Positions 1-64,000 of a stretch of 64,000 nt of DNA are shown here, piece after piece. This DNA comes from Candidatus Schekmanbacteria bacterium (GTDB lineage Bacteria > Schekmanbacteria > GWA2-38-11 > J061), in NCBI GenBank assembly GCA_016219965.1, contig JACRJM010000003.1, positions 124,001-188,000 on the forward strand. The letters are read 5' to 3'. Made by a program: the position numbers and the translations under genes. A model generated the notes under the pieces. That model ran no database searches and was not told the origin of the DNA. It was given only the letters and a program-made list of their open reading frames with translations. The stretch's first letter is position 1, and each line of letters starts with the position of its first letter.

Positions 1-2672
1 CCTATTCCGGGCATTCTCATATCGCTTATGACAAAATGATATTGGTTTTTCCCCAACATCTTAATTGCTTCCCTCCCATCATGCGCTTCGTCAACATCAT
101 AGTTTTTACGTGAAAGGTATTCTTTTACACATAAACGCACATCATCCTCGTCATCAACGACAAGAACTTTTCTCTTGGAATTGTTTTTTATAACTTCGTA
201 TGGGGTAGTCTCCTCGCTTGATTCGGCTTCTCCTTCCAGTATAGGGAGTTCCAGCACGAAAGTCGCTCCTTCTTTTTTATCATTCCTTGTGTATATTTTA
301 CCATCATGTTCGGATATTATTCCGTAGCTTATTGAAAGTCCAAGTCCTGTTCCTTTCCCTACTTCTTTGGTTGTAAAGAACGGGTCGAACATCCTTCCAG
401 CTATTTCGCTCGAAATTCCAGTCCCGTTATCTGAAACTAATATTCTAATTTTGTTTTTTCCTGATTCCTGTATTACATCTGTACTTATTATAATATTTCC
501 AGAATGACGTTTTGCCTCTGCTATTGAGTGTTCAGAATTAACCATTAGATTAATAAGTACTTGCTGAATCTGTATTGGATCTACTACCGTCATAGGGAGG
601 CTTTTCATAAGTTCAAGATTAACTTTTATATTGTTAGCTTTGAAATCGTATTCACGCAACTCAACTGTCTTTGTAATTATATTATTTATATCTGTAAAAA
701 CTCTCTCAGGTTTCTTTTTACGTGCAAAGGTAAGCAGATTGCCTACTATCTTGGCAGATCTTTGTGCCTGATCCAGTATTCTTTCTATTTTCTTTTTGAC
801 CACGTTATCCAAGTTTGATTTAAGAAGCAGCTGTGAATACCCTACAATCCCGGCGAGAGGATTATTTAGTTCATGAGCAACCCCTGAAACAAGTTGACCT
901 ATGGAGACCATTTTTTCTGATTGTATAAGCTGATTCTTAAGTTTTTTCTCCTCAGTGATATCTCTTGTAATATGAAGAATGGCAGTTGTTTCGCCTTCTG
1001 CATTTATAATTGGAGATACGGAAATGAAGAAATTTTTGTCAAGTTTTTCGTTGTATATTTCAACAGTTTCAGTTTGTTTACTTTCCATCATTAAACTTTG
1101 TGGACACGATTTATGATAGTTTGAAATTTGATGGAAAACTTCATGGCATTTTTTCCCTATAATTTCTTTAGGGTCTTTCCCAAAGAAATCAGCCAATGAT
1201 TTATTAACCTTTATAATCACTGAATTTAAACTTATGATAGCAACATGGTCACTTACCGCATCAAAAGTCATTTCCCATTCTTCACGTGATTTTTTTATTT
1301 CTTCGAAGAGCATGGAGTTTTCTATTGCTACACCTATCTGTTCAGCAATAGGCTTAAGTTTTTCAAGATCTTTGTTTGTATAAAAATTTGCAGTTCTATG
1401 CCCCAGGTCTATAGTACCAACTATTTTACCTTTACTCCTGACAGGATACGTAATGTAAGATCTCACTCCTTTTTTTAAGAGCAGAGAATCTTCAAGGAAA
1501 AAATGTTCTTTTTTTGTATCTCTTCTTAAAAAAGGTTGCCCGGTTTCAATGACTACGTCCATAGAAGTATTTTTTCTATCAAATAACTGTTCACTGTTTA
1601 TTTTGAATGAATTTTCAGTCACTACAGCAAGAACTTTGAGCATGAGTTTTTCTTTTTCAGATGGAATGACTAGCGCCATCCTCTCGAAATCAACTATATT
1701 TTTAATTTCCGAAGAAAGTTCACTGAATACATCCCTTACATCGAGACTTGATGCAAGGATTCTTGTTATTTTAAAAATAGATGATATCTGTTTCCTGCTA
1801 TCGTTAAGCGATTTCATCAATTTGAAATTCTGGATACTGATACTTATATTTTTACACAGAAATTCTATTGATCTTACATCTTCAGTTGTAAAGTCATCTT
1901 CATATTCAGATCCAATGGTCAAAACTCCAATGATTTTTGACTCAAACCAGAGAGGAATATATAAAATCTTTTTTACGCCATGCTCAAATAGAAAGCTATC
2001 TTCAAGATACAATTTGTTTTCTTCTTCTCTTATGTCCCTTACAAGAAAAGTACCTTTCGATATTACATGTTGCAGAGATGTCTTTTCGATTGGAGTATTT
2101 ATTTCACTTCCGGTTTCAGGGCTAATTCCAATGCCATTGAGGCAATATACGTCTGATACAATTTCCCCTTCATCATTCAATACCCAAACCGCTCCACCTT
2201 TATAATTTATTAAGCGGTTTAAATATTTTCCTAAGTACCCCACTATCTCTGTCAAATCAGTACATCTATTTATGCAACCAAGGAACTCGTTTATGTATTC
2301 AAGGCCTTTGTTTTGCTGGAGTATTTTATTTTCTTTACTGATTATATTTTCATTTAATTCCTTAAGTTTTTTTATAATCAGTTTATTTTCCCCAGTAGTT
2401 TTAGAATATCCTGATTCCCTGCATTCTCCTTTTTTCATTTTTTCAATGGAATCCAAAACCTCATTTAGTTCACTTGATGAGATTTTTTTCATAACCAAAA
2501 CAAATATGATATTAAGCATGATGAAGAGGAACATCGTTATGGCTTTTTGAATGGTGAAATATCCTTTTGAGAAAATGCAAATAGCGGCTATTGAAAACAT
2601 AAGAAGAAAGAAGATTGTCATTCCATATGAGCTAAAGAAAAAATCCCTTAGTTTTTTCCAATTATTTTCCAT
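1..2672 (-). CDS. Hybrid sensor histidine kinase, C-terminus cut by window edge
   Basis: The minus-strand frame stays open from an ATG at 2672 to the window edge (about 890 residues), so the gene is partial at its C-terminus. In order it shows two N-terminal membrane segments (roughly residues 15-55), two GAF-like domains (coded near 2260-1800 and 1780-1300), a PAS domain (near 1260-960) containing a C-H-E-V-F-H stretch, a HisKA domain with the H-box VAHELNNPLAGI (coded near 880), a HATPase with DNGTGI and GTGLGL motifs, and the start of a receiver domain with VVDDEDD and SDMRMPG, whose aspartate is the expected phosphoacceptor. It should autophosphorylate in response to an intracellular or redox-type signal sensed by GAF/PAS and pass phosphate to its own receiver. 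The ligand is not identifiable. The upstream ribosome site is weak. Several plus-strand open frames over this region are shadows. Confidence 0.93.
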   Translation of the reverse strand, partial: MENNWKKLRDFFFSSYGMTIFFLLMFSIAAICIFSKGYFTIQKAITMFLFIMLNIIFVLVMKKISSSELNEVLDSIEKMKKGECRESGYSKTTGENKLIIKKLKELNENIISKENKILQQNKGLEYINEFLGCINRCTDLTEIVGYLGKYLNRLINYKGGAVWVLNDEGEIVSDVYCLNGIGISPETGSEINTPIEKTSLQHVISKGTFLVRDIREEENKLYLEDSFLFEHGVKKILYIPLWFESKIIGVLTIGSEYEDDFTTEDVRSIEFLCKNISISIQNFKLMKSLNDSRKQISSIFKITRILASSLDVRDVFSELSSEIKNIVDFERMALVIPSEKEKLMLKVLAVVTENSFKINSEQLFDRKNTSMDVVIETGQPFLRRDTKKEHFFLEDSLLLKKGVRSYITYPVRSKGKIVGTIDLGHRTANFYTNKDLEKLKPIAEQIGVAIENSMLFEEIKKSREEWEMTFDAVSDHVAIISLNSVIIKVNKSLADFFGKDPKEIIGKKCHEVFHQISNYHKSCPQSLMMESKQTETVEIYNEKLDKNFFISVSPIINAEGETTAILHITRDITEEKKLKNQLIQSEKMVSIGQLVSGVAHELNNPLAGIVGYSQLLLKSNLDNVVKKKIERILDQAQRSAKIVGNLLTFARKKKPERVFTDINNIITKTVELREYDFKANNIKVNLELMKSLPMTVVDPIQIQQVLINLMVNSEHSIAEAKRHSGNIIISTDVIQESGKNKIRILVSDNGTGISSEIAGRMFDPFFTTKEVGKGTGLGLSISYGIISEHDGKIYTRNDKKEGATFVLELPILEGEAESSEETTPYEVIKNNSKRKVLVVDDEDDVRLCVKEYLSRKNYDVDEAHDGREAIKMLGKNQYHFVISDMRMPGI

Positions 2673-2824
2673 TATCTCAGTTAATAGTTTGATTATAAAA
2701 TATAATTTATTTGCCGGAATTTATGGTCAGGTGGCCTTTTTTTCTCGGATGGGAATATATCTGCTTGACTATTATTTTCCTATCAATATGATTTCCAGCG
2801 AAAATACATTGAGATAAAGGATAA

Positions 2825-4117
2825 ATGATGAACTCTAAAAAAGATCTTATCATCATAGGAGGCGGACCCTCCGGGCTCATGTCAGCGCTGACAGCTTCAA
2901 AGATTGGACTTTCTGCTGTACTTATTGAGAAAAAACATGATATTGGAACATACAAGCGTTCATGTTGTTCAATGCTCCTTACTGAGCCGGGAATGCATGG
3001 AGATTATCTTGCATTTAGAGATAATACTATATGTTTTCTAAAAAATGATTTCTCCGTAAAGTATACGGGACGTTATGCTGACCTCTGGCAGAGTATTAGG
3101 ATTTCTCCATCGGGTAATACATTGAAGCTTGGCAAGCGGGCATATCCAATCGCAAAAGTAATAGACAAAGCGCAACTCCAAAAGGATTTATTCAATGATA
3201 TTGATACATCAAAAGTAGACATTATTACAGGTACGGTTGCGAGCAATCTTGAACAGGATGATAAAGGGGTAAAAGTAAAAATAACTAATAATGGAAAACA
3301 GAGCTGGATTGAAGGGAAAATAGCGCTTGTATGCGATGGTGTTAACTCACCAATTGTCAATAACCTTGGATTAAATAAAGAGAGAAGACACTTCTTTACC
3401 TCTAAAGTGGTATCGTATGTCCTTGCTAATACCCACATACCTTATCCAAATTCATGGATAACATTTATGGGAAAATCAGCTTCACCTACTGGTGCAATAT
3501 ATATGCTTCCAAAGCCTATTGGTAATGGTGAGAGCGATGTATATGAGATTAGTCAAGGTTTACCTCTTCTTGGTAAACTTGATTACAGCGCAAAATGGTT
3601 ATTAGACAATTTTCTTAAGAATAGCAGATTTAAAGAATGGTTTGCTGATGCTAAGATAATTGATGTTCACGGTACAACACATATCATGCGTTCACCTTTA
3701 AGTGATCCGAGATATGGTAAAGCACTTTTTGTGGGCGATAGCGCTTCCTTTATGGAGGTTGACAACCAGGGAGCCTTGATGTGCGGATATCGAGCAGCGC
3801 ATTCAGCATTGTCAGAAATTGAAGGGGGAAACGGCTTTGAGCAATATAAAAAGTTCTGGGAAGCTTCTTTTGAATTTAATAATGAAGCTCTTCTTAGTCC
3901 TATAATCAAAGGTTTTGGATTAAGCGCCTTTAGTGATGAAGAAATAAACTATCTCTTTTCTCTAACAGAAGGGGAAAGATACGACGGCTACGTAAATCAT
4001 TTTACGATTGGTAAACTTATCCTTGGGATTTTTGTTGGGAAAATGAATAAAATAAAAGCTGAACGACCTGATATAGCTGAAAAGTTCAACAAGTTTCTAA
4101 AGCAAATAAATGAATGA
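2825..4117 (+). CDS. FAD-dependent oxidoreductase, geranylgeranyl-reductase-like family
   Basis: 430 residues. The N-terminus carries the dinucleotide-binding motif IIIGGGPSGLMSA (G12-G17) followed by an acidic-ended strand (LIEKK), and the C-terminal half has the second FAD motif ALFVGDSASFMEVDNQG near residues 298-315 with a following helix CGYRAA. This is the pattern of the geranylgeranyl reductase/FixC-like flavoprotein group, which reduces isoprenoid double bonds or accepts electrons from ferredoxin or ETF. Substrate here is unknown. AAAGGATAA lies just upstream of ATG 2825; a second ATG is one codon later. It converges on the TetR gene with a 12-bp gap and sits next to an aldehyde:ferredoxin oxidoreductase locus, so a ferredoxin-linked redox role is a fair inference. 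Confidence 0.85.
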   Translation: MMNSKKDLIIIGGGPSGLMSALTASKIGLSAVLIEKKHDIGTYKRSCCSMLLTEPGMHGDYLAFRDNTICFLKNDFSVKYTGRYADLWQSIRISPSGNTLKLGKRAYPIAKVIDKAQLQKDLFNDIDTSKVDIITGTVASNLEQDDKGVKVKITNNGKQSWIEGKIALVCDGVNSPIVNNLGLNKERRHFFTSKVVSYVLANTHIPYPNSWITFMGKSASPTGAIYMLPKPIGNGESDVYEISQGLPLLGKLDYSAKWLLDNFLKNSRFKEWFADAKIIDVHGTTHIMRSPLSDPRYGKALFVGDSASFMEVDNQGALMCGYRAAHSALSEIEGGNGFEQYKKFWEASFEFNNEALLSPIIKGFGLSAFSDEEINYLFSLTEGERYDGYVNHFTIGKLILGIFVGKMNKIKAERPDIAEKFNKFLKQINE

Positions 4118-4129
4118 TTAAATTAGTGT

Positions 4130-4711
4130 TCACTTTGAAAGCATTTTAAGACAAAGATTAGTTGTTAACATAGTAACCTGAGAAAGAGGTTTTAAATTAT
4201 TCCCTATAAGGCGGCTTCTGCATATTTCCCTTACCATTCCAAACATGGCTCTTATGACAAGCTCATCATCCAGGTCTTCCCGGAAAATCCCTGATTCCTT
4301 CCCTTCCCTGATTATTTCTTTTGTTGTTTTGTAGAGTGTTCCTGTTTCACCATATTCAGGCCTCATAAGTATATCTACTTTTTCAGGGAGATCTTGGAAC
4401 ACTATCTTAAATAGAGATTTGTTTGCTTCCAATTCCATAAAATGAAATTCTATAATTTTTTTAATTTTTTCTTCCGTGGTGCGACAATTTTTTAAAGTAT
4501 TTAGAAACTTCTTGATAAAACTCTGCATTTTTTCTTCAAAAGCCTTAAGAAAAAGTATCTCCTTGCTCTCAAAGTAATGATAGATAGTTCCTTCTCCAAC
4601 ACCTGCTTCAGAAGCAAGATCTGCTGTTCTTGTTTCATGAAACCCTTTTTCAGCAAAAAGCTTTATTGCACTTTCAATAATTTTTTCTCTTTTCGTCTTC
4701 ACCCTGTTCAT
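4130..4711 (-). CDS. TetR/AcrR family transcriptional regulator
   Basis: About 193 residues from ATG 4711 (the frame can be extended to a TTG at 4732, but the ATG gives the conventional start MNRVKTKREKI). The N-terminal 50 residues are a classic TetR helix-turn-helix: AIKLFAEKGFHETRTADLASEAGVGEGTIYHYFESKE. The remaining helical part is a ligand-binding/dimerisation domain without an identifiable ligand. It is divergent from the aldehyde:ferredoxin oxidoreductase operon with a 191-bp spacer, so it probably represses that operon and itself, releasing on binding an acyl, aldehyde or aromatic compound (inference). Two copies of AACAAATAATA in the spacer are possible operator parts. Confidence 0.88.
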   Translation of the reverse strand: MNRVKTKREKIIESAIKLFAEKGFHETRTADLASEAGVGEGTIYHYFESKEILFLKAFEEKMQSFIKKFLNTLKNCRTTEEKIKKIIEFHFMELEANKSLFKIVFQDLPEKVDILMRPEYGETGTLYKTTKEIIREGKESGIFREDLDDELVIRAMFGMVREICRSRLIGNNLKPLSQVTMLTTNLCLKMLSK

Positions 4712-4727
4712 CCGCTTAAAATTTCTG

Positions 4728-4777
4728 AACAAATAATAATTGCTATTCAGACAAAGTCAAGAATTTAACAAATAATA
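4728..4777. repeat. Direct repeat pair AACAAATAATA in TetR/AOR divergent spacer
   Basis: The 11-mer AACAAATAATA occurs at 4728-4738 and again at 4767-4777, start-to-start 39 bp, in the spacer between the TetR gene and the oxidoreductase operon. It could mark regulator-binding sites, but TetR operators are usually palindromic and the sequence is AT-rich, so chance is possible. Confidence 0.25.
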
Positions 4778-4811
4778 CCTAATTCACTCGCTTATTACAT
4801 GCATATACTCG

Positions 4812-4839
4812 TTGACATCTCATTTTTAATTGATAAACA
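4812..4839 (+). promoter_or_regulatory. Candidate sigma-70 promoter for the AOR operon
   Basis: A perfect -35 hexamer TTGACA (4812-4817) is followed after 16 bp by TAAACA (4834-4839) as a weak -10. It would start transcription about 55 bp before the AOR start codon. The -35 is convincing, the -10 is not. Confidence 0.35.
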
Positions 4840-4902
4840 AATCGCTAAAAGTATATATGATGAATGGACAAATAAAAAGATTTAAAATGGGAGATGTATA
4901 AA

Positions 4903-6732
4903 ATGTACGGATGGACAGGAAATATTTTAAGGGTAAATCTTACCACTGGCACATTGACAGAGGAAAAGCTTGATCCGAAAATTGCGAGAGACTATATTGG
5001 CGGCCGCGGGCTTGGAGTATATTACTTGAACAAAGAAATGGATCCTCGTATTGAGCCCTTTTCCCCTGAAAATATGATGATAATGGCTGTTGGGCCCCTG
5101 ACCGGAACCAAGGCACCAACGGGTGCAAGATATATGATAATGACCAAATCGCCCCTTACCGGTTCTCTAACTTGCTCAAATTCAGGGGGAAAATTCCCTA
5201 AGGAGATGAAGAAATCCGGATTTGACGCTTTCATATTTACCGGGCGAGCTGAACAACCGGTATATCTCTGGGTTGATAATGGTAAATATGAGCTTCGCCC
5301 TGCAAGCCACCTCTGGGGGAAGACAGTGAACGAGACAACAGACATTTTAAATCGCGAAACAACATCTGATGCTAAGGTTGCCTGTATCGGGCCAGCCGGT
5401 GAAAGACTTGTTCTGTTTGCCGCTGTAATGAATGATAAGGACAGGGCAGCTGCGCGTTCTGGAGTGGGAGCCGTAATGGGTTCAAAGAACCTGAAAGCCG
5501 TCGTGGTAAGAGGTGAGAATGATATTCCTATCTATGATGAGGTAAAATTCAAGGAGCATCGCGCAGAAGTCCTTCATAAATTTAAAGAAGCCAACAAGGA
5601 TTCTCCCCCAGTGCTTCGACTGTATGGAACTTCATATGGAGTTGCTTCAAACCAGAAGGTTGGAACTCTTCCTACTAAGAATTTTCAGCAGGGTATATGG
5701 GAAAAGTGGGAAAAGGTTAGCGCCCAGACAATGGTTGACAATTTCCTTGAAAAACCAAAATTCTGTGCAGATTGTCCAATTGGATGCGGCAGGGGAACAA
5801 GGGTAAAAGATCCTGAATTTGAAGGTGAAGGAGAGGGCCCGGAATACGAAACGATTTATGCTTTCGGACCGGATTGCCTTAATGACAATCTTGCGGCAGT
5901 GATTAAAGCAAACTATATCTGCAATGACCTGGGAATGGATACTATTTCTATGGGCGCAACTATTGCCTGCGCTATGGAACTTTATGACAGGGGGTATCTG
6001 ACTGAAAAGGATATTGGACAGCCGCTGAAATGGGGTGATGCTAAAGCAATTGTTGAATTTACCAGGAGGACAGGATACAGGGAAGGGTTTGGAGATATTC
6101 TGGCTCAGGGCAGTTACAGAATGGCAGATAGGTACGGTCATCCCGAACTTGCAATGGTGTCGAAGAAACAGGATTTGGCAGGGTACCATCCAAACGGGAT
6201 CCAGGGAATGGGACTTGCCTATGCAACCTCACCCATCGGTGCATCCCATATGCGCGCCCAGACAGCCTATTTTGAGGTATTCGGAGTGCCGACCGTTATC
6301 GATCCTCAGAAATGGGAAGGCAAACCAAGGCTCGTGAAGATACACCAGGACATGGCATCAGTCCTGGACTCTACAGGAGTATGTTACTTCTTTGCGATTC
6401 GCTATTATGTACTGCCTGTACTTGAGGTAACTCCGGAGGGGTTTTGCAATTTCCTGAATGCTGCTACCGGTGCCGGATACACAATAGAAGAAGTTGAAAA
6501 AGCAGGCGAACGTATCTTCAACGCCGAGAGGCAGTTCATGGTGAAGGCCGGATTTTCGCGCAAGGATGATTCGCTACCTGACCGGCTCGTCAAGGAACCA
6601 ATGCCTGAAGGACCAGCCAAGGGGCTCGTGGTTCACCTCGATGAAATGCTTGATGAGTATTACAAGCTTAGAGGATGGGACCAAAACGGCATTCCCACTA
6701 TTGAAAAGCTAAATGAATTGGGGCTAGCCTGA
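4903..6732 (+). CDS. aor: Aldehyde:ferredoxin oxidoreductase (tungsten-bispterin family)
   Basis: About 609 residues, the normal family length. The start is set at ATG 4903 (MYGWTGNILRVNL), 9 nt after GGGAG; an in-frame ATG at 4894 directly abuts that GGGAG. With this start the 4Fe-4S cysteines fall at C288, C291, C295 and C494 and the DxxG-C motif at D489-G492-C494, the same numbering as the structurally known Pyrococcus furiosus AOR. The family oxidises aldehydes to carboxylic acids, or the reverse, with ferredoxin as electron partner, in the cytoplasm of anaerobes. Substrate cannot be told from sequence. A MoaD-like gene and a ferredoxin-domain FrhB-type gene follow on the same strand and probably serve the pterin cofactor and the electron path. 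Likely controlled by the divergent TetR regulator. Confidence 0.95.
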   Translation: MYGWTGNILRVNLTTGTLTEEKLDPKIARDYIGGRGLGVYYLNKEMDPRIEPFSPENMMIMAVGPLTGTKAPTGARYMIMTKSPLTGSLTCSNSGGKFPKEMKKSGFDAFIFTGRAEQPVYLWVDNGKYELRPASHLWGKTVNETTDILNRETTSDAKVACIGPAGERLVLFAAVMNDKDRAAARSGVGAVMGSKNLKAVVVRGENDIPIYDEVKFKEHRAEVLHKFKEANKDSPPVLRLYGTSYGVASNQKVGTLPTKNFQQGIWEKWEKVSAQTMVDNFLEKPKFCADCPIGCGRGTRVKDPEFEGEGEGPEYETIYAFGPDCLNDNLAAVIKANYICNDLGMDTISMGATIACAMELYDRGYLTEKDIGQPLKWGDAKAIVEFTRRTGYREGFGDILAQGSYRMADRYGHPELAMVSKKQDLAGYHPNGIQGMGLAYATSPIGASHMRAQTAYFEVFGVPTVIDPQKWEGKPRLVKIHQDMASVLDSTGVCYFFAIRYYVLPVLEVTPEGFCNFLNAATGAGYTIEEVEKAGERIFNAERQFMVKAGFSRKDDSLPDRLVKEPMPEGPAKGLVVHLDEMLDEYYKLRGWDQNGIPTIEKLNELGLA

Positions 6733-6766
6733 CTCCAAATCCTCAGTTTGGACAGGAATTAACGAC

Positions 6767-7000
6767 ATGAAGATAAGGGTTCATCTTTTTGCATATCTTG
6801 CAAAGTATGCGCCAGAAGGTGTGAAGGATTTCACTATAGAGCTTAAGCCCGGTGCTTCTGTGGAAGATATTATTAAGTATCTTGGCATACCACCCACAGA
6901 AGGCAAGATTATAATCGTAAATGGAAGACATAGTGGTGAAGATACACCTCTGAATGAGAATGATGAGGTTGTGTTCATGACTCCCGTAGAAGGCGGATAA
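6767..7000 (+). CDS. MoaD/ThiS-like sulfur carrier protein
   Basis: 77 residues with the beta-grasp pattern of MoaD (MKIRVHLFAYLAKYAPEG...) and the obligatory C-terminal Gly-Gly (VEGG) that is adenylated and thiocarboxylated to donate sulfur to molybdopterin. It lies 34 bp after aor. MoaD paralogs next to AOR genes are common and are thought to be dedicated to the tungsten-pterin cofactor. No MoaE or MoeB is nearby, so the activating enzyme must be elsewhere. Confidence 0.88.
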   Translation: MKIRVHLFAYLAKYAPEGVKDFTIELKPGASVEDIIKYLGIPPTEGKIIIVNGRHSGEDTPLNENDEVVFMTPVEGG

Positions 7001-7052
7001 CTAAAATATTCAATTAGAATTTAGGATTATAAAACTTAAAAGGAAAGTTCCC

Positions 7053-8294
7053 ATGATTAAAGAAATAGTTCAAACCTACGCCTGTTCGAAATGTGGTTTA
7101 TGTATTGCCGCTTGTCCTGAAAAAGCTATCTCCCTTAGCGGAGATTATTCTCCCTATGTTGATGAAAAATGCACTAATTGCAGAATTTGTCTTGAAGTCT
7201 GCCCTAGGAGTGAACTTCCTTTTAACGAAATAAAGAAAAATCTCAATACTGTAAACTTCCCTAAGTTTGAAGAAGAACTTTTGGGTCCTTATAACCGGAT
7301 AGTACTTGCAAAGACCTGCAACAATGAAATACTGAAAAGATGTTACAGCGGTGGAGTGACAACAGAGTTCCTGTGTTTCCTTTTAGAAAAGGGATATATT
7401 GATTCAGCACTTTTGACTGACCGCGAGCATGATCTTTCCTTTTGCGGACATCCTGTCCCATTCATAGCAAGAACCCGCGAGAATATAATAAAATGCGCAG
7501 ACACAAAACCCTGTGTTAATCCCATTTTAGCTTCATTGCCAGTTGATGGTGATCGAGTAGCATTTGTCGGAGTATCGTGCCATACGGAGGGGATTAGAAA
7601 AGCGCAGTGGCTTGCAGAACATGGAGATAAATCCAAGGAAATATGCAAGCATTTAATCGGGAATATAAGCTACGTCATAGGATTGAACTGTTTTTTCTCC
7701 TTCGGTAGAAACGGAGTAGATCGCCTGCTTGCAAAGGTTGGTCTCAAAGAAGAAAATATTGAGAAGTTTTTTAACTGGAAAGGAAAACCTGTTGCAAGAA
7801 TGCATGGCGGAAAAGAAATAGTTGATTTTGGAGATGAAGGAGATTTTTCAAACTCAAACTTAGGATGTTTTCTCTGTTATCCTTCATATTCTGCAAAGCT
7901 TTCTGATATAACTTTTGGGAAATGCATCAGCGAAGAATGGGGCTGGAACGATGTTATAGTAAGAAGCGAAAAATGTGACAGTATTATTTCTGAGATGGAA
8001 GAAAAAGGCCTCATTACTATCAAAGCAGCTGGAAATGAAAAAAGTGAGATTTTAGAAGCTCTTCTTGAAGCAAATGTTTTTGAGGTAGATGCAGTTGGTT
8101 ACGGAGGTTTCTTAGACACCGGAAAATTTGAAGGAAGTCTTCCAGGCACTTCCCCTATGCCTCAGCAGGAAGGAAGCTCTATAAAGGGAATCAATAGAAT
8201 AAGACTAATCCAGGCAGTAAGGCGAGATTCCTTCTATAAAATAGCAACAACAGAAAGAAAAAAAAGGGGAATTCTAAATCCTATTTTAAAGTAA
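7053..8294 (+). CDS. FrhB/FdhB-like iron-sulfur flavoprotein with N-terminal 2x[4Fe-4S] ferredoxin domain
   Basis: 413 residues. The first 50 carry two CxxCxxCxxxC motifs (CSKCGLCIAAC starting at C11 and CTNCRICLEVC), typical of a 2[4Fe-4S] ferredoxin. The rest matches the coenzyme F420 hydrogenase/dehydrogenase beta-subunit family, with further conserved cysteines (for example CYSGGVTTEFL, GCFLCYPS, FGKCISEEWGW). This family moves electrons between ferredoxin-type clusters and a flavin-bound substrate. Its position after aor and moaD suggests it is the electron partner of the aldehyde oxidoreductase or an associated reductase (inference). ATG 7053 has AAAGGAAAG upstream. Whether the organism uses F420 cannot be told. 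Confidence 0.85.
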   Translation: MIKEIVQTYACSKCGLCIAACPEKAISLSGDYSPYVDEKCTNCRICLEVCPRSELPFNEIKKNLNTVNFPKFEEELLGPYNRIVLAKTCNNEILKRCYSGGVTTEFLCFLLEKGYIDSALLTDREHDLSFCGHPVPFIARTRENIIKCADTKPCVNPILASLPVDGDRVAFVGVSCHTEGIRKAQWLAEHGDKSKEICKHLIGNISYVIGLNCFFSFGRNGVDRLLAKVGLKEENIEKFFNWKGKPVARMHGGKEIVDFGDEGDFSNSNLGCFLCYPSYSAKLSDITFGKCISEEWGWNDVIVRSEKCDSIISEMEEKGLITIKAAGNEKSEILEALLEANVFEVDAVGYGGFLDTGKFEGSLPGTSPMPQQEGSSIKGINRIRLIQAVRRDSFYKIATTERKKRGILNPILK

Positions 8295-8318
8295 GCCTAA
8301 ATCCTCAGGGAGATAACC

Positions 8319-9194
8319 ATGATATTGCTTGCAGGTGCTACGGGACAGCTGGGAAGTGCTGTTTATAACGCTCTAAAAAAAGAATATGGAACTAATTTCA
8401 AATGTCTGGATATAAACGCTGACAAACTTGAGGTCTATAAAAATGAAGGAATCCCGGTCTTCTGTAACGATCTTTCTGATATTGAAGAGATCAAAAAGAT
8501 TCTCCAAGATGTTGACTCCGTAATAAGCGTTGTCGGGCTTCAACGGGAGACTGAAACTCTATCACATATGGATGTAGACTATGGAAGAAATAAAAATTTA
8601 CTGCAGGCTGCACTAAAAACCGGCGTCAGGCATTTTGCTTATGTAAGCGCGCTGCAAACGCGCGAAGATGCACCGCGGAAAGTACACAAGGCAAAATGGC
8701 TTATGGAGGAAGAACTTAAAAAAAACGGGATGGATTATACAATTTTCAGGCCTTCAGGTTTTTTTACAGATTTCATCCATTATTTCGGGAAGAAATGCAA
8801 GGATAGTAATTCATTTACTCTTATAGGAAGCGGCAATATGAAAATTCAGCCAATAAGCATTGACGACCTAGCCATGTGTCTTGTCATGTCATCTAAAACC
8901 CCTGCTGCAAAAAATAAGATATTTGTTATCGGCGGACCGGAAGTTATGACTCTGAATGAGTTAATAGAATACTATGCTGAATTTTTCAGCAAGAGGATAA
9001 AAATCCGACATATCCCGATGGGTCTTATGAGATTTTTTGCAGCTTTGACTTTTGACAAAGTAATTTCAAGAGATTTCTTAAAAAGACTTGAAACTGACAG
9101 TATCTGCGATGTAACGGCAGTCAAAGAAGCATTTAAAATAAATTTTACATCGTTACGCGATTATATAAGGAACTTTGACTGGTCAAAAATATGA
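8319..9194 (+). CDS. NAD(P)-binding Rossmann protein, NmrA/atypical SDR type
   Basis: 291 residues. Starts with the atypical-SDR nucleotide motif MILLAGATGQLG (GxxGxxG), has the SVVGLQRE and YVSALQTREDAP segments expected of the fold and IFRPSGFFTDF, a hallmark of NmrA/complex-I-assembly-like proteins. It lacks a clear classical YxxxK pair, so it may bind nucleotide for redox sensing or act as an epimerase/reductase. It follows the FrhB-like gene by 24 bp with GGGAGA as ribosome site and closes the redox operon. Confidence 0.82.
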   Translation: MILLAGATGQLGSAVYNALKKEYGTNFKCLDINADKLEVYKNEGIPVFCNDLSDIEEIKKILQDVDSVISVVGLQRETETLSHMDVDYGRNKNLLQAALKTGVRHFAYVSALQTREDAPRKVHKAKWLMEEELKKNGMDYTIFRPSGFFTDFIHYFGKKCKDSNSFTLIGSGNMKIQPISIDDLAMCLVMSSKTPAAKNKIFVIGGPEVMTLNELIEYYAEFFSKRIKIRHIPMGLMRFFAALTFDKVISRDFLKRLETDSICDVTAVKEAFKINFTSLRDYIRNFDWSKI

Positions 9195-9227
9195 TTTATT
9201 GTTTTAATAAAAAGATTGGCTAATGAA

Positions 9228-9614
9228 TCAGTATCGGATTTTTAGGATAACTGCAGTGATCATCATCCCTATAGAATCTATAATGACATCATGATAGTTT
9301 CCCTGCCTGCCTTTTATGAAGAGTTGATGAATTTCATCGCTTGTTGCTAACAGTAGAGAGATTATAAATGAAAAACAAATGGTGTGACTAATGCTGTTAT
9401 TTTTTCTCTTTTCAGGTTGTTGAGATTTGTAAATCGCATTAAAAATGAGGAAAGAAAGAATTGCAAATTCTATCATATGAGCTCCCTTGCGCAGTATAAA
9501 ATCGTAAGGAAGATCTGATTTCAGGCTGGGCTGATTTGAAAGAAAGAAAATTACTTCGTACCAGATTATCACCGGACCCCAAAGCCTTATAAAATTCCAA
9601 AATTTATTTTTCAT
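9228..9614 (-). CDS. VanZ-like membrane protein
   Basis: 128 residues, four predicted membrane segments. It has VanZ-family marks: FFLSNQPSL after the first helix, RKGAHMIEFAILSFL, and SDEIHQLFIKGRQGNYHDVIIDSIG. VanZ-like proteins are inner-membrane proteins whose biochemical role is mostly undefined. It overlaps the end of the upstream TPR gene by 11 bp, indicating translational coupling in a three-gene minus-strand operon with the ArnT-like gene. Confidence 0.85.
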   Translation of the reverse strand: MKNKFWNFIRLWGPVIIWYEVIFFLSNQPSLKSDLPYDFILRKGAHMIEFAILSFLIFNAIYKSQQPEKRKNNSISHTICFSFIISLLLATSDEIHQLFIKGRQGNYHDVIIDSIGMMITAVILKIRY

Positions 9615-10194
9615 TAAAGACTTTCTTTATATTGTATGGCATCCACTTTGTCCCAGTGATCCTTCTGTAAGTTTCAATATGAAAGAGAGCCTCGTTTTTC
9701 CTGCCACTTTCAATATAAATAAGCGAGAGATTAAAATGAGCAGCTGGGTTGTCCGGAGACAGATAGAGTACTGATTTAAATATTTCTTCACCTTTGATTA
9801 TATCCCCAGATTTTCTATATGATATACCCAAGGCAATCATACCTTCTAAAGACATTGGAAAAGATTGATGATAATTTTGGAACGCATTGATTGATGCCTT
9901 TAAATTTCCAACAGTCTGATAATTCAAGCCGAGATTGAAATAATAGACTGGGTCGTATATAGCTGCTTTTGTGTAATAGGTTACAGCTTTCGTAAAATCA
10001 AGTTTACTTTCTTCTATTTCCCCAAGGTGAAAATAACATTCAGCACAGGATGGATTAAATCTTGTTAACTGTAAAAGAATTCTGCTTGCATTATCCCAAT
10101 CTCCCCTTTGTTTCAGAATCATTGCATTAGCTAATGTTTCATCAGCAGCATATACATTCCAAGAGCTGAGCAGCTGAGCGAGCAGGAATCCCAT
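9604..10194 (-). CDS. TPR-repeat protein, probably exported
   Basis: 196 residues from ATG 10194. Four to five tetratricopeptide-type repeats are visible (for example CAECYFHLGEIEESKLDFTK, AIYDPVYYFNLGLNYQTVGN, PDNPAAHFNLSLIYIESGR). The N-terminus is hydrophobic (GFLLAQLLSSWNVYAAD) and looks like the end of a signal peptide, but ATG 10194 removes its basic head. An in-frame CTG at 10230, five bases past AGGAGG, would give a complete signal peptide with two lysines. The protein likely scaffolds periplasmic interactions; partner unknown. Confidence 0.8.
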   Translation of the reverse strand: MGFLLAQLLSSWNVYAADETLANAMILKQRGDWDNASRILLQLTRFNPSCAECYFHLGEIEESKLDFTKAVTYYTKAAIYDPVYYFNLGLNYQTVGNLKASINAFQNYHQSFPMSLEGMIALGISYRKSGDIIKGEEIFKSVLYLSPDNPAAHFNLSLIYIESGRKNEALFHIETYRRITGTKWMPYNIKKVFNEK

Positions 10195-10213
10195 AATAAT
10201 CAGTTTTACATTG

Positions 10214-11839
10214 CTAAGTTTTTTTTCCAGGTTCCCTCCTCCTCATTATTACACATTCCCTGTTTTCTCCTACTTTAACAAGTTTAGACTGTATCAACTC
10301 ATCAAGATCTCTATCAAAGTCCTTTTTTCTGAAGATATAATATTCATCATAATTATTATTTGTATGATATAGCCTGTATGTAAGCTGAAATTTGTGATCA
10401 ATCCTTAATATCCTGCGTTGCGAGTAAAATACGAATGAGGGTTTAAAAAACTTAAAAAAAACTATTTCACTTTTCCCAATAGCAGAACTTTTAAGTGTAA
10501 GAGCTAATTTCTTGTTAGATTTGAATTTTTCAAAAGCATCAACATTTATAACAGCTCCTAGAAAAATAAATACCACGAGAAAAACCTGCATATAAAATAT
10601 AGCCACTTTTTTATTCTTGTATGTCAGAAAAACTAAAACAATAAACCAGATATTGAGACTTATCAATGTCCATATCAAAGCGGTTAAACCTATTGCGTCT
10701 AAAACAATTACTACTATATTAGGAAAAAATTTAAGGATTATCAAAGCAGATATATCAAAACTTAGAAACAATGCAAAAATGGCATATATTCCCAAGGTTA
10801 TTCCTTTATCTTCTCTGCGCTGAAAACAATCTTTCCAGCACTTCCCGGCTATCATAGCAAGAGGTGGATAAATGGGAAGTATATAGTTTGGCAGCTTTGA
10901 CTTTGAAAGAGAATAGAAGACAAATATAGCACAAGCCCATGCAATGAGAAATTTAAGTTGCCTTGAGTCTTCGGTCTGATTACTTATACTTTTTGTTGCC
11001 TGAAAAGGCAGAAAAAAAATCCATGGGAAAAAACCACCGATAATTACCGGTATATAGTAAACAATGCTACCGCTTCTTTCATGGACATCTGTAAAATACC
11101 TCATGATATTTTCATAAACTATATTTTCATACAAAAAACCCGGAGTTTTAATTGAAGAAGCTACGTACCACGGCAGGATTACTAACAGTGTAATCAGTAT
11201 CCCTGTTGGTTTAAAAAAAACTTTTATTGATTCGAATTCTTTGAAAATCAGTATATAAAAAAAAATTATAATTCCAGGGACAATAATTCCCAGAGGTCCC
11301 TTTGACATAAACCCTAATCCAAGTGAGATAAATAATATTACCCGATGTATTTTACTATATGGAGAATATTTCCCAGTTGTATTAATAAATGAAAAAACAG
11401 AAAGGGTAATAAAAAAAGCAAGAGTCATGTCTGTTACTATTGAGTGAGAAAGCGCAATAAACTCTATACTGGTAAGAAGGATGATAAGGGAAAGTAATCC
11501 AGTTTCAAAACAGAAAAAATTTTTTCCAAGTGCGAATACAAGATATAGTAATCCGGCTCCAAATAGTGTCGTAACATAACGTGGAGCATAATCAGCCATT
11601 CCAGTTAAATTAAAGGCAATTGCAGAAAGCCAGAAATAAAGAGGAGGTTTTTTATTATATGCTTCATAGTTTAGATGCGGAGATATGTAATCCCCTGATT
11701 CAATCATTTCCCTAGCTATCTCCGCATATCTCGCTTCATCAGGGTCCCATAAGTCACGGGATGACAATCCAAAAAAAAGGAGAAATATGGCAAATAATAT
11801 TGTCCCTGATAGGAAAAGTTTTTTTTGTGAAGACGTCAT
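10214..11839 (-). CDS. ArnT/PMT-like GT39-fold membrane glycosyltransferase
   Basis: 541 residues with about ten to twelve membrane helices. The first periplasmic loop has the catalytic-type acidic motif DLWDPDEARYAEIAREM, and KKPPLYFWLSAIAF follows, both characteristic of 4-amino-4-deoxy-L-arabinose transferase and related lipid-linked-sugar transferases. It should transfer a sugar from a polyprenyl carrier to lipid A, glycan or protein at the periplasmic face. It is the first gene of the operon with the TPR and VanZ-like genes. Confidence 0.88.
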   Translation of the reverse strand: MTSSQKKLFLSGTILFAIFLLFFGLSSRDLWDPDEARYAEIAREMIESGDYISPHLNYEAYNKKPPLYFWLSAIAFNLTGMADYAPRYVTTLFGAGLLYLVFALGKNFFCFETGLLSLIILLTSIEFIALSHSIVTDMTLAFFITLSVFSFINTTGKYSPYSKIHRVILFISLGLGFMSKGPLGIIVPGIIIFFYILIFKEFESIKVFFKPTGILITLLVILPWYVASSIKTPGFLYENIVYENIMRYFTDVHERSGSIVYYIPVIIGGFFPWIFFLPFQATKSISNQTEDSRQLKFLIAWACAIFVFYSLSKSKLPNYILPIYPPLAMIAGKCWKDCFQRREDKGITLGIYAIFALFLSFDISALIILKFFPNIVVIVLDAIGLTALIWTLISLNIWFIVLVFLTYKNKKVAIFYMQVFLVVFIFLGAVINVDAFEKFKSNKKLALTLKSSAIGKSEIVFFKFFKPSFVFYSQRRILRIDHKFQLTYRLYHTNNNYDEYYIFRKKDFDRDLDELIQSKLVKVGENRECVIMRRREPGKKT

Positions 11840-11928
11840 TTATCTTTTTTTCGCTAAGCGATTAATTGTTAATTTTAGAAGTAAAGGTTATTTAAGATTC
11901 TGCGAAATCTAAGATAAAATATTATTAC

Positions 11929-11984
11929 CGTCAATGTAAATTAACTTAAAAAGTTTTTCGTCATGACATTGACGTTGTTGTCAA
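11929..11984. promoter_or_regulatory. Dyad cluster, candidate sigma-54 activator binding region
   Basis: Three overlapping inverted repeats: CGTCAATGT (11929-11937) with ACATTGACG (11966-11974), the perfect palindrome GTCATGAC (11960-11967), and TTGAC (11969-11973) with GTCAA (11980-11984). They lie about 190-245 bp upstream of the sigma-54 element, the usual distance for enhancer-binding-protein sites. Function is inferred from spacing and symmetry only. Confidence 0.45.
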
Positions 11985-12172
11985 AAGATACCCGTAAAAA
12001 ATTGCCGCAAACTATCAATATGTTCCTATTAACAATTTGTTATCCAACGAATGGAAGAAGGTCTGGCTGTCAATATATTTTATATCTTTCCACAATATAT
12101 CTTAGTAAATCAGTAAGTTAAAGATTGCTATTCAAATTTTATTTATCTCGTTGCTAAAAAACTGATTCTCTC

Positions 12173-12188
12173 TGGCATAGTAATTGCG
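12173..12188 (+). promoter_or_regulatory. Sigma-54 (RpoN) -24/-12 promoter upstream of chemotaxis cluster
   Basis: TGGCATAGTAATTGCG matches the sigma-54 consensus TGGCAC-N5-TTGCW, with GG at 12174-12175 and GC at 12186-12187, exactly 10 bp between. Transcription would start near 12199, about 40 bp before the cheY start codon. A dedicated enhancer-binding ATPase is therefore required; none is encoded in the window. Confidence 0.8.
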
Positions 12189-12237
12189 TAATCAATAAAG
12201 ATTTTTTTAACAACTATGAACAGGAGGCCATGTAACC

Positions 12238-12612
12238 ATGAAGATTATGATAGTAGACGATTCATCGGTTATGCGAAAAATAGTAACACGAACAATCAGA
12301 CAAACCGGTTTTGAAATAGAGGAAATAGTTGAAGCATCTGATGGACTGGATGCATTGGAAAAACTGAAATCTTACACAAGCGATTTGATTCTCTGTGACG
12401 TTAATATGCCAAACATGAATGGGTTAGAATTTGTAGAGAAGGTAAACGCTGAAAAAATCGCACCTGAGAGTGACATTATTATGGTCACGACTGAAGGAGG
12501 AATAGACATCGTAAACAAGGCTGTGGAAAACGGCGCCAAAGGATTCATAATCAAGCCATTTACTCCAGAAGATTTCGTCGCCAAGGTAAAACATTTATGC
12601 AAGAGGTGGTAA
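12238..12612 (+). CDS. cheY: CheY-type single-domain response regulator
   Basis: 124 residues, only a receiver domain. It has the acidic pair in MIVDDSS (D7, D8), the phosphoacceptor D54 in ILCDVNMPN, the switch threonine region MVTTEGG and the lysine in IIKPFTPEDF. Phosphorylated by CheA, it would bind the flagellar motor or another output. AGGAGG is 10 bp upstream, and it is first in the sigma-54-driven cluster. Confidence 0.93.
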   Translation: MKIMIVDDSSVMRKIVTRTIRQTGFEIEEIVEASDGLDALEKLKSYTSDLILCDVNMPNMNGLEFVEKVNAEKIAPESDIIMVTTEGGIDIVNKAVENGAKGFIIKPFTPEDFVAKVKHLCKRW

Positions 12613-12656
12613 AATTCACGCTGCCGATGAAACCCTTAAAAGAAAGCGCATAATAT

Positions 12657-13136
12657 ATGGAATCAATTATATCGCTTATGTCAGAAACTGCAGTTGAGGT
12701 GCTTAAAAAAATGGCTTTTTTAGATGTAGAACACATAAGGAATGATGAACCCATTTCAAAAGCTATAGAAAATGTCCACATGTGTTCAATGATCATGCTC
12801 GACGGTACGTTAAAAGGCTCTATCGTTTTTCATTGCTCTGATAAACTTGCGAAACAGGTGACATGCGCTCTTTTAGGGGAAGATATGGCAAATGACATAG
12901 CAGATATGGATATAAAAGACGCAATAGGTGAAGTTACAAATGTAATTGCAGGAAATGTTAAAAACAAGATTTCGAATTTAGGTCATAGCTTTTCTCTTTC
13001 TTCTCCTAAAGTTTTGGAATGGGGAGAATATGTGATCGAACTTAAGACTAAAGCACGCCAGGGGATTATGGAATTTACCTCGGGAAAAGAAACTTTTTTT
13101 ATTGAGTTGTTATCAAGTAATGGGTCTCACGATTAG
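12657..13136 (+). CDS. cheX: CheX-type CheY-P phosphatase
   Basis: 159 residues matching the CheX/CheC fold: a central GSIVFHCSDKLAKQV strand-helix unit and the catalytic ExxN motif in AIGEVTNVIAGN (E92, N95), which supplies the acid and amide that dephosphorylate CheY-P. It follows cheY by 44 bp. It is one of three CheX-like proteins in this cluster. Confidence 0.85.
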   Translation: MESIISLMSETAVEVLKKMAFLDVEHIRNDEPISKAIENVHMCSMIMLDGTLKGSIVFHCSDKLAKQVTCALLGEDMANDIADMDIKDAIGEVTNVIAGNVKNKISNLGHSFSLSSPKVLEWGEYVIELKTKARQGIMEFTSGKETFFIELLSSNGSHD

Positions 13137-13149
13137 ATAAACAAAACAT

Positions 13150-14175
13150 GTGAAAAGTGACATGGCCAATCCTGTTGAGAAAATAAAAGAAACTATTGAT
13201 GAAATCCTTGACTCTGTTGAGAATGAAATAGTTACTATTTTCAATGCATTGTTTGGAAAGCTTGTCAGTTGTTTTCTAGCAGGTGTGTCAGTTACAACCG
13301 CCAAGGAATTCCTCGATCCACGAAAAGGTAAAAAAAGCTTCCTTATAGATCTTAATACTAATGAAGAAATAAAGGGAGATATCTTTATCTGTCTCGACCA
13401 CAAAGAAGCTTGCTGGGTTTCAGCAATTATGAATGGCCTTGCTGAATCAATGGCAGATGAAAAAGAAAAAAGCGGCCAATTTGATGAAAATGATATTGAT
13501 GCTGTTTCAGAAGTTGGCAATCAATTAGCTGGAAAATTGAATTTTGTCCTCAAGCCTATTGCCAAGAAAAAACTACATTTTATTAAAACCAGGCATTTTT
13601 TGACTGAAGAGATGCAGGGAGAAGACAATAAAATACCTCTTGATGAAGAAGAAACTGTAATTATCCCTAAATTCTCTTTTTCCTCTGAGGGGAAGGAAAT
13701 AGGATTTATTTATGTAATGTTCCCGGTAAACTTTGCTTCCCTGATGGTTGGGATACCTCTCAGTGGCGACACTCAAGAAAAAGATAATGAAAGTGAATCT
13801 GCTAAATTAAGAAAGATAATCCTCCTTTGCCAGCAAATTGATAGCAAGGAAGAAGCACTTTATAATATGGTTGCAGATAAGTTTTCGGCAAGCTTTATTA
13901 CCTGTAAGCTTAACTCTGCTCTTGAGGAAAACCCAGAAATTAAAGAAGCAGATCTGATTTTCGTCGACTCCTATGATGATCCAAACAGTGGGATAGACAT
14001 ATGTAAACAGCTTATAGCGTTAAAAAGCAGTAAAAAAAAATCAATAATTCTCAGTTCAAAAAATATAACAAAAGATCTTTTGCTCCAGGCTATATCTACC
14101 GGAATTTGTGACATCATAGTAAAGCCCGCTTCTACAAAAACAATTATGCAGAAAGTACAAGCGAATATAGGGTGA
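13150..14175 (+). CDS. CheX-like phosphatase fused to a degenerate receiver domain
   Basis: 341 residues from GTG 13150 (ATG 13162 is an alternative; neither has a strong ribosome site). Residues 10-200 look CheX-like, with ExxN at E121/N124 in AVSEVGNQLAG. Residues about 215-341 form a receiver-like domain: the phosphosite strand reads DLIFVDSYDDP and the end has DIIVKPAS with the conserved lysine, but the N-terminal acidic pair is missing (KIILLCQQIDSKEE), so it is likely a pseudoreceiver that binds rather than receives phosphate. The stop lies 4 bp before cheA, suggesting coupling. A fused phosphatase-pseudoreceiver may tune CheY-P or CheA output (inference). Confidence 0.75.
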   Translation: MKSDMANPVEKIKETIDEILDSVENEIVTIFNALFGKLVSCFLAGVSVTTAKEFLDPRKGKKSFLIDLNTNEEIKGDIFICLDHKEACWVSAIMNGLAESMADEKEKSGQFDENDIDAVSEVGNQLAGKLNFVLKPIAKKKLHFIKTRHFLTEEMQGEDNKIPLDEEETVIIPKFSFSSEGKEIGFIYVMFPVNFASLMVGIPLSGDTQEKDNESESAKLRKIILLCQQIDSKEEALYNMVADKFSASFITCKLNSALEENPEIKEADLIFVDSYDDPNSGIDICKQLIALKSSKKKSIILSSKNITKDLLLQAISTGICDIIVKPASTKTIMQKVQANIG

Positions 14176-14179
14176 GGTT

Positions 14180-16927
14180 ATGGCATTAAATATAGAAAAA
14201 ATAAATGAGATTGTTAATCAGCTTTCAATATCTTTGATTTCTGAAAACGGCAATTTTTTTTCTATTCCGCAAGTTAAAGCAGAAATAATAGAACTTCTAG
14301 AGTTACTCAATGCAGGCACTACCCCTGAGCTGTCAAATATATGCAATGAGATTAACGCAGTTATTCAGAAAGCTTCAGAATGTAAGAGTAATAAAAATAT
14401 AGGTGATCCGACAAAAAGAATTTCAGAACTATTAATAAGTCTTCAGAATCTGATTCTCTCAACTCCACACCGGTCAGACAGCGATATATCTAAAAAGAAC
14501 ACTCAATCATCTGGAGAGCCACATTTTGCCGTTCCAGAACATCAAAAAAAGGATGAAGAGATGCTTAATATACCTGATGACGAAAGAGAAATTTATGGAG
14601 ATTTTGTTACAGAGAGTCTTGAACATATCCAACAGATAGAAAAAGGAATATTGGAACTTGAGAACAACAGTGCTGATGCAGAGATAATCAACAGTATGTT
14701 CCGTTGTTTTCATTCCATTAAGGGAAATTCCGGTTTTTTAAATCTTAAAGTGATGAACAATTTATCTCATAAGTGTGAGGGACTCCTTGACAAGCTCAGA
14801 AGCAAAAAAATGAACTATACTGAAGAGATTACAGATATTGTTCTTGAAGCAATTGACATTCTCAAGGGTATGCTCGGTGATATTGGTGCTGCGGTTCGCG
14901 ATAAGCAACCGCTTAATTGTCACTATGAAATTGAAACATTTCTACAAAAAATAGAAGATGTTAAAAATCCTATCATTACTAAGGATGTCACTAAACCATC
15001 AGATGTAAATAAATCTGATTCTGCTGAGATTAAACAACCCCAGGAGGCCACTTGTGATGAATTCAATGTTAACTCTTTAGTTAATAGGGAAGAGGAAGAG
15101 TTTATTCATCTTCCAGAGGACTCTGATATTAGCCTGATTGGTGAATTTATAACAGAAAGCAATGATAATATAGCTGGTGCTGAGGCCGCTCTTCTTTCTC
15201 TTGAAACTCAACCTGACGACATGGAAGCAGTTAACACATGCTTTCGAGCTTTTCATACAATGAAGGGAACTGCCGGTTTTATTGGCATAAAACCTATGGC
15301 AGAATTTGCTCATCACGCTGAATCACTTCTCAGTCGTATCCGTGACCGCAAAATCTCCTATACTCCCGGATATGCAGATCTGGCACTGCGTTCGATAGAT
15401 ATGTTCAAGGAATTAATACAATCCCTACAGACTGTCTTAGGAGGAGAAACTGCAAGTAAACCTTCAGGCTACACTGAATTAATTCATGATTTAATGAACC
15501 CTGAATCTGTCACTGCAAAGAATTCTATGCCAGAGATTGTCACTCCAAGGCTCGGAGATATTCTTGTTGCTGATGGAAAGGCTGACCGGAATGAAGTCGA
15601 AAAGGCTGCGTCATCTAAGAGCGAAGAACCAATAGGAGTAAAATTGGTAAAAAATGGCGCTGCATCCCTTCAGGATGTTGCAGGTGCCATACGTAAACAA
15701 CAATCTACTGCTGCTGGTGACAGCAACATTTCGGATACATCTGTACGAGTCAGGACAGACCGTCTTGACCGTCTCATAGATATGGTGGGTGAGCTTGTAA
15801 TATCTCAGTCTATGGTTTCGCAGGATATAAGTGTAGCAGGCAATGGCTATCATGAGTTGTCAAAGAAAATTTCTCATACAGGAAAAATAGTAAGAGAGTT
15901 GCAGGATCTAACTATGTCAATGAGAATGGTGCCTCTTAAACCCACTTTCCAGAAAATGACACGACTCATAAGGGATCTTTCACGTAAGAGCGGAAAGATT
16001 GTCAATTTCATTACACAGGGTGATGATACCGAGATAGACAGGAATATGGTTGATGTCATTAACGATCCTCTTGTACATATGCTTCGCAATGCTGCGGACC
16101 ATGGTGTTGAGTTGCCGGAAATCAGGGAAAAGAATGGGAAAGCAAAAGAAGGGACTATTTCTCTCTCAGCATACCATTCAGGCGGAAATGTTGTGATTGA
16201 AATTAAGGATGACGGCAAAGGAATTGACAGGGAAAAGGTAATTAAAAAAGCTGTTGCTGCCGGTCTTATTGACCCGGGGAAAAATCTGTCTGACAGCGAG
16301 GTGTTTAACCTTATATTTGAACCAGGCTTTTCTACAGCAGATAAAGTAACGGATATTTCGGGCAGAGGAGTTGGGATGGATGTAGTTAAGCGAGGAGTAG
16401 AGTCATTAAGGGGAAAGATTAATCTGACATCAGTTGCAGGCAAGGGAAGTACTTTTTCCATGTATCTGCCGCTCACAATGGCAATAACTGACGGTATGCT
16501 TGTTAAAGTAGGAAGCGAACGCTATCTCATTCCTACAGTGAATATTTCCATGAGTTTTAGACCTGATGCCAAACTCCTTTTTACGGTTGGTGAAAAAGGA
16601 GAAATTGTAATGCTTCGCGACAATCCTGTTCCAATATTCCGATTGCACAGTCTGTTTGGGATTAAAGGCGCAGTTGAAAATCCTTTAGAAGCATTGCTTG
16701 TTATCATAGATGACGGAAATCAACAGAATGCACTTCTTGTTGATGAATTATTGGGTCAGCATCAGGTTGTGGCAAAACCGCTGGGTAACTGGTTAGGACA
16801 GATCCCCGGAGTATCTGGTGGCGCAATCCTGGGAGATGGACATGTCGGATTAATTCTTGACTCATCAGATCTTATTGCGGCGGCAAAACAAAATAGTACT
16901 GCAAGTGATTGCAGATATGCAGCATAG
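14180..16927 (+). CDS. cheA: Chemotaxis histidine kinase CheA with two Hpt domains
   Basis: 915 residues, longer than the usual 650-700. Two phosphotransfer domains are visible: FRCFHSIKGNSGF with H178 and FRAFHTMKGTAGF with H359. A short LGDILVADG... segment near residue 450 resembles MshEN-type nucleotide or adaptor motifs. Then come the dimerisation domain (RTDRLDRLIDMVGELV), the HATPase (HMLRNAADHGVE, DDGKGID, SGRGVGMDVV) and a CheW-like regulatory domain (KVGSERYLIPT to the end). No clear CheY-binding P2 domain is seen. It forms signalling arrays with CheW and MCPs at the inner membrane and phosphorylates the CheY proteins and CheB. Confidence 0.95.
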   Translation: MALNIEKINEIVNQLSISLISENGNFFSIPQVKAEIIELLELLNAGTTPELSNICNEINAVIQKASECKSNKNIGDPTKRISELLISLQNLILSTPHRSDSDISKKNTQSSGEPHFAVPEHQKKDEEMLNIPDDEREIYGDFVTESLEHIQQIEKGILELENNSADAEIINSMFRCFHSIKGNSGFLNLKVMNNLSHKCEGLLDKLRSKKMNYTEEITDIVLEAIDILKGMLGDIGAAVRDKQPLNCHYEIETFLQKIEDVKNPIITKDVTKPSDVNKSDSAEIKQPQEATCDEFNVNSLVNREEEEFIHLPEDSDISLIGEFITESNDNIAGAEAALLSLETQPDDMEAVNTCFRAFHTMKGTAGFIGIKPMAEFAHHAESLLSRIRDRKISYTPGYADLALRSIDMFKELIQSLQTVLGGETASKPSGYTELIHDLMNPESVTAKNSMPEIVTPRLGDILVADGKADRNEVEKAASSKSEEPIGVKLVKNGAASLQDVAGAIRKQQSTAAGDSNISDTSVRVRTDRLDRLIDMVGELVISQSMVSQDISVAGNGYHELSKKISHTGKIVRELQDLTMSMRMVPLKPTFQKMTRLIRDLSRKSGKIVNFITQGDDTEIDRNMVDVINDPLVHMLRNAADHGVELPEIREKNGKAKEGTISLSAYHSGGNVVIEIKDDGKGIDREKVIKKAVAAGLIDPGKNLSDSEVFNLIFEPGFSTADKVTDISGRGVGMDVVKRGVESLRGKINLTSVAGKGSTFSMYLPLTMAITDGMLVKVGSERYLIPTVNISMSFRPDAKLLFTVGEKGEIVMLRDNPVPIFRLHSLFGIKGAVENPLEALLVIIDDGNQQNALLVDELLGQHQVVAKPLGNWLGQIPGVSGGAILGDGHVGLILDSSDLIAAAKQNSTASDCRYAA

Positions 16928-16967
16928 ATACTTTTTAAAATGACAAAATTTAAAGAGGGAAAGAAAC

Positions 16968-17480
16968 ATGTTAGGTGGAAATGAAGGGATAAATGAAAAC
17001 CGAGATAAGGGATTTAATTCCGAAAAGGCTGCTGGCAAGTCTGGCGAAACAAAGAAATTTCTCAGCTTTTTTCTTGGAACAGAAGAATACGGAATAGACA
17101 TTGTTAGTGTCCACGAGATCATTGGTGTATTACCCATAACTTCAATTCCATACACTTCAAATTTTATCAAGGGTGTAATTAATCTTCGTGGGAAGATAAT
17201 TCCGGTAATTGACTTAAGGCTCAAGTTTGAAATGAGTGAAGCTGAATATACAGAAGAAACATGCATAATAGTTACCCAGTCGGAAAACTTACAAGTTGGT
17301 GTCATCGTAGACAAAGTATCAGAGGTTCTAGATATTTCACCCTCTCAAATTGAGGATGTGCCATCTTTTGGAATAAGAACAAATATTGATTACCTTTTAG
17401 GCATCTGTAACATCAGGGGAGGAGTCAAACTTTTGCTTGATATAGATAATGTACTTTCAAGCAAGGCAGCTTCAGCATAA
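16968..17480 (+). CDS. cheW: Chemotaxis coupling protein CheW
   Basis: 170 residues. A 25-residue polar tail precedes a CheW domain: FLSFFLGTEEYGIDIVSVHEIIG, IPYTSNFIKGVINLRGKIIPVIDL, GVIVDKVSEVLDI and YLLGICNIRGGVKLLLDI. It couples the MCP cytoplasmic tips to CheA. AGAGGGAAAG is the ribosome site, 40 bp after cheA. Confidence 0.95.
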   Translation: MLGGNEGINENRDKGFNSEKAAGKSGETKKFLSFFLGTEEYGIDIVSVHEIIGVLPITSIPYTSNFIKGVINLRGKIIPVIDLRLKFEMSEAEYTEETCIIVTQSENLQVGVIVDKVSEVLDISPSQIEDVPSFGIRTNIDYLLGICNIRGGVKLLLDIDNVLSSKAASA

Positions 17481-17550
17481 ATACATCGAAACATCTATAA
17501 AGAATAATTTTGGCAATGAATAAAAATGAATAAAATGGAGGGGAATAGTT

Positions 17551-20034
17551 ATGTTGAATAGAATCAAATCAAGTCTGTCTATTAAAATTTGTACTCTCGT
17601 TGCCAGCGTTTTGACCATAGTGCTCGCGACAACCGGTTATTTCCAGATTAAGGACAAGGAAAGTATGTTTATGAACGACTTAATCGAAGAGTCCTCTAAC
17701 ATGACGTCAGTTTTAGATTCATCCCTACATCAGGGAATGATGAAGGCTGATATGGAAGGAATTGACGATGTGTTAAACAAGACAGGCCAGATAAAAAAAA
17801 TAAAAAGGGCCTACATACTTTCATCCTCAGGCAAAGTTTTCAAATCTTCAGATAAAACACTGGTTGGGAAAACTGAAGGACAGTCAGCGATTGAAAAGAT
17901 TAAAGGGACAAGGCAGAATTTTTTTGAACTAATGAAAACTTCTGACGGTAATCCTTATGTAATGGGATTAAGCGCAATTTCGACTGAAAAAGGGTGCATC
18001 GAGTGTCACGCAGAGTTTAAGGAAGGGGAAACAATCGGCTACCTTGGGCTTGATACATGGGCTATAGATAATTTCAAAGATCTTGAGGCGAGCACAACAA
18101 AGACCGTTCTTTCTTATGCGATTGCCGTTATGCTTCTCCTCGCTACAATAATTTTTATTATCAGGAAGTCTGTAAATCCTATTGTCAATATTTCCAGGGC
18201 CGCCAGCTTAATTTCAAAAGGTGACTTAAATCAGTCAGTAGATTTTCATTCTGATGATGAGGTAGGAGCTCTTGCAAATTCTTTCCGTGAACTCATCGAT
18301 TACATCAAGAAAGTGAGCGATGCAGCAGATCAGTTAAGCAAGGGGAAACTGAAGATTGATATTGAGATGAAAAGTGACAAGGATGAATTAAATAAATCCT
18401 TTCAGCAATTACAGATAACCATGAATAATCTTGTTACAGAAATTGATCAGATGATCCAATGGGCTAAGGATGGAGAACTTCAAAAACGCGGTGATCCATC
18501 TAAGTTTGAAGGAGGTTATCGCAAATTAATAAAGAGCACAAATGAAATGCTTGATGCGGTAATCGAGCCTGTGAACGACGCCTCCAATGTTCTGGAGCGA
18601 ATAGCAGAAAAGGATCTTACGGCGCAGATAACCGGAGACTATAAAGGTGACCATGCTAAGATCAAAAATTCTCTGAACAGAGCTGTTTTCAATCTAAGCA
18701 ACGGGCTTGAACAGGTTGCTGTAGGAGCAGACCAGGTTTCATCCGCATCTTCAGAGATAGGAAGCGGAAGCCAGTCGCTGGCTCAGAGTGCGTCTGAACA
18801 GGCTGGTTCGCTTCAGGAGATATCGAGTAGTTTGCATGAGATAGCATCAATGACAAGACAAAACAGGGAAAATTCCAAAGAGGCAGAAGCCCTTTCTAGT
18901 GCAGCCAAGTCCAGTGCCAATAAGGGTGTAGAAAGCATGAAGCGACTCTCCGATGCCATTAACAAGATTAAGGCATCTTCAGACGAAACTGCAAAGATTG
19001 TAAAAACCATTGATGAGATAGCATTTCAGACAAATCTTCTTGCCCTAAATGCTGCAGTTGAGGCTGCCAGAGCTGGAGATGCAGGAAAAGGATTTGCCGT
19101 AGTTGCTGAAGAAGTAAGAAATCTTGCAATGAGAAGCGCTGAAGCTGCGAAAAACACTGCTGCCATGATTGAGGGTTCAGTGAAAAAGTCTGAAGATGGC
19201 GTTGTGATCAATAAGGAAGTTTTAGCCAATTTAGAAGAAATAAATGGGAACGTGACTAAAGTCAGTGAGGTTATGTCTGAGATATCTGTCGCATCAGAGC
19301 AGCAAAGTCAGGGGATAGAGCAGCTAAACACTGCTGTGGAGCAGTTAAACCAGGTTACCCAGCATAATGCGTCATATTCAGAGGAATCTGCAAGTGCAGC
19401 ACAGGAACTTTCCGGACAGGCATCTGAAATGAAAAATTTAGTTAATAGCTTTAAACTTGGAAAGTTTAGCAACAACGATAGTACTGATATGGAAAATAAT
19501 AGTAGAAGACTACGCACAACAGGGACAAGAACTGTAAGCGCAATGCCGGAACACCGAAAAACAGGAAGCTCTGCCAGCTCATCTGTTGACTTTTCTTCAG
19601 CAAGAACCAAGCACAGACTCTGGATTACAAGACTCAGGTCTTTTTTAGACGGCAAGGAATCGCTTACTGAGCAACAGATTGTCTCACATAAGGACTGTGA
19701 CCTTGGAAAATGGATCTATGCGGAAGGCATTAAAAAATATGGAAACATTGCCCAGTTCCAGCAGCTTGAAAAAATACATGAGGATTTTCATTCAAAGATA
19801 AAGACTGTTAAACAGCATAGAGATTCAGGAGATATTCAGCTTGCTGAACAGGCTTTTGATAAAATGATGCCAATCTCTGAACATGTAATTTCTCTGCTTA
19901 ATGATATTGAGCAGAAATTAAAATCTCCCAATTCAAGTACTGTTTCTCAACAGGGAGAGATGGAATCAGATGGTTTAGGAAAAATAGTTCCCATGCGTAA
20001 TGATATGGAAAAAGCTTTCTTGCAGTCTTTTTAA
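17551..20034 (+). CDS. Methyl-accepting chemotaxis protein with CxxCH haem motif and C-terminal CZB domain
   Basis: 827 residues. A first membrane segment (about 12-32) and a second (about 186-205) bracket a periplasmic sensor that contains GCIECHAEF, a c-type haem attachment motif at C149, C152, H153 followed by an [11 protein letters not shown] strand, as in Tll0287/DUF3365-type haem sensors. HAMP (206-258) and a second HAMP-like segment lead into the signalling hairpin with the conserved tip [21 protein letters not shown]. The C-terminus (about 690-790) is a chemoreceptor zinc-binding domain with ligands H713, C716, H743 and H747. The protein probably senses redox, oxygen or NO at the haem and zinc or oxidant in the cytoplasm (inference). 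Strong ribosome site GGAGGGGAA. Confidence 0.93.
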
Positions 20035-20096
20035 TGCTTAACGCTGTGTAACTATTTTGACTGGAATATTTTTCTGGGGACTTTTGGAGGAAAAAA

Positions 20097-20948
20097 ATGA
20101 GCAATATTTCCGCAAACGAAACTGCACACAGTATTGCAACTTTTCATCTCAAAGAAGCCGAGTTTAAAAAAATTTGCAGGATCGTATACAGTGTATGCGG
20201 AATAGATCTGCACGAAGGGAAGGAAGAACTGGTAAAATCGCGCCTTTCTAAGCGCCTCAGGGCTTTGAATATAAATAGCTTTGAGAATTATCTTACTTTT
20301 ATTGAAAAAGAGCCTTCAAAAAAAGAATTAAATTATATGGTAGATATATTGACTACCAATAAAACATATTTTTTCCGGGAATCTCAGCACTTTGACCTTC
20401 TTAAACAAAAAGTCATTCCAAAACTTGATCATTCAAAAATCAGGTTCTGGAGTGCAGGGTGTTCGTCCGGAGAAGAACCATACACTCTTTCCATTCTTTT
20501 AAGGGAAGAAATACCTGATATTGATAAAATTGATGTAAAAATTCTTGCTACAGATATATCCTCAAGGGTTCTCGAAAAAGCAAATTCAGCAGTTTATGAA
20601 AAAGAAGCCTTCAATGATCTTCCTCAGGCATATTTAAGAAAATATTTCACCAGCGTTGGATCTAACTCGCATCAGTCTTTCCGTGTAAATGAGAACATAA
20701 TGAAAACAGTTTATTTTGCACAGCTAAATCTCATGGAACAGTGGCCCATGGCAGGAAAGTTTGATGTCATATTTTGCAGGAATGTTATGATTTATTTTGA
20801 CAGACCTACCAGAGAAAAACTGATTAACCGTTTTTGGGATTACTTAGTTCCCGGAGGATATCTTTTTGTAGGACATTCTGAAAGCCTCACAGGACTTTCG
20901 CATCAATTTGGTTATGTTCAGCCAGCGGTTTATATTAAATCCAATTAA
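20097..20948 (+). CDS. cheR: Chemoreceptor glutamate methyltransferase CheR
   Basis: 283 residues with the CheR N-terminal helical domain (LHEGKEELVKSRLSKRLRAL) and the SAM-dependent methyltransferase core: FWSAGCSSGEEPYTLSI, ILATDISSRVLEKA, FDVIFCRNVMIYFD and GYLFVGHSESL. It methylates glutamates of MCPs, paired with CheB below. GGAGGAAAAAA precedes ATG 20097. Confidence 0.96.
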   Translation: MSNISANETAHSIATFHLKEAEFKKICRIVYSVCGIDLHEGKEELVKSRLSKRLRALNINSFENYLTFIEKEPSKKELNYMVDILTTNKTYFFRESQHFDLLKQKVIPKLDHSKIRFWSAGCSSGEEPYTLSILLREEIPDIDKIDVKILATDISSRVLEKANSAVYEKEAFNDLPQAYLRKYFTSVGSNSHQSFRVNENIMKTVYFAQLNLMEQWPMAGKFDVIFCRNVMIYFDRPTREKLINRFWDYLVPGGYLFVGHSESLTGLSHQFGYVQPAVYIKSN

Positions 20949-20970
20949 AATAAAGATATGAGGTTTTGTA

Positions 20971-21495
20971 GTGATATATACTGTTGGCATTGCTGATATG
21001 AAGATTTCGACTCAACATTCTGACATTATAATTACCTATGCTCTTGGAAGTTGTCTTGGAATTACAATTCATGACCCTGTGGCCTGCGTAGGTGCTATGC
21101 TTCATATCATGCTACCTACTTCTTCAATAGACATACAAAAGGCAGCACAGAATCCCTGCATGTTTGTAGATACAGGAGTGCCCAAACTTTTTAATGATTG
21201 TTACAAGTTTGGAGCGCGCAAAGAAAGACTTGTCGTGACAGTTGCCGGAGGCGCAAGTCCATTAAGCGTATCCGGGAATGATCATTTTCAGATTGGCAAC
21301 AGGAACTTTATAACATTAAGAAAACTTCTCTGGCATAATGGAGCGCTGCTTAAAGCATATGACGTCGGTGGAACAGTTGCTCGTACCATGTCTCTTGAGA
21401 TAGGGACGGGCAAAGTAGTTGTGAAACATAGTGGCGGCGAAACAAAAGTAATTAACATTGACGTCGAAGATTGCAACGTCGGAAGGAGAAATTAA
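20971..21495 (+). CDS. cheD: Chemoreceptor glutamine deamidase CheD
   Basis: 174 residues, GTG start behind TGAGGT. It has the CheD core ALGSCLGITIHDPVACVGAMLHIMLP with the catalytic cysteine C28 and histidine H45 and upstream threonine T22, plus VAGGAS and the GGTVARTMSLEIGTGKVVV C-terminal region. It deamidates MCP glutamines and in other bacteria binds CheC/CheX-type phosphatases, relevant because three CheX-like proteins are encoded nearby. Confidence 0.94.
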   Translation: MIYTVGIADMKISTQHSDIIITYALGSCLGITIHDPVACVGAMLHIMLPTSSIDIQKAAQNPCMFVDTGVPKLFNDCYKFGARKERLVVTVAGGASPLSVSGNDHFQIGNRNFITLRKLLWHNGALLKAYDVGGTVARTMSLEIGTGKVVVKHSGGETKVINIDVEDCNVGRRN

Positions 21496-21500
21496 CCTTT

Positions 21501-21890
21501 ATGCTAAACATACTGATTGTAGACGACAGCGCAGTTATGCGTGCAATGATAATCAAGACATTTAAGCTTTGTGGTATTCCCTTTGGTGAAATAATGGAAG
21601 CTTCAAACGGAAAAGAAGGGATAGATGTTATTGACACCAAGTGGGTTGACCTCATTCTTGCTGATATCAATATGCCGGTTATGAATGGCATAGAGATGAT
21701 AGATAAAATACAAAAAAATCCTCAAACTGCAGATACTCCCATAATAGTGATATCAACGGAAAGCAGCCAACCCAGGATAGAAGCCCTCAAAAACAAGGGC
21801 GTACACTTTGTAAAAAAACCATTTACTCCTGAAATTCTGAGAGAAACCATTACAAATATTATAGGAATAAAATTCAATGGAAAAGATTGA
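21501..21890 (+). CDS. cheY: Second CheY-type response regulator
   Basis: About 129 residues from ATG 21501 (AGGAG at 21484-21488); an in-frame TTG at 21471 inside cheD is less likely. Single receiver domain: ILIVDDSAVMR, the phosphosite LILADINMPVMNG, IVISTESS and VHFVKKPFTPE. It resembles the first CheY (12238) and may be a phosphate sink or address a different output. Confidence 0.92.
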   Translation: MLNILIVDDSAVMRAMIIKTFKLCGIPFGEIMEASNGKEGIDVIDTKWVDLILADINMPVMNGIEMIDKIQKNPQTADTPIIVISTESSQPRIEALKNKGVHFVKKPFTPEILRETITNIIGIKFNGKD

Positions 21891-22347
21891 AAATATATTA
21901 CTGAATGCGGCTACTAATGCTTTTGAACAGTTATGCTTCATGTTTAGTTCTCCTGATGATGAAGATACTGAAAAAAATTTACGTACCTGGGTAGCGTCGA
22001 TTGTGAATTTTTCCGGCCCATTTTCTGGTAAATTAATTGTAAGAGCGCACAAAGGGTTGCTTAATGTAATTGCTTCAAACATGCTGGGGGAAGAGGCATC
22101 AACAGCCAAACAACAGATAGATGCGCTTGGGGAAGTTTCAAATGTCATATGCGGAAGCGTTCTCCCTCAGATTGCCGGAGTAGCAGAGGTTTTTAATCTT
22201 GAAGCTCCGAAAATTCTTCAAAATTCTGAACCTGTATCACCTCAAAATGGAGAAAAAATGGTCTTTGTCAGCATGACTTTGGATGAGGGACGAGTTGAAT
22301 TACAACTTTTCATTAAAGAGGGATTAGAGCTTTTAAAGGAGGTCTAA
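21877..22347 (+). CDS. CheX-like CheY-P phosphatase
   Basis: 156 residues, overlapping the end of the second cheY by 14 bp, so translationally coupled to its probable substrate. The CheX fold shows FSGKLIVRAHKGLLNVIASNMLG and the catalytic ExxN in ALGEVSNVICGS (E86, N89). AAAGGAGGTC near its 3' end is the ribosome site for cheB. Confidence 0.82.
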   Translation: MEKIENILLNAATNAFEQLCFMFSSPDDEDTEKNLRTWVASIVNFSGPFSGKLIVRAHKGLLNVIASNMLGEEASTAKQQIDALGEVSNVICGSVLPQIAGVAEVFNLEAPKILQNSEPVSPQNGEKMVFVSMTLDEGRVELQLFIKEGLELLKEV

Positions 22348-22348
22348 T

Positions 22349-23410
22349 GTGATCCGTGTACTGGTCGTAGACGATTCAGCGGTTGTAAGGAAAGTATTGA
22401 CTGAAGAACTTTCCAAATATGAAGGGATTGAAGTTGTCGGAAGTGCAATAGATCCATATATTGCTCGTGAAAAAATCATCAGCCTTCGTCCTGATGTCAT
22501 AACCCTTGATTTGGAAATGCCAAGGATGGATGGCTTATCGTTTCTTTCAAAGTTAATGAAATTTTATCCATTACCTGTCATAGTTGTAAGTTCTCTTACA
22601 CCTGAAAACAGCGCTACCGCGATTAAGGCTCTTGAACTTGGAGCAATTGATGTAATATGTAAACCTGGTTCTGCTTATTCCATACCCAATGTATCTCATC
22701 GTTTAGTAACTGCCATACGTGCTGCCGCAACTGCCAAAGTTGTCAAAATGCAGGATGTTAGCGAGAGCCAATCTTCTGTTGCATCGATAAGCGGATTTCA
22801 GCTTCAAACTACACATAGAATTATAGCTATTGGAGCATCAACTGGAGGAACAAAGGCAATAGAAGCTGTTCTGACTAAATTGCCTCCTACAACGCCAGGT
22901 ATAGTTATAGTGCAACACATGCCTGAATATTTTACCGCAGGATTCGCAGAAAGACTTAACCAGATATGCAGAATGGAGGTAAGGGAGGCCAAGAACAATG
23001 ACCCTGTTGTACCGGGCGTTGTTCTGATTGCACCGGGTAATTACCATATGGTTTTGGAAAAATCAGGTGCTCGTTATTTCGTAAAGATAAAAGATGGCCC
23101 CTATGTCCACTATCAGCGTCCAAGCGTGGATGTACTGTTCCATTCTGTTGCAGCTAATGCCGGAAGAAATGCAGTCGGCGCCATTTTAACAGGAATGGGG
23201 GCTGATGGAGCTCAGGGACTTTTGAAAATGAGAGAAAACGGAGCACATACTATTGCTCAAGATGAACAATCATGTGTTGTCTTTGGAATGCCAAAAGAAG
23301 CTATAAATCTTGGGGCAGCTGATGAAATAGTTCCACTGCAGGACGTAGCACAGGCATTACTAAATGCCCTGGTTGATAACGATAATATAAGACAGGTTAA
23401 GACAGCCTGA
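22349..23410 (+). CDS. cheB: Chemotaxis methylesterase/deamidase CheB
   Basis: 353 residues, GTG start with AAAGGAGG 6 bp upstream. Receiver domain with D9/D10-type acidic pair and phosphosite D54 (ITLDLEMPRMDG), a linker, then the esterase domain with the catalytic triad S164 (IGASTGG), H190 (IVQHMPE) and D286 (TGMGADGAQG). It removes methyl groups from MCP glutamates when phosphorylated by CheA. Confidence 0.97.
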   Translation: MIRVLVVDDSAVVRKVLTEELSKYEGIEVVGSAIDPYIAREKIISLRPDVITLDLEMPRMDGLSFLSKLMKFYPLPVIVVSSLTPENSATAIKALELGAIDVICKPGSAYSIPNVSHRLVTAIRAAATAKVVKMQDVSESQSSVASISGFQLQTTHRIIAIGASTGGTKAIEAVLTKLPPTTPGIVIVQHMPEYFTAGFAERLNQICRMEVREAKNNDPVVPGVVLIAPGNYHMVLEKSGARYFVKIKDGPYVHYQRPSVDVLFHSVAANAGRNAVGAILTGMGADGAQGLLKMRENGAHTIAQDEQSCVVFGMPKEAINLGAADEIVPLQDVAQALLNALVDNDNIRQVKTA

Positions 23411-23488
23411 GAAGTAAAATATGTTTAAAAACTACAATAATGCGGAATGTAGCATGTATACCACTATATTCAAAGGAGGTAAAAAACC

Positions 23489-24343
23489 ATGAGCAGACTT
23501 GATGAAATCATGGAGAAAGTAGATAAGTTACCTCCTTTTTCGAATGTTGTTGGCAGGGCAGCAGCCTTATTCAGCAACCCTGAAATAGAGCCAGAAGAAA
23601 TAGTAGATGTAATTAAATTTGAACCTGCCATTACTGCAAACGTCCTGAAAATATGTAATTCTGCTTATTATGGCCTTATGAGAAAAGTAAGTTCCCTCAA
23701 GGAAGCAGCAACATATCTCGGGACCGAAGAACTCCTGAAAATTGCACTGGCAAACGGCATGGCTGATGTATTGAAAGACAATATAAAGGGCTATGATCTT
23801 AAAGAAGGGGAACTCTTTAAACATTCTATCGGATGTGCAATAGCATCCCAGTTGTTATCAAAAAAACTTTTTGTTCAGAATTCGAATATACTTTTTACAG
23901 GATCTCTTTTGCATGATATCGGCAAGCTCATCTTAAGTGAATTTGTAAATGAGGAATACAATAATATACATAGGATGGTTGTTGAAAAACAATGTTCATT
24001 CATAGAGGCTGAACGAGAGATACTTAACACAGATCATGCGGAGATAGGTGGTTTTTTAGCTGATGAGTGGAAATTTCCTGAGGAGCTCAAGGCAATAATA
24101 AAATATCATCATGAGCCTGCAAAAGGCCCTGAATCGCAGCAACAGAATATCGAAATAGTTCATGTAAGCGATCTGTTGTGTCTTATATCCGGGATAGGGA
24201 TAGGATCTGATGGTATGGCTTACAGGGCATCGCTCCAGCAAATTAACATTATAAAGCTTATTGACAGTAGCCTTGAATCACTTATATGCGACCTTATTAC
24301 AGAACTTGAGAAAGTGAGTACTTCATACAATCTCAGCAATTGA
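23489..24343 (+). CDS. HDOD-domain signalling protein
   Basis: 284 residues with a full HDOD domain: IEPEEIVDVIKFEPAITANVLKICNSAYYG, FTGSLLHDIGKLILSEF, ADEWKFPEELKAIIKYHHEP. HDOD proteins are degenerate HD domains used as adaptors in signalling and c-di-GMP or two-component networks. This one retains HD (in LLHDIGK) and a late HH, so residual metal binding is possible. AAGGAGG lies 9 bp before ATG 23489. It is last in the chemotaxis cluster. Confidence 0.9.
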   Translation: MSRLDEIMEKVDKLPPFSNVVGRAAALFSNPEIEPEEIVDVIKFEPAITANVLKICNSAYYGLMRKVSSLKEAATYLGTEELLKIALANGMADVLKDNIKGYDLKEGELFKHSIGCAIASQLLSKKLFVQNSNILFTGSLLHDIGKLILSEFVNEEYNNIHRMVVEKQCSFIEAEREILNTDHAEIGGFLADEWKFPEELKAIIKYHHEPAKGPESQQQNIEIVHVSDLLCLISGIGIGSDGMAYRASLQQINIIKLIDSSLESLICDLITELEKVSTSYNLSN

Positions 24344-24361
24344 GCTGTTAACCGGATTTTT

Positions 24362-25249
24362 TTACTCTGGAAATCCCTCTACTTCTCTGCAGAACTCGTT
24401 GGCTCTTAGTCCCTGGGTCCTTACTAAATTTATCATATCAATTCTTTTTTGCGTAAACCATGCTTCACGCAAAGGCCTGTCGGATATGTTTGAGACCGGA
24501 TCCACCCATGCTCCAGCTTCACAAGGACAAAGTATAATATTCCCGTCAGTGGTAATTGACATTTCGTTTTCTATGAAATAACAACTTCTGGAATCAGGTA
24601 CGCAGGGAATTGCCTCTTTGTCTAAATCACCGCCTCTTAAACGATATGAAGGGAACTGTACCTTTTTTATCCCCAGCTCGTTAAAGAACTTTTTAAATTC
24701 CTCCCATCCTTCTGAAACCGTAATGGGAAGCTGTATTTTGGAAATCCAGACCTCTGCCGTTGAACCGGTCTTATGTTTGATATCCATAAACCTTTCTACA
24801 TTCTCCAATACCACACTTAACGGCAGGCCTCTTATGTATTTATATAACTCGTGGTTTAACGTATCAATGGAAAAAACTATTATGTCTGTATTACTTTCGA
24901 GGAGCCTGTAAGCTCTTTCCTCGTTGAGCAGATAACCTGTTGTTGTTATCCAGTTTGCAATCCCTTTGCTATTAGCCCTTTTCATAAAGCCGTATATCCT
25001 GTCGTCACAAAGGGGATCGTTAATCCACTCCCAGTTTATAAAACACTCCCAGTCAATCTCGTCCAGGATCTTATCGATCATCCAGTCAGGCATCAGCTTG
25101 TTCTTGCGTGTTTGAAGAACCTTGCTTCTGGGGCACATTATGCAGTTAGCCGGACACTGAGTTGTCGTCTCAATGGAAAAGTATGCCGGAAGATGAAGTC
25201 CTTCCCATACGTCCTGACCTGGGTAACGGAGAATAGCGTTCTCAGCCAA
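24362..25249 (-). CDS. Radical SAM protein with SPASM-like C-terminus
   Basis: 295 residues. The radical SAM cluster motif is CPANCIMC (C32, C36, C39) after SIETTTQ. The C-terminal half has CYFIENEMSITTDGNIILCPCEAGAW, the pattern of a SPASM or twitch domain with an auxiliary Fe-S cluster. Such enzymes modify peptides, sugars or cofactors by hydrogen abstraction. It overlaps the B12-type radical SAM/glycosyltransferase gene by 8 bp and is the last gene of a three-gene radical SAM operon. Substrate unknown. Confidence 0.85.
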   Translation of the reverse strand: MAENAILRYPGQDVWEGLHLPAYFSIETTTQCPANCIMCPRSKVLQTRKNKLMPDWMIDKILDEIDWECFINWEWINDPLCDDRIYGFMKRANSKGIANWITTTGYLLNEERAYRLLESNTDIIVFSIDTLNHELYKYIRGLPLSVVLENVERFMDIKHKTGSTAEVWISKIQLPITVSEGWEEFKKFFNELGIKKVQFPSYRLRGGDLDKEAIPCVPDSRSCYFIENEMSITTDGNIILCPCEAGAWVDPVSNISDRPLREAWFTQKRIDMINLVRTQGLRANEFCREVEGFPE

Positions 25250-28136
25250 AGCAAACTCCCTTTTCCAGTATTCTGTTCATGTCTGCTAACTCTTCATGCC
25301 TGTTAACCTGCTTATGCCCCTCATACCAGTATCCAAGCGTATTCCCTATCTCGGAAGCAACAATCTTAAACAATGCTTCTGAAAAATCTTTTTTTCCTAT
25401 TTTTAATGAGTTATGATTTTCAAGAATATATTTCATGAGATTTTTCATTTGCTCATTAAAGTTAGAAAACATGTGGTTGTATTTGAATGGGTTGCCGCTG
25501 CCTTTATGTCCATTGGTACAATTAATTTCAAGGAGCAGATTTTTTAGACTTGCTTCATCACAGGCAGTACCATTGAATTTTCTTACCTTGTCATAGAAAT
25601 TTTCTGTTGATTCATTTAACAGTTGAAGAAATGCCTTGAAATCATTGGGTGTTATGTTTGCCTGCGGTTCCCACTCAGAAATTGACATCTTTATTGTGTC
25701 ATAGAGAACCCATGATTTATGGGCTATATCCCTAAGTGAAGATATATGGAGAGTTTCAAAATTGGGCACCTCATTTCCGAGAAGCTCTGTAAATGCCTTC
25801 ATGCCATTGTAATTCCTCTTAAGGAAATAATCAGCATTCTTGTAGTGCCAGTGATATACCCCGCAGGAATAAAGAAATCCAAGGTGCTCTCCGTTCCGTG
25901 CCATTCTCATCCCTGCCTCGATGTCCTCGGCGTTTGATATTTTTTTAAATCCATATTTAAGGAGAGATTTCTTTGAATAACATGCACAAACATTGTCAAT
26001 AAATGAGACTTTTCTCTTTAATTGCTCCGGCAGACAGTCAAAAGATTCTTTGTCCTGTAAATAGTATTCTACGTCCCTGTCAAATCCGTAGGAGTTATAT
26101 GTTATATCGGTAATCCATCTGCTGTAAAGGTCGGCATCAGAATTTACCATCTGCCTTATTGAGAGAGCTGCAAGCTCAGGAGATGCCTTAAAAGTTTGAG
26201 CTATCTTGTATAACAGATAATCGCTGGCAGGAAGGGCATCATGTACCGTATAGAGGACATAATCGCCGCTTGCGTGTTCCGCTGCCAGCTGCCTCGTCGC
26301 ACCATGATTAAAAGATTCCCTTGGTATCTGAACAATCTTTGCTCCATTCTTTGCAGCAACTTCCAATGTGCCGTCAGTGGAACCTGAATCTATAATAACT
26401 ATCTCAACATCCTTCACCTTCTTTTGTTTTTTTATTTTATCCATAAGAGCTATAAATTGCTGCCCACCGTTCAATACTGGGATTACTATTGAAAATTTAG
26501 CATCAGCACAGCTGGCATCAGATATATTGCTTTTTATGGGATTGAATGTCATCAACTTGCTTAATGTCTTATTCAAAGTGGCACTTCTATTGAGGAATTT
26601 CTGATTTGTATGGTCCAAAAGATTATTCAATTCCCTGTTCTTTTCAAGCTCGCTCTGATAGCGTTTATGCATCATATCTATTATGCTTACAGTCCCATCA
26701 AATGCTTTAGCTTTAAAGATATAGTCGTCACTGTCCGCAGTTGACTGGCCATTTGCAGGTTCAACAGAATTAGATGTTTCTTTTTTATCCATTTTATCAT
26801 CAGCGGCAAAAACAGAATCATCTACCATGATTTTTTCAAGAAATGAGTAGTCGACACCTTTTACCTTTGCAGCCATTTTCCCGCGGTTTGACATATCTTC
26901 CACAGAACCATCGCACATGATAAGGTTGTTTTTCTTATAGAAGTCAAAAAGAGTACTTCCCGGGACAGGAGTGTAAAGGGCCGGCGAATAATGGATAGGC
27001 TTGACTTTTAATACTCCAGCCACTGTCATTATATCATCTTCTTTATGCCAGCCTGTATCAGTGGGGATGCCTAAAATATAATTTGCCCAGATCTTTACAC
27101 CATACTTGTGTAATATTTCTGTAGCCCTGAAATTGTCCTCGGGAGTTGCCTTCTTGTTAAACCATTTTAATATCCTTGGGCTGAAAGACTCAAAGCCAAT
27201 AATAAGAAATGCAAGGCCAGAGCCTGCCATTTTTTCTATTAAATCCTCGTTCTTGCAAATTACATCTGCCTTAGAAGATGTAACCCATTTGAAACCGCTC
27301 TTTACAAAGCCTTTATCATGAAGAGCCTGCGTGAATTCTTCCACCCACTCGCGGGACATTATAAACTGGTCATCATGAAACATGGCAGACCTGATACCAT
27401 ACTTATCCCTAAGCATCTCTAACTCTGCAATCACATTTTCAACACTTCTTCCCCTGATATAGGAAATGCGTTTGCCATCCTTATCAAGCCTTGTGTAAAG
27501 TTGATGTTCTCCGGGTCCGCAGCAGAATGTGCAGTTAAAGGGACAACCTCTGGTATTCATAAGTTCAGCCATAGGGAGAGGGAAATGAAATTTTTTCAAG
27601 CCAAAGGGCTCGCAGTTCATTCTTACATCATAATCCGACCAGATCTCCCTGTCAGGAAACGGGATCTGGTTTAAATCAGGAGTTTTCCCCCAGGAATATT
27701 TCGGGAACTTTGATGGGTTTTCAATAAGCTCTGGAAAACTTATTTCACCTTCTCCCTGTATTACATAGTCAAAGGCGCCTGTCTTAAGACATTCCTCGGG
27801 AAACATAGTAGGGTGAATGCCACCCGCAACCCTCATAGCTTTTGGGAGGATGGCAGAGGCTATTTTTCCTGCTTCTACAGCTATTGAAAATTCCACAGAA
27901 TGGATTGAAAATCCTATTACGTCAGGAGAATTTTTCTTTAACAAAGTCTTATATTCATCCCAGCCGGAAAGCATCCTGAAGTCCACAAGGAAAACCTCAT
28001 GTCCTTTAGATTTAAGCGCTCCCGCCAGATAAGCTAGTCCAAGACGTATGAAAATACTGTCAGGAGATGGTTTTTTTAAATCAGCATCCCACGAACTATA
28101 GGCTAAGGCTGGATTGACTAAAAGAACTTTTGCCAT
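25242..28136 (-). CDS. Cobalamin-binding-type radical SAM protein fused to a GT2 glycosyltransferase
   Basis: About 964 residues from ATG 28136 (GGAGAGG immediately upstream; the TTG at 28148 is a worse start). Residues 1-150 resemble the B12-binding Rossmann domain (KVLLVNPA, RLGLAYLAGALKSKGHEVFLVD, GGIHPTMFPEE). Residues about 190-400 are the radical SAM barrel with CPFNCTFC (C198, C202, C205). From residue 548 a GT2 domain follows (FSIVIPVLNGG, VIIDSGSTDGT, YVLYTVHDALP), then a helical tail. The fusion implies a radical-SAM-modified product that is then glycosylated, or modification of a glycosyl acceptor. It lies between two other radical SAM genes, 45 bp after the first and 8 bp into the next. 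Nothing in sequence names the substrate. Confidence 0.88.
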   Translation of the reverse strand: MAKVLLVNPALAYSSWDADLKKPSPDSIFIRLGLAYLAGALKSKGHEVFLVDFRMLSGWDEYKTLLKKNSPDVIGFSIHSVEFSIAVEAGKIASAILPKAMRVAGGIHPTMFPEECLKTGAFDYVIQGEGEISFPELIENPSKFPKYSWGKTPDLNQIPFPDREIWSDYDVRMNCEPFGLKKFHFPLPMAELMNTRGCPFNCTFCCGPGEHQLYTRLDKDGKRISYIRGRSVENVIAELEMLRDKYGIRSAMFHDDQFIMSREWVEEFTQALHDKGFVKSGFKWVTSSKADVICKNEDLIEKMAGSGLAFLIIGFESFSPRILKWFNKKATPEDNFRATEILHKYGVKIWANYILGIPTDTGWHKEDDIMTVAGVLKVKPIHYSPALYTPVPGSTLFDFYKKNNLIMCDGSVEDMSNRGKMAAKVKGVDYSFLEKIMVDDSVFAADDKMDKKETSNSVEPANGQSTADSDDYIFKAKAFDGTVSIIDMMHKRYQSELEKNRELNNLLDHTNQKFLNRSATLNKTLSKLMTFNPIKSNISDASCADAKFSIVIPVLNGGQQFIALMDKIKKQKKVKDVEIVIIDSGSTDGTLEVAAKNGAKIVQIPRESFNHGATRQLAAEHASGDYVLYTVHDALPASDYLLYKIAQTFKASPELAALSIRQMVNSDADLYSRWITDITYNSYGFDRDVEYYLQDKESFDCLPEQLKRKVSFIDNVCACYSKKSLLKYGFKKISNAEDIEAGMRMARNGEHLGFLYSCGVYHWHYKNADYFLKRNYNGMKAFTELLGNEVPNFETLHISSLRDIAHKSWVLYDTIKMSISEWEPQANITPNDFKAFLQLLNESTENFYDKVRKFNGTACDEASLKNLLLEINCTNGHKGSGNPFKYNHMFSNFNEQMKNLMKYILENHNSLKIGKKDFSEALFKIVASEIGNTLGYWYEGHKQVNRHEELADMNRILEKGVCFG

Positions 28137-28181
28137 TTTCCTCTCCAATATTTATAAAAAATTATTTTATCTGCGCGACGC

Positions 28182-29303
28182 TCACAGGAAGCATACGTGT
28201 TCTTTGGGTCTTGTGATATTCCATAATACCTGATTAAATGTGTTGCACCTGCACAATGGGATACAGTCATCAAAATCTATTTTTTCGCAGGCCTCTTTCC
28301 GTTCTTCCGAATTCCAAACCTCTGCAAGACTTTTTTCCTTGAGATCCCCGATACAATACTTTTCATAACCTCTGAGATGGCAGCAGATGTACATCTTGCC
28401 GGTTGCGGCAATAACCGTAGCAAACTGGTGGCCATAGCATTCCTTGTAATTCCTTCCATAATCTTTCGAGTTCATCATGTCGTATTTATGTTTTGAATGG
28501 AGGACATCAAAGGCATTGCCGCTGTATTTTATACATTTCGCAATTTCCCTCGTAACATCTTCCCAGTTGTATTCAAAATTTCCGCCGCGATGTATCTGCA
28601 TTGGACGAAACTGGATATAGTCAACTCCCATATCTCTGCAAAGGATAGTTGCTTTTTCCAAATCACCGCTTGTCTCCCTGCTGGTCAGGTATCCTACTCC
28701 CACTGTGGCGTTGCTTTGTAATTCCTTTTTCATTCTTGTCAGCATTCGTATATTCTCTACAACCTTGTTAAAAGCATTTCCGTCCCTTCCATGCGTTTTC
28801 AAGAATACTTCAGGGGTTGCAGCATCAAGAGAAACCCTTATCCATGTGCAATTTTTCAGAAGCTTCTCTGCTGACTCTTCTTTTAGAAGCTGGCCATTTG
28901 TGATAAAACCGACATCTATACCTCTTGATTTTGCACGCTCGACTATATCAGGAGTATCAGGATGGCATAATGGTTCTCCGCCGCCGGTAAAAATCAATCC
29001 CCTTGCTCCTTCTTCGCCTAATTGATCTATAATTGATTCTGCCCTTTCCCTTGAAAGGGAATTACTGTCTGTAAGCTGGTAATAACTTACAACGCACTCC
29101 GGGCACTTGTGATTGCATACATTTGTCATATCTATTTCAACAGTAATAGGTGGAGGATTATCTCCATCTATCCATGCGCTGACCCTGTCCAAATGTTGCA
29201 GAATTTTCTCAGAACTGAACTGTTTTACATCATTAAGCTTTTCCTTAAGGTCGGGGATAAATTCTATGATGTTTTCTTTTTTTGGTGCTGCAGCGCCCTT
29301 CAT
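28182..29303 (-). CDS. Radical SAM/SPASM protein
   Basis: About 373 residues from ATG 29303, with AAAGGAGG upstream; the longer in-frame start at 29354 has no such site. The radical SAM motif is CNHKCPEC (C63, C67, C70) after DMTNV. The C-terminus has CYGHQFA...MYICCHLRGYEKYCIGDL...CIPLCRC, a cysteine-rich SPASM domain for auxiliary clusters. First gene of the operon, downstream of a sigma-54-type promoter. Other members of this group modify ribosomal peptides or sugars; no precursor peptide was found nearby. Confidence 0.88.
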   Translation of the reverse strand: MKGAAAPKKENIIEFIPDLKEKLNDVKQFSSEKILQHLDRVSAWIDGDNPPPITVEIDMTNVCNHKCPECVVSYYQLTDSNSLSRERAESIIDQLGEEGARGLIFTGGGEPLCHPDTPDIVERAKSRGIDVGFITNGQLLKEESAEKLLKNCTWIRVSLDAATPEVFLKTHGRDGNAFNKVVENIRMLTRMKKELQSNATVGVGYLTSRETSGDLEKATILCRDMGVDYIQFRPMQIHRGGNFEYNWEDVTREIAKCIKYSGNAFDVLHSKHKYDMMNSKDYGRNYKECYGHQFATVIAATGKMYICCHLRGYEKYCIGDLKEKSLAEVWNSEERKEACEKIDFDDCIPLCRCNTFNQVLWNITRPKEHVCFL

Positions 29304-29363
29304 AAAAAATCCTCCTTTTAATAAATAAAAATGCTCATAGATAAAAAATACCAAGCCTCTTTA

Positions 29364-29379
29364 AGCAATAATCCTGCCA
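29364..29379 (-). promoter_or_regulatory. Sigma-54 promoter for the radical SAM operon
   Basis: Read on the minus strand, TGGCAGGATTATTGCT fits TGGCAC-N5-TTGCW with exactly 10 bp between GG and GC. Transcription would begin near 29353, about 50 bp before the ATG at 29303. Same promoter class as upstream of the chemotaxis cluster. Confidence 0.7.
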
Positions 29380-29596
29380 AAGGTTTATTAGAAGGAGAAG
29401 GGATTATTATCAGACAATAACCATTTGATATTTATATTTTTTTTGAAGCGGTGCCTTTTTTCTCAATAGAGCATTCTTAAACAATTATTGTGGAAAAGAT
29501 TGCCCATTGAGGAGAAAAATTAGCCTGGTGAAATGATTATCAGGAAATTGATTTCATGCTGAGTACTTCTTAAGATAGGGGAGCAAATTTACTTCT

Positions 29597-30001
29597 TCAG
29601 GATTTATCAACAAGGTACTGAAAAGAGTATATTTGAAGGTTTTTTATAAGGTTTTGCTCGACCTCCTTGCATACGGTATGTATGGGGCATGTTGCCTTCC
29701 TTTTGCATACATCTTCCCCGTTTACGCATATATTTATAAGTGGTAATGCTTCCATTGCTTTAACAACATCAAAAACAGTCAACTGACTAGGTGTTACGGC
29801 CAATGAATAACCGCCGCCTTTACCCCTCTGGGATTGCACGATTCCTTGTTTGTTCAGACGGTGCATTATTTTGGCAACAAATGGGCGAGGTATTTCTTCG
29901 TCGGCAGACAGGGCATCTATCCTGGAAAACCCTTTTTCCTGTTTTGACAGGTTTAAAACGCACCTTATTGCATAATCTGTATCACGCTTAATACGTAACA
30001 T
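29597..30001 (-). CDS. Rrf2-family regulator with three or four cysteines
   Basis: 134 residues. N-terminal winged helix (MLRIKRDTDYAIRCVLNLSKQEKGFSRIDALSADEEIPRPFVAKIMHRL) and wing QSQRGKGGGYSLA typical of IscR/Rrf2. The cluster-binding stretch CVNGEDVCKRKATC plus a following cysteine suggests a [2Fe-2S] or [4Fe-4S] sensing regulator. It follows an intergenic stretch of 293 bp (29304-29596) in which only the sigma-54 element was recognised. It may repress genes on either side in response to Fe-S status, oxygen or NO. Confidence 0.88.
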   Translation of the reverse strand: MLRIKRDTDYAIRCVLNLSKQEKGFSRIDALSADEEIPRPFVAKIMHRLNKQGIVQSQRGKGGGYSLAVTPSQLTVFDVVKAMEALPLINICVNGEDVCKRKATCPIHTVCKEVEQNLIKNLQIYSFQYLVDKS

Positions 30002-30063
30002 ATATTATCTGTAAATAGCTAAAAAAACACAAAGTCAATATTTTTTTTAAAATATTTATTATT

Positions 30064-31038
30064 TTAGCCATTAATTCTTTTTGCCATACGGTCAAGATAC
30101 CCGGAAAGCTTTAACTTTATAGACTGAAGAGTATCGAACTCATTTACAACTATGCGCTTAAGCATTAACCTGCTGTCACTGAAAGTATTCAGACCGAAAA
30201 CTGTGGAACAGGTATTTTCATAGCCTGATGATGAAAAAACCTGTGCGTTAATATTTCTGAAGTATTTTTCTCCTCCAAAAGGCATGGCGAAGGACAATAC
30301 TTTTTTTGATGTGACAGATTCGAGGTATTCCCTTGAATGAGTTAATTCTTTTTTGATCTCATCCTTTCCGAGCATGCTGAAATCAGCATGGGAATGACTG
30401 TGTGAGGCAACTTCAATAAAAGGAGAGGAAATATGTCTGACATCCTCTGCGGAAAGAAAATTCCTTTCAATATAACCGAATAGCATATTTACATTAAGAA
30501 TCTTTTCAACAAGACTTCTTGTTTTTCCCTGATTATTAGAGGCAAGTATTGAAGTAATTGATCTTTTTAGCAGGAGATGATTTTTACTTTTAGTGATATG
30601 CAATTCATTAAGAAGCATTTCGAATGAATCTTTGTTGTTTAATGCAGCCTCAATATATATATATAATGGAATCGCATCCCCTGAAAGTATTCCCGTAGGA
30701 AGAAAAAATGTGCAGGGTATATTGCTTTTATCAACTAGAGGTATCACATTGCTGATTAATGATTTGTAGCCATCATCAAAGGTAATGGCAACAAAGGGTT
30801 TCCCCCCTTCTGAAATTTTGCAATTGGCAATATGATCTGCCACTTCAGAAAGCGGAACTATCCGGAAATATTTTTTAAGGAAAAAGATATGCGATTCAAA
30901 ATCTTTTACCGTGCAGCTTACAGTCCCATCGTAATAAAAATTTTCATTTGAATCCTCGTCATTTTCATCAATTATCCTGTGGTAGGCAAGTATAGGAAAA
31001 CAGCTCTTCTTGAGCTTTGAGAGAGAAGAATCAAGCAT
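30064..31038 (-). CDS. Polysaccharide deacetylase family protein
   Basis: 324 residues. NodB-homology marks: FPILAYHRIID at the start, VAITFDDGYKSLISNV (metal-binding DD pair), FFLPTG, and EVASHSHSHADFS with the HxxxxH-type zinc motif. These enzymes remove N-acetyl groups from envelope polysaccharides or peptidoglycan. No signal peptide is seen. It is next to a GT2 on the same strand, 85 bp apart, in a polysaccharide region. Confidence 0.85.
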   Translation of the reverse strand: MLDSSLSKLKKSCFPILAYHRIIDENDEDSNENFYYDGTVSCTVKDFESHIFFLKKYFRIVPLSEVADHIANCKISEGGKPFVAITFDDGYKSLISNVIPLVDKSNIPCTFFLPTGILSGDAIPLYIYIEAALNNKDSFEMLLNELHITKSKNHLLLKRSITSILASNNQGKTRSLVEKILNVNMLFGYIERNFLSAEDVRHISSPFIEVASHSHSHADFSMLGKDEIKKELTHSREYLESVTSKKVLSFAMPFGGEKYFRNINAQVFSSSGYENTCSTVFGLNTFSDSRLMLKRIVVNEFDTLQSIKLKLSGYLDRMAKRING

Positions 31039-31123
31039 TTTCTGCTGCGTTTTCCCTTTGAGAAGGAAAGATAGTGCAGATGTAAGAATCCGTTCATTGT
31101 CTCTTAAGAATTTTGAAAATATC

Positions 31124-32029
31124 TCAATAGTATGTCCTTCCCATTAATTTATTTATTTTTTTTATGGTTTCAGCGCTTAAGACATTGTCATCTTTCCTGA
31201 CAGCCTGTATTTTTTTTATACCATGAACCAATCCCTTTAAGTAATGCTTTAATGATGATGTACGCATACTTTCCAAAAATACAAAAACGCTCCATAAAAG
31301 ACTATGGATAATGGCATAGCGGAGAGGCAGATATTTAAAAGCAACGTTAATTCTATTTTTTATGAGATAATATGAACGCTGACCCTCTGATTTTCCTGAT
31401 GGCGACATAAAGTGTTTTATTTTTACGTCCGGTATAAAGAAAATATCTATTCCCTTTTCCATCAGTCTGAACGAGAAATCAAGCTCTTCGCAACCAAAGA
31501 AATATTCTTCAGGGAGTAGGCCTATATCTTCAAATATTTTTTTTCTGAAAGCGCAGGCTCCCCCGAAAAAATAGGAGCATGCTGTATCTGAATCAAGTCT
31601 TTTCCCGCGCCGGACAGGATAACCACCATGGTCTATATTCTTCCCTCTGCTCTCAGGTTTTATATCTTCAATCTTGAAACTAAGAGCACCGGCAGAAGGG
31701 TATCTGTCAAAAGATCTGATGATGTTTTGTATATCTTCATTAGAAGAAAAGCATGCATCATCATCAATAAAAATGACAAACTTTCCTGAAGAGTTTTTTA
31801 TACCAATATTTCTTCCACCTGCAACCCCGGTGTTTATTTCAGATTTTACCTGTTTGAGATCCATTCCATTGAAAAGTGCAATCTGTTCATTGCTGCAATT
31901 AACACCGTTTTCAACAAGGATTATTTCAAAATCCTTAAATGTCTGGATTTTGAGGCTGTCTGCAAGGGAGTGGAGTTCTTTTTCCCGTTCCATAGAAGAT
32001 ATCACAACGACTATACTGATTAAAGGCAT
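31124..32029 (-). CDS. GT2 family glycosyltransferase
   Basis: 301 residues. GT-A fold marks: ISIVVVISSMERE, the nucleotide-sugar region GGRNIGIKNSSGKFVIFIDDDA (DxD-type), and FGGACAFRKKIFEDIGLLPEEYFFGCEELDFSFRL typical of rhamnosyl- or galactosyl-type transferases. It would add a sugar to a lipid-linked or polymeric acceptor at the inner face of the membrane. Acceptor unknown. Confidence 0.87.
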   Translation of the reverse strand: MPLISIVVVISSMEREKELHSLADSLKIQTFKDFEIILVENGVNCSNEQIALFNGMDLKQVKSEINTGVAGGRNIGIKNSSGKFVIFIDDDACFSSNEDIQNIIRSFDRYPSAGALSFKIEDIKPESRGKNIDHGGYPVRRGKRLDSDTACSYFFGGACAFRKKIFEDIGLLPEEYFFGCEELDFSFRLMEKGIDIFFIPDVKIKHFMSPSGKSEGQRSYYLIKNRINVAFKYLPLRYAIIHSLLWSVFVFLESMRTSSLKHYLKGLVHGIKKIQAVRKDDNVLSAETIKKINKLMGRTYY

Positions 32030-32167
32030 GGTATTCTTCTTTAAAAAAGTGAATAAAATACTAATAAAAGATTTTTATTTAGATTGCCAGTCCAAAGAGA
32101 CATGGTAAACTTGTTTTTATTATTAATTAATAGCAATAGATATTGGCATCTTTAACATTTTATTGAA

Positions 32168-34774
32168 ATGAAAACACAGACTAAAATTATTATCTTATTG
32201 TCCTTTCTAATATTTATCTTTATTTGCGGTCTGGTATCGCTGCAGTATTTTCAACTTCAGAAGGCAGAGCACATTTCTAATGAAAGTAAAATCTACAGAG
32301 AGAAGATGTTTGATAAAATCATCGATATTAAAGGCAAGACACTGGAAGGCTTTACCAATGATTATAGCTACTGGGATGGGATGGTAAGTCTGGTTTCACA
32401 GCCTTTGGATAAAAAATGGGCGTATGAAAATATAGATATTGTAATTCATAATTACAATGTTCAGGTGGTCTGGGTTTATACGAAAAATTTTTCCAATGTA
32501 TATTCTACGAACAGTTTTAATGATGAAAAACTGAAGGGAAACCTCCTGTCTGAAGAAGCGCTGAAGAAAATCTTTAAAACAAATCTTTTCCCACATTTCT
32601 TTGTTAACACAAGCCGCGGACTAATGGAAATCAGGGGAGCCCCGATTCAGGCTACTGCCGACAGCAAAAGGGAAACAACTCCATCAGGATTTCTTATTGC
32701 CGGACGTTTATGGGATAGCATTTATATTAATGAAATTTCGGAGTTGGTGGACGGTTCTATAATACTCTCTGATTTTGCAGGTAATAAGAAGCAGGATGCT
32801 GACCATCCCAATGAACAGGATGTTATCGAATTTTCAAAAATATACAATGGATGGGATGGTAAACCCCTGGTATTCGTTAATGTATCTGCTAATTCCCATA
32901 TAATGACAGAGATCAACCAATGGTCCAAAAATGTGTTTTTCATATTCATGGTCTTTTCTCTGGCTATTTTAATTATTATCCCTGCATTTATTATCCGCTG
33001 GGTTACAACCCCTTTGAATAAAATATCGCAGAGCTTGAATCAAGATGCCCCTGATGCAATTGAGAGTCTGAGGGAAGAAAAATCAGAATTTGGCAATATA
33101 GCAAAACTGATTGCAGAGTTTTTCAGACAAAGAAGCGAACTGAAGGCAGTTGTTAACGAGATGGAAATAAGAGTTCAGGAGAGAACATCTGAGATAGCGA
33201 AGGTAAATGAAAATCTCCGTTCTGAGATCATTGAGCGGGAAAAAGCAGAAGAGTTCATTAAAAATATCCTTGAAACCGTTGACGAAGGCTTCATCGTTGT
33301 AGACCGCGAGTACAGGATAATATCTGCAAACAATGCTTATATAAAACAGGCAAATATACCTTTGAAAGATATAATAGGCAGGCACTGTTATGAAGTATCC
33401 CATAATGTAAGCAGACCATGTTATGAGGAAGGTGAGGATTGTGCCGTCAGGCATACTTTTTCTTCGGGCAACCCACATACTTCCATCCATACCCACCGGG
33501 ACAATGATAACCGCCCTGTTTATGTGGAAACAAAAACTTATCCAATGAAAAACGAGTCAGGAGAAATAATTTCTGCAATAGAAATTGTTAATAATATTAC
33601 TGAAAAAAAGAAGCTTGAGGCTCAGTTGCGTCATTCTCAAAAGATGGAAGCAGTGGGCCAGCTTGCAGGAGGTGTGGCGCATGATTTTAACAACATACTT
33701 ACTGCCATAATCGGTTACGGCACTATGCTGCAGAGGAAAGTTGGAGATAACAACACGTTAAGAACATATGTAGATACCATTCTTTCCTCAGCTGAAAGAG
33801 CAGGTAATCTTACCAAGAGCCTTCTTGCATTCAGCAGAAAACAGATAATGGAGCCAAAACCTGTAAACCTCAATCAATTAATAAATGAAGCAAAGAAACT
33901 TCTTTCAAAGCTCGTAAACGAAAAAATAGAGTTTAAGGTGACGCTTTCAGATCAGGATATGGTTGTCATGGCAGATAGCGGCCAGATAGAGCAGGTGCTG
34001 ATGAACCTTGTAACGAATGCAAAGGATGCGATGCCTGACGGAGGCACTTTACAGATTACTACAGAGATTGCAGAAACTGAAGATGAGTATATTAAGTTCC
34101 CAGCCTTTATGAAACCCGGCAGATATGTTCTAATTTCTATTTCGGATACAGGTATTGGAATGGATGATGATACAAAGGAAAAAATATTTGAACCATTTTT
34201 TACTACAAAAGACCCAGGGAAAGGCACTGGACTCGGGCTGGCGATAGTTTATGGCATAGTAAAACAGCATAACGGTTATATAGAAGTTAACAGCGAATTT
34301 TCGCAGGGGACTACTTTTAAAATATATCTTCCGCTCATTGAATCCATTGCTGAAAAAAAAGGAGACAGTGCAGCATTATTACTGCCTAAAGGGAATGAAA
34401 CAATATTGGTAGCAGAAGATGAACTCTCTGTAAGGGAAATTGTAAGAATGCTCCTCGAAGAACAGGGATATAAGGTAATAGAAGCTGTTAACGGCGAAGA
34501 TGCGGTGAAAAAGTTCACTGCTAATAAAGACAGCATCGAGCTTATTCTCCTTGACCTTATGATGCCTCAGAAAGATGGCAGGACTGTTTATGAGGAAATA
34601 AAGAAGATAAGGCCGGGAATTAAGGCGATTTTTATGAGCGGTTATTCTGAAGAGACTGTCAGTATATCAGGGATTATTAAGGATAAACTGCACTTCATCC
34701 CGAAGCCGATTTCGCCGGAAAAACTTTTATTTAAGATACGAGAGGCAATTTCTGGTGATGGTCACCCTGCCTGA
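32168..34774 (+). CDS. CHASE4-type hybrid sensor histidine kinase with C-terminal receiver
   Basis: 868 residues. Membrane helix at about 7-27, a periplasmic CHASE4-like sensor ([10 protein letters not shown] motif, [12 protein letters not shown]), a second helix near 258-280, HAMP, and a PAS domain (DRE...AN) with a CYEV...[12 protein letters not shown] cysteine pattern. Then HisKA with H in [18 protein letters not shown], HATPase ([29 protein letters not shown]) and a C-terminal receiver ([33 protein letters not shown]). It reads an external small molecule and probably redox state, and relays through its own receiver. It stands alone between glycosyltransferase genes, divergent from the GT2. 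Confidence 0.93.
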
Positions 34775-34823
34775 TAGGTTTGCAGTTTCCCGGGCATAGC
34801 TTATCATTTCCTGACACTTCGGT

Positions 34824-36887
34824 TTAGTTTTTTACAGGTACGAAGAATCTTGGTTTTACAGGACCTTTTTCCCCTTCAGGAGTCTGCCAGACAAGCATGA
34901 ATCTGGCGCTTCCGGACTTTTTTATTGATATATCGATCAGGTGGAATCCGGCATCAGCCTGTACGCTGTAAGTGCTGATACTATTTTCACTGCTTAAAGG
35001 ATGTATCTTGGATTTGTCTATTGAAAATTCAATGTTGCCTTTGGACAAGAGAGCGAATCTGTATGTCCCGCTGGCAGGGAACAACAACATGGTATCTATG
35101 GATATTGATCTTATTTTTTCCGGTACAATCGGATTATCCCAGTAGCCTGTCATGGCAAGCCATATTTTTTCCGGATTATCGCTGTATTCTCGCTGTATTG
35201 ACATTAATACTGATTTGCGTGAAGGTACGATTCTCCTCTCTTCGTCACGGATAATGTTCTCAATTGATTTGTAAACAGAAATAAGCTGTACCCCTTCGGA
35301 TGAAACTGTGTAGTCAGGAATCATGTAATCATAGCAGAACCATTCAAGGCTTTTAAAAACTCCCTGTCTGCTGTTGAGCACCAGATAATCATAAGACTTG
35401 TTGAATGAATAGGCATCAGTCGTGCTGTATCCGTTTTCTATGAACGAACTGTCAATATATCCATTTTTATTATAAAATTTGAGCTGTCTTAATTCATCAG
35501 GCAATGCGCAATAAAGGATCTTCTTCCCTTTGTAACGCTCTTTGAGAACATAAAGAAAATCCTTATTGAAGGTATCTCCCCAGTAAGTAGTTTCAAGCTT
35601 TATCTTCTGCGCGCCACTTAACCCTCCGATCAAAATGTTATAGTATGAAAGTTCGTAGGGATGTATCATCAAGAGCGAGACAAAAGGGAATATGAGGAAT
35701 AAAGAACATGCTGCTATTCTGTGCCATACTTTTTTCCCATAGCGGTCAACAATCATAGCGGCACCTATTCCGCTTAGTCCTGCAATAAAAGTAAATGCCG
35801 GAAGGAAAAGCCGCACACTATCATATTTTGGAATACCCGGAGACGATGCTGCGCCGAGCATCACTGCTGCATTGACGAGGAAAAGCAACATCATACTCAT
35901 TTTCTGATCTGTAATTTTTCCTGATCTTTTCCCTTCTTTTATTATGTTTATAATACTTGCAATTGCCGCTATAAGCATTAATGGCGGAACAGTAAAAATG
36001 ACCATGACAGGTACATAGTGCCACGGGATATCCCAGGATTTTAATTCGCCGAGATAATAGGTGAATTTAAAATTTGTTGAAAGATCTCCTATCTGGTCTT
36101 GCTCAAAACCCATGGCACGATTAAATGTATTGTGCCAGAGCCATGGCCATGAAATAATGAATACAGGGAACGTAAAAAAAGTCATTGAGAGGAAATTCAT
36201 CTTTGCCCGTCTGTCGCGGGTAAGTATATACCAGATTACTAAAGCTGCCGGTATAAGAAGTGCATGGATCTTTGTAGAAAGAGAAAGCCCAAGCAGTATC
36301 CCTGTTGCAAGCGCCCACCGCCTGCTTTGAAGTCCGTAAACAAATGAGAAAACCGTTAGAAACCACATAGCTGAGATTGGGGTATCCAGGGCAAAGATAT
36401 GCGCGTGCCCGAAGACATGAGGCATAAGTATTAAAGAGACGCTTGAAAGAAGGCCTGCCATTGCGCCAAAATATTTTGAAACAAGGAGAAAAAGCAGCAT
36501 GCTCTCGATGGCAAAAAAAACTGCGGAAGGGAGTCGATATGCCCTGTATTCACCAATTACGTCTTTGAGGGAATACCATGAAAGCCCCCCCATGAACCTG
36601 GCAAGAGGAGGGTGCCAGTTTACCCTGTCTCCACCTTCTACAAGTGCGCCAAAATATTTGTCAGCAACCTCCTTAGAAGCAAAACTTAAATCTCCTCTTT
36701 TAATATCGTGCACTGCAAGTTTTAGCCAGTCTGTATAAAGCTTAGCCGCATCATCATTAATGTAGACCTCATCCCAGGATATTCCTATGTCAGTCAGGGT
36801 AAAAAGCACCGGCAGAAAGGAAAAAATAAAAACCAACAGTCCCGATATTTTCCTGTTTTCCCTTAACATGGCAGCAAGACTCTTCAT
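34824..36887 (-). CDS. GT39-like polytopic glycosyltransferase with periplasmic C-terminal domain
   Basis: 687 residues. About eleven membrane helices, the first periplasmic loop with the acidic catalytic-type motif ISWDEVYINDDAAKLY and a WHPPLARFMGGL segment as in the PMT/ArnT superfamily. Residues about 420-687 are soluble and would lie in the periplasm, including a carbohydrate-binding-like beta-rich end (SGTYRFALLSKGNIEFSIDK). It likely transfers sugar from a polyprenyl donor. It overlaps the upstream GT39 gene by 4 bp (ATGA), so the two are translationally coupled. Confidence 0.82.
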   Translation of the reverse strand: MKSLAAMLRENRKISGLLVFIFSFLPVLFTLTDIGISWDEVYINDDAAKLYTDWLKLAVHDIKRGDLSFASKEVADKYFGALVEGGDRVNWHPPLARFMGGLSWYSLKDVIGEYRAYRLPSAVFFAIESMLLFLLVSKYFGAMAGLLSSVSLILMPHVFGHAHIFALDTPISAMWFLTVFSFVYGLQSRRWALATGILLGLSLSTKIHALLIPAALVIWYILTRDRRAKMNFLSMTFFTFPVFIISWPWLWHNTFNRAMGFEQDQIGDLSTNFKFTYYLGELKSWDIPWHYVPVMVIFTVPPLMLIAAIASIINIIKEGKRSGKITDQKMSMMLLFLVNAAVMLGAASSPGIPKYDSVRLFLPAFTFIAGLSGIGAAMIVDRYGKKVWHRIAACSLFLIFPFVSLLMIHPYELSYYNILIGGLSGAQKIKLETTYWGDTFNKDFLYVLKERYKGKKILYCALPDELRQLKFYNKNGYIDSSFIENGYSTTDAYSFNKSYDYLVLNSRQGVFKSLEWFCYDYMIPDYTVSSEGVQLISVYKSIENIIRDEERRIVPSRKSVLMSIQREYSDNPEKIWLAMTGYWDNPIVPEKIRSISIDTMLLFPASGTYRFALLSKGNIEFSIDKSKIHPLSSENSISTYSVQADAGFHLIDISIKKSGSARFMLVWQTPEGEKGPVKPRFFVPVKN

Positions 36888-38353
36888 TTCAATTTTATAA
36901 TAGCGCCGTAGGGTGTAGCCTCAATCTCTTTATAGTTTTTGTCTCTTCTAATCTTCTCTGCTTCTATTGAGGCAACAAGCACTGCTCCTTTTTTTTGGAG
37001 GACACCGATGTTGCCAGATGTTACATCCTCTATATCAACATACCAGCCTCTTCTGCCTGAAAGGTAAAAAAGCGACGGTACTGGGGTGACAGCTTCTGTT
37101 CCTGCAACTATGATAAGATCATTTTGGCTGGTCGCTCCGGCTATCTGTTCAGAAGTTTTGAGCAGCCTTTTGTCAACCTTGTAAAATCCATTTTCCATGT
37201 ACATTTTCCCTTCGAGTGTATAATAGCCTGAAAAAAGAATGGCAGAGGCAAATATTAAAACAACCGCTGCTTTTGCAATCACAGATGTTCCACTGGATTG
37301 CAAAACAGGCATCATCCCCTTTCCTGCAATTATTGAGAATGGTACAAGAAAGGGCAAAAGATAATAATCATGGGAGTAAAATCCTTTAGCAACAAGGATT
37401 GCAACAGCAGGAAGGAGAGTGAGCCAGATATAAATCCAGTTTCTCTTTGAATCTTTTTCTTCGATTAGCAAACCTGCACAAAATGTAATCAGTCCTACAG
37501 GAGTTATCATAAGCGTAAAAAGCCGTTTAAAAATTTTTTCATAAAATAAAACACTTCTCCAGTCATAACCTGATGTGAATTTAAGAAACCCGCCGGAGAG
37601 TATTCCGAAGGTGAGGCCTGTTTTCTGATAAATAAAATATGCATACACATACCAGAAAATCGGAGGAAGCAATGCTATAGAACTGAAGACCGAGATATCT
37701 TTCCCAAATTTTTTTAAATTGGACGAGTTCCGGTATATGATGAATGCAAAGACAACCATCAGATAAAGTACAAGGACCTTGACAAGCAGGGCAAGGGCAA
37801 AGAATAGCGCCGAGAGATGAATATAATATTTTCTCCCTCCTTCCTTCCACAGCAGCAGCATATAAAGTGACAACACAATAAAAAAGATGAGAAGCATTTC
37901 AGGCATGAAAGTCCTCGAATAATAGATAGAGAGAGGAGAGAATGTGAAAAAGAAAAGGGAAGCACAGGCACAATCTTCCCCATATAGTATCCGGACTATC
38001 AGGTAGAATACAACCGCAGACAAAGAAAACAGAAAGACAGAGAATAATCTTCCTAAAATGTCATATTCCCCTGCTATCCTGTACAATAAAGAAACTGAAT
38101 ACTGAAAAAGCGGGAATTCGGATTCAACAAGACCGGAAGAATCTCCTCCCCAGTCTATCTGGGGTGAAAGGATAGAAGTTCCGTTAAGATAAAAATTCCT
38201 TGCCATTGACGCGGTGTCGCACTGTCTCCAGTTCTGATGGTCGGCAAGAGGAGAATCTATTTTATAGAGTCTTACAGCTATGCCGGAGCCAATTATTATG
38301 GCAGCTAATAAAAAATATATCCGGACTTTTTTCAGATTAGTTTTACTTTTCAT
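36884..38353 (-). CDS. GT39-like polytopic membrane glycosyltransferase
   Basis: 489 residues, about ten membrane helices. The first loop has RLYKIDSPLADHQNWRQCDTASMARNFYLNG, where HQNWRQCDTA occupies the place of the usual DExR catalytic motif and resembles a group of dolichyl-phosphate-mannose-type transferases with Q/D rather than DE. FPLFQYSVSLLYRIAG follows. First gene of a two-gene minus operon. Substrate unknown. Confidence 0.8.
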   Translation of the reverse strand: MKSKTNLKKVRIYFLLAAIIIGSGIAVRLYKIDSPLADHQNWRQCDTASMARNFYLNGTSILSPQIDWGGDSSGLVESEFPLFQYSVSLLYRIAGEYDILGRLFSVFLFSLSAVVFYLIVRILYGEDCACASLFFFTFSPLSIYYSRTFMPEMLLIFFIVLSLYMLLLWKEGGRKYYIHLSALFFALALLVKVLVLYLMVVFAFIIYRNSSNLKKFGKDISVFSSIALLPPIFWYVYAYFIYQKTGLTFGILSGGFLKFTSGYDWRSVLFYEKIFKRLFTLMITPVGLITFCAGLLIEEKDSKRNWIYIWLTLLPAVAILVAKGFYSHDYYLLPFLVPFSIIAGKGMMPVLQSSGTSVIAKAAVVLIFASAILFSGYYTLEGKMYMENGFYKVDKRLLKTSEQIAGATSQNDLIIVAGTEAVTPVPSLFYLSGRRGWYVDIEDVTSGNIGVLQKKGAVLVASIEAEKIRRDKNYKEIEATPYGAIIKLK

Positions 38354-38424
38354 AAAAAGTTAAAAAAGATATAGTCAATCTACTTATACTACAAATCATT
38401 GAAGTGATATTACATAAAATTTAA

Positions 38425-39570
38425 ATGAAGATTGCCTATATAACCCACGAGACTTTCTTTCCTCCAAAAGGAGGCGGTGCCGTACGGGTACTGAATATAG
38501 CAAAGGCTTTTGCAAAAAAAGGGCATGAGGTAAAATTATTTGCGCCCTATGGGGATTTATATAGCGGAGAAAAGGAAATAATCCCGGATGTAGCTTTCAT
38601 CCCTGTCTCTAAGATTGAAAGGTTTAAAACAAAAAACAAGGAAACTGCTTATATAAAATTTCTGTTCAGTTTGACTTCTCTTCTTATTAAAGAGAAGTTT
38701 GACCTTCTCTTTTCTCATATTGCAGTAGCAGGAACCTCCGGAGCCCTTGTTAAGACCATAAAGAGGAAACCCGCAGTAATAGACCTTGACGATATAATAT
38801 CAGGACTTTCCGGAATATCTTTTGTCCAGAGATATGGACCTCCTTTTGAATTTTTTATTCCGGTTTTTTATGACAGAGTCATATGCATGTCTGAGTCTCT
38901 CGCCAAAAGGGTCTCCATGGTAAAAAAAGACCATGTCTTTGTAGTCCCTCATGGCGCAGACTTTGGGCTATTTTATCCGGGGGGAGAAAGCAGGAAAGAA
39001 AGACACTTTGTTTTTTCAGGCGGCATAGAAAAACATGACGGAGTTGATTTGATTCTCATGGCAGCAAAGGAGCTGATTGATAAATATCCTGATATGAAGA
39101 TCACTATTTTAGGCGATGGGAGCGAACTTTCACGAAATATGGAATTAAGCAGGGAGCTTGGACTGTCCAGCATTGTAGAGTTTAAAGGCTGGATAGAGCA
39201 TGAGCGAGTCCCTGAATATCTGAGGCACGCGTGTGCCGGGATTGTTTCTGACAGAAGGCGGGCGGCGACTGAAGTAGCCCTTGTAGTAAGAGGCGTCGAA
39301 TATATGGCATCAGGTATCCCTGTAATAGCTCCTGACCACGGCGGAACACGCGAGCTGCTGGGTGATGACGGTGAAAGAGGCATTATATTCAGGAGCGGTG
39401 ATTATCCGGACCTTGCTTCCAAAATGGCATGGGTTATGGATAATCCTGACGAAGCTTATAATATTGGAATAAAAGGACGCAAGTATGCAGAAGTCAATTA
39501 TTGCTGGGAAAATAATGCGGAGCGCATAGTTAAGATATGCGAAGCAGTATATAGAGAGAAAAGCTCTTAG
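38425..39570 (+). CDS. GT4 family glycosyltransferase
   Basis: 381 residues. GT-B fold: N-terminal GGGAVRVLNIAKAFAKKGHEV, C-terminal nucleotide-sugar domain with FSGGIEKHDGVDLILMAAKEL, ITILGDGSEL, EFKGWIEHERVPEYLRHA, and the family E-x7-E-type region EYMASGIPVIAPDHGGTREL. It transfers a sugar from a nucleotide donor with retention. The deacetylase below starts 3 bp after its stop codon, indicating one operon. Confidence 0.9.
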   Translation: MKIAYITHETFFPPKGGGAVRVLNIAKAFAKKGHEVKLFAPYGDLYSGEKEIIPDVAFIPVSKIERFKTKNKETAYIKFLFSLTSLLIKEKFDLLFSHIAVAGTSGALVKTIKRKPAVIDLDDIISGLSGISFVQRYGPPFEFFIPVFYDRVICMSESLAKRVSMVKKDHVFVVPHGADFGLFYPGGESRKERHFVFSGGIEKHDGVDLILMAAKELIDKYPDMKITILGDGSELSRNMELSRELGLSSIVEFKGWIEHERVPEYLRHACAGIVSDRRRAATEVALVVRGVEYMASGIPVIAPDHGGTRELLGDDGERGIIFRSGDYPDLASKMAWVMDNPDEAYNIGIKGRKYAEVNYCWENNAERIVKICEAVYREKSS

Positions 39571-39573
39571 AAA

Positions 39574-40524
39574 ATGTATATCCTTATCACCATTGATTGT
39601 GAAAATACTTACCGGCAATTCCCATTCAATGACTTCACATTAGTAAATATGGATGGGAAATCATATGGCATCCCCATGATAATGGAAGCTCTTGACAAAA
39701 GGGGAATAAAGGGGAATTTTTTTCTCGATACCTGCGCGGCAGAATATTACGGAAATGATACTGTTGCCTCTGTAGCTTCTCTTATTTCTGAACAAGGACA
39801 TGAAGTTGAACTTCATACACACCCTCTTGACGGGGATTTCTGCCGGATAGGCCGGGAAAAGCAAAAAGAGATAATCGAGAGAGGAATTGCCCTTATAAAA
39901 TCTGTTGCCCGAAAACCGCCATACGCATTCAGAGCAGGAAGCTATATGATGGATGAATCAGGGCTGGCAATATTGAAAGAATATGGAATAACGGCAGACT
40001 GCAGCAACTATTATGGCGTTTCACCCTTGTCAGTTACCAGGAATGCAGTAAAAAAAATAAACGGGATTTATGAGTTCCCTGTTTCCTTCTTCAGACTACA
40101 TATTTCCCCGGCAATAAGCACTTTCAATAGAATTGCAGGCACACATTTGTTGTATAACGGGAACTGCAAACTCGACATAAACTGGATGAACATTTCAGGG
40201 CTTAAAAGAGTTATAGATACTTTTGCACTTAATGGAACAGCTGTCCTTGTAATATTCCTGCACAGTTACAGCTTTGCAGATGAAAAAAAACTGGCTCAGG
40301 GGAAACGCGGCAAAGATGTAATCAAAGGCGAAGTAATAAAAAGGTTTAACGGTCTTCTGGATTATTTTAGTTCAGAAAATGAATTCGAAGTTGTTACGAT
40401 AAAATGGCTTCTTGAAAAAATGAATGAGGATAACAACTTTAGCGAAAAAATCCTCTCTGCCCCTGATTATGTTCCCCATGATATCTGGGGAATTGATGTC
40501 AGTCATCTAAGGTTAAAAAGATAG
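39574..40524 (+). CDS. Polysaccharide-deacetylase-like protein
   Basis: 316 residues. It begins LITIDCENTYRQF, with the metal-binding aspartate as in atypical NodB-homology proteins, and has GNFFLDTCAAEYYG, HEVELHTHPLD (HxH) and a YAFRAGSY segment typical of the WbmS/PIG-L-neighbouring deacetylase group. Likely acts on a surface glycan or precursor. It converges on a GT2 with a 14-bp gap. Confidence 0.78.
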   Translation: MYILITIDCENTYRQFPFNDFTLVNMDGKSYGIPMIMEALDKRGIKGNFFLDTCAAEYYGNDTVASVASLISEQGHEVELHTHPLDGDFCRIGREKQKEIIERGIALIKSVARKPPYAFRAGSYMMDESGLAILKEYGITADCSNYYGVSPLSVTRNAVKKINGIYEFPVSFFRLHISPAISTFNRIAGTHLLYNGNCKLDINWMNISGLKRVIDTFALNGTAVLVIFLHSYSFADEKKLAQGKRGKDVIKGEVIKRFNGLLDYFSSENEFEVVTIKWLLEKMNEDNNFSEKILSAPDYVPHDIWGIDVSHLRLKR

Positions 40525-40538
40525 CATTGAGCGGGAAA

Positions 40539-41453
40539 TTATTTCTCTTTCTTCTCTGAAAAGTACTCAACCACCATTTCTCCCAAAAATCCAAGCGAGA
40601 TTACCTGCACCCCAAGTATCATCAAGGCAACACCTAAAATGAGCATCGGAATATGTTCCTTGATGTCGTAAACGCTGAGCATGTAATCAGATATTACCTG
40701 GAGCATATTGATAAGAAACCCAAATGAGAAAATAGTTCCTCCGGTGGCACCGAAAAAATACATTGGCTTCTTCATGAATGACAGGCGGAATTTCACGACG
40801 ACCAGATCTATTATGCCTTCAAAAAGCCTCCTTGCACCAAACTTAGATTTGCCTGAGTTTCTCTCATACCAGTTTGTTTCAACTTCTTTGACTTTGAAAC
40901 CTTCGTGGTAAGCAATTGGAATAATATAACGGTGCCAGTTTGCCCGGAGAGGCAGTTCATTTATTACCTCTTTCCGGAAAGCTTTTATCCAGTTCTGGTC
41001 CTTTGCTTTTACTCCGAAAAGAAGGTAACAGACAAAATTATAAAGCCTTGATGCCAGTACCTTGAATTCTTTTCTCCCTACCCGGCAGCCAACTGCTAAA
41101 TCATAACCTTCATTTATAACACTTAACAGTTTCGGAATGTCTTCCACCGGGTCAGACTGCATGTCGGACGGTAAAAATATAATAATGTCTCCGTCTGCAT
41201 GACTGAATCCTGTAACAAGGGCACTTGTAAGTCCTGTTCTTTTTCTGTGGTGAAATACTCTAATATTTTCATTTTTTCTCTTTAGCGATTCTGCTATCTC
41301 TCCGGTCTTATCACTGCTCCCGTCATTGATTATTATTATATTCCCCTTGAGGGATTCCTGGTGGAATGACTCATTAATCCTGCCTACAACCTTTTCAAGA
41401 TTTCCTTCTTCATTGCATGCCGGAAGTACAACGCTTATTAGTGTGTCCATCAC
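40539..41453 (-). CDS. GT2 glycosyltransferase with C-terminal membrane helices (DPM1/DpgD-like)
   Basis: 304 residues. Dolichol-phosphate-mannose synthase-like N-terminus (ISVVLPACNEEGNLEKVV, IIINDGSSDKTGE, GDIIIFLPSDMQSDPVED) and two C-terminal membrane helices (near 235-255 and 270-290). It probably charges polyprenyl phosphate with a sugar, supplying the GT39-type enzymes in this region. Its ATG overlaps the end of the 41450 gene by 4 bp. Confidence 0.88.
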   Translation of the reverse strand: MMDTLISVVLPACNEEGNLEKVVGRINESFHQESLKGNIIIINDGSSDKTGEIAESLKRKNENIRVFHHRKRTGLTSALVTGFSHADGDIIIFLPSDMQSDPVEDIPKLLSVINEGYDLAVGCRVGRKEFKVLASRLYNFVCYLLFGVKAKDQNWIKAFRKEVINELPLRANWHRYIIPIAYHEGFKVKEVETNWYERNSGKSKFGARRLFEGIIDLVVVKFRLSFMKKPMYFFGATGGTIFSFGFLINMLQVISDYMLSVYDIKEHIPMLILGVALMILGVQVISLGFLGEMVVEYFSEKKEK

Positions 41454-43327
41454 CTGTATTCCACTTCTATCAGATGTTTCCCTTGTTCAAGTATTATAAG
41501 CCCTTTTTCCCTGTAAGAATCAGAACTTAGAGAATTGCCATCAACTTTTATCTCTACTATATCACTGCTCTGCTGTAATTTCAAAGTTTGCCCCTGAGCT
41601 AATGCTTCTGCATCAATTTTAAGGCTCTTGCCTGTCCTGTATGAGAATACCCTGCTTTTTTTCCGTATATTGAAATAATCGACGAGATTGTTTATCCCTG
41701 TTTTCCATATCCTGTCATCCCCTGATATAAAAGCAGTTATTCTTTCCAGTTTTTCCTTTGATTTTGCATTTGTAACACAGTAGTGAGGATGGAAGAGAAG
41801 GACTACCGGAGAATTGAATTTTTCCGCTGAATCCCTGATTATAGATTCAATCTGCTCAACTGAAAGCTTCCCGTGCGGTTCATGAACCTGAAACGGCAGT
41901 TCGTAAATCTGTGCGGGTGTCCCGTTATCATTTTCCGGGTTATATGGGAACCCTGTGCCAAATATATATCCACCCATATTTCTGCCGGGGCCGAATGAAG
42001 AGTCTATCTTGATCCCTGCCTGTTGAAGAATCAGAAATATCTTTGCTGGATCACTTTCTGCAACAAGGTAGTGTATGCGCGAAACAGAGGCTGGTTCTGA
42101 TCCGCTTATTTCACTGAGCTTCTTTATTTGTGATGATAAAGACTTCTCTTTCTCCATGTGCATCCCTGTAACAGTTGCATGTAAATGAAAGCGGTTCCAA
42201 TGAATACCTGTTCCAAGTCTGCGGTTTCTTAAAAGTTCAAATGTTGAATGTCTGGCAGGAGTGGAAGACATCATAAAGAACATAGGATTCAGTTTTGATA
42301 CATCTCCCATTGAAAGAACGTCTGCTGCCTCGTCACCGCAGTAATCCTCATCAAATGTAAGAATAGCTGCGGAAGATTTTCCATCAGGGTAATACCACCA
42401 TGTAGGCACTTTTTCACATTCTGCCGCAGTCAAAATTATGGAGCGTTCGAAAATATCGAGGAACGGCATTGCCTCATATCTTTTATTATTGAGACAACTG
42501 GAATCACTAGTCTGCCTGTGGCTTAGACTGATAAGGGAAATCGCTTTCGATATAATTTGTTTTTTACTCTTTTCCCCGCCCTGAGAAAGCAGAAAGCGCC
42601 AATCTGAGATTTTGAAAAATATGCTTACCACTATTCCTTTCCCGGACCGGCATCTCAGGATTATGGGAAGGCCATCAACCTCTGATATTATTTCTTCATT
42701 TTCAACCTGCGATGTAATCTGTCTGCATAAGAGCTTGGGCAGTCCAGTAGGAAAGAGGCTCTTGTCGCTGCCGCGGCTGGAGAACCTAATCCCGTTCAGA
42801 TTTATGTTAATTAAAGGACCTGTTGAAACCCCTGTTAAAAGCTCGATCCTGTTATCAGGACATTCGAGAAGAACAGTTCTCCCTGTTTCCCTCACCAAAC
42901 CCAGGAGTTTATTGATTCTTTTTGAAGAAGAGGATATTTCTTCAACTGCTTCAGCAGTAAATATTATGACCCGGCCATTCTGAGGGATAAAGTTTTCATC
43001 AGAAGTAAGCCTGTACATACCAAAAAACCCGCATTCTTTTGAAAGTATGTTGAGCCACTCCATTTCATGGCTATCTTTCCTGCTCCCTGTAAACGAAGAA
43101 ATAACCAATATGAAATCTGCCTCTGTGTTTTGAACTTCCTCGATATTTGAGGCTGTCATCTGAGCCGGATTCTCTTTGATCAAAAGGGGAAGAAGAATAA
43201 AAGCAATAATAGCAACAATTACAGCAAATGCGACCGGCACAATTATCGGTAAAACTTTAAGGAATGGAGAAATGACTGCAATAAACAAAAAAAGGTAAAA
43301 AAAGATTTTAAGTATATTTCTTCCCAT
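41450..43327 (-). CDS. Membrane-anchored polysaccharide-deacetylase-like protein of unknown role
   Basis: 625 residues. Two N-terminal membrane helices (about 5-50). A Rossmann-like or glutamine-amidotransferase-like domain follows, then a deacetylase-like core: SSAAILTFDEDYCGDEAADVLSM, a metal-site pattern, and FHLHATVTGMH and LLFHPHYC, and a beta-rich C-terminus. I do not recognise the family. The presence of TFDED and H-x-H motifs supports a metal-dependent carbohydrate esterase. It is coupled to the DPM-like GT2 by a 4-bp overlap. Confidence 0.72.
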   Translation of the reverse strand: MGRNILKIFFYLFLFIAVISPFLKVLPIIVPVAFAVIVAIIAFILLPLLIKENPAQMTASNIEEVQNTEADFILVISSFTGSRKDSHEMEWLNILSKECGFFGMYRLTSDENFIPQNGRVIIFTAEAVEEISSSSKRINKLLGLVRETGRTVLLECPDNRIELLTGVSTGPLININLNGIRFSSRGSDKSLFPTGLPKLLCRQITSQVENEEIISEVDGLPIILRCRSGKGIVVSIFFKISDWRFLLSQGGEKSKKQIISKAISLISLSHRQTSDSSCLNNKRYEAMPFLDIFERSIILTAAECEKVPTWWYYPDGKSSAAILTFDEDYCGDEAADVLSMGDVSKLNPMFFMMSSTPARHSTFELLRNRRLGTGIHWNRFHLHATVTGMHMEKEKSLSSQIKKLSEISGSEPASVSRIHYLVAESDPAKIFLILQQAGIKIDSSFGPGRNMGGYIFGTGFPYNPENDNGTPAQIYELPFQVHEPHGKLSVEQIESIIRDSAEKFNSPVVLLFHPHYCVTNAKSKEKLERITAFISGDDRIWKTGINNLVDYFNIRKKSRVFSYRTGKSLKIDAEALAQGQTLKLQQSSDIVEIKVDGNSLSSDSYREKGLIILEQGKHLIEVEYR

Positions 43328-43448
43328 TTTGCCCAGTCAATCTTGATATAAGAAATTGAATTTAGTATTTAGAAGTATAATGTATTAAAATAAGTTTTGT
43401 TAAATAAAAATAAAGGAATTTATATGAATTGTTATCAAGAGACCTTAT

Positions 43449-43613
43449 ATGGATGATGTTGTACAACAAAGGACAAAATGTCCTGACTGTGATTATTGCC
43501 TTAATTGCCCTGTCAGCAGGTGCAATTTGTGCAGAGCGCAGAAGAAGAAAAGCGAGATGAAAAAATGCTGCAAGAAAGAACAACCCGAAACACCTGAGGT
43601 TAGCGAGCCTTAA
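43449..43613 (+). CDS. Cysteine-rich mini-protein upstream of AmmeMemoRadiSam enzyme
   Basis: 54 residues from ATG 43449, found by reading the sequence directly; too short for standard ORF lists. Eight cysteines: CPDCDYCLNC at 11-20, CNLC at 25-28, and CC at 40-41, followed by a lysine- and glutamate-rich tail. The CxxCxxCxxC spacing suits a ferredoxin-like or zinc site. Its stop is 2 bp before the ATG of the radical SAM gene, so translation is probably coupled. No function known; a partner or electron donor of the next enzyme is the natural guess. A weak AAGAGA precedes the start. The minus frame across this region looks like a shadow. Confidence 0.65.
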   Translation: MDDVVQQRTKCPDCDYCLNCPVSRCNLCRAQKKKSEMKKCCKKEQPETPEVSEP

Positions 43614-43615
43614 AT

Positions 43616-44629
43616 ATGAAAGAGGCATACCTTTATGAAAAACTTGATGATCTGATTGTCGGCTGTTTTCTGTGCGAACACCGCTGTAAGATAAACGAAG
43701 GGAAGAAAGGAATATGCGGAGTCCGTGAAAACAGAGGTGGGATTCTCTATTCCATTGTATATGGCATTGCATCTGCGCTTAACATAGACCCTATAGAAAA
43801 AAAACCTCTCTATCATTTCTATCCCGGATCACAGGCACTCTCTATCGCAACAATCGGCTGTAACTTTGTGTGCCGGTTCTGTCAGAACCATGATATCTCT
43901 CAGGCATCAAGGGGTGAATTTAAAAGTAAATCTGACAAAAAAATTCTTCCTGAAGATATAGTACGGATTGCAGCTGATGCCGGATGTAAAAGCATATCCT
44001 ATACATACACTGAACCTACAATTTTTTTCGAATATGCCTATGATACGTCGGTGCTTGCCGTAAAGAGGGGGATAAAGAATAATTTTGTGACTAACGGTTT
44101 TATGACTCCTGAGATGCTGAACATGATTAAACCATATCTTCATGCTGCAAATGTGGATATCAAGTGCTTCAATGACAGGACTTACAGAAAACTCATGGGA
44201 GGGAGGCTGGAGCCGGTTTTAGATTCCATAAAACTGATGAAGGAGATGGGAATTTGGGTTGAGGTGACGACTCTCATAATCCCCGGAGTAAACGACTCTG
44301 ATGAAGAGCTTGAGCAAATCGCTGATTTCATAGTTTCAGTGGGAAATGAAATCCCCTGGCACGTGAGCCGCTTCCACCCTGACTATAATTTTAATGATTC
44401 ACCTGCAACTCCTGAAGAACGAATCATCTCAGCCAGAGAGATCGGTATTACAGCCGGACTAAAGTATGTCTATACTGGAAACATATTCCATAATGAAGGT
44501 AACACCACGTACTGCCATGCCTGCGGAGAAACCCTTATCGAACGGGTCGGTTTGTCAGTAACCCGGTACAATGTAGTCAACGGAAAATGTCCCAAATGTA
44601 ATGCTCCTCTTTCAGGAATAGGAGTATAA
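43616..44629 (+). CDS. amrS: AmmeMemoRadiSam system radical SAM enzyme
   Basis: 337 residues. N-terminal cysteine motif CFLCEHRCKINEGKKGICGVR, the radical SAM motif CNFVCRFCQN, and a Zn-type C-terminus (YCHACGETLIERVG ... GKCPKCNAPL), all marks of the AmmeMemoRadiSam group of pyruvate-formate-lyase-activating-enzyme-like proteins. In many genomes it travels with AmmeCR1 and MEMO1-like genes; neither is in this window. Preceded by the Cys-rich mini-protein with 2 bp between. Confidence 0.9.
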   Translation: MKEAYLYEKLDDLIVGCFLCEHRCKINEGKKGICGVRENRGGILYSIVYGIASALNIDPIEKKPLYHFYPGSQALSIATIGCNFVCRFCQNHDISQASRGEFKSKSDKKILPEDIVRIAADAGCKSISYTYTEPTIFFEYAYDTSVLAVKRGIKNNFVTNGFMTPEMLNMIKPYLHAANVDIKCFNDRTYRKLMGGRLEPVLDSIKLMKEMGIWVEVTTLIIPGVNDSDEELEQIADFIVSVGNEIPWHVSRFHPDYNFNDSPATPEERIISAREIGITAGLKYVYTGNIFHNEGNTTYCHACGETLIERVGLSVTRYNVVNGKCPKCNAPLSGIGV

Positions 44630-44631
44630 TT

Positions 44632-45693
44632 TTACTTTCCGAACTTTTCCACCACCTGCTTCATCATATCAGGGATGGGCAGATCATAAGGACACCTTGT
44701 TACGCACTCTCCGCATGCTACACATTCTGAAGCCGGGACAAGTAATCCTTTTTCCACCCCGTCAGAGTAAGCTTTTTTCTTTTTCTCAAAGCTCAACACG
44801 CCTGCGTTCAGGAGATCTATAAGCCCGTAAATCCTTATATTCTGAGGGCATGGGAGACAATAGCCGCATCTGTGGCAGTAAAGTTTTCCCATTCTTTGTG
44901 CAAACTCGCTCAACTGTTCCTTTTCAGCCTCTGAGAGCTCTTCATTCCTTCTCGCAATGTTGATGTTCATTTTCAGCTCATCAATGGTTTTTGTTCCGGG
45001 TATTATGGTAGAAACTGGTTTATGGAGAAGCCATTTAAGCTGGGCCTCAGCTATGTCTCCGAATTGCCCTCCGCCTAAAGGCTTCATTACGATCGTCCCG
45101 ATGTCCATTTTATTTGCGAGAGGAACCAATTCTGTATCAACATCCCGCTCTATCACATTGAAAGGGAATTCCACTATGTCAAAAGCACCTGTCTTTATTG
45201 CTTCTGCAAGAATCGGATAGTTATGCCCTGCTACAAGAGTATAGTCTATCAATCCCTGCTTCTTTGCCTCAAGGATTGCCTCGATTCCCCCGTCAGGCTC
45301 GCTTACCTCCTTTAAAACATCATCGTAGTCGATAAATGCAAGCTGGAATATGTCAATCACTTCCCTTGAAGTGCCTTTGAATATTAAGTTTAGCGCCTTA
45401 TCTATGTCTTCCAGCACTTCTGACTTTTTTCTTCTCATGGTTTTTACACCCACATACACTTCGCTTCTCCGCTCTTTAAGAACTTCCCCTATTTTTTCCT
45501 GGCTGTCTTTGTATACAGCTTCCTGGTAAAATTGTTTTGGGCCTTCGTCGAGATCAAAATAGTTTACTCCTTCATCTATTGCGGCATTGATAAGCTCTAT
45601 GGCATCTTTTGTAGGTATGAATGTACTCGGAAGACCTCCGAATGATATAGAAGAAACTTTAAGCCCGGTTCTTCCAAGTCGTCTGTATTCCAT
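44632..45693 (-). CDS. Aldo/keto reductase with C-terminal 4Fe-4S ferredoxin motifs
   Basis: 353 residues. TIM-barrel marks: MEYRRLGRTGLKVSSISFGG, GVNYFDLDEG, YVGVKT (catalytic lysine) and YKDSQEKIG (catalytic tyrosine region). The usual catalytic histidine position in FQLxxxD reads FQLAFID, so the H is replaced by A. The C-terminus has CHRCGYCLPCP and CVACGECVTRCP, binding iron-sulfur clusters. This is a known subfamily of Fe-S aldo/keto reductases of uncertain substrate. It converges on the radical SAM gene with a 2-bp gap. Confidence 0.85.
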   Translation of the reverse strand: MEYRRLGRTGLKVSSISFGGLPSTFIPTKDAIELINAAIDEGVNYFDLDEGPKQFYQEAVYKDSQEKIGEVLKERRSEVYVGVKTMRRKKSEVLEDIDKALNLIFKGTSREVIDIFQLAFIDYDDVLKEVSEPDGGIEAILEAKKQGLIDYTLVAGHNYPILAEAIKTGAFDIVEFPFNVIERDVDTELVPLANKMDIGTIVMKPLGGGQFGDIAEAQLKWLLHKPVSTIIPGTKTIDELKMNINIARRNEELSEAEKEQLSEFAQRMGKLYCHRCGYCLPCPQNIRIYGLIDLLNAGVLSFEKKKKAYSDGVEKGLLVPASECVACGECVTRCPYDLPIPDMMKQVVEKFGK

Positions 45694-45880
45694 CTTATCT
45701 CCTTTCTATTGCTGTTTTGTCTACCTGCAATCAGATGTTGTTAAAATATTTTCAATCCTTTTTTGTCTAAATTATTTTTTAGCACACTTCAATATGAAAA
45801 TAGGTGTATAATTTTGTAGACTATGCAATAATATGTAATAGAATATGAACATAAGAATATGCAAGAAAACTACAATCCTC

Positions 45881-45890
45881 TATCATGATA
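45881..45890. promoter_or_regulatory. Palindrome TATCATGATA upstream of Crp/Fnr gene
   Basis: The perfect 10-bp palindrome TATCATGATA lies directly before the AAAAGG ribosome site of the Crp/Fnr gene. It could be an autoregulatory operator; chance is possible at this length. Confidence 0.3.
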
Positions 45891-45897
45891 AAAAGGT

Positions 45898-46569
45898 ATG
45901 GTAAGGGAAATTGAGCTTTTAAAGAATGTTCCTATTTTCTCTGGTATTTCAGACAAAGAAATAGGCTTGGTTACAAGTATCCTCCGTAAGAGGTCTTTTC
46001 CGAAGAGCAGTGTCGTTATTCATAAAGGTGATGAAGGAGAAGCTCTCTATATTATTCTTTCCGGTAAAGTAAAGGTCACCTTAATAAGTGATGCAGGAAA
46101 GGAGATAATACTCGCAATATTAAGAGAAGGAAATTTCTTCGGAGAGATGTCTCTTCTAAACAACGAGCCAACGTCCGCAAATGTAGTAACTGCAGAGGAT
46201 TCTGTTTTTTTAACTATCTACAGGGATGACTTCAACTACATTTTGAGAAAGGACCCGGGGATAGCCCTTAATCTTCTTAAGCATATGTCCCTGAGACTGA
46301 AGATTGCCGACAAGAAGATAGGAAGTCTTGCCCTGCTTGATGTTTGCGGCAGAATAGCAAACCTTTTCATCGATATGGCAAAAGAAGAAAAACATGAGAT
46401 ATATATAGTTGAAAAGATTACTCACGCAGAGATTGCCCACATGATAGGCTCCACAAGAGAAGTGGTAAGCCGTGCCATAAAATGCCTTAAGGATAGCGGT
46501 TATATCAAAGTGCTAAGAGACAAAATTATCTTAGATAAGGATCTGAAGCTCAAGATAGATGATTTTTAA
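45898..46569 (+). CDS. Crp/Fnr family transcriptional regulator
   Basis: 223 residues. Cyclic-nucleotide-binding-type jelly roll (GDEGEALYIILSGKVKVTL, FGEMSLLNNEPTSANVVTAEDS) then a dimerisation helix and a winged helix-turn-helix (ITHAEIAHMIGSTREVVSRAIKCLKDSGYI). Cysteines for an Fnr-type Fe-S cluster are absent, so it is more likely nucleotide- or ligand-sensing. Short ribosome site AAAAGG. Confidence 0.92.
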   Translation: MVREIELLKNVPIFSGISDKEIGLVTSILRKRSFPKSSVVIHKGDEGEALYIILSGKVKVTLISDAGKEIILAILREGNFFGEMSLLNNEPTSANVVTAEDSVFLTIYRDDFNYILRKDPGIALNLLKHMSLRLKIADKKIGSLALLDVCGRIANLFIDMAKEEKHEIYIVEKITHAEIAHMIGSTREVVSRAIKCLKDSGYIKVLRDKIILDKDLKLKIDDF

Positions 46570-46633
46570 CCGCAAGTGATAAATAATACAGCATCATAGT
46601 GTGTTAAGTCCTATCTTTTGATTAATGAATTAC

Positions 46634-46639
46634 TATAAT
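46634..46639 (+). promoter_or_regulatory. Candidate -10 box for the riboswitch transcript
   Basis: A perfect TATAAT at 46634-46639 would start RNA near 46646, a dozen bases before the riboswitch. No good -35 at 17 bp was seen. Confidence 0.35.
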
Positions 46640-46657
46640 TAATATATGCCAATATTG

Positions 46658-46747
46658 GGTTTTCGAAAAAGGCAAACTCCGTGTAAGCGGAAGACGCAAA
46701 GCCAACGGATCCTAAAAAGTTAGGATGGCCGGGTCGCCGAAGAAACC
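46658..46747 (+). ncRNA. GEMM-type riboswitch (c-di-GMP-I class)
   Basis: Recognised from the conserved core: AGGCAAACTCC, a hairpin, GACGCAAAGCC, then the second domain CGGATCCTAA ... TTAGGATGGCCGGGTCGCCG. P1 can be drawn from GGTTTTCG (46658-46665) and CGAAGAAACC (46738-46747) with one bulge. The position equivalent to G20 of the known c-di-GMP aptamer appears to be G, which favours c-di-GMP over the cGAMP variant (A20), although the alignment is by eye. It sits in the 5' leader of the secreted DUF5666 gene and is followed by a terminator. Confidence 0.85.
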
Positions 46748-46760
46748 GGGAGAATATGAT

Positions 46761-46802
46761 AACCTGTTTCTTCATAAACCGAGAAATGGGTTATATTTTT
46801 TT
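46761..46802 (+). terminator. Riboswitch-controlled intrinsic terminator
   Basis: AACCTGTTTCTT (46761-46772) pairs with GAGAAATGGGTT (46781-46792) through wobbles, and a run of T follows (46796-46802). The 5' arm GTTTCTTC (46766-46773) is also exactly complementary to GAAGAAAC (46739-46746), the 3' strand of riboswitch P1, giving mutually exclusive structures. Confidence 0.75.
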
Positions 46803-46887
46803 GATAAGGAGGTGATTAAGTTCAAAAGAAAATTTAGTATTAACAAAAAAATTTAATAAATTTTTTTATAATTTGGAGGAAAAATAT

Positions 46888-48414
46888 ATGAAGCAAAGAA
46901 TTACAATAATGGCAATAATAGCGGTTTTTGTAATGGCTTTTTGCCTTGGAGAGATTATCAATGCCAAACAGCCGGGAGGACAACCTTCAATAAAGTCCGT
47001 AAAAGTTACGCCTGTAAAAGTTAAAGTTAAAACAGATAAAACTAAGAAATTTAAAGCTGTAGTAAAAGCAAAAGGAGGTGCGGATAAAAGTGTCAGTTGG
47101 TATGTCAATGACGTACTCGGCGGAGATAGTTCCGTAGGAACTATAACACAAAGCAATCCGGCTGTTTACACTGCTCCGGCAGCACCCCCAAATCCAGCGA
47201 CAGTAACTATTAAGGCTGTTAGCACTTCAGACACTTTAAAATATGCGACATCAAAGGTTAAAATAGAACTTTCAACTAAGAAGAAGGCAAAAATAAAAGG
47301 AGTCGCAGCAACGGGTGCTCCTATAGCCAACGGAACAGTTGTAATAACTGATGCGACAGGAAAGGAAGTAGGAACAGATGAGACATCTGCCGATGGTTCC
47401 TATTCCGTAAACTATCAAAAAAAATACCAGCTTCCATTTCTTATTAAAGTTACCAGTGAAGATGGTACTGTTACCCTTTACAGTGTAACCAATGATCCAA
47501 CACAACCTGCAAACATAACACCTTTTACGGACAAGGCTGTTGAAACACTGGTTGTACAAAATGGAGGAGATGTCAGCGACGGCGAAGTTGAAGACGATAT
47601 TGAAGAACTAGCGGGCCAGACTGCAGACATGGACAGCGCCATATCCAAAGCGCTTGAAACAATCAAAAATGCGTTGGGGCTTTCAACTGTAGATATCAAT
47701 TTTGTAACTTCCAAACTTGATACTGAAGATCCCGATGATTTTTATGATGATCTGCTTGATGCTGTTGAATCCTCGATTGAAGACGCAGGAAAAGATGACA
47801 TTGACGATCTGATCGAAGTAGATGACGATTATATCAAAGTCGATAAGACAATAACTTTAAAATATGGCGAATACGGGGTTAAAACAGATGATGGTGAAGA
47901 ACTCGAGGACGAATCTCCGGAAGACCTATCTGAAGATGAGCAACCTGAGATAGAGGGAACTATCAGCGCTGTTGATCCAATCAGCATGACCATAACAGTA
48001 AACAGCAATACAATAGGGGTTACAGACACAACCGTGATAAAAATGGAAGATATTGACGGCAATGATACGGTTGTAACTTTTAGCGCATTGGCAGAAGGCC
48101 AATTTGTAAAGATTGAGGCAAAATTTGAAGGAGATTTATTGGTTGCAGCAAAGATCAAGATAAAAAATGAATCAGAAGATGATGATGAGGATGAATTCGA
48201 GGCGGCAATAACACAGAAGAACGATGAAGCTTCGACCATTGTTGTCGACAATGCCCTGATATATGTGACTGTTGACACAGTGATAGATATCAATGATACC
48301 AGCGGGGCTTTTTCTGACCTCGCTGTGGGACAGGAGGTTGAAGTTAAAACCCAGCTTGTAGATTTTAAACTTGTCGCTGTTAAAATAGAAGTAAAAGATG
48401 AAGACAGCAACTAA
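46888..48414 (+). CDS. Secreted acidic protein with Ig-like and DUF5666 repeats
   Basis: About 508 residues from ATG 46888; the TTG at 46873 overlaps its ribosome site GGAGGA. A signal peptide (KQRITIMAIIAVFVMAFCLGEIINA) leads to a Big2-like Ig domain (about 25-110), a carboxypeptidase-regulatory-like domain (about 125-180, AADGSYSV type), a very acidic segment and two DUF5666-type beta repeats (about 345-500; VTVDTVIDINDTS). Likely a cell-surface or extracellular matrix protein. The riboswitch in its leader ties expression to c-di-GMP. A good terminator follows. Confidence 0.85.
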   Translation: MKQRITIMAIIAVFVMAFCLGEIINAKQPGGQPSIKSVKVTPVKVKVKTDKTKKFKAVVKAKGGADKSVSWYVNDVLGGDSSVGTITQSNPAVYTAPAAPPNPATVTIKAVSTSDTLKYATSKVKIELSTKKKAKIKGVAATGAPIANGTVVITDATGKEVGTDETSADGSYSVNYQKKYQLPFLIKVTSEDGTVTLYSVTNDPTQPANITPFTDKAVETLVVQNGGDVSDGEVEDDIEELAGQTADMDSAISKALETIKNALGLSTVDINFVTSKLDTEDPDDFYDDLLDAVESSIEDAGKDDIDDLIEVDDDYIKVDKTITLKYGEYGVKTDDGEELEDESPEDLSEDEQPEIEGTISAVDPISMTITVNSNTIGVTDTTVIKMEDIDGNDTVVTFSALAEGQFVKIEAKFEGDLLVAAKIKIKNESEDDDEDEFEAAITQKNDEASTIVVDNALIYVTVDTVIDINDTSGAFSDLAVGQEVEVKTQLVDFKLVAVKIEVKDEDSN

Positions 48415-48438
48415 TTTTTAAATTTTTTCAATTGTAGA

Positions 48439-48468
48439 AAAAGGGGCTCAAATCGAGCCCCTTTTTTT
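48439..48468 (+). terminator. Rho-independent terminator after the DUF5666 gene
   Basis: GGGGCTC (48443-48449), a five-base loop and GAGCCCC (48455-48461) followed by TTTTTTT. Perfect seven-pair stem. Confidence 0.92.
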
Positions 48469-48473
48469 GTCCG

Positions 48474-48503
48474 TTGACCTTCTTAGCATATCTTTATTAT
48501 AAT
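48474..48503 (+). promoter_or_regulatory. Sigma-70 promoter for the AlaDH-like operon
   Basis: TTGACC (48474-48479), 18 bp, TATAAT (48498-48503), just after the terminator and about 45 bp before the start codon at 48549. Confidence 0.55.
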
Positions 48504-48548
48504 AATATTATAAAGATGTTTTTCCCCAGATGAGAGAATGAAGAGAAT

Positions 48549-49661
48549 ATGGATATTGCAATAGCTCACAACTTGGGTTCAGAAGACTATAGGGTCCCCC
48601 TTACCCCAGGCGCAGTCGGAAGCATCACAAAAGCAGGAAATAATGTCTATCTTCTTCAGGGAGCAGGAGCTGCAAGCGGTTATAGCGACCGTGAATATGA
48701 GCTGAAAGGTGCAAACATAGTTTATTCTTCTGAAGAAATCTATAAGCGGGGAGATCTGTTAGTTTCAGTATCTTCGCCATCCCTGGAAGCCCTGAGCGTT
48801 ATTAACAACAAAACAGTAGTTATGTCTTTTCTCCATTTAGCTGTGGCTGGTGAAAAATACCTTGACCTTCTTATTGAAAAAGAAATTACGTCAATAGGCT
48901 TTGAAGTTATATCGGATGAGAATTGTGAGCTTCCTCTTGAAGTATCTACCGGAGAAATAGCCGGAGCTCTGAGCGTGCAGATAGCAGCTAACTATCTTCA
49001 GAGCAACATGGGAGGAAAGGGGATACTTCTCGGAGGGGCCCCGGGTATTGAACCCGCGAAAGTTCTTATCATAGGAGCAGGCTCAGTCGGAAGAACTGCG
49101 GCGAAAATAGCAGCGGCAATCGGAGCGGAGGTCCTCATTGTTGACAGAAATGTCAGAAAGCTCCGGCAGATTGAAGATACGATAGGAATGGGTATATCAA
49201 CAGGGTTTTCAAGCATACATGGACTTTCAGACTGGATAAAAGATGCGGACGTTGTGATCGGGGCAGTTTACCTTAAAGGGGCAAAAAGCCCGGTTGTCGT
49301 AACCGAGGAGATGGTAAGCTCTATGAAGAAAGGTTCCATCATTATTGATCTTTCCATCGACCAGGGGGGATGCGTTGAAACAAGCAGAAGGACTACGCTC
49401 AGCTCGCCTGTCTTTGAGTATAAAGGAATAATCCATTATTGCGTTCCGAACATACCATCGCTTGCGGCAAAGGCATCTTCTCAGGCATTAAGCCATGCTC
49501 TTTATCAATATATTATCCAGATGTCGCATCATGGGAGTGATTTCCTTAAAAACATCCCGGACATTGCACGGGGCACGTACACCCATAAGGGGAAAATCAC
49601 CATGAAGGTCCTCGCAGAGCTTTTCAGGAAAGAATACTTCCCCATAGAGGGACTTCTCTGA
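48549..49661 (+). CDS. Alanine dehydrogenase/PNT-family protein lacking the substrate lysine
   Basis: 370 residues. Aligned by eye to alanine dehydrogenase: the substrate arginine (YRVPLTPGAV), catalytic histidine (FLHLAVAG), nucleotide motif (IIGAGSVGRTAAKIA), and IDQGGC are kept. The substrate lysine in the KVKEP motif is S (VSVSSP), so true alanine deamination is doubtful. It may act on another amino acid or as a transhydrogenase-like protein. The CoA-transferase starts at the last base of its stop codon, so they are coupled. Confidence 0.82.
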   Translation: MDIAIAHNLGSEDYRVPLTPGAVGSITKAGNNVYLLQGAGAASGYSDREYELKGANIVYSSEEIYKRGDLLVSVSSPSLEALSVINNKTVVMSFLHLAVAGEKYLDLLIEKEITSIGFEVISDENCELPLEVSTGEIAGALSVQIAANYLQSNMGGKGILLGGAPGIEPAKVLIIGAGSVGRTAAKIAAAIGAEVLIVDRNVRKLRQIEDTIGMGISTGFSSIHGLSDWIKDADVVIGAVYLKGAKSPVVVTEEMVSSMKKGSIIIDLSIDQGGCVETSRRTTLSSPVFEYKGIIHYCVPNIPSLAAKASSQALSHALYQYIIQMSHHGSDFLKNIPDIARGTYTHKGKITMKVLAELFRKEYFPIEGLL

Positions 49662-50956
49662 TGGAGTGGCCGCTTGTTTATCGCGAAAAGGTGACAACTC
49701 CTGAGAAAGCAGTCAGATATATAAAATCCGGGAACAGGATAATTATAGGTTCCGGCTGCGCAGAACCGCAGTCGCTTGTCAAAGCCTTAAACAGCGTTGC
49801 TCCGGAACTTCACGAAGTCGAGGTTGTCAGCATGCTCACTACCGGCATTGCAGACTATACCGGACCAGAATTTAAAGGTTCCTTCAGACATAACGCATTC
49901 TTTGTAGGTGCAAATGTAAGGGATGCAGTAAACGCTGGCAGGGCTGACTTCATTCCCATATTTCTCTCCGAAATTCCGAGGCTTTTTAAAAAAAAGATCC
50001 TCCCCATAGATGTTGCCCTTATACAGGTTTCACCCCCTGACACGCACGGCTTTTGCTCATTCGGCGTCTCTGTTGATATCATAAAACCGGCTGCGGAGAA
50101 TGCATCAATAATCCTTGCTGAAGTGAACGATAAAATGCCCAGGACTTTGGGAAACAGTTTCATCCATGTAAGCAAGCTTACGGCAATAGTTGAAAGCTCA
50201 TCTCCAATACTCACACTTGCACGTCCTGAGATATCTGAGACTAACATGAAGATAGGAAAGCATGTTGCCGAGCTTATAGAAGACGGCTCAACTCTTCAGA
50301 TGGGCATCGGAGGAATCCCTGATGCAACGCTGGCGCAGTTGAAGGATAAAAAAGATCTCGGTGTTCACACGGAAATGTTCTCCGACGGTGTCATAGACCT
50401 TGTGGAACTTGGGGTTATAAACAACGAAAAAAAAACCCTTCATCCGGGCAAGATTATTTCAAGCTTCATCATGGGGAGCGAAAGCCTTTATCGCTTTGTT
50501 GACAACAATCCCATCATAGAGCTTCACCCTTCGGACCACACTAATGATCCATTTATTGTCTCACAGAACAAAAAAATGGTTGCCATAAACTCAGCCATTC
50601 AGGTTGATATCACCGGGCAAGTCTGCTCTGACAGCATGGGGACTTTACAGTTTAGCGGCATTGGCGGTCAGGTAGATTTTATCCGCGGCGCGGCAAAATC
50701 TGAAGGGGGAAAACCAATAATAGCTTTACCGGCCACAGCCAAAGGCGGACGCATATCAAGAATAGTCCCCAAGCTAGACGCAGGTTCAGGGGTTGTAACG
50801 TCAAGGGGCGATGTACACTGGATTGCGACTGAGTTCGGCGCAGTTGACCTTCATGGTAAAAATCTCCGTCAGCGTGCAAAATCCCTGATCAGCATTTCCC
50901 ACCCTGATTTCAGGGAAGCCCTCGAATGCGAAGCACGGGAGAGAAAGTTCTGGTGA
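49661..50956 (+). CDS. Acetyl-CoA hydrolase/4-hydroxybutyrate-type CoA-transferase
   Basis: 431 residues. The two-domain family marks are present: GNRIIIGSGCAEPQSLVKAL, QVSPPDTHGFCSFGVSVD, MGIGGIPDATLAQL and VHTEMFSDGVIDL whose E is the catalytic glutamate, and FGAVDLHGKNLRQRA at the end. It moves CoA between carboxylic acids, probably in amino acid or organic acid fermentation together with the preceding dehydrogenase-like gene. Confidence 0.9.
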   Translation: MEWPLVYREKVTTPEKAVRYIKSGNRIIIGSGCAEPQSLVKALNSVAPELHEVEVVSMLTTGIADYTGPEFKGSFRHNAFFVGANVRDAVNAGRADFIPIFLSEIPRLFKKKILPIDVALIQVSPPDTHGFCSFGVSVDIIKPAAENASIILAEVNDKMPRTLGNSFIHVSKLTAIVESSSPILTLARPEISETNMKIGKHVAELIEDGSTLQMGIGGIPDATLAQLKDKKDLGVHTEMFSDGVIDLVELGVINNEKKTLHPGKIISSFIMGSESLYRFVDNNPIIELHPSDHTNDPFIVSQNKKMVAINSAIQVDITGQVCSDSMGTLQFSGIGGQVDFIRGAAKSEGGKPIIALPATAKGGRISRIVPKLDAGSGVVTSRGDVHWIATEFGAVDLHGKNLRQRAKSLISISHPDFREALECEARERKFW

Positions 50957-51180
50957 AGAGCAAAGCAGTCCTTGTCTTCAGCACCACCCATATGACCCTG
51001 AAGGCAGAAGAAATCCTCAAAAATAGAAAAATCCCCAACATGGTAATCCCTAAGCCTGAAAGCGCAAAATCAAAATGCGGGATGGCGCTGAGAATCTACG
51101 AAGAAGATTTAACGCGGGTTAAGGATTTGCTGCGGAAAGAAAACATAAAAACATTTACTGTCTTGAACAACGAAATATAA
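50953..51180 (+). CDS. DUF3343 small protein
   Basis: 75 residues from GTG 50953, which overlaps the previous stop in GTGA. The DUF3343 pattern is visible: VLVFSTTHMTLKAEEILKNRKIPNMVIPKP, KCGMALRI and VKDLLRKENI. Members are small proteins near selenium/sulfur or CoA-linked genes, with a conserved cysteine; function is unproved. Confidence 0.85.
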   Translation: MKSKAVLVFSTTHMTLKAEEILKNRKIPNMVIPKPESAKSKCGMALRIYEEDLTRVKDLLRKENIKTFTVLNNEI

Positions 51181-51182
51181 AA

Positions 51183-51242
51183 GGCTTGGCAGTCCCGCTT
51201 AGGCTTAAAACTTCATGCGCCTGCCGCGGGAACTGCCAAGCC
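51183..51242 (+). repeat. Palindromic element E1, also terminator-like
   Basis: Outer arms GGCTTGGCAGTCCCGC and GCGGGAACTGCCAAGCC, with an inner stem AGGC/GCCT around a TTAAAAC loop, followed by TTTTT at 51243. It begins 2 bp after the DUF3343 stop and probably ends that operon. Same family as E3. Confidence 0.8.
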
Positions 51243-51316
51243 TTTTTAGAAATTAAATGGTATTCTAATAGGTTTGGGTTACTGATTGAACAATTAAGAA
51301 AAAACATTTAGAAAGC

Positions 51317-51371
51317 GGAGGCAGCCTGCATAGGAGCGCATGTAGTTTTAAGCGAAATGCAGGTTGCCTCC
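51317..51371 (+). repeat. Palindromic element E2
   Basis: Arms GGAGGCAGCCTGCAT and ATGCAGGTTGCCTCC; the loop includes GCGCATGTAGTTTTAAGC, which is nearly the reverse complement of the E1 loop (GCTTAAAACTTCATGCGC). So E2 shares the loop, not the arms, of E1. Confidence 0.75.
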
Positions 51372-51449
51372 TCTTTTCAACATAAGTATTTTATCTCCAC
51401 GCTCACTAAGCAACTTCAGATAGCATTGAAATTGAATAAGAGAATAACT

Positions 51450-51510
51450 GGCTTGGCTGCTTCCGCGGCAGGCACCTGCTTTTTAGTGCCAGAGCGGGAG
51501 CTGCCAAGCC
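51450..51510 (-). repeat. Palindromic element E3, inverted copy of E1 family
   Basis: Arms GGCTTGGCTGCTTCCGC and GCGGGAGCTGCCAAGCC, inner stem GGCAC/GTGCC around a CTGCTTTTTA loop. Its reverse complement aligns with E1 over nearly all 60 bases, including the inner GCCTGCCGCGG segment, so E1 and E3 are inverted copies. Confidence 0.8.
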
Positions 51511-51536
51511 AGCCCAGGAACACAATTAATTTGTAT

Positions 51537-53294
51537 TTAATTTTTAACTTCGCTATCGGGTCTTGGCATTAATGGAGGCCTGGTTTTCTTCTCGGGTTTT
51601 CTCTGCAGTTCTATTTCTTCAATCAACACGCTTGGTGCTACTGTAGAAACAGGCACTGAGCCGGATTCTGCCGAGCAGTAACCGTTAAACACATCATAAT
51701 CTTTTCCGGTGGCTATTATCCTGTTTATGCTGATAAGGGGAGTCCCTACTATTTCAACCCCACGGACAAGCTCTTCCTTCCCTGTTTCAACATCAACCCT
51801 GTAAACAAACTTGGGTGTACTCCTGAAAGCCTGGAAATTAAGCTTTGCTGTTGAAGTTTCTCCTCCCCCTTCGATATCTTTAACTATGAATCCGAAAGTC
51901 TTTCCTCTTTTTTTTGCCTCTGCGATAAGCATCTCTTTGAGTTTGTCTTCGCTAAATTCTCTGGAAGACCTGACTATGATGTTTCCCATTCTCCCCATAG
52001 GCTTCTGGAGCCCGCTTGATCTGCCGTGGCCATTTGATTTTGAAAACCCCTCAACAGGAGTTCTTGACATGAGATAGTTTTGAAGTATCCCATTGCTGAT
52101 AAGCGTTACCTTCTGTGACTTTACTCCTTCATCATCATATTCATAGAAGCCGTTCAGCTCGGTTCCGTTATATTCCTTTAATGTCGGGTCATCTTCAACG
52201 GTTATAAAATCAGGAATTACCTTAGCGCCTATTTTCCCCTTGAAAGTCTGCCCTTCCTTTTCAAGCCGTTGCCGTTCTCCCTCAAGCCTGTGTCCCACTG
52301 CCTCGTGGAAAAAAACTCCGGTAACCGTTGGGGAAAGTATAGCGGGAGCAGTATAGGGATCACTACGCGGAACTGCTTTAAGCAGTTTTAGCTCTTCCAT
52401 AACTTTTGACACGCTTTTTGAAAGCGCACTTTCGCTGAATATATCTTCCGGTGTCCTTGCATAGATGTAGTCAGCGTTCCCTATTTCTTCTCCAGTATCA
52501 AGGACAAGGCTTGCCGAAGCAGAAGCAAGATAAATGGGATAGGATGTAAATATCAATGAGCCATCGGAGTTTACAAAATACTTTGATTCTATCCTTCCCT
52601 CTATCTCAACTTCGCTTGTAGTTATACCCGGAAGCTCCTTAAAAAGCAGGCTTGCTTTGCGAATGCTCTCTTTCCATTTCTCTTCATCCATCTTAAAAGT
52701 AAAAGTGTTCGATGTGTGGATCTGTTTTTCTTCAACAGAAAAATCATCAACATCATTCTTTTTTTCAACATTGAACACTTTGTCGCCCTTCTTCTTAAGA
52801 TATGAAGAAAGCGCTTCTTTGTATTTGTAATCCGTTAATAGCCATAGGGCGCTCTTTAATGCCGGCACATTATCCTCAAGGGGAGCGACAGAGAGCATAT
52901 AGGAATCCATGAAAGAATAACGGCTGTCGAGCTGGAATCCGGGCGATTCTATATTAGAGCTGTCCAAGTGGTGATTCCCGACTCTCGTCTCGCAGTATAT
53001 ACTCCTCGCCTTGTCTTTGTTATCCGAATAGAGAGCTCCGTCGCGTGCCGAAAAAGAGAAGGTATCTTTCTCTCTCATAAGATAGCTTATAAAATATGGA
53101 GATTCAAAATCAGGAAGCTTCAATTTCTCCATGGAGCGGTCGACCTCGCTTTTCATGGCATTTAAAATATTCCCCGCATTGTCATTGCTGCTTCCTTTGT
53201 CACTCTTTTCATCAGTTGAAAACCATCCAACCAGGAAAAAAATAAAAATGACAGGAAAGATCTGCCATAACCTTATTCTTTGGCCATATCTCAT
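51537..53294 (-). CDS. TldD/PmbA-family metalloprotease-like protein, membrane-anchored
   Basis: 585 residues, about 100 more than ordinary TldD. The zinc motif is HEAVGH, in VTGVFFHEAVGHRLEGE, with the TldD pattern GRMGNIIVRS and DIEGGGETSTA. An N-terminal hydrophobic helix (IFPVIFIFFLVGWF) followed by an acidic Ser-rich stretch suggests export with a membrane anchor. Family roles include peptide antibiotic maturation and degradation; no peptide gene was seen here. Confidence 0.87.
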   Translation of the reverse strand: MRYGQRIRLWQIFPVIFIFFLVGWFSTDEKSDKGSSNDNAGNILNAMKSEVDRSMEKLKLPDFESPYFISYLMREKDTFSFSARDGALYSDNKDKARSIYCETRVGNHHLDSSNIESPGFQLDSRYSFMDSYMLSVAPLEDNVPALKSALWLLTDYKYKEALSSYLKKKGDKVFNVEKKNDVDDFSVEEKQIHTSNTFTFKMDEEKWKESIRKASLLFKELPGITTSEVEIEGRIESKYFVNSDGSLIFTSYPIYLASASASLVLDTGEEIGNADYIYARTPEDIFSESALSKSVSKVMEELKLLKAVPRSDPYTAPAILSPTVTGVFFHEAVGHRLEGERQRLEKEGQTFKGKIGAKVIPDFITVEDDPTLKEYNGTELNGFYEYDDEGVKSQKVTLISNGILQNYLMSRTPVEGFSKSNGHGRSSGLQKPMGRMGNIIVRSSREFSEDKLKEMLIAEAKKRGKTFGFIVKDIEGGGETSTAKLNFQAFRSTPKFVYRVDVETGKEELVRGVEIVGTPLISINRIIATGKDYDVFNGYCSAESGSVPVSTVAPSVLIEEIELQRKPEKKTRPPLMPRPDSEVKN

Positions 53295-53511
53295 TAAAAT
53301 CCTCCATTTATATTAAGGAAACAAAAATATCCCATTAGACCATAAAATGCAAATATGCTTTTCTCTTGAATTAATAATTGGATTAATAATTGACATCATA
53401 GGTATTATTATAATTAAATTAATGAGATATACTTTTTTTCAGCTCATAGTTTTTGAGTTTATGATTTAATGGTGTCGGTGCAGAACTTTATTTAGAGGGG
53501 GGAATATAAAA

Positions 53512-53730
53512 ATGCTCGGTAAAGAAGAGCTCAAGACAGTTATTTCAAAGCAGAAAACCATATTAAAAGAAAAGATGAAGGAAGAAGGGGACATAGACCT
53601 CACAGAACTGAGAAAATGTAAAAAAGACCTCAAACGTTCCCAGAGAAAACTTCGCTCAATTCTTGCAGTAGAAGAAAGAGAAAAAATTAAAAAGGAAAAA
53701 AAGAAAAAAGAAGCAGAACAGACAGCTTAA
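53512..53730 (+). CDS. Small charged coiled-coil protein
   Basis: 72 residues, rich in lysine and glutamate, mostly helical, with a probable coiled coil. Ribosome site AGAGGGGGG is close before ATG 53512. I do not recognise a family. Its last four bases overlap the end of the convergent gene. Confidence 0.6.
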   Translation: MLGKEELKTVISKQKTILKEKMKEEGDIDLTELRKCKKDLKRSQRKLRSILAVEEREKIKKEKKKKEAEQTA

Positions 53731-54311
53731 CTTCTCTCCATATCTGCTATAGCTGAATTAATAAGACTTTCAGCGCTTTCGCCGTCAGTTGGATAAGTAG
53801 CAACTCCTATCTTTATGTCTGGCCATTTTTTCTCTTCTGCAATCTTGAGGAGCCTGTCTTTGATAATATTTGCCGAATTGTCTGCAGTTATATGTGAAAG
53901 CACGACTTTGTATCTTCTGTAATCAACCTGCAAAAATTGATCTGATTTCCTTATCTCCTTTTCAACATGCTCAACATTCACAGTTCTGCCCGGGAGGAAA
54001 TAATGTATTCCTCTTCCCACAGAGTCTTCAATATCCATTATCATTATGCCTGTCCTGTGACCGTGCCTTTTTGCACGTTCAATCTCAGAGACAAGCAAAT
54101 TCTTTGTCATAGTTTTTTGCGCTGAATAGAAAGTTTCCCTCTGTCTTATCATGAGGAGATAGAGAAGTATTCCAACTACGGCTATTGCGCCAATGGCCGG
54201 CAGTAAAATGATAGCAAATGGGGTATCATTCAAATCATTTTGGGTACAGCTGGATATAATTGCCGGTGTTAATAAGGATAAACCAAAGAAACATTTCGTT
54301 GCTGATTTCAT
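53727..54311 (-). CDS. Lipoprotein-like membrane protein with degenerate GGDEF-like domain
   Basis: 194 residues. Signal with lipobox IISSC, a membrane helix (about 32-53), then a fold resembling a diguanylate cyclase: EIERAKRHGHRTGIMIMDIE, RKSDQFLQVDYRRYKVVL, and IGVATYPTDGESAESLINSA at the end. The GGDEF signature itself is absent, so it is probably a non-catalytic relative. The neighbouring PBP4-type gene ends 15 bp upstream. Confidence 0.72.
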   Translation of the reverse strand: MKSATKCFFGLSLLTPAIISSCTQNDLNDTPFAIILLPAIGAIAVVGILLYLLMIRQRETFYSAQKTMTKNLLVSEIERAKRHGHRTGIMIMDIEDSVGRGIHYFLPGRTVNVEHVEKEIRKSDQFLQVDYRRYKVVLSHITADNSANIIKDRLLKIAEEKKWPDIKIGVATYPTDGESAESLINSAIADMERS

Positions 54312-54326
54312 TGCTTTCCTCCTTTT

Positions 54327-55859
54327 TCAGGAAGCTTTAGCGGTTTTAACTTCTCTTTTCATTGACGCTATAGTTTCAACTATATGGTCCTGTGCAAGTT
54401 TTGCCGCGATTACATCCCTGCAATTGTTTATAATAATGGAAAACACAATCGGTTCTTTTTCATCTGTCATTACATATCCTGATAAAGCTGATGTTCCGTT
54501 TACATATCCTGTCTTTGCACGTATGTGTCTTTTAAGCGGCGATTTTTGAAGGCGTCTGTGTAATGTTCCATCAACTCCCATGATTGGCAAAGAGGCAATA
54601 AACTCAGGTCCCTGCCCCAAATCTGTATAAAGGTCTTCAAGCACTTTTGTTATAAAATGTGCTGTGAGCCTGTTCTCCTTGGAAAGTCCTGAGCCATCCT
54701 TGATCTTAATTCCCTCACTGTATATCTTGTCCTTTTTAAACAGTTCGATCTCGGTACTGATACTTTTTTCAGCAGTTGCCGGCATTCCCAGGGCCTTGGC
54801 GCCGACTGCTACAAACAGGTGGTCGGCTATGAAATTATTGCTGTACTTGTTCATATCTACTATTATCTGCGACAGAGGTTTAGAGCCGTGCCTGTAAACG
54901 AGAACAGACTTTTCAGGGATTGTGCCCTCTTTTACTTTCCCTGCAACCTTCACCCCGTCAGACAGAAGTAATTTTCTGAAGCTCTCTCCTGTAAAGAGAC
55001 AGGGGCTATTAACGCGGCTGTAGCCGGTCACAGGAAGTTTACCGTTGAATTTTCCGTTGAAGACTACTTTTTCACCTTTATCATTATTTTTATAGGTTGT
55101 TACCTGTGTAGTATTTTCCTCGGTCGGTTCTCCGGGTTTCACGTTGTTTGAAAGGGAAAGATATGATGAAAACGGATCAGCTGAAATGAAAGGTGAGCTT
55201 CCGTTCGGAGACTTGTTGTAAGGAGACACTGTATATCTGACTGAGTTAAAATTCAGAGGCAGAGCCGAGAGAACAGTCGAATCTGAGGTGCTGCCGAGTT
55301 TTTGCTCTGCTAATGATTTGGCAAGGTAACTGCCGTCTACAACTATATCGCCCTTTACCTCATTGATACCGAGAAGAGAAATCTCTTTTGCCATTATCCA
55401 TATGTCTTCAGGATAAAGGACAGGATTCCCAAAGCCTTTGATATAAAGATCCCCGTCAATCTTTCCCCCTGAAGGGGTGGACTGCGAGTAAATATCGGTA
55501 TTAAAAGTATATTCAGGGCCAAGTATATCAAGAGCAACAGCGCTTGTTATTATTTTCATGTTTGAAGCAGGAATAAGCAGCAGGTTTTCATTTGCGCTGT
55601 AAATGATTTCGCCTGTCTTTAAAGACTTGATGTAAATGCCATACATTGTATTGCTCAGCAATCCTGATGTGACAACCCGCTTTATCTCATTTTTTATCCC
55701 TTCAGGAGAATAGTCTTTTAATACTGCGGGTGCCGGCTTTGGCTTGGCCTTGGGTTTGGCTTTAAGCCTCTGTGCTGAAGAATCAAAGACGCAGGGAAGC
55801 AGAAGCATCTGAATAATAAAAACAACAATAGTTCTTTTAAATATTTTTTTTATATTCAT
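54327..55859 (-). CDS. dacB: D-alanyl-D-alanine carboxypeptidase/endopeptidase, PBP4 family
   Basis: 510 residues. Penicillin-binding motifs: SxxK in IPASNMKII (S99, K102), SxN in KYSNNFIADHL and KTG in RAKTGYVNGT. The extra domain between the first two motifs is typical of PBP4. An N-terminal hydrophobic segment and a proline-rich stretch (KPKAKPKPAPAVL) suit a periplasmic enzyme. It trims peptidoglycan stem peptides and crosslinks. Confidence 0.93.
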   Translation of the reverse strand: MNIKKIFKRTIVVFIIQMLLLPCVFDSSAQRLKAKPKAKPKPAPAVLKDYSPEGIKNEIKRVVTSGLLSNTMYGIYIKSLKTGEIIYSANENLLLIPASNMKIITSAVALDILGPEYTFNTDIYSQSTPSGGKIDGDLYIKGFGNPVLYPEDIWIMAKEISLLGINEVKGDIVVDGSYLAKSLAEQKLGSTSDSTVLSALPLNFNSVRYTVSPYNKSPNGSSPFISADPFSSYLSLSNNVKPGEPTEENTTQVTTYKNNDKGEKVVFNGKFNGKLPVTGYSRVNSPCLFTGESFRKLLLSDGVKVAGKVKEGTIPEKSVLVYRHGSKPLSQIIVDMNKYSNNFIADHLFVAVGAKALGMPATAEKSISTEIELFKKDKIYSEGIKIKDGSGLSKENRLTAHFITKVLEDLYTDLGQGPEFIASLPIMGVDGTLHRRLQKSPLKRHIRAKTGYVNGTSALSGYVMTDEKEPIVFSIIINNCRDVIAAKLAQDHIVETIASMKREVKTAKAS

Positions 55860-55904
55860 TTATTATTCCTGAAAAACTGTATGATGTTTGTTTTGGACTG
55901 TCGG

Positions 55905-56369
55905 TTATTCATCTTCGCTTTCATCTGGTGCTGTTTCATTTTGAGGCTCTGTTTCACCGCTATCAGGCTCGGCAACCGGTGCTTCATCATTTGAGCCAGG
56001 TTCTGTCAAGGCCGGAGCATTTTCATCTTCTGTTGAACCAGGCTCCTCTGCATTATCCTCTCCCTGTTGATCTGTGCTTTCCCCGTTTTCTTCGCCTTGT
56101 ACTTCCGTAGCAGTATCATCAGCATAGTTCTGCGCTATGAGCCTCTTTCCATTGCCTCCCGGCAGGAACACAGCTCCCAATATTAAGAGCAAAACTGCAA
56201 AGAGAGACATAGCCCAAAAAAGATACTTCCCGCGGGAATTGTCTTTTTTATTGCTATCCATTCCATTGAGCTTGAATATCCTGCCGCAGGACGGGCAAGC
56301 TCTGGCATCAGAATCTGCTTTCTCCCCGCAAAACGGACAGTTTTTTAATTCTTTTTTTTTGGATTTCAT
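55905..56369 (-). CDS. Zinc-ribbon membrane protein
   Basis: 154 residues. The N-terminal zinc ribbon is CPFC...ACPSCGR, followed by one membrane helix (about 49-69) and a long acidic periplasmic tail (EEPGSTEDENAPALTEPG...). A known architecture of unknown function. Coupled to the 56366 gene by a 4-bp overlap. Confidence 0.75.
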   Translation of the reverse strand: MKSKKKELKNCPFCGEKADSDARACPSCGRIFKLNGMDSNKKDNSRGKYLFWAMSLFAVLLLILGAVFLPGGNGKRLIAQNYADDTATEVQGEENGESTDQQGEDNAEEPGSTEDENAPALTEPGSNDEAPVAEPDSGETEPQNETAPDESEDE

Positions 56370-56599
56370 TTTTCTGATTTCTTTTCCTTTATTTTTGTAG
56401 AGCGTTCATCAGTTCTTTTCAGTTCATCATCTATAAAACTTTTCATTGCCATAAGAAGTTCTTTTTTTGAATTGCAAAGATGTTTTGCAACGTCTTCAGG
56501 CATCTTTGAAAGCATGGAATCAACCACCATTTCCCCCATCTCACGCAGGCTTTTCCTGTTGTCTTTTTTCTTTTCTTCTTTATCACAGGTATCAGACAT
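56366..56599 (-). CDS. Small helical hypothetical protein
   Basis: 77 residues from ATG 56599, behind AAGGAGGTGA; the frame also allows a GTG at 56608. Charged, helical, with DVAKHLCNSKKELLMAMKSFIDDEL in the middle. Not recognised. It sits 18 bp after the AarF-like gene's stop. Confidence 0.6.
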   Translation of the reverse strand: MSDTCDKEEKKKDNRKSLREMGEMVVDSMLSKMPEDVAKHLCNSKKELLMAMKSFIDDELKRTDERSTKIKEKKSEK

Positions 56600-56626
56600 T
56601 TTTTTCACCTCCTTTTCACTATAGTC

Positions 56627-58291
56627 TCATCTGAAAGGATAATCCCTTCCCATCTCCCTTTCAACTCTTTTTGCATGTCTTGACCTATAGTCAAAGAGCC
56701 TCCTTGCAGGAAGAAGGAAGGTAAGCGTCATCAGCAGAACGGAAAACCCAAGGAACAGGCATAGAACTATGAGATTCCCGTTCCTGATATATATCATTGA
56801 ACCTACAACTGCATTTGTCAAAGAAGATATCCCCACAATCACTCTTCTCAGTATATAACCAAGATAACCTTCAATTCTCAAAATATCTACCGGATGAAGC
56901 CTTACCCGGAAAAGCTCTCTTTCCGCCCGCTTTAAAATAGTTTCAAGATTTTCTGTCATTTTATACGTATCTTTCATTTTTTGAAACAGAAAATCTATAA
57001 TGTCAGTTTTTGGTTCGCTCATCGCTTCCCTAAACATCTCTTTCACTATGGGGGTACCGTCCTTAATTCCGTTGAAGGAGGGATCGAATTTCATTCCTAT
57101 CCCTTCTATCATTACAGCAGACTTGAAGAGATATACGAGGTTGGACGGCAGATTGAGAGGGAACTGATAAAAGGTATTGAAGATCTCATTAGTGAGTTCC
57201 TTGATACGTTTTTTGTTTACCTTCTTTTTATCGAATATATCTGTCATCACTGAGATAGCATCCTTCATTACCGAGACATTTATTTCAGGGCCGATTATGT
57301 TAAGCTTTATAAGCGCATCAACAAGCCCGTCATAGTCCCGTTTTGCCCCTGATATCGCGGCTTTTACGAGTTCCCTTTTGGTCTCATCATCGATTGGCAC
57401 CACCATTCCGAAATCAAGAAGTATTATTTTCCCCTCTTCGTTTACAAGGATATTGCCGGGATGCGGGTCTGCATGGAATATACCGTCCACAAGGACCTGA
57501 TGAGAATAAAGCAGGATGAGTTTTTTAATGAGATCCTCTACGCTTATTCCCATTCCCTTAAGAGCTTCCACATCATCAACCTTTACCCCCTTGTAATATC
57601 TGAGCACCAGCACTTTCCTGGAAGTAAGCGCGGTAAAGATTTCGGGGATTATGATATCAGGGTGTCCCTTGAAGTTTTCGCTGAAAATGGAGATGTTCTC
57701 AGCCTCTTTGCGAAAATCCATCTCTTCTCTTATTATCTTGGAAAATTCGCTGACTACGGTTGAAAGAATGTCAGCCTCATGGGAAGGATAGAAAAAATTA
57801 AATGCATCTGTAAGCCTCATCATGATGTCTAAATCCATCTCGACAAGTTCTGGTACTCCGGGTTTCAGCACTTTCACTATCACCTCTTCCCCGCTATAAA
57901 GCGCCCTGTGAACCTGCCCGAGCGATGCTGCCGCTATCGCCTCTTTGTCAAAGCGTTCAAAAATATCATCTATCTTTTTTCCAAACTCATTTTCTATGGC
58001 CTCAATTATATATTTGCCGTCTATGGGAGGAACCTGGTCCTGCAGTTTGCTCAACTCCAGCAGATAATGAGGAGGAAGGATGTCCGCCCTGCTGCTTAGA
58101 ATCTGTGTAAGCTTTATGAAAGTGGCACCGAGGGATGAGATGGTTTCACGAAGTTCTACAGCCCTTTTCTTGTGTACCTTGTCAGTTACATCCCTTGGCC
58201 TTCCAAACAGTATGAACCTTTTCCTGTCGCGCAGAAGGTCTGTGAGATGCGGGATTAACGCCAATATTACTTTTAGAGTTCGTGAAAACAT
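56627..58291 (-). CDS. AarF/ABC1/UbiB atypical kinase
   Basis: 554 residues. Family motifs: AAASLGQVHRA (Ala-rich loop), VIVKVLKPGV (invariant lysine), EMDFRKEAEN, FHADPHPGNILV and ILLDFGMV. Two membrane helices at the C-terminus. UbiB-like proteins bind ATP and aid quinone or isoprenoid lipid handling at the inner membrane. Confidence 0.93.
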   Translation of the reverse strand: MFSRTLKVILALIPHLTDLLRDRKRFILFGRPRDVTDKVHKKRAVELRETISSLGATFIKLTQILSSRADILPPHYLLELSKLQDQVPPIDGKYIIEAIENEFGKKIDDIFERFDKEAIAAASLGQVHRALYSGEEVIVKVLKPGVPELVEMDLDIMMRLTDAFNFFYPSHEADILSTVVSEFSKIIREEMDFRKEAENISIFSENFKGHPDIIIPEIFTALTSRKVLVLRYYKGVKVDDVEALKGMGISVEDLIKKLILLYSHQVLVDGIFHADPHPGNILVNEEGKIILLDFGMVVPIDDETKRELVKAAISGAKRDYDGLVDALIKLNIIGPEINVSVMKDAISVMTDIFDKKKVNKKRIKELTNEIFNTFYQFPLNLPSNLVYLFKSAVMIEGIGMKFDPSFNGIKDGTPIVKEMFREAMSEPKTDIIDFLFQKMKDTYKMTENLETILKRAERELFRVRLHPVDILRIEGYLGYILRRVIVGISSLTNAVVGSMIYIRNGNLIVLCLFLGFSVLLMTLTFLLPARRLFDYRSRHAKRVEREMGRDYPFR

Positions 58292-58314
58292 TTGTATTGT
58301 CCCTTTAAAAGCAC

Positions 58315-58348
58315 GTCATTGCGAGGAGCAACTGCAACGAAGAAATCA
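58315..58348 (+). repeat. Fragment of the GTCATTGCGAGG dispersed repeat
   Basis: GTCATTGCGAGGAGCAACTG followed by CAACGAAGAAATC resembles a dispersed repeat found in many genomes (GTCATTGCGAGG...GACGAAGCAATC). The flanks AAAGCAC and GTGCTTT (near 58308 and 58380) form an inverted repeat around it. Confidence 0.6.
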
Positions 58349-58425
58349 TCAATATATTTAATGATAGCAATATAACCGCGGTGCTTTCAAGAAAAAAGGG
58401 ATAGAAGAGAAACTCTGAAGAAATG

Positions 58426-58617
58426 TTAAACTGTGAGCACTGATATGACAATAGCAAGGAGTATGCTGACCCCTACCAGTCCTGAGAATATATATGCCCC
58501 GCTTTTTAAAGCTTCAGGCTTGTCTTCCTTTTCTCCATTAAATGAAAGTATCCCCCATATAACGGAGATACCCAAAACAAGAAACAGGAAGCTTAAAATA
58601 AATCCAAAACTGTTCAA
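58426..58617 (-). CDS. Small two-helix membrane protein
   Basis: 63 residues with two hydrophobic helices (FILSFLFLVLGISVIWGILSF and YIFSGLVGVSILLAIVISVL). It overlaps the next gene by 4 bp (ATGA). Not recognised. Confidence 0.6.
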   Translation of the reverse strand: MNSFGFILSFLFLVLGISVIWGILSFNGEKEDKPEALKSGAYIFSGLVGVSILLAIVISVLTV

Positions 58618-59033
58618 CTTTTTTTCCCTTTTACTATGTCGTAGTTATCAAAAATTATGAGTATATTCAAAATGCCTGCCACAAGGATATAAGTGCCGCC
58701 TATTTCATCAAACTCAGGCGGCGCCTGGAAACCTGAAAAAAGAAATACAGAGAGCCAGAACACGAGTCCATTGAAAGCCTCTATGAAAACAGAAAGTATC
58801 TTTAACGCTCCGAAAAGCTCTGGATTGCTTAGTTCTCCGCGTGGCACAAAATAGGAGCCGAGGAGCATGAATCCGATCAGCGAAAATGTTGTGACTATAA
58901 TAAATGAAATTATTCCCCTGTACTTTTTCCCCAAATAAAGATAACCGCCTCCGGGAATAATAATCCCCGCAAGAAATGCCATCGCTAAATTATTTATGCC
59001 ACTCTTTTGTTCCTGCATCTGTTTTGCCTTCAT
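58614..59033 (-). CDS. Membrane protein, DUF6677-like
   Basis: 139 residues, three to four membrane helices, starting with a polar stretch and AFLAGIIIPGGGYLYLGKKYRGIISF, the pattern of small TM2-like membrane proteins. Operon with the smaller membrane protein. Confidence 0.65.
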   Translation of the reverse strand: MKAKQMQEQKSGINNLAMAFLAGIIIPGGGYLYLGKKYRGIISFIIVTTFSLIGFMLLGSYFVPRGELSNPELFGALKILSVFIEAFNGLVFWLSVFLFSGFQAPPEFDEIGGTYILVAGILNILIIFDNYDIVKGKKS

Positions 59034-59217
59034 GGTTTAAAATACTACGTATAAAAGTTATATTTATTTATCACCTATAACAATAATTAGCAAGTGACAT
59101 CAAAAGAGGAATTTGTGGGGTTTGGTTAAGAAAAAACTGAACTGGAAGAGAAAAAGTGATAATGTAAAAATTGATAATAATTTTTTTCATTCAATATTAA
59201 AAACATAAAGGATGAGC

Positions 59218-61335
59218 ATGACAATCAACAAACTCAGGGAAGATATTATCAAGGAAATATCCCTTCATAAAAAAAAGTCTGTCCCCCTTTCCGAGCTTGC
59301 AGAAAGTGTTGGATTAAACCGGAAGGACCGCGATTTTAAAGAGCTGTGCAGGGAACTTGAACTCGAGGGGTTTCTTTATCTTGAAGGGGGAACAGCAGTA
59401 AAGCCTTCTGCATGGAACCTCGTGCTAGGGAAAATAAAGATTGGCAGGACGGGTGATGCCAGAGTTGCCCCTAAAGACGATCCATCAAACTCCATATATA
59501 TAGATTCCCGCGATACCGGTGATGCCTTAAACGGCGACATAGTCTTTGTTAAGATAGCTCAGTGGGGAAGAAACAGAAGGCCTGCCGGAAAAGTGGTAAA
59601 GGTTGTCAAAAAAGGTTTCCCCAGAATCGTTGGTGAAGTAGAAAAAAAATCAGGGCGGACTTATGTGATTCCGCTTCCTGACTACCGTATGCCTGATATT
59701 CATTTATCACCGGTTGATGCAGAGAGTTTAAAAAGAGGAGAGCTTGTTGTAGTAGAGCCGCTCGGATTCAAACAAAAACAGGGGATAATCGAAGCTAAGC
59801 TTCTCAAAGTAATAGGCAAAAAAGGGGAGGATTTCATAGACACCCGCATTGTCGTGGAAAAATACGGACTTCCGGAAGAATTCACCCCTTCCGTCCTTGA
59901 AGAAGCAGACCGCCTCTTTGAGCCATCCGAGGGAAATATAGCCGGGAGAAAAGATTTCAGGAAACTTCGCACTGTCACGGTTGACGGCGAGAAGGCACGC
60001 GATTTCGATGATGCTATTTCAATCGAAAGATTTAAAGAAGATGGATACCGCCTTTATGTCCATATTGCAGATGTTTCCCACTTTGTAAGGGAAGAGTCGG
60101 CAATTGACCGCGAAGCGCTGCGGCGCGGCACAAGCGTTTATTTTCCCGATTATTGGATCCCCATGCTCCCCATGAGGCTTTCAAGCGGGCTTTGCAGTTT
60201 AAACCCGCATGAAGACAGGCTTACATTGACAGTTGTAATGAATTTTGACCGCATCGGAAACATAGTGAAGTATGAGCTTTTTGAATCTGTCATAAACAGC
60301 AATGAGCGCATGACCTATACAGACCTTCACACACTCCTTGATGGGGATGACCAGTATCTTCAAAAACGTTACAAGGATAATATGGATGATTTCAAGCTCA
60401 TGAAAGAGCTTTGCCTGATCCTCAAAGATAAGAGGAATAAAAGAGGAAGCCTTGACTTTGACTTGCCTGAACCTGAATTCGTCCTTGATGCTACGGGTGA
60501 CATAGTTGATATAATGGCTGCTGAGCGGAACATTGCGCACAAATTGATCGAGGAGTTCATGATCGCCGCCAACGAAACCGTAGCTTCCCATTTAAATAAG
60601 AATCAGGTCCCTTCAATATACAGGATACACGAAACCCCGGACAGAGACCGTATAAAAGAATTCAATGAATTTTTAAAAGACCTTGATATTGGGATAAAAG
60701 GGGTCGGGAAGATAACTCCAAAGGCATTCCAGACTGTCCTTGATGCAGTGAAGGGGCTGGAGATGGAGCATCTTATCTCAACGGTTCTTCTCCGCTCTCT
60801 AAAACATGCCTCCTATTCCACATCCACTTTGGGACACTTCGGGCTTGCATCAAAATATTACACACATTTTACTTCGCCCATCAGGCGCTATCCTGACCTT
60901 ATGGTTCACAGGATTTTGAAAAAATTTCTTAAAGGAGAAAGCGGCCAAACAGGGCGAAAAGCAGCCGGCAAGGCGCTTGACAATATTGCCCTCTCCTGCT
61001 CCGTGACAGAAAAGACTGCTGAGAATGCTGAAAGGGAAGTGCTTGACCTAAAGAAGCTTGAATATCTTAAGAGCCGGATAGGTGATGTGCTTGAAGGAGT
61101 AATAGCAGGTGTTGCTGATTTCGGATTTTTCGTTGAGATCAGCGGATATTATGTTGACGGACTTGTAAGGATGGCATCAATGAAAGATGACTACTATATA
61201 CTTGAGCCAGAAAAACACCGCATAAGAGGAAAACGCCGCGGCAAAATCTTCCGCATCGGCGACAAGGTTAAAGTCGTTCTCGATGATGTTCACCCCGACC
61301 GCGGAGAGATGGATCTGAGGATGATAGTGGATTAA
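59218..61335 (+). CDS. rnr: Ribonuclease R (RNB family 3'-5' exoribonuclease)
   Basis: About 705 residues from ATG 59218, which has AAAGG at a good distance; ATG 59212 is alternative. N-terminal winged helix (LAESVGLNRKD), cold-shock-like domains, the RNB catalytic core with KARDFDDAISIE (metal-binding aspartates) and HIADVSHFV, YFPDYWIPMLPMRLSSGLCSL and FGLASKYYTHFTSPIRRYPDL, and a C-terminal S1 domain (LEGVIAGVADFGFFVEI). It degrades structured RNA. Confidence 0.97.
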   Translation: MTINKLREDIIKEISLHKKKSVPLSELAESVGLNRKDRDFKELCRELELEGFLYLEGGTAVKPSAWNLVLGKIKIGRTGDARVAPKDDPSNSIYIDSRDTGDALNGDIVFVKIAQWGRNRRPAGKVVKVVKKGFPRIVGEVEKKSGRTYVIPLPDYRMPDIHLSPVDAESLKRGELVVVEPLGFKQKQGIIEAKLLKVIGKKGEDFIDTRIVVEKYGLPEEFTPSVLEEADRLFEPSEGNIAGRKDFRKLRTVTVDGEKARDFDDAISIERFKEDGYRLYVHIADVSHFVREESAIDREALRRGTSVYFPDYWIPMLPMRLSSGLCSLNPHEDRLTLTVVMNFDRIGNIVKYELFESVINSNERMTYTDLHTLLDGDDQYLQKRYKDNMDDFKLMKELCLILKDKRNKRGSLDFDLPEPEFVLDATGDIVDIMAAERNIAHKLIEEFMIAANETVASHLNKNQVPSIYRIHETPDRDRIKEFNEFLKDLDIGIKGVGKITPKAFQTVLDAVKGLEMEHLISTVLLRSLKHASYSTSTLGHFGLASKYYTHFTSPIRRYPDLMVHRILKKFLKGESGQTGRKAAGKALDNIALSCSVTEKTAENAEREVLDLKKLEYLKSRIGDVLEGVIAGVADFGFFVEISGYYVDGLVRMASMKDDYYILEPEKHRIRGKRRGKIFRIGDKVKVVLDDVHPDRGEMDLRMIVD

Positions 61336-61350
61336 ATTTTATTGAAATGC

Positions 61351-61422
61351 TGTCATTCCGCACTTGATGCGGAATCCAGTTTTGTTCATTATTTCTGGAT
61401 CCCCGCTTTCGCGAGGATGACA
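61351..61422 (+). repeat. TGTCATTCC / GGATGACA dispersed palindromic repeat
   Basis: TGTCATTCCGCACTTGATGC, GGAATCCAG, a spacer, CTGGATCCCCGCTTTCGCG and AGGATGACA. It belongs to the widespread family of repeats seen in intergenic regions of many genomes, and may fold into a hairpin ending the rnr transcript. Confidence 0.8.
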
Positions 61423-61475
61423 AAAAAATGATAACAAAAATTAATGGGCGTTGTCGCTATTTTCCCCACCTTGAA

Positions 61476-61504
61476 TTGACACATCTTCCATGCTTTGGTA
61501 GAGT
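61476..61504 (+). promoter_or_regulatory. Promoter of the DUF2889 gene
   Basis: TTGACA (61476-61481), 17 bp, TAGAGT (61499-61504). A perfect -35 and a fair -10 at ideal spacing. Confidence 0.55.
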
Positions 61505-61518
61505 TAGCTCAAGCTAAC
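61503..61518. promoter_or_regulatory. Perfect palindrome overlapping the transcription start, candidate operator
   Basis: GTTAGCT-CA-AGCTAAC, seven-base arms, begins in the -10 box and would cover the start site (near 61511). This is the usual placement of a repressor operator. Confidence 0.55.
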
Positions 61519-61531
61519 GGAAGGAAACTAC

Positions 61532-62179
61532 ATGTCCATATTTATACGAAACATTCTTATAGACCTCGATGAAGCACAGGAAAACGTCATGCGCGTTTCA
61601 GCCCACATGAAAGACGTTGTCCATGATATCAGGGTGAGCCTTTTCGTGTCGCTTCCTGATTACACCATAATAGATGTTTCCCTTGAAATGAGGGAAACCC
61701 CTGAGAAGGCATGCCAGAAGCTTAACGATGTGATAGGGAGTATAAAGGGGATTAAGATCGAAGCAGGGTTTAATACAAAGATCAAAAGGCTTCTCTCAGG
61801 GAAAACAGGGTGTACTAACGTGCTAAGCCTTCTTACAGTTGCCGCTCCTCTTGTCATAAATATATCATGGTTTCTCTACCGCAAAAAAAACAAGATGAGC
61901 GACGAGGAATACCAGAAGATGAAGCGGGCTGACATGATAGACAAATGCATAGCCTTCAGCGAGACGTCAGATGCCGAGGCTGCAAGAACATCGCTTTCTT
62001 CCGGTGAAGAGGCTATTGTGCGTGACTGCGCAAGGTGCTCTTCAGTGACAAAAGGGGACAACATAAAAAAAAGGCTTACCAATAACATTATGTCCCTTTC
62101 AAAGCTCTTTGATATTCCTGAAGCAACCGTTGAAGAACTTATAAAAGATGTGGAGCTTCTGGAGAAAAAAAACGCCTAA
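61532..62179 (+). CDS. DUF2889-type protein
   Basis: 215 residues. The N-terminal half fits DUF2889 (RNILIDLDEAQENVMRV..., HDIRVSLFVSLPDYTIIDVSLEMRETPEKAC...LNDVIGSIKGIKIEAGF, then SGKTGCTNVLSLL). The middle has one hydrophobic segment near LLTVAAPLVINISWFL and the C-terminus is helical with several cysteines. GGAAGGAA is the ribosome site. Function unknown. Possibly in operon with dprA, 18 bp downstream. Confidence 0.8.
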   Translation: MSIFIRNILIDLDEAQENVMRVSAHMKDVVHDIRVSLFVSLPDYTIIDVSLEMRETPEKACQKLNDVIGSIKGIKIEAGFNTKIKRLLSGKTGCTNVLSLLTVAAPLVINISWFLYRKKNKMSDEEYQKMKRADMIDKCIAFSETSDAEAARTSLSSGEEAIVRDCARCSSVTKGDNIKKRLTNNIMSLSKLFDIPEATVEELIKDVELLEKKNA

Positions 62180-62197
62180 CCTTTTAAGCTGTGTTCT

Positions 62198-63304
62198 ATG
62201 AGCCGTGAAAACTGGATAGCACTTAATCTTATTGCCGGTATCGAAGGGCGTGTTTTCACCTCGCTGATTTCGCATTTTGGTTCTCCTTCGAATGTACTTG
62301 CCGCTTCAAAAGATGAACTCCTTAAGGTAAATGGAATAAGCAGGAAAGAAGCTGATGCAGTAGTTTCCATGAAAGGAGGAGAAAGGCTCGATGCAGAGCT
62401 TGCGGCTATTAACAAAAACAATATAAAGGTAACAACGCTTGAAGATGAGGATTATCCTGCACTTTTAAAGGAAATAGATACGCCTCCTCCGGTCATTTAT
62501 GTAAAAGGCAGCCTGCCATCTCAATTTCTCGGGATTGCCGTAGTGGGAACAAGAAAACCGTCAAGCTACGGTCTTCTAATGGCAGAGAGGCTGGTATCTG
62601 AAATTGCAGGGGCAGGGATAGTAACAGTGAGCGGTATGGCGCGAGGTATTGATACGGCAGCGCACAAGTCTGCCCTTTCCAAAGGAGGATTCACCGTAGC
62701 AGTGCTCGGTTGCGGCGTTGACAGGGTTTACCCGCCGGAGAATAAAAAACTTTATGATGAGATCGCAGATAAGGGAGCAGTTATTTCCGAATTCCCGATG
62801 GGAACCTTTCCCCATAAAGCCAATTTCCCGAGACGTAACCGCATAATAAGCGGCATGAGCAAGGCTGCCCTTATTATAGAAGCCGGAGAAAAGAGCGGCA
62901 CCCTTATCACTGCCCGCTTTGCCCTTGAGCAGGGACGCGATGTTTTAGCTGTACCGGGAAGAGTGACATCTTCAGAGAGCAGGGGAACAAACGACCTCAT
63001 AAGAAAAGGCGCAAGACTTGTTGAGACTTTCAGTGATATCTGTGAAGAGCTTGATCTCAAAATCAAGACAGACAAAAAAAATTCAACGAAAAATACAGAG
63101 AAAAACAATCTGACAACTGTTCCGCAAAACCTCAGCGATGAAGAAAGAAGACTGCTCGGTGTTTTAAGCGATGAACCGCTTCATATAGATAAGATTGTCC
63201 GTAATTCAGGTTTGCCAGCCGGGAAAGCATCATCTATACTTATGAAGCTTGAAATAGAAGGGCTTATCCGGCAAACAGCCGGGAAACTTTTTTTAAGATT
63301 GTGA
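62198..63304 (+). CDS. dprA: DNA processing protein DprA/Smf
   Basis: 368 residues. N-terminal helix-hairpin-helix (FGSPSNVLAASKDELLKVNGIS), the Rossmann-like DprA core (VVGTRKPSSYG, SGMARGIDTAAHKSAL, AVLGCGVDRVYPPENKKL, FPMGTFPHKANFPRRNRII, EAGEKSGTLITARFALEQGRDVLAVPG) and a C-terminal winged helix. It binds incoming single-stranded DNA and loads RecA in transformation; many non-competent bacteria keep it. Confidence 0.97.
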   Translation: MSRENWIALNLIAGIEGRVFTSLISHFGSPSNVLAASKDELLKVNGISRKEADAVVSMKGGERLDAELAAINKNNIKVTTLEDEDYPALLKEIDTPPPVIYVKGSLPSQFLGIAVVGTRKPSSYGLLMAERLVSEIAGAGIVTVSGMARGIDTAAHKSALSKGGFTVAVLGCGVDRVYPPENKKLYDEIADKGAVISEFPMGTFPHKANFPRRNRIISGMSKAALIIEAGEKSGTLITARFALEQGRDVLAVPGRVTSSESRGTNDLIRKGARLVETFSDICEELDLKIKTDKKNSTKNTEKNNLTTVPQNLSDEERRLLGVLSDEPLHIDKIVRNSGLPAGKASSILMKLEIEGLIRQTAGKLFLRL

Positions 63305-63311
63305 GGTCGGA

Positions 63312-64000
63312 TTGACTAAGCAGACAGAGACTACACCGAAGAAGAGAAGGACTATCATAGCGATAGTAAGCTTCGTCCTCCTCTTTGTTGTTCTCCTTAC
63401 AATGGAGATTTCAACGCAGAACATAGCGACGTCATCTCCCATCGCCAACTATGTAATCTTTTATTCCTTTTACAACATTAATTTTATCCTTCTTCTTGTG
63501 CTCTTCTATCTTGTCATAAGAAACCTCGTAAAACTGTATTTTGAGCGGCAGCGGCGTGTACCCGGAGCCAAGTTCAGGACAAAGCTGATAGTTTCCTTTT
63601 TCCTTCTTACCATAATCCCATCGGTGCTGCTCTTCCTGTTTGCCCGGGTCCTGATAGCCCAGACAATAGAATACTGGTTCAGTGTCCCCATAGAGCAGTC
63701 ATTGAAAGGGGCAATAGATGTTTCAGACCAGTACAACAAAACCCGCCTTGAGAAGTCGCTGCATTTTTCTTCGCTTATAGGAAAAACCGTAGTACGCAGG
63801 AACCTTCTTGCTCCGCGCAACAACACCCATCTGAAGAATTATCTTAATGCAAAACTCAGGGAGTATGACCTTGACTCTATTTTTATCTACAATGATAAAG
63901 GAAATGAGATAATCCATATAGACACCGGAAAGAAAGGGGAACCCAAACCTGACAAGAAACTCATAGCGCAGTCATTGCTAGGGAAGAAATATACCAAGGT
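63312..64000 (+). CDS. NtrY-like sensor histidine kinase, N-terminal part
   Basis: About 229 residues from TTG 63312 (GAGG 5 bp upstream) to the window edge, so partial. Basic head KKRR, membrane helices (about 14-35, 47-72 and 88-113), then a periplasmic sensor. The helix arrangement and FRTKLIVSFFLLTIIPSVLLFLFA match NtrY-type kinases. HisKA and HATPase domains would lie outside the window. It follows dprA by 7 bp. Confidence 0.8.
   Translation, partial: MTKQTETTPKKRRTIIAIVSFVLLFVVLLTMEISTQNIATSSPIANYVIFYSFYNINFILLLVLFYLVIRNLVKLYFERQRRVPGAKFRTKLIVSFFLLTIIPSVLLFLFARVLIAQTIEYWFSVPIEQSLKGAIDVSDQYNKTRLEKSLHFSSLIGKTVVRRNLLAPRNNTHLKNYLNAKLREYDLDSIFIYNDKGNEIIHIDTGKKGEPKPDKKLIAQSLLGKKYTK

Follow-up and report, generated by a model that had tools for sequence, protein, structure and literature searches.

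The DUF5666 locus and its leader

The window, a 64,000-nt stretch (positions 124001-188000 of contig 3) from a 3.58 Mb genome assembled in 18 contigs, comes from Schekmanbacteria, a phylum of which we know no cultured member. On its plus strand, the gene at 46888-48414, with GGAGG before the start codon, encodes a protein of 508 amino acids with a hydrophobic N-terminal signal peptide and two DUF5666 domains (PF18914; 54.1 bits against a gathering threshold of 27, E 1.9e-14). The sequence-only reading had described an acidic, Ig-like, secreted DUF5666 protein; the two domains, the signal peptide and the acidity (pI 4.2 for the mature protein after the signal) stand, whereas the Ig-type matches are weak and fall below the cutoff (Big_6, 19.3 bits against 27.6). 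The signal peptide and the domain make-up suggest a surface or matrix protein, and the predicted structure, computed from a two-sequence alignment, has a mean pLDDT of 33. Of four papers found to mention DUF5666, none concerns riboswitches by title or abstract. An Ig-like domain with the signature WYVNDVLGG...VGTIT is common to several of the switch-controlled proteins discussed below and to other large secreted Schekmanbacteria proteins, among them the product of 46888-48414, that of L014 (7168-10377) and that of L011 (4484-5770).

The proposal of a GEMM-type aptamer upstream of this gene is borne out by a cmscan search of the whole window, in which the sole match is RF01051 (c-di-GMP-I, GEMM-I; clan CL00126) at 46661-46741 of the plus strand (64.6 bits, gathering threshold 35, E 2.4e-10), with the full model length (1-87) covered. 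The 5' strand of P1, UUUUCG (46660-46665), pairs with 46738-46743 (6 pairs, one of them U-G), and the Rfam alignment places P2 with its GNRA loop GUAA at 46677-46692 and P3 with its closing strand at 46700-46736. GNRA tetraloops on P2 are also found in five other leaders of the same layout and in L008 (see below). P3 does not contain the tetraloop receptor insertions of the RF01051 consensus, these positions being deleted in the alignment, and the model cutoff is reached regardless. Such insertions are likewise missing from P3 of RF03167 (c-di-GMP-I-GGC); the window aptamer scores 56.8 bits with that model, under its gathering threshold of 59 and lower than with RF01051, and five relatives pass it with 60.2-63.7 bits. 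In the Vc2 register, which we anchored on the conserved motifs GGCAAA and GACGCAAAG, the ligand-contact positions G14 (46665), G20 (46671), A47 (46698), C92 (46737) and C93 (46738) all carry the expected bases (the roles of these residues by Vc2 numbering are taken from PMC9049102), and G14 is located six bases 5' of G20, the same spacing as in Vc2. Judged from these features, the window RNA is by class a genuine c-di-GMP-I switch, with c-di-GMP as the predicted ligand.

Immediately upstream, TATAAT at 46634-46639 (plus strand) is a possible -10 box. The promoter scan found no -35 box at 16-18 nt from it and no plus-strand sigma-70 match, and a promoter at this place is therefore unproven. A Shine-Dalgarno-like sequence, AAGGAGGTGAT (46806-46816, plus strand), is a perfect anti-16S match just 3' of the terminator described below. 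No ATG, GTG or TTG is located at normal spacing from it, and it may mark a leader ORF that has been lost or is non-canonical, or serve as a standby site for ribosomes.

Competing helices and the predicted OFF logic

Between the aptamer and the gene, an intrinsic terminator hairpin at 46759-46794 (plus strand; 14 pairs, -13.7 kcal/mol) is followed by a single A and then by a U-tract, U7, at 46796-46802. A terminator scan independently recovered the hairpin with its T-tract (14 pairs, including 3 G-C, and a loop of 8 nt), yielding 2 such sites in the region against 0.2 expected. Weak Rfam matches to the Avalong thermometer and to MIR9563 over the terminator were dismissed, given scores far under the respective cutoffs.

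The switching strand GAAGAAAC (46739-46746, plus strand) is both the P1 3' strand and the antiterminator 5' strand; the antiterminator 3' strand, GUUUCUUC (46766-46773, plus strand), lies inside the terminator 5' arm. The complementarity noted from sequence alone is exact, with 8 Watson-Crick pairs between 46739-46746 and GTTTCTTC at 46766-46773; what does not hold is the assignment of the entire strand to P1, because the continuous P1 comprises the 6 pairs of 46660-46665 with 46738-46743, so that 46744-46746 lie outside it and would not stack on it without a bulge. Among 1000 dinucleotide shuffles of the terminator arm plus loop, a single one gave an equally good duplex; composition shuffling of the 15-nt arm produced the 8-mer itself in 215 of 200,000 cases. 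P1 and the antiterminator are rivals for one strand, and the terminator and the antiterminator for the other. P1 shares no position with the terminator, and the ligand should therefore favour termination and act as an OFF signal.

Fold energies were calculated for transcripts of increasing length, with the start assumed at 46646, no ligand and the helices enforced; these are nearest-neighbour secondary-structure energies, with tertiary contacts and the ligand outside the model. Up to 46771, the form with the P1-closed aptamer trails the best apo fold by no more than about 1-3 kcal/mol; from 46773 to 46781, the antiterminator is best, some 7 kcal/mol ahead of the aptamer form; and at about 46793-46795, the aptamer-plus-terminator form catches or overtakes the antiterminator. 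The OFF logic put forward in the sequence-only reading is reproduced by this calculation, with the P1 3' strand paired either in P1 or with the terminator arm but never with both. The energies imply that the ligand must bind before the terminator arm is made and that the antiterminator needs to last only until the polymerase clears the U-tract. Because the full transcript at equilibrium always adopts the terminator, switching must be under kinetic control, like that of the Cd1 riboswitch of Clostridioides difficile. The window terminator is weak and A/U-rich (-13.7 kcal/mol against -17.6 to -21.0 kcal/mol in relatives), so that switching may be leaky.

We propose the following sequence of events. 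With c-di-GMP bound, the aptamer would keep P1 (46660-46665/46738-46743), the arm 46759-46772 would then pair with 46781-46794, and the polymerase would stop at the U-tract before reaching the gene. Without the ligand, 46739-46746 would take 46766-46773 once the arm emerges, the terminator would be delayed, and the secreted DUF5666 protein would be transcribed. High c-di-GMP most likely stops transcription of this secreted surface-type protein, and we consider it highly probable that the element is a c-di-GMP-sensing class I riboswitch operating as a transcriptional OFF switch.

GEMM-I leaders in Schekmanbacteria and the choice between readings

Among four Schekmanbacteria genomes (G000, that of the window, to G003), three contain GEMM-I aptamers, with 8 copies altogether, and G002 shows no match; each of the three carries one copy ahead of the same DUF5666 protein, the orthologues in G003 (56% identity to the window protein) and G001 (48%) both being located behind the same switch. 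A c-di-GMP-II search gave no match in the phylum, and control searches were equally silent. Six leaders (the window, L002, L003, L005, L006 and L007), which are related sequences so that counts over them are not independent trials, share one platform, in which the terminator is located 16-31 nt past the aptamer and offers, in its 5' arm, a possible pairing partner for the 3' strand of P1. With the transcript halted in the terminator loop, the apo probability of the antiterminator is at least 0.7 in five of the six (1.00 in the window and L002, 0.92 in L005, 0.79 in L007, 0.70 in L003) and weak in L006 (0.18); for the full-length transcript, the terminator probability is 1.00 in all six. Hardly any shuffle matches the duplex of the window, of L002 or of L005; the pairing is less distinctive in L007, L003 and L006, for each of which over 5% of the shuffled sequences do equally well. 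In L005, both strands are unlike those of the window (AAAGAG/CUCUUU), with the pairing retained.

The genes controlled by these switches in the phylum are, by their predicted products, all of surface or secreted types. Besides the DUF5666 proteins, they include type IV pilin-like genes (L002/L013), a CBM_4_9 protein with two WYVNDVLGG-type domains (L006/L011), a multihaem cytochrome (L008/L012) and a 1070-residue protein with ASH repeats, CxxCH motifs and a C-terminal WYVNDVLGG-type domain (L003/L014), for which the link between switch and gene is weaker because the start codon is 480 nt downstream. The top-scoring GEMM-I aptamer of the phylum (73.2 bits), L004/L015 on the minus strand of a short contig (G001:C116, 1488-1578), differs in its platform, which has nested hairpins and a CUCCUU that might mask AAGGAGG in front of a very short ORF; the contig shows no clear target gene.

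One further copy, L008 (G003:C144, 1501-1640), is located directly 5' of the multihaem cytochrome gene, whose product has a doubled CXXCH motif, and is the only one of the 8 GEMM-I copies with A20, the mark of GEMM-Ib. Here the P1 5' strand has two alternative partners, the P1 3' strand (CUCCG/CGGAG) and the Shine-Dalgarno sequence (UCCUCC/GGAGGA), and in the absence of ligand the latter pairing is favoured by 6.4 kcal/mol. This suggests that L008 is an ON-type translational switch; its ligand is possibly cGAMP. A GGDEF protein encoded in G002 (L058; G002:C1:10388-10858) combines an intact GGDEF motif with GHLVGS, in which Ser replaces the selectivity Asp, a signature of the Hypr cGAMP cyclases.

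One competing account, that the hairpin merely terminates the upstream Crp/Fnr-family gene and that its complementarity to P1 is due to chance, draws on the position of this gene, which lies on the aptamer's strand with its end at 46569, and on the promoter scan, which found no good promoter between the two. We regard it as very improbable, given that in both G000 and G003, where the Crp/Fnr neighbour is conserved, the aptamer sits between crp and the terminator, that in G001 the order aptamer-terminator-DUF5666 gene is kept behind a different gene (hydroxylamine reductase-type, named by sequence only), and that the complementarity of P1 and the arm is seen again in other leaders. As the upstream genes differ, the switch appears to travel with the DUF5666 gene rather than with crp. 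Just as improbable, in our estimate, is an ON switch in which the ligand blocks termination, as in Geobacter pilM or in Bc2 of Bacillus thuringiensis: although GEMM-I ON switches that use terminators are known (PMC9262584, PMC4933901), the pilM terminator claims the 3' strand of P1, so that it and the aptamer are mutually exclusive, whereas the window terminator at 46759-46794 lies outside P1 and can coexist with it.

The remaining alternative leaves the OFF platform unchanged and concerns the ligand, namely that the aptamer senses 3',3'-cGAMP as a GEMM-Ib RNA. The key base had been read as G, and it is: position 20 (46671) is G in the window, as in all six leaders of the same layout, and not the A20 of GEMM-Ib. 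The 13 GGDEF matches of the window's genome include 8 with a complete motif, all of which have Asp at the guanine-selecting position, where the Hypr cGAMP cyclases have Ser (PMC6456294). Together, G20 and the Asp in all 8 canonical domains favour c-di-GMP as the ligand. The same genome encodes 3 PilZ domains and 11 HD_5 (HD-GYP-like) domains, the latter being the likely phosphodiesterases; no EAL domain was found in it. Position 20 alone is not decisive, because its change in Cd1 had little effect on binding (PMC9262584), and Bc2, with A at this position, still responds to c-di-GMP (PMC4933901). This base tunes selectivity without deciding binding outright (PMC9262584), and the phylum contains both an A20 aptamer ahead of a multihaem cytochrome and a Hypr-like GGDEF protein; all of this leaves some room for cGAMP. 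However, the Hypr-like enzyme belongs to G002, the genome without a GEMM-I match, and we consider cGAMP sensing by the window aptamer improbable, if slightly less so than the two preceding accounts. With c-di-GMP retained as the probable ligand of the G20 aptamers, one may speculate, with considerable reservation, that one scaffold works in two directions within a surface programme of this phylum: G20 copies (c-di-GMP) would turn off transcription of Ig/DUF5666 proteins, pilins and haem-binding surface proteins, and the A20 copy (possibly cGAMP) would turn on translation of the multihaem cytochrome. If true, this scheme would extend cGAMP-type signalling beyond the groups in which it has been demonstrated.

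Comparison with known c-di-GMP and cGAMP riboswitches

The closest parallel is Cd1, which precedes the flgB flagellar operon of C. difficile and has been shown experimentally to be a transcriptional OFF switch, with an antiterminator that is only transiently stable and, given extended time, rearranges into the terminator (PMC9262584). Both elements combine a GEMM-I aptamer with an antiterminator formed by the P1 3' strand and the terminator 5' arm, and in both the terminator and the aptamer can coexist; in the window, the antiterminator strands are those expected from Cd1 and the terminator is independent of the aptamer. The differences are that Cd1 has little or no P1, whereas P1 of the window has 6 pairs; that the Cd1 antiterminator includes the ligand-binding C87, whereas the one in the window stops at 46739, just outside C92/C93; and that the target of Cd1 is flagella rather than a secreted DUF5666 protein. 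With respect to the target, c-di-GMP-I OFF switches of C. difficile precede PPEP-1, a secreted protease, and CD2797, a calcium-binding adhesion protein (PMC11477304); these are class I transcriptional OFF switches before a secreted or surface protein, as proposed here for the window, although the target proteins are unrelated and the phylum is different. The GEMM-Ib cGAMP switches of Geobacter pilM and pgcA (PMC9262584, PMC6456294) share the aptamer fold, and their target classes overlap with those found here (type IV pilins, multihaem cytochromes, surface proteins), but they combine A at position 20 with ON logic, in contrast to G20 and the predicted OFF logic of the window.

The locus offers a clean candidate target of c-di-GMP in Schekmanbacteria and, across three genera, would link DUF5666, a family of unknown function, to regulation by c-di-GMP. 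The mechanism has an established precedent in C. difficile; the novelty lies in the phylum, in the DUF5666 target and in the conservation of this target across the three genera.
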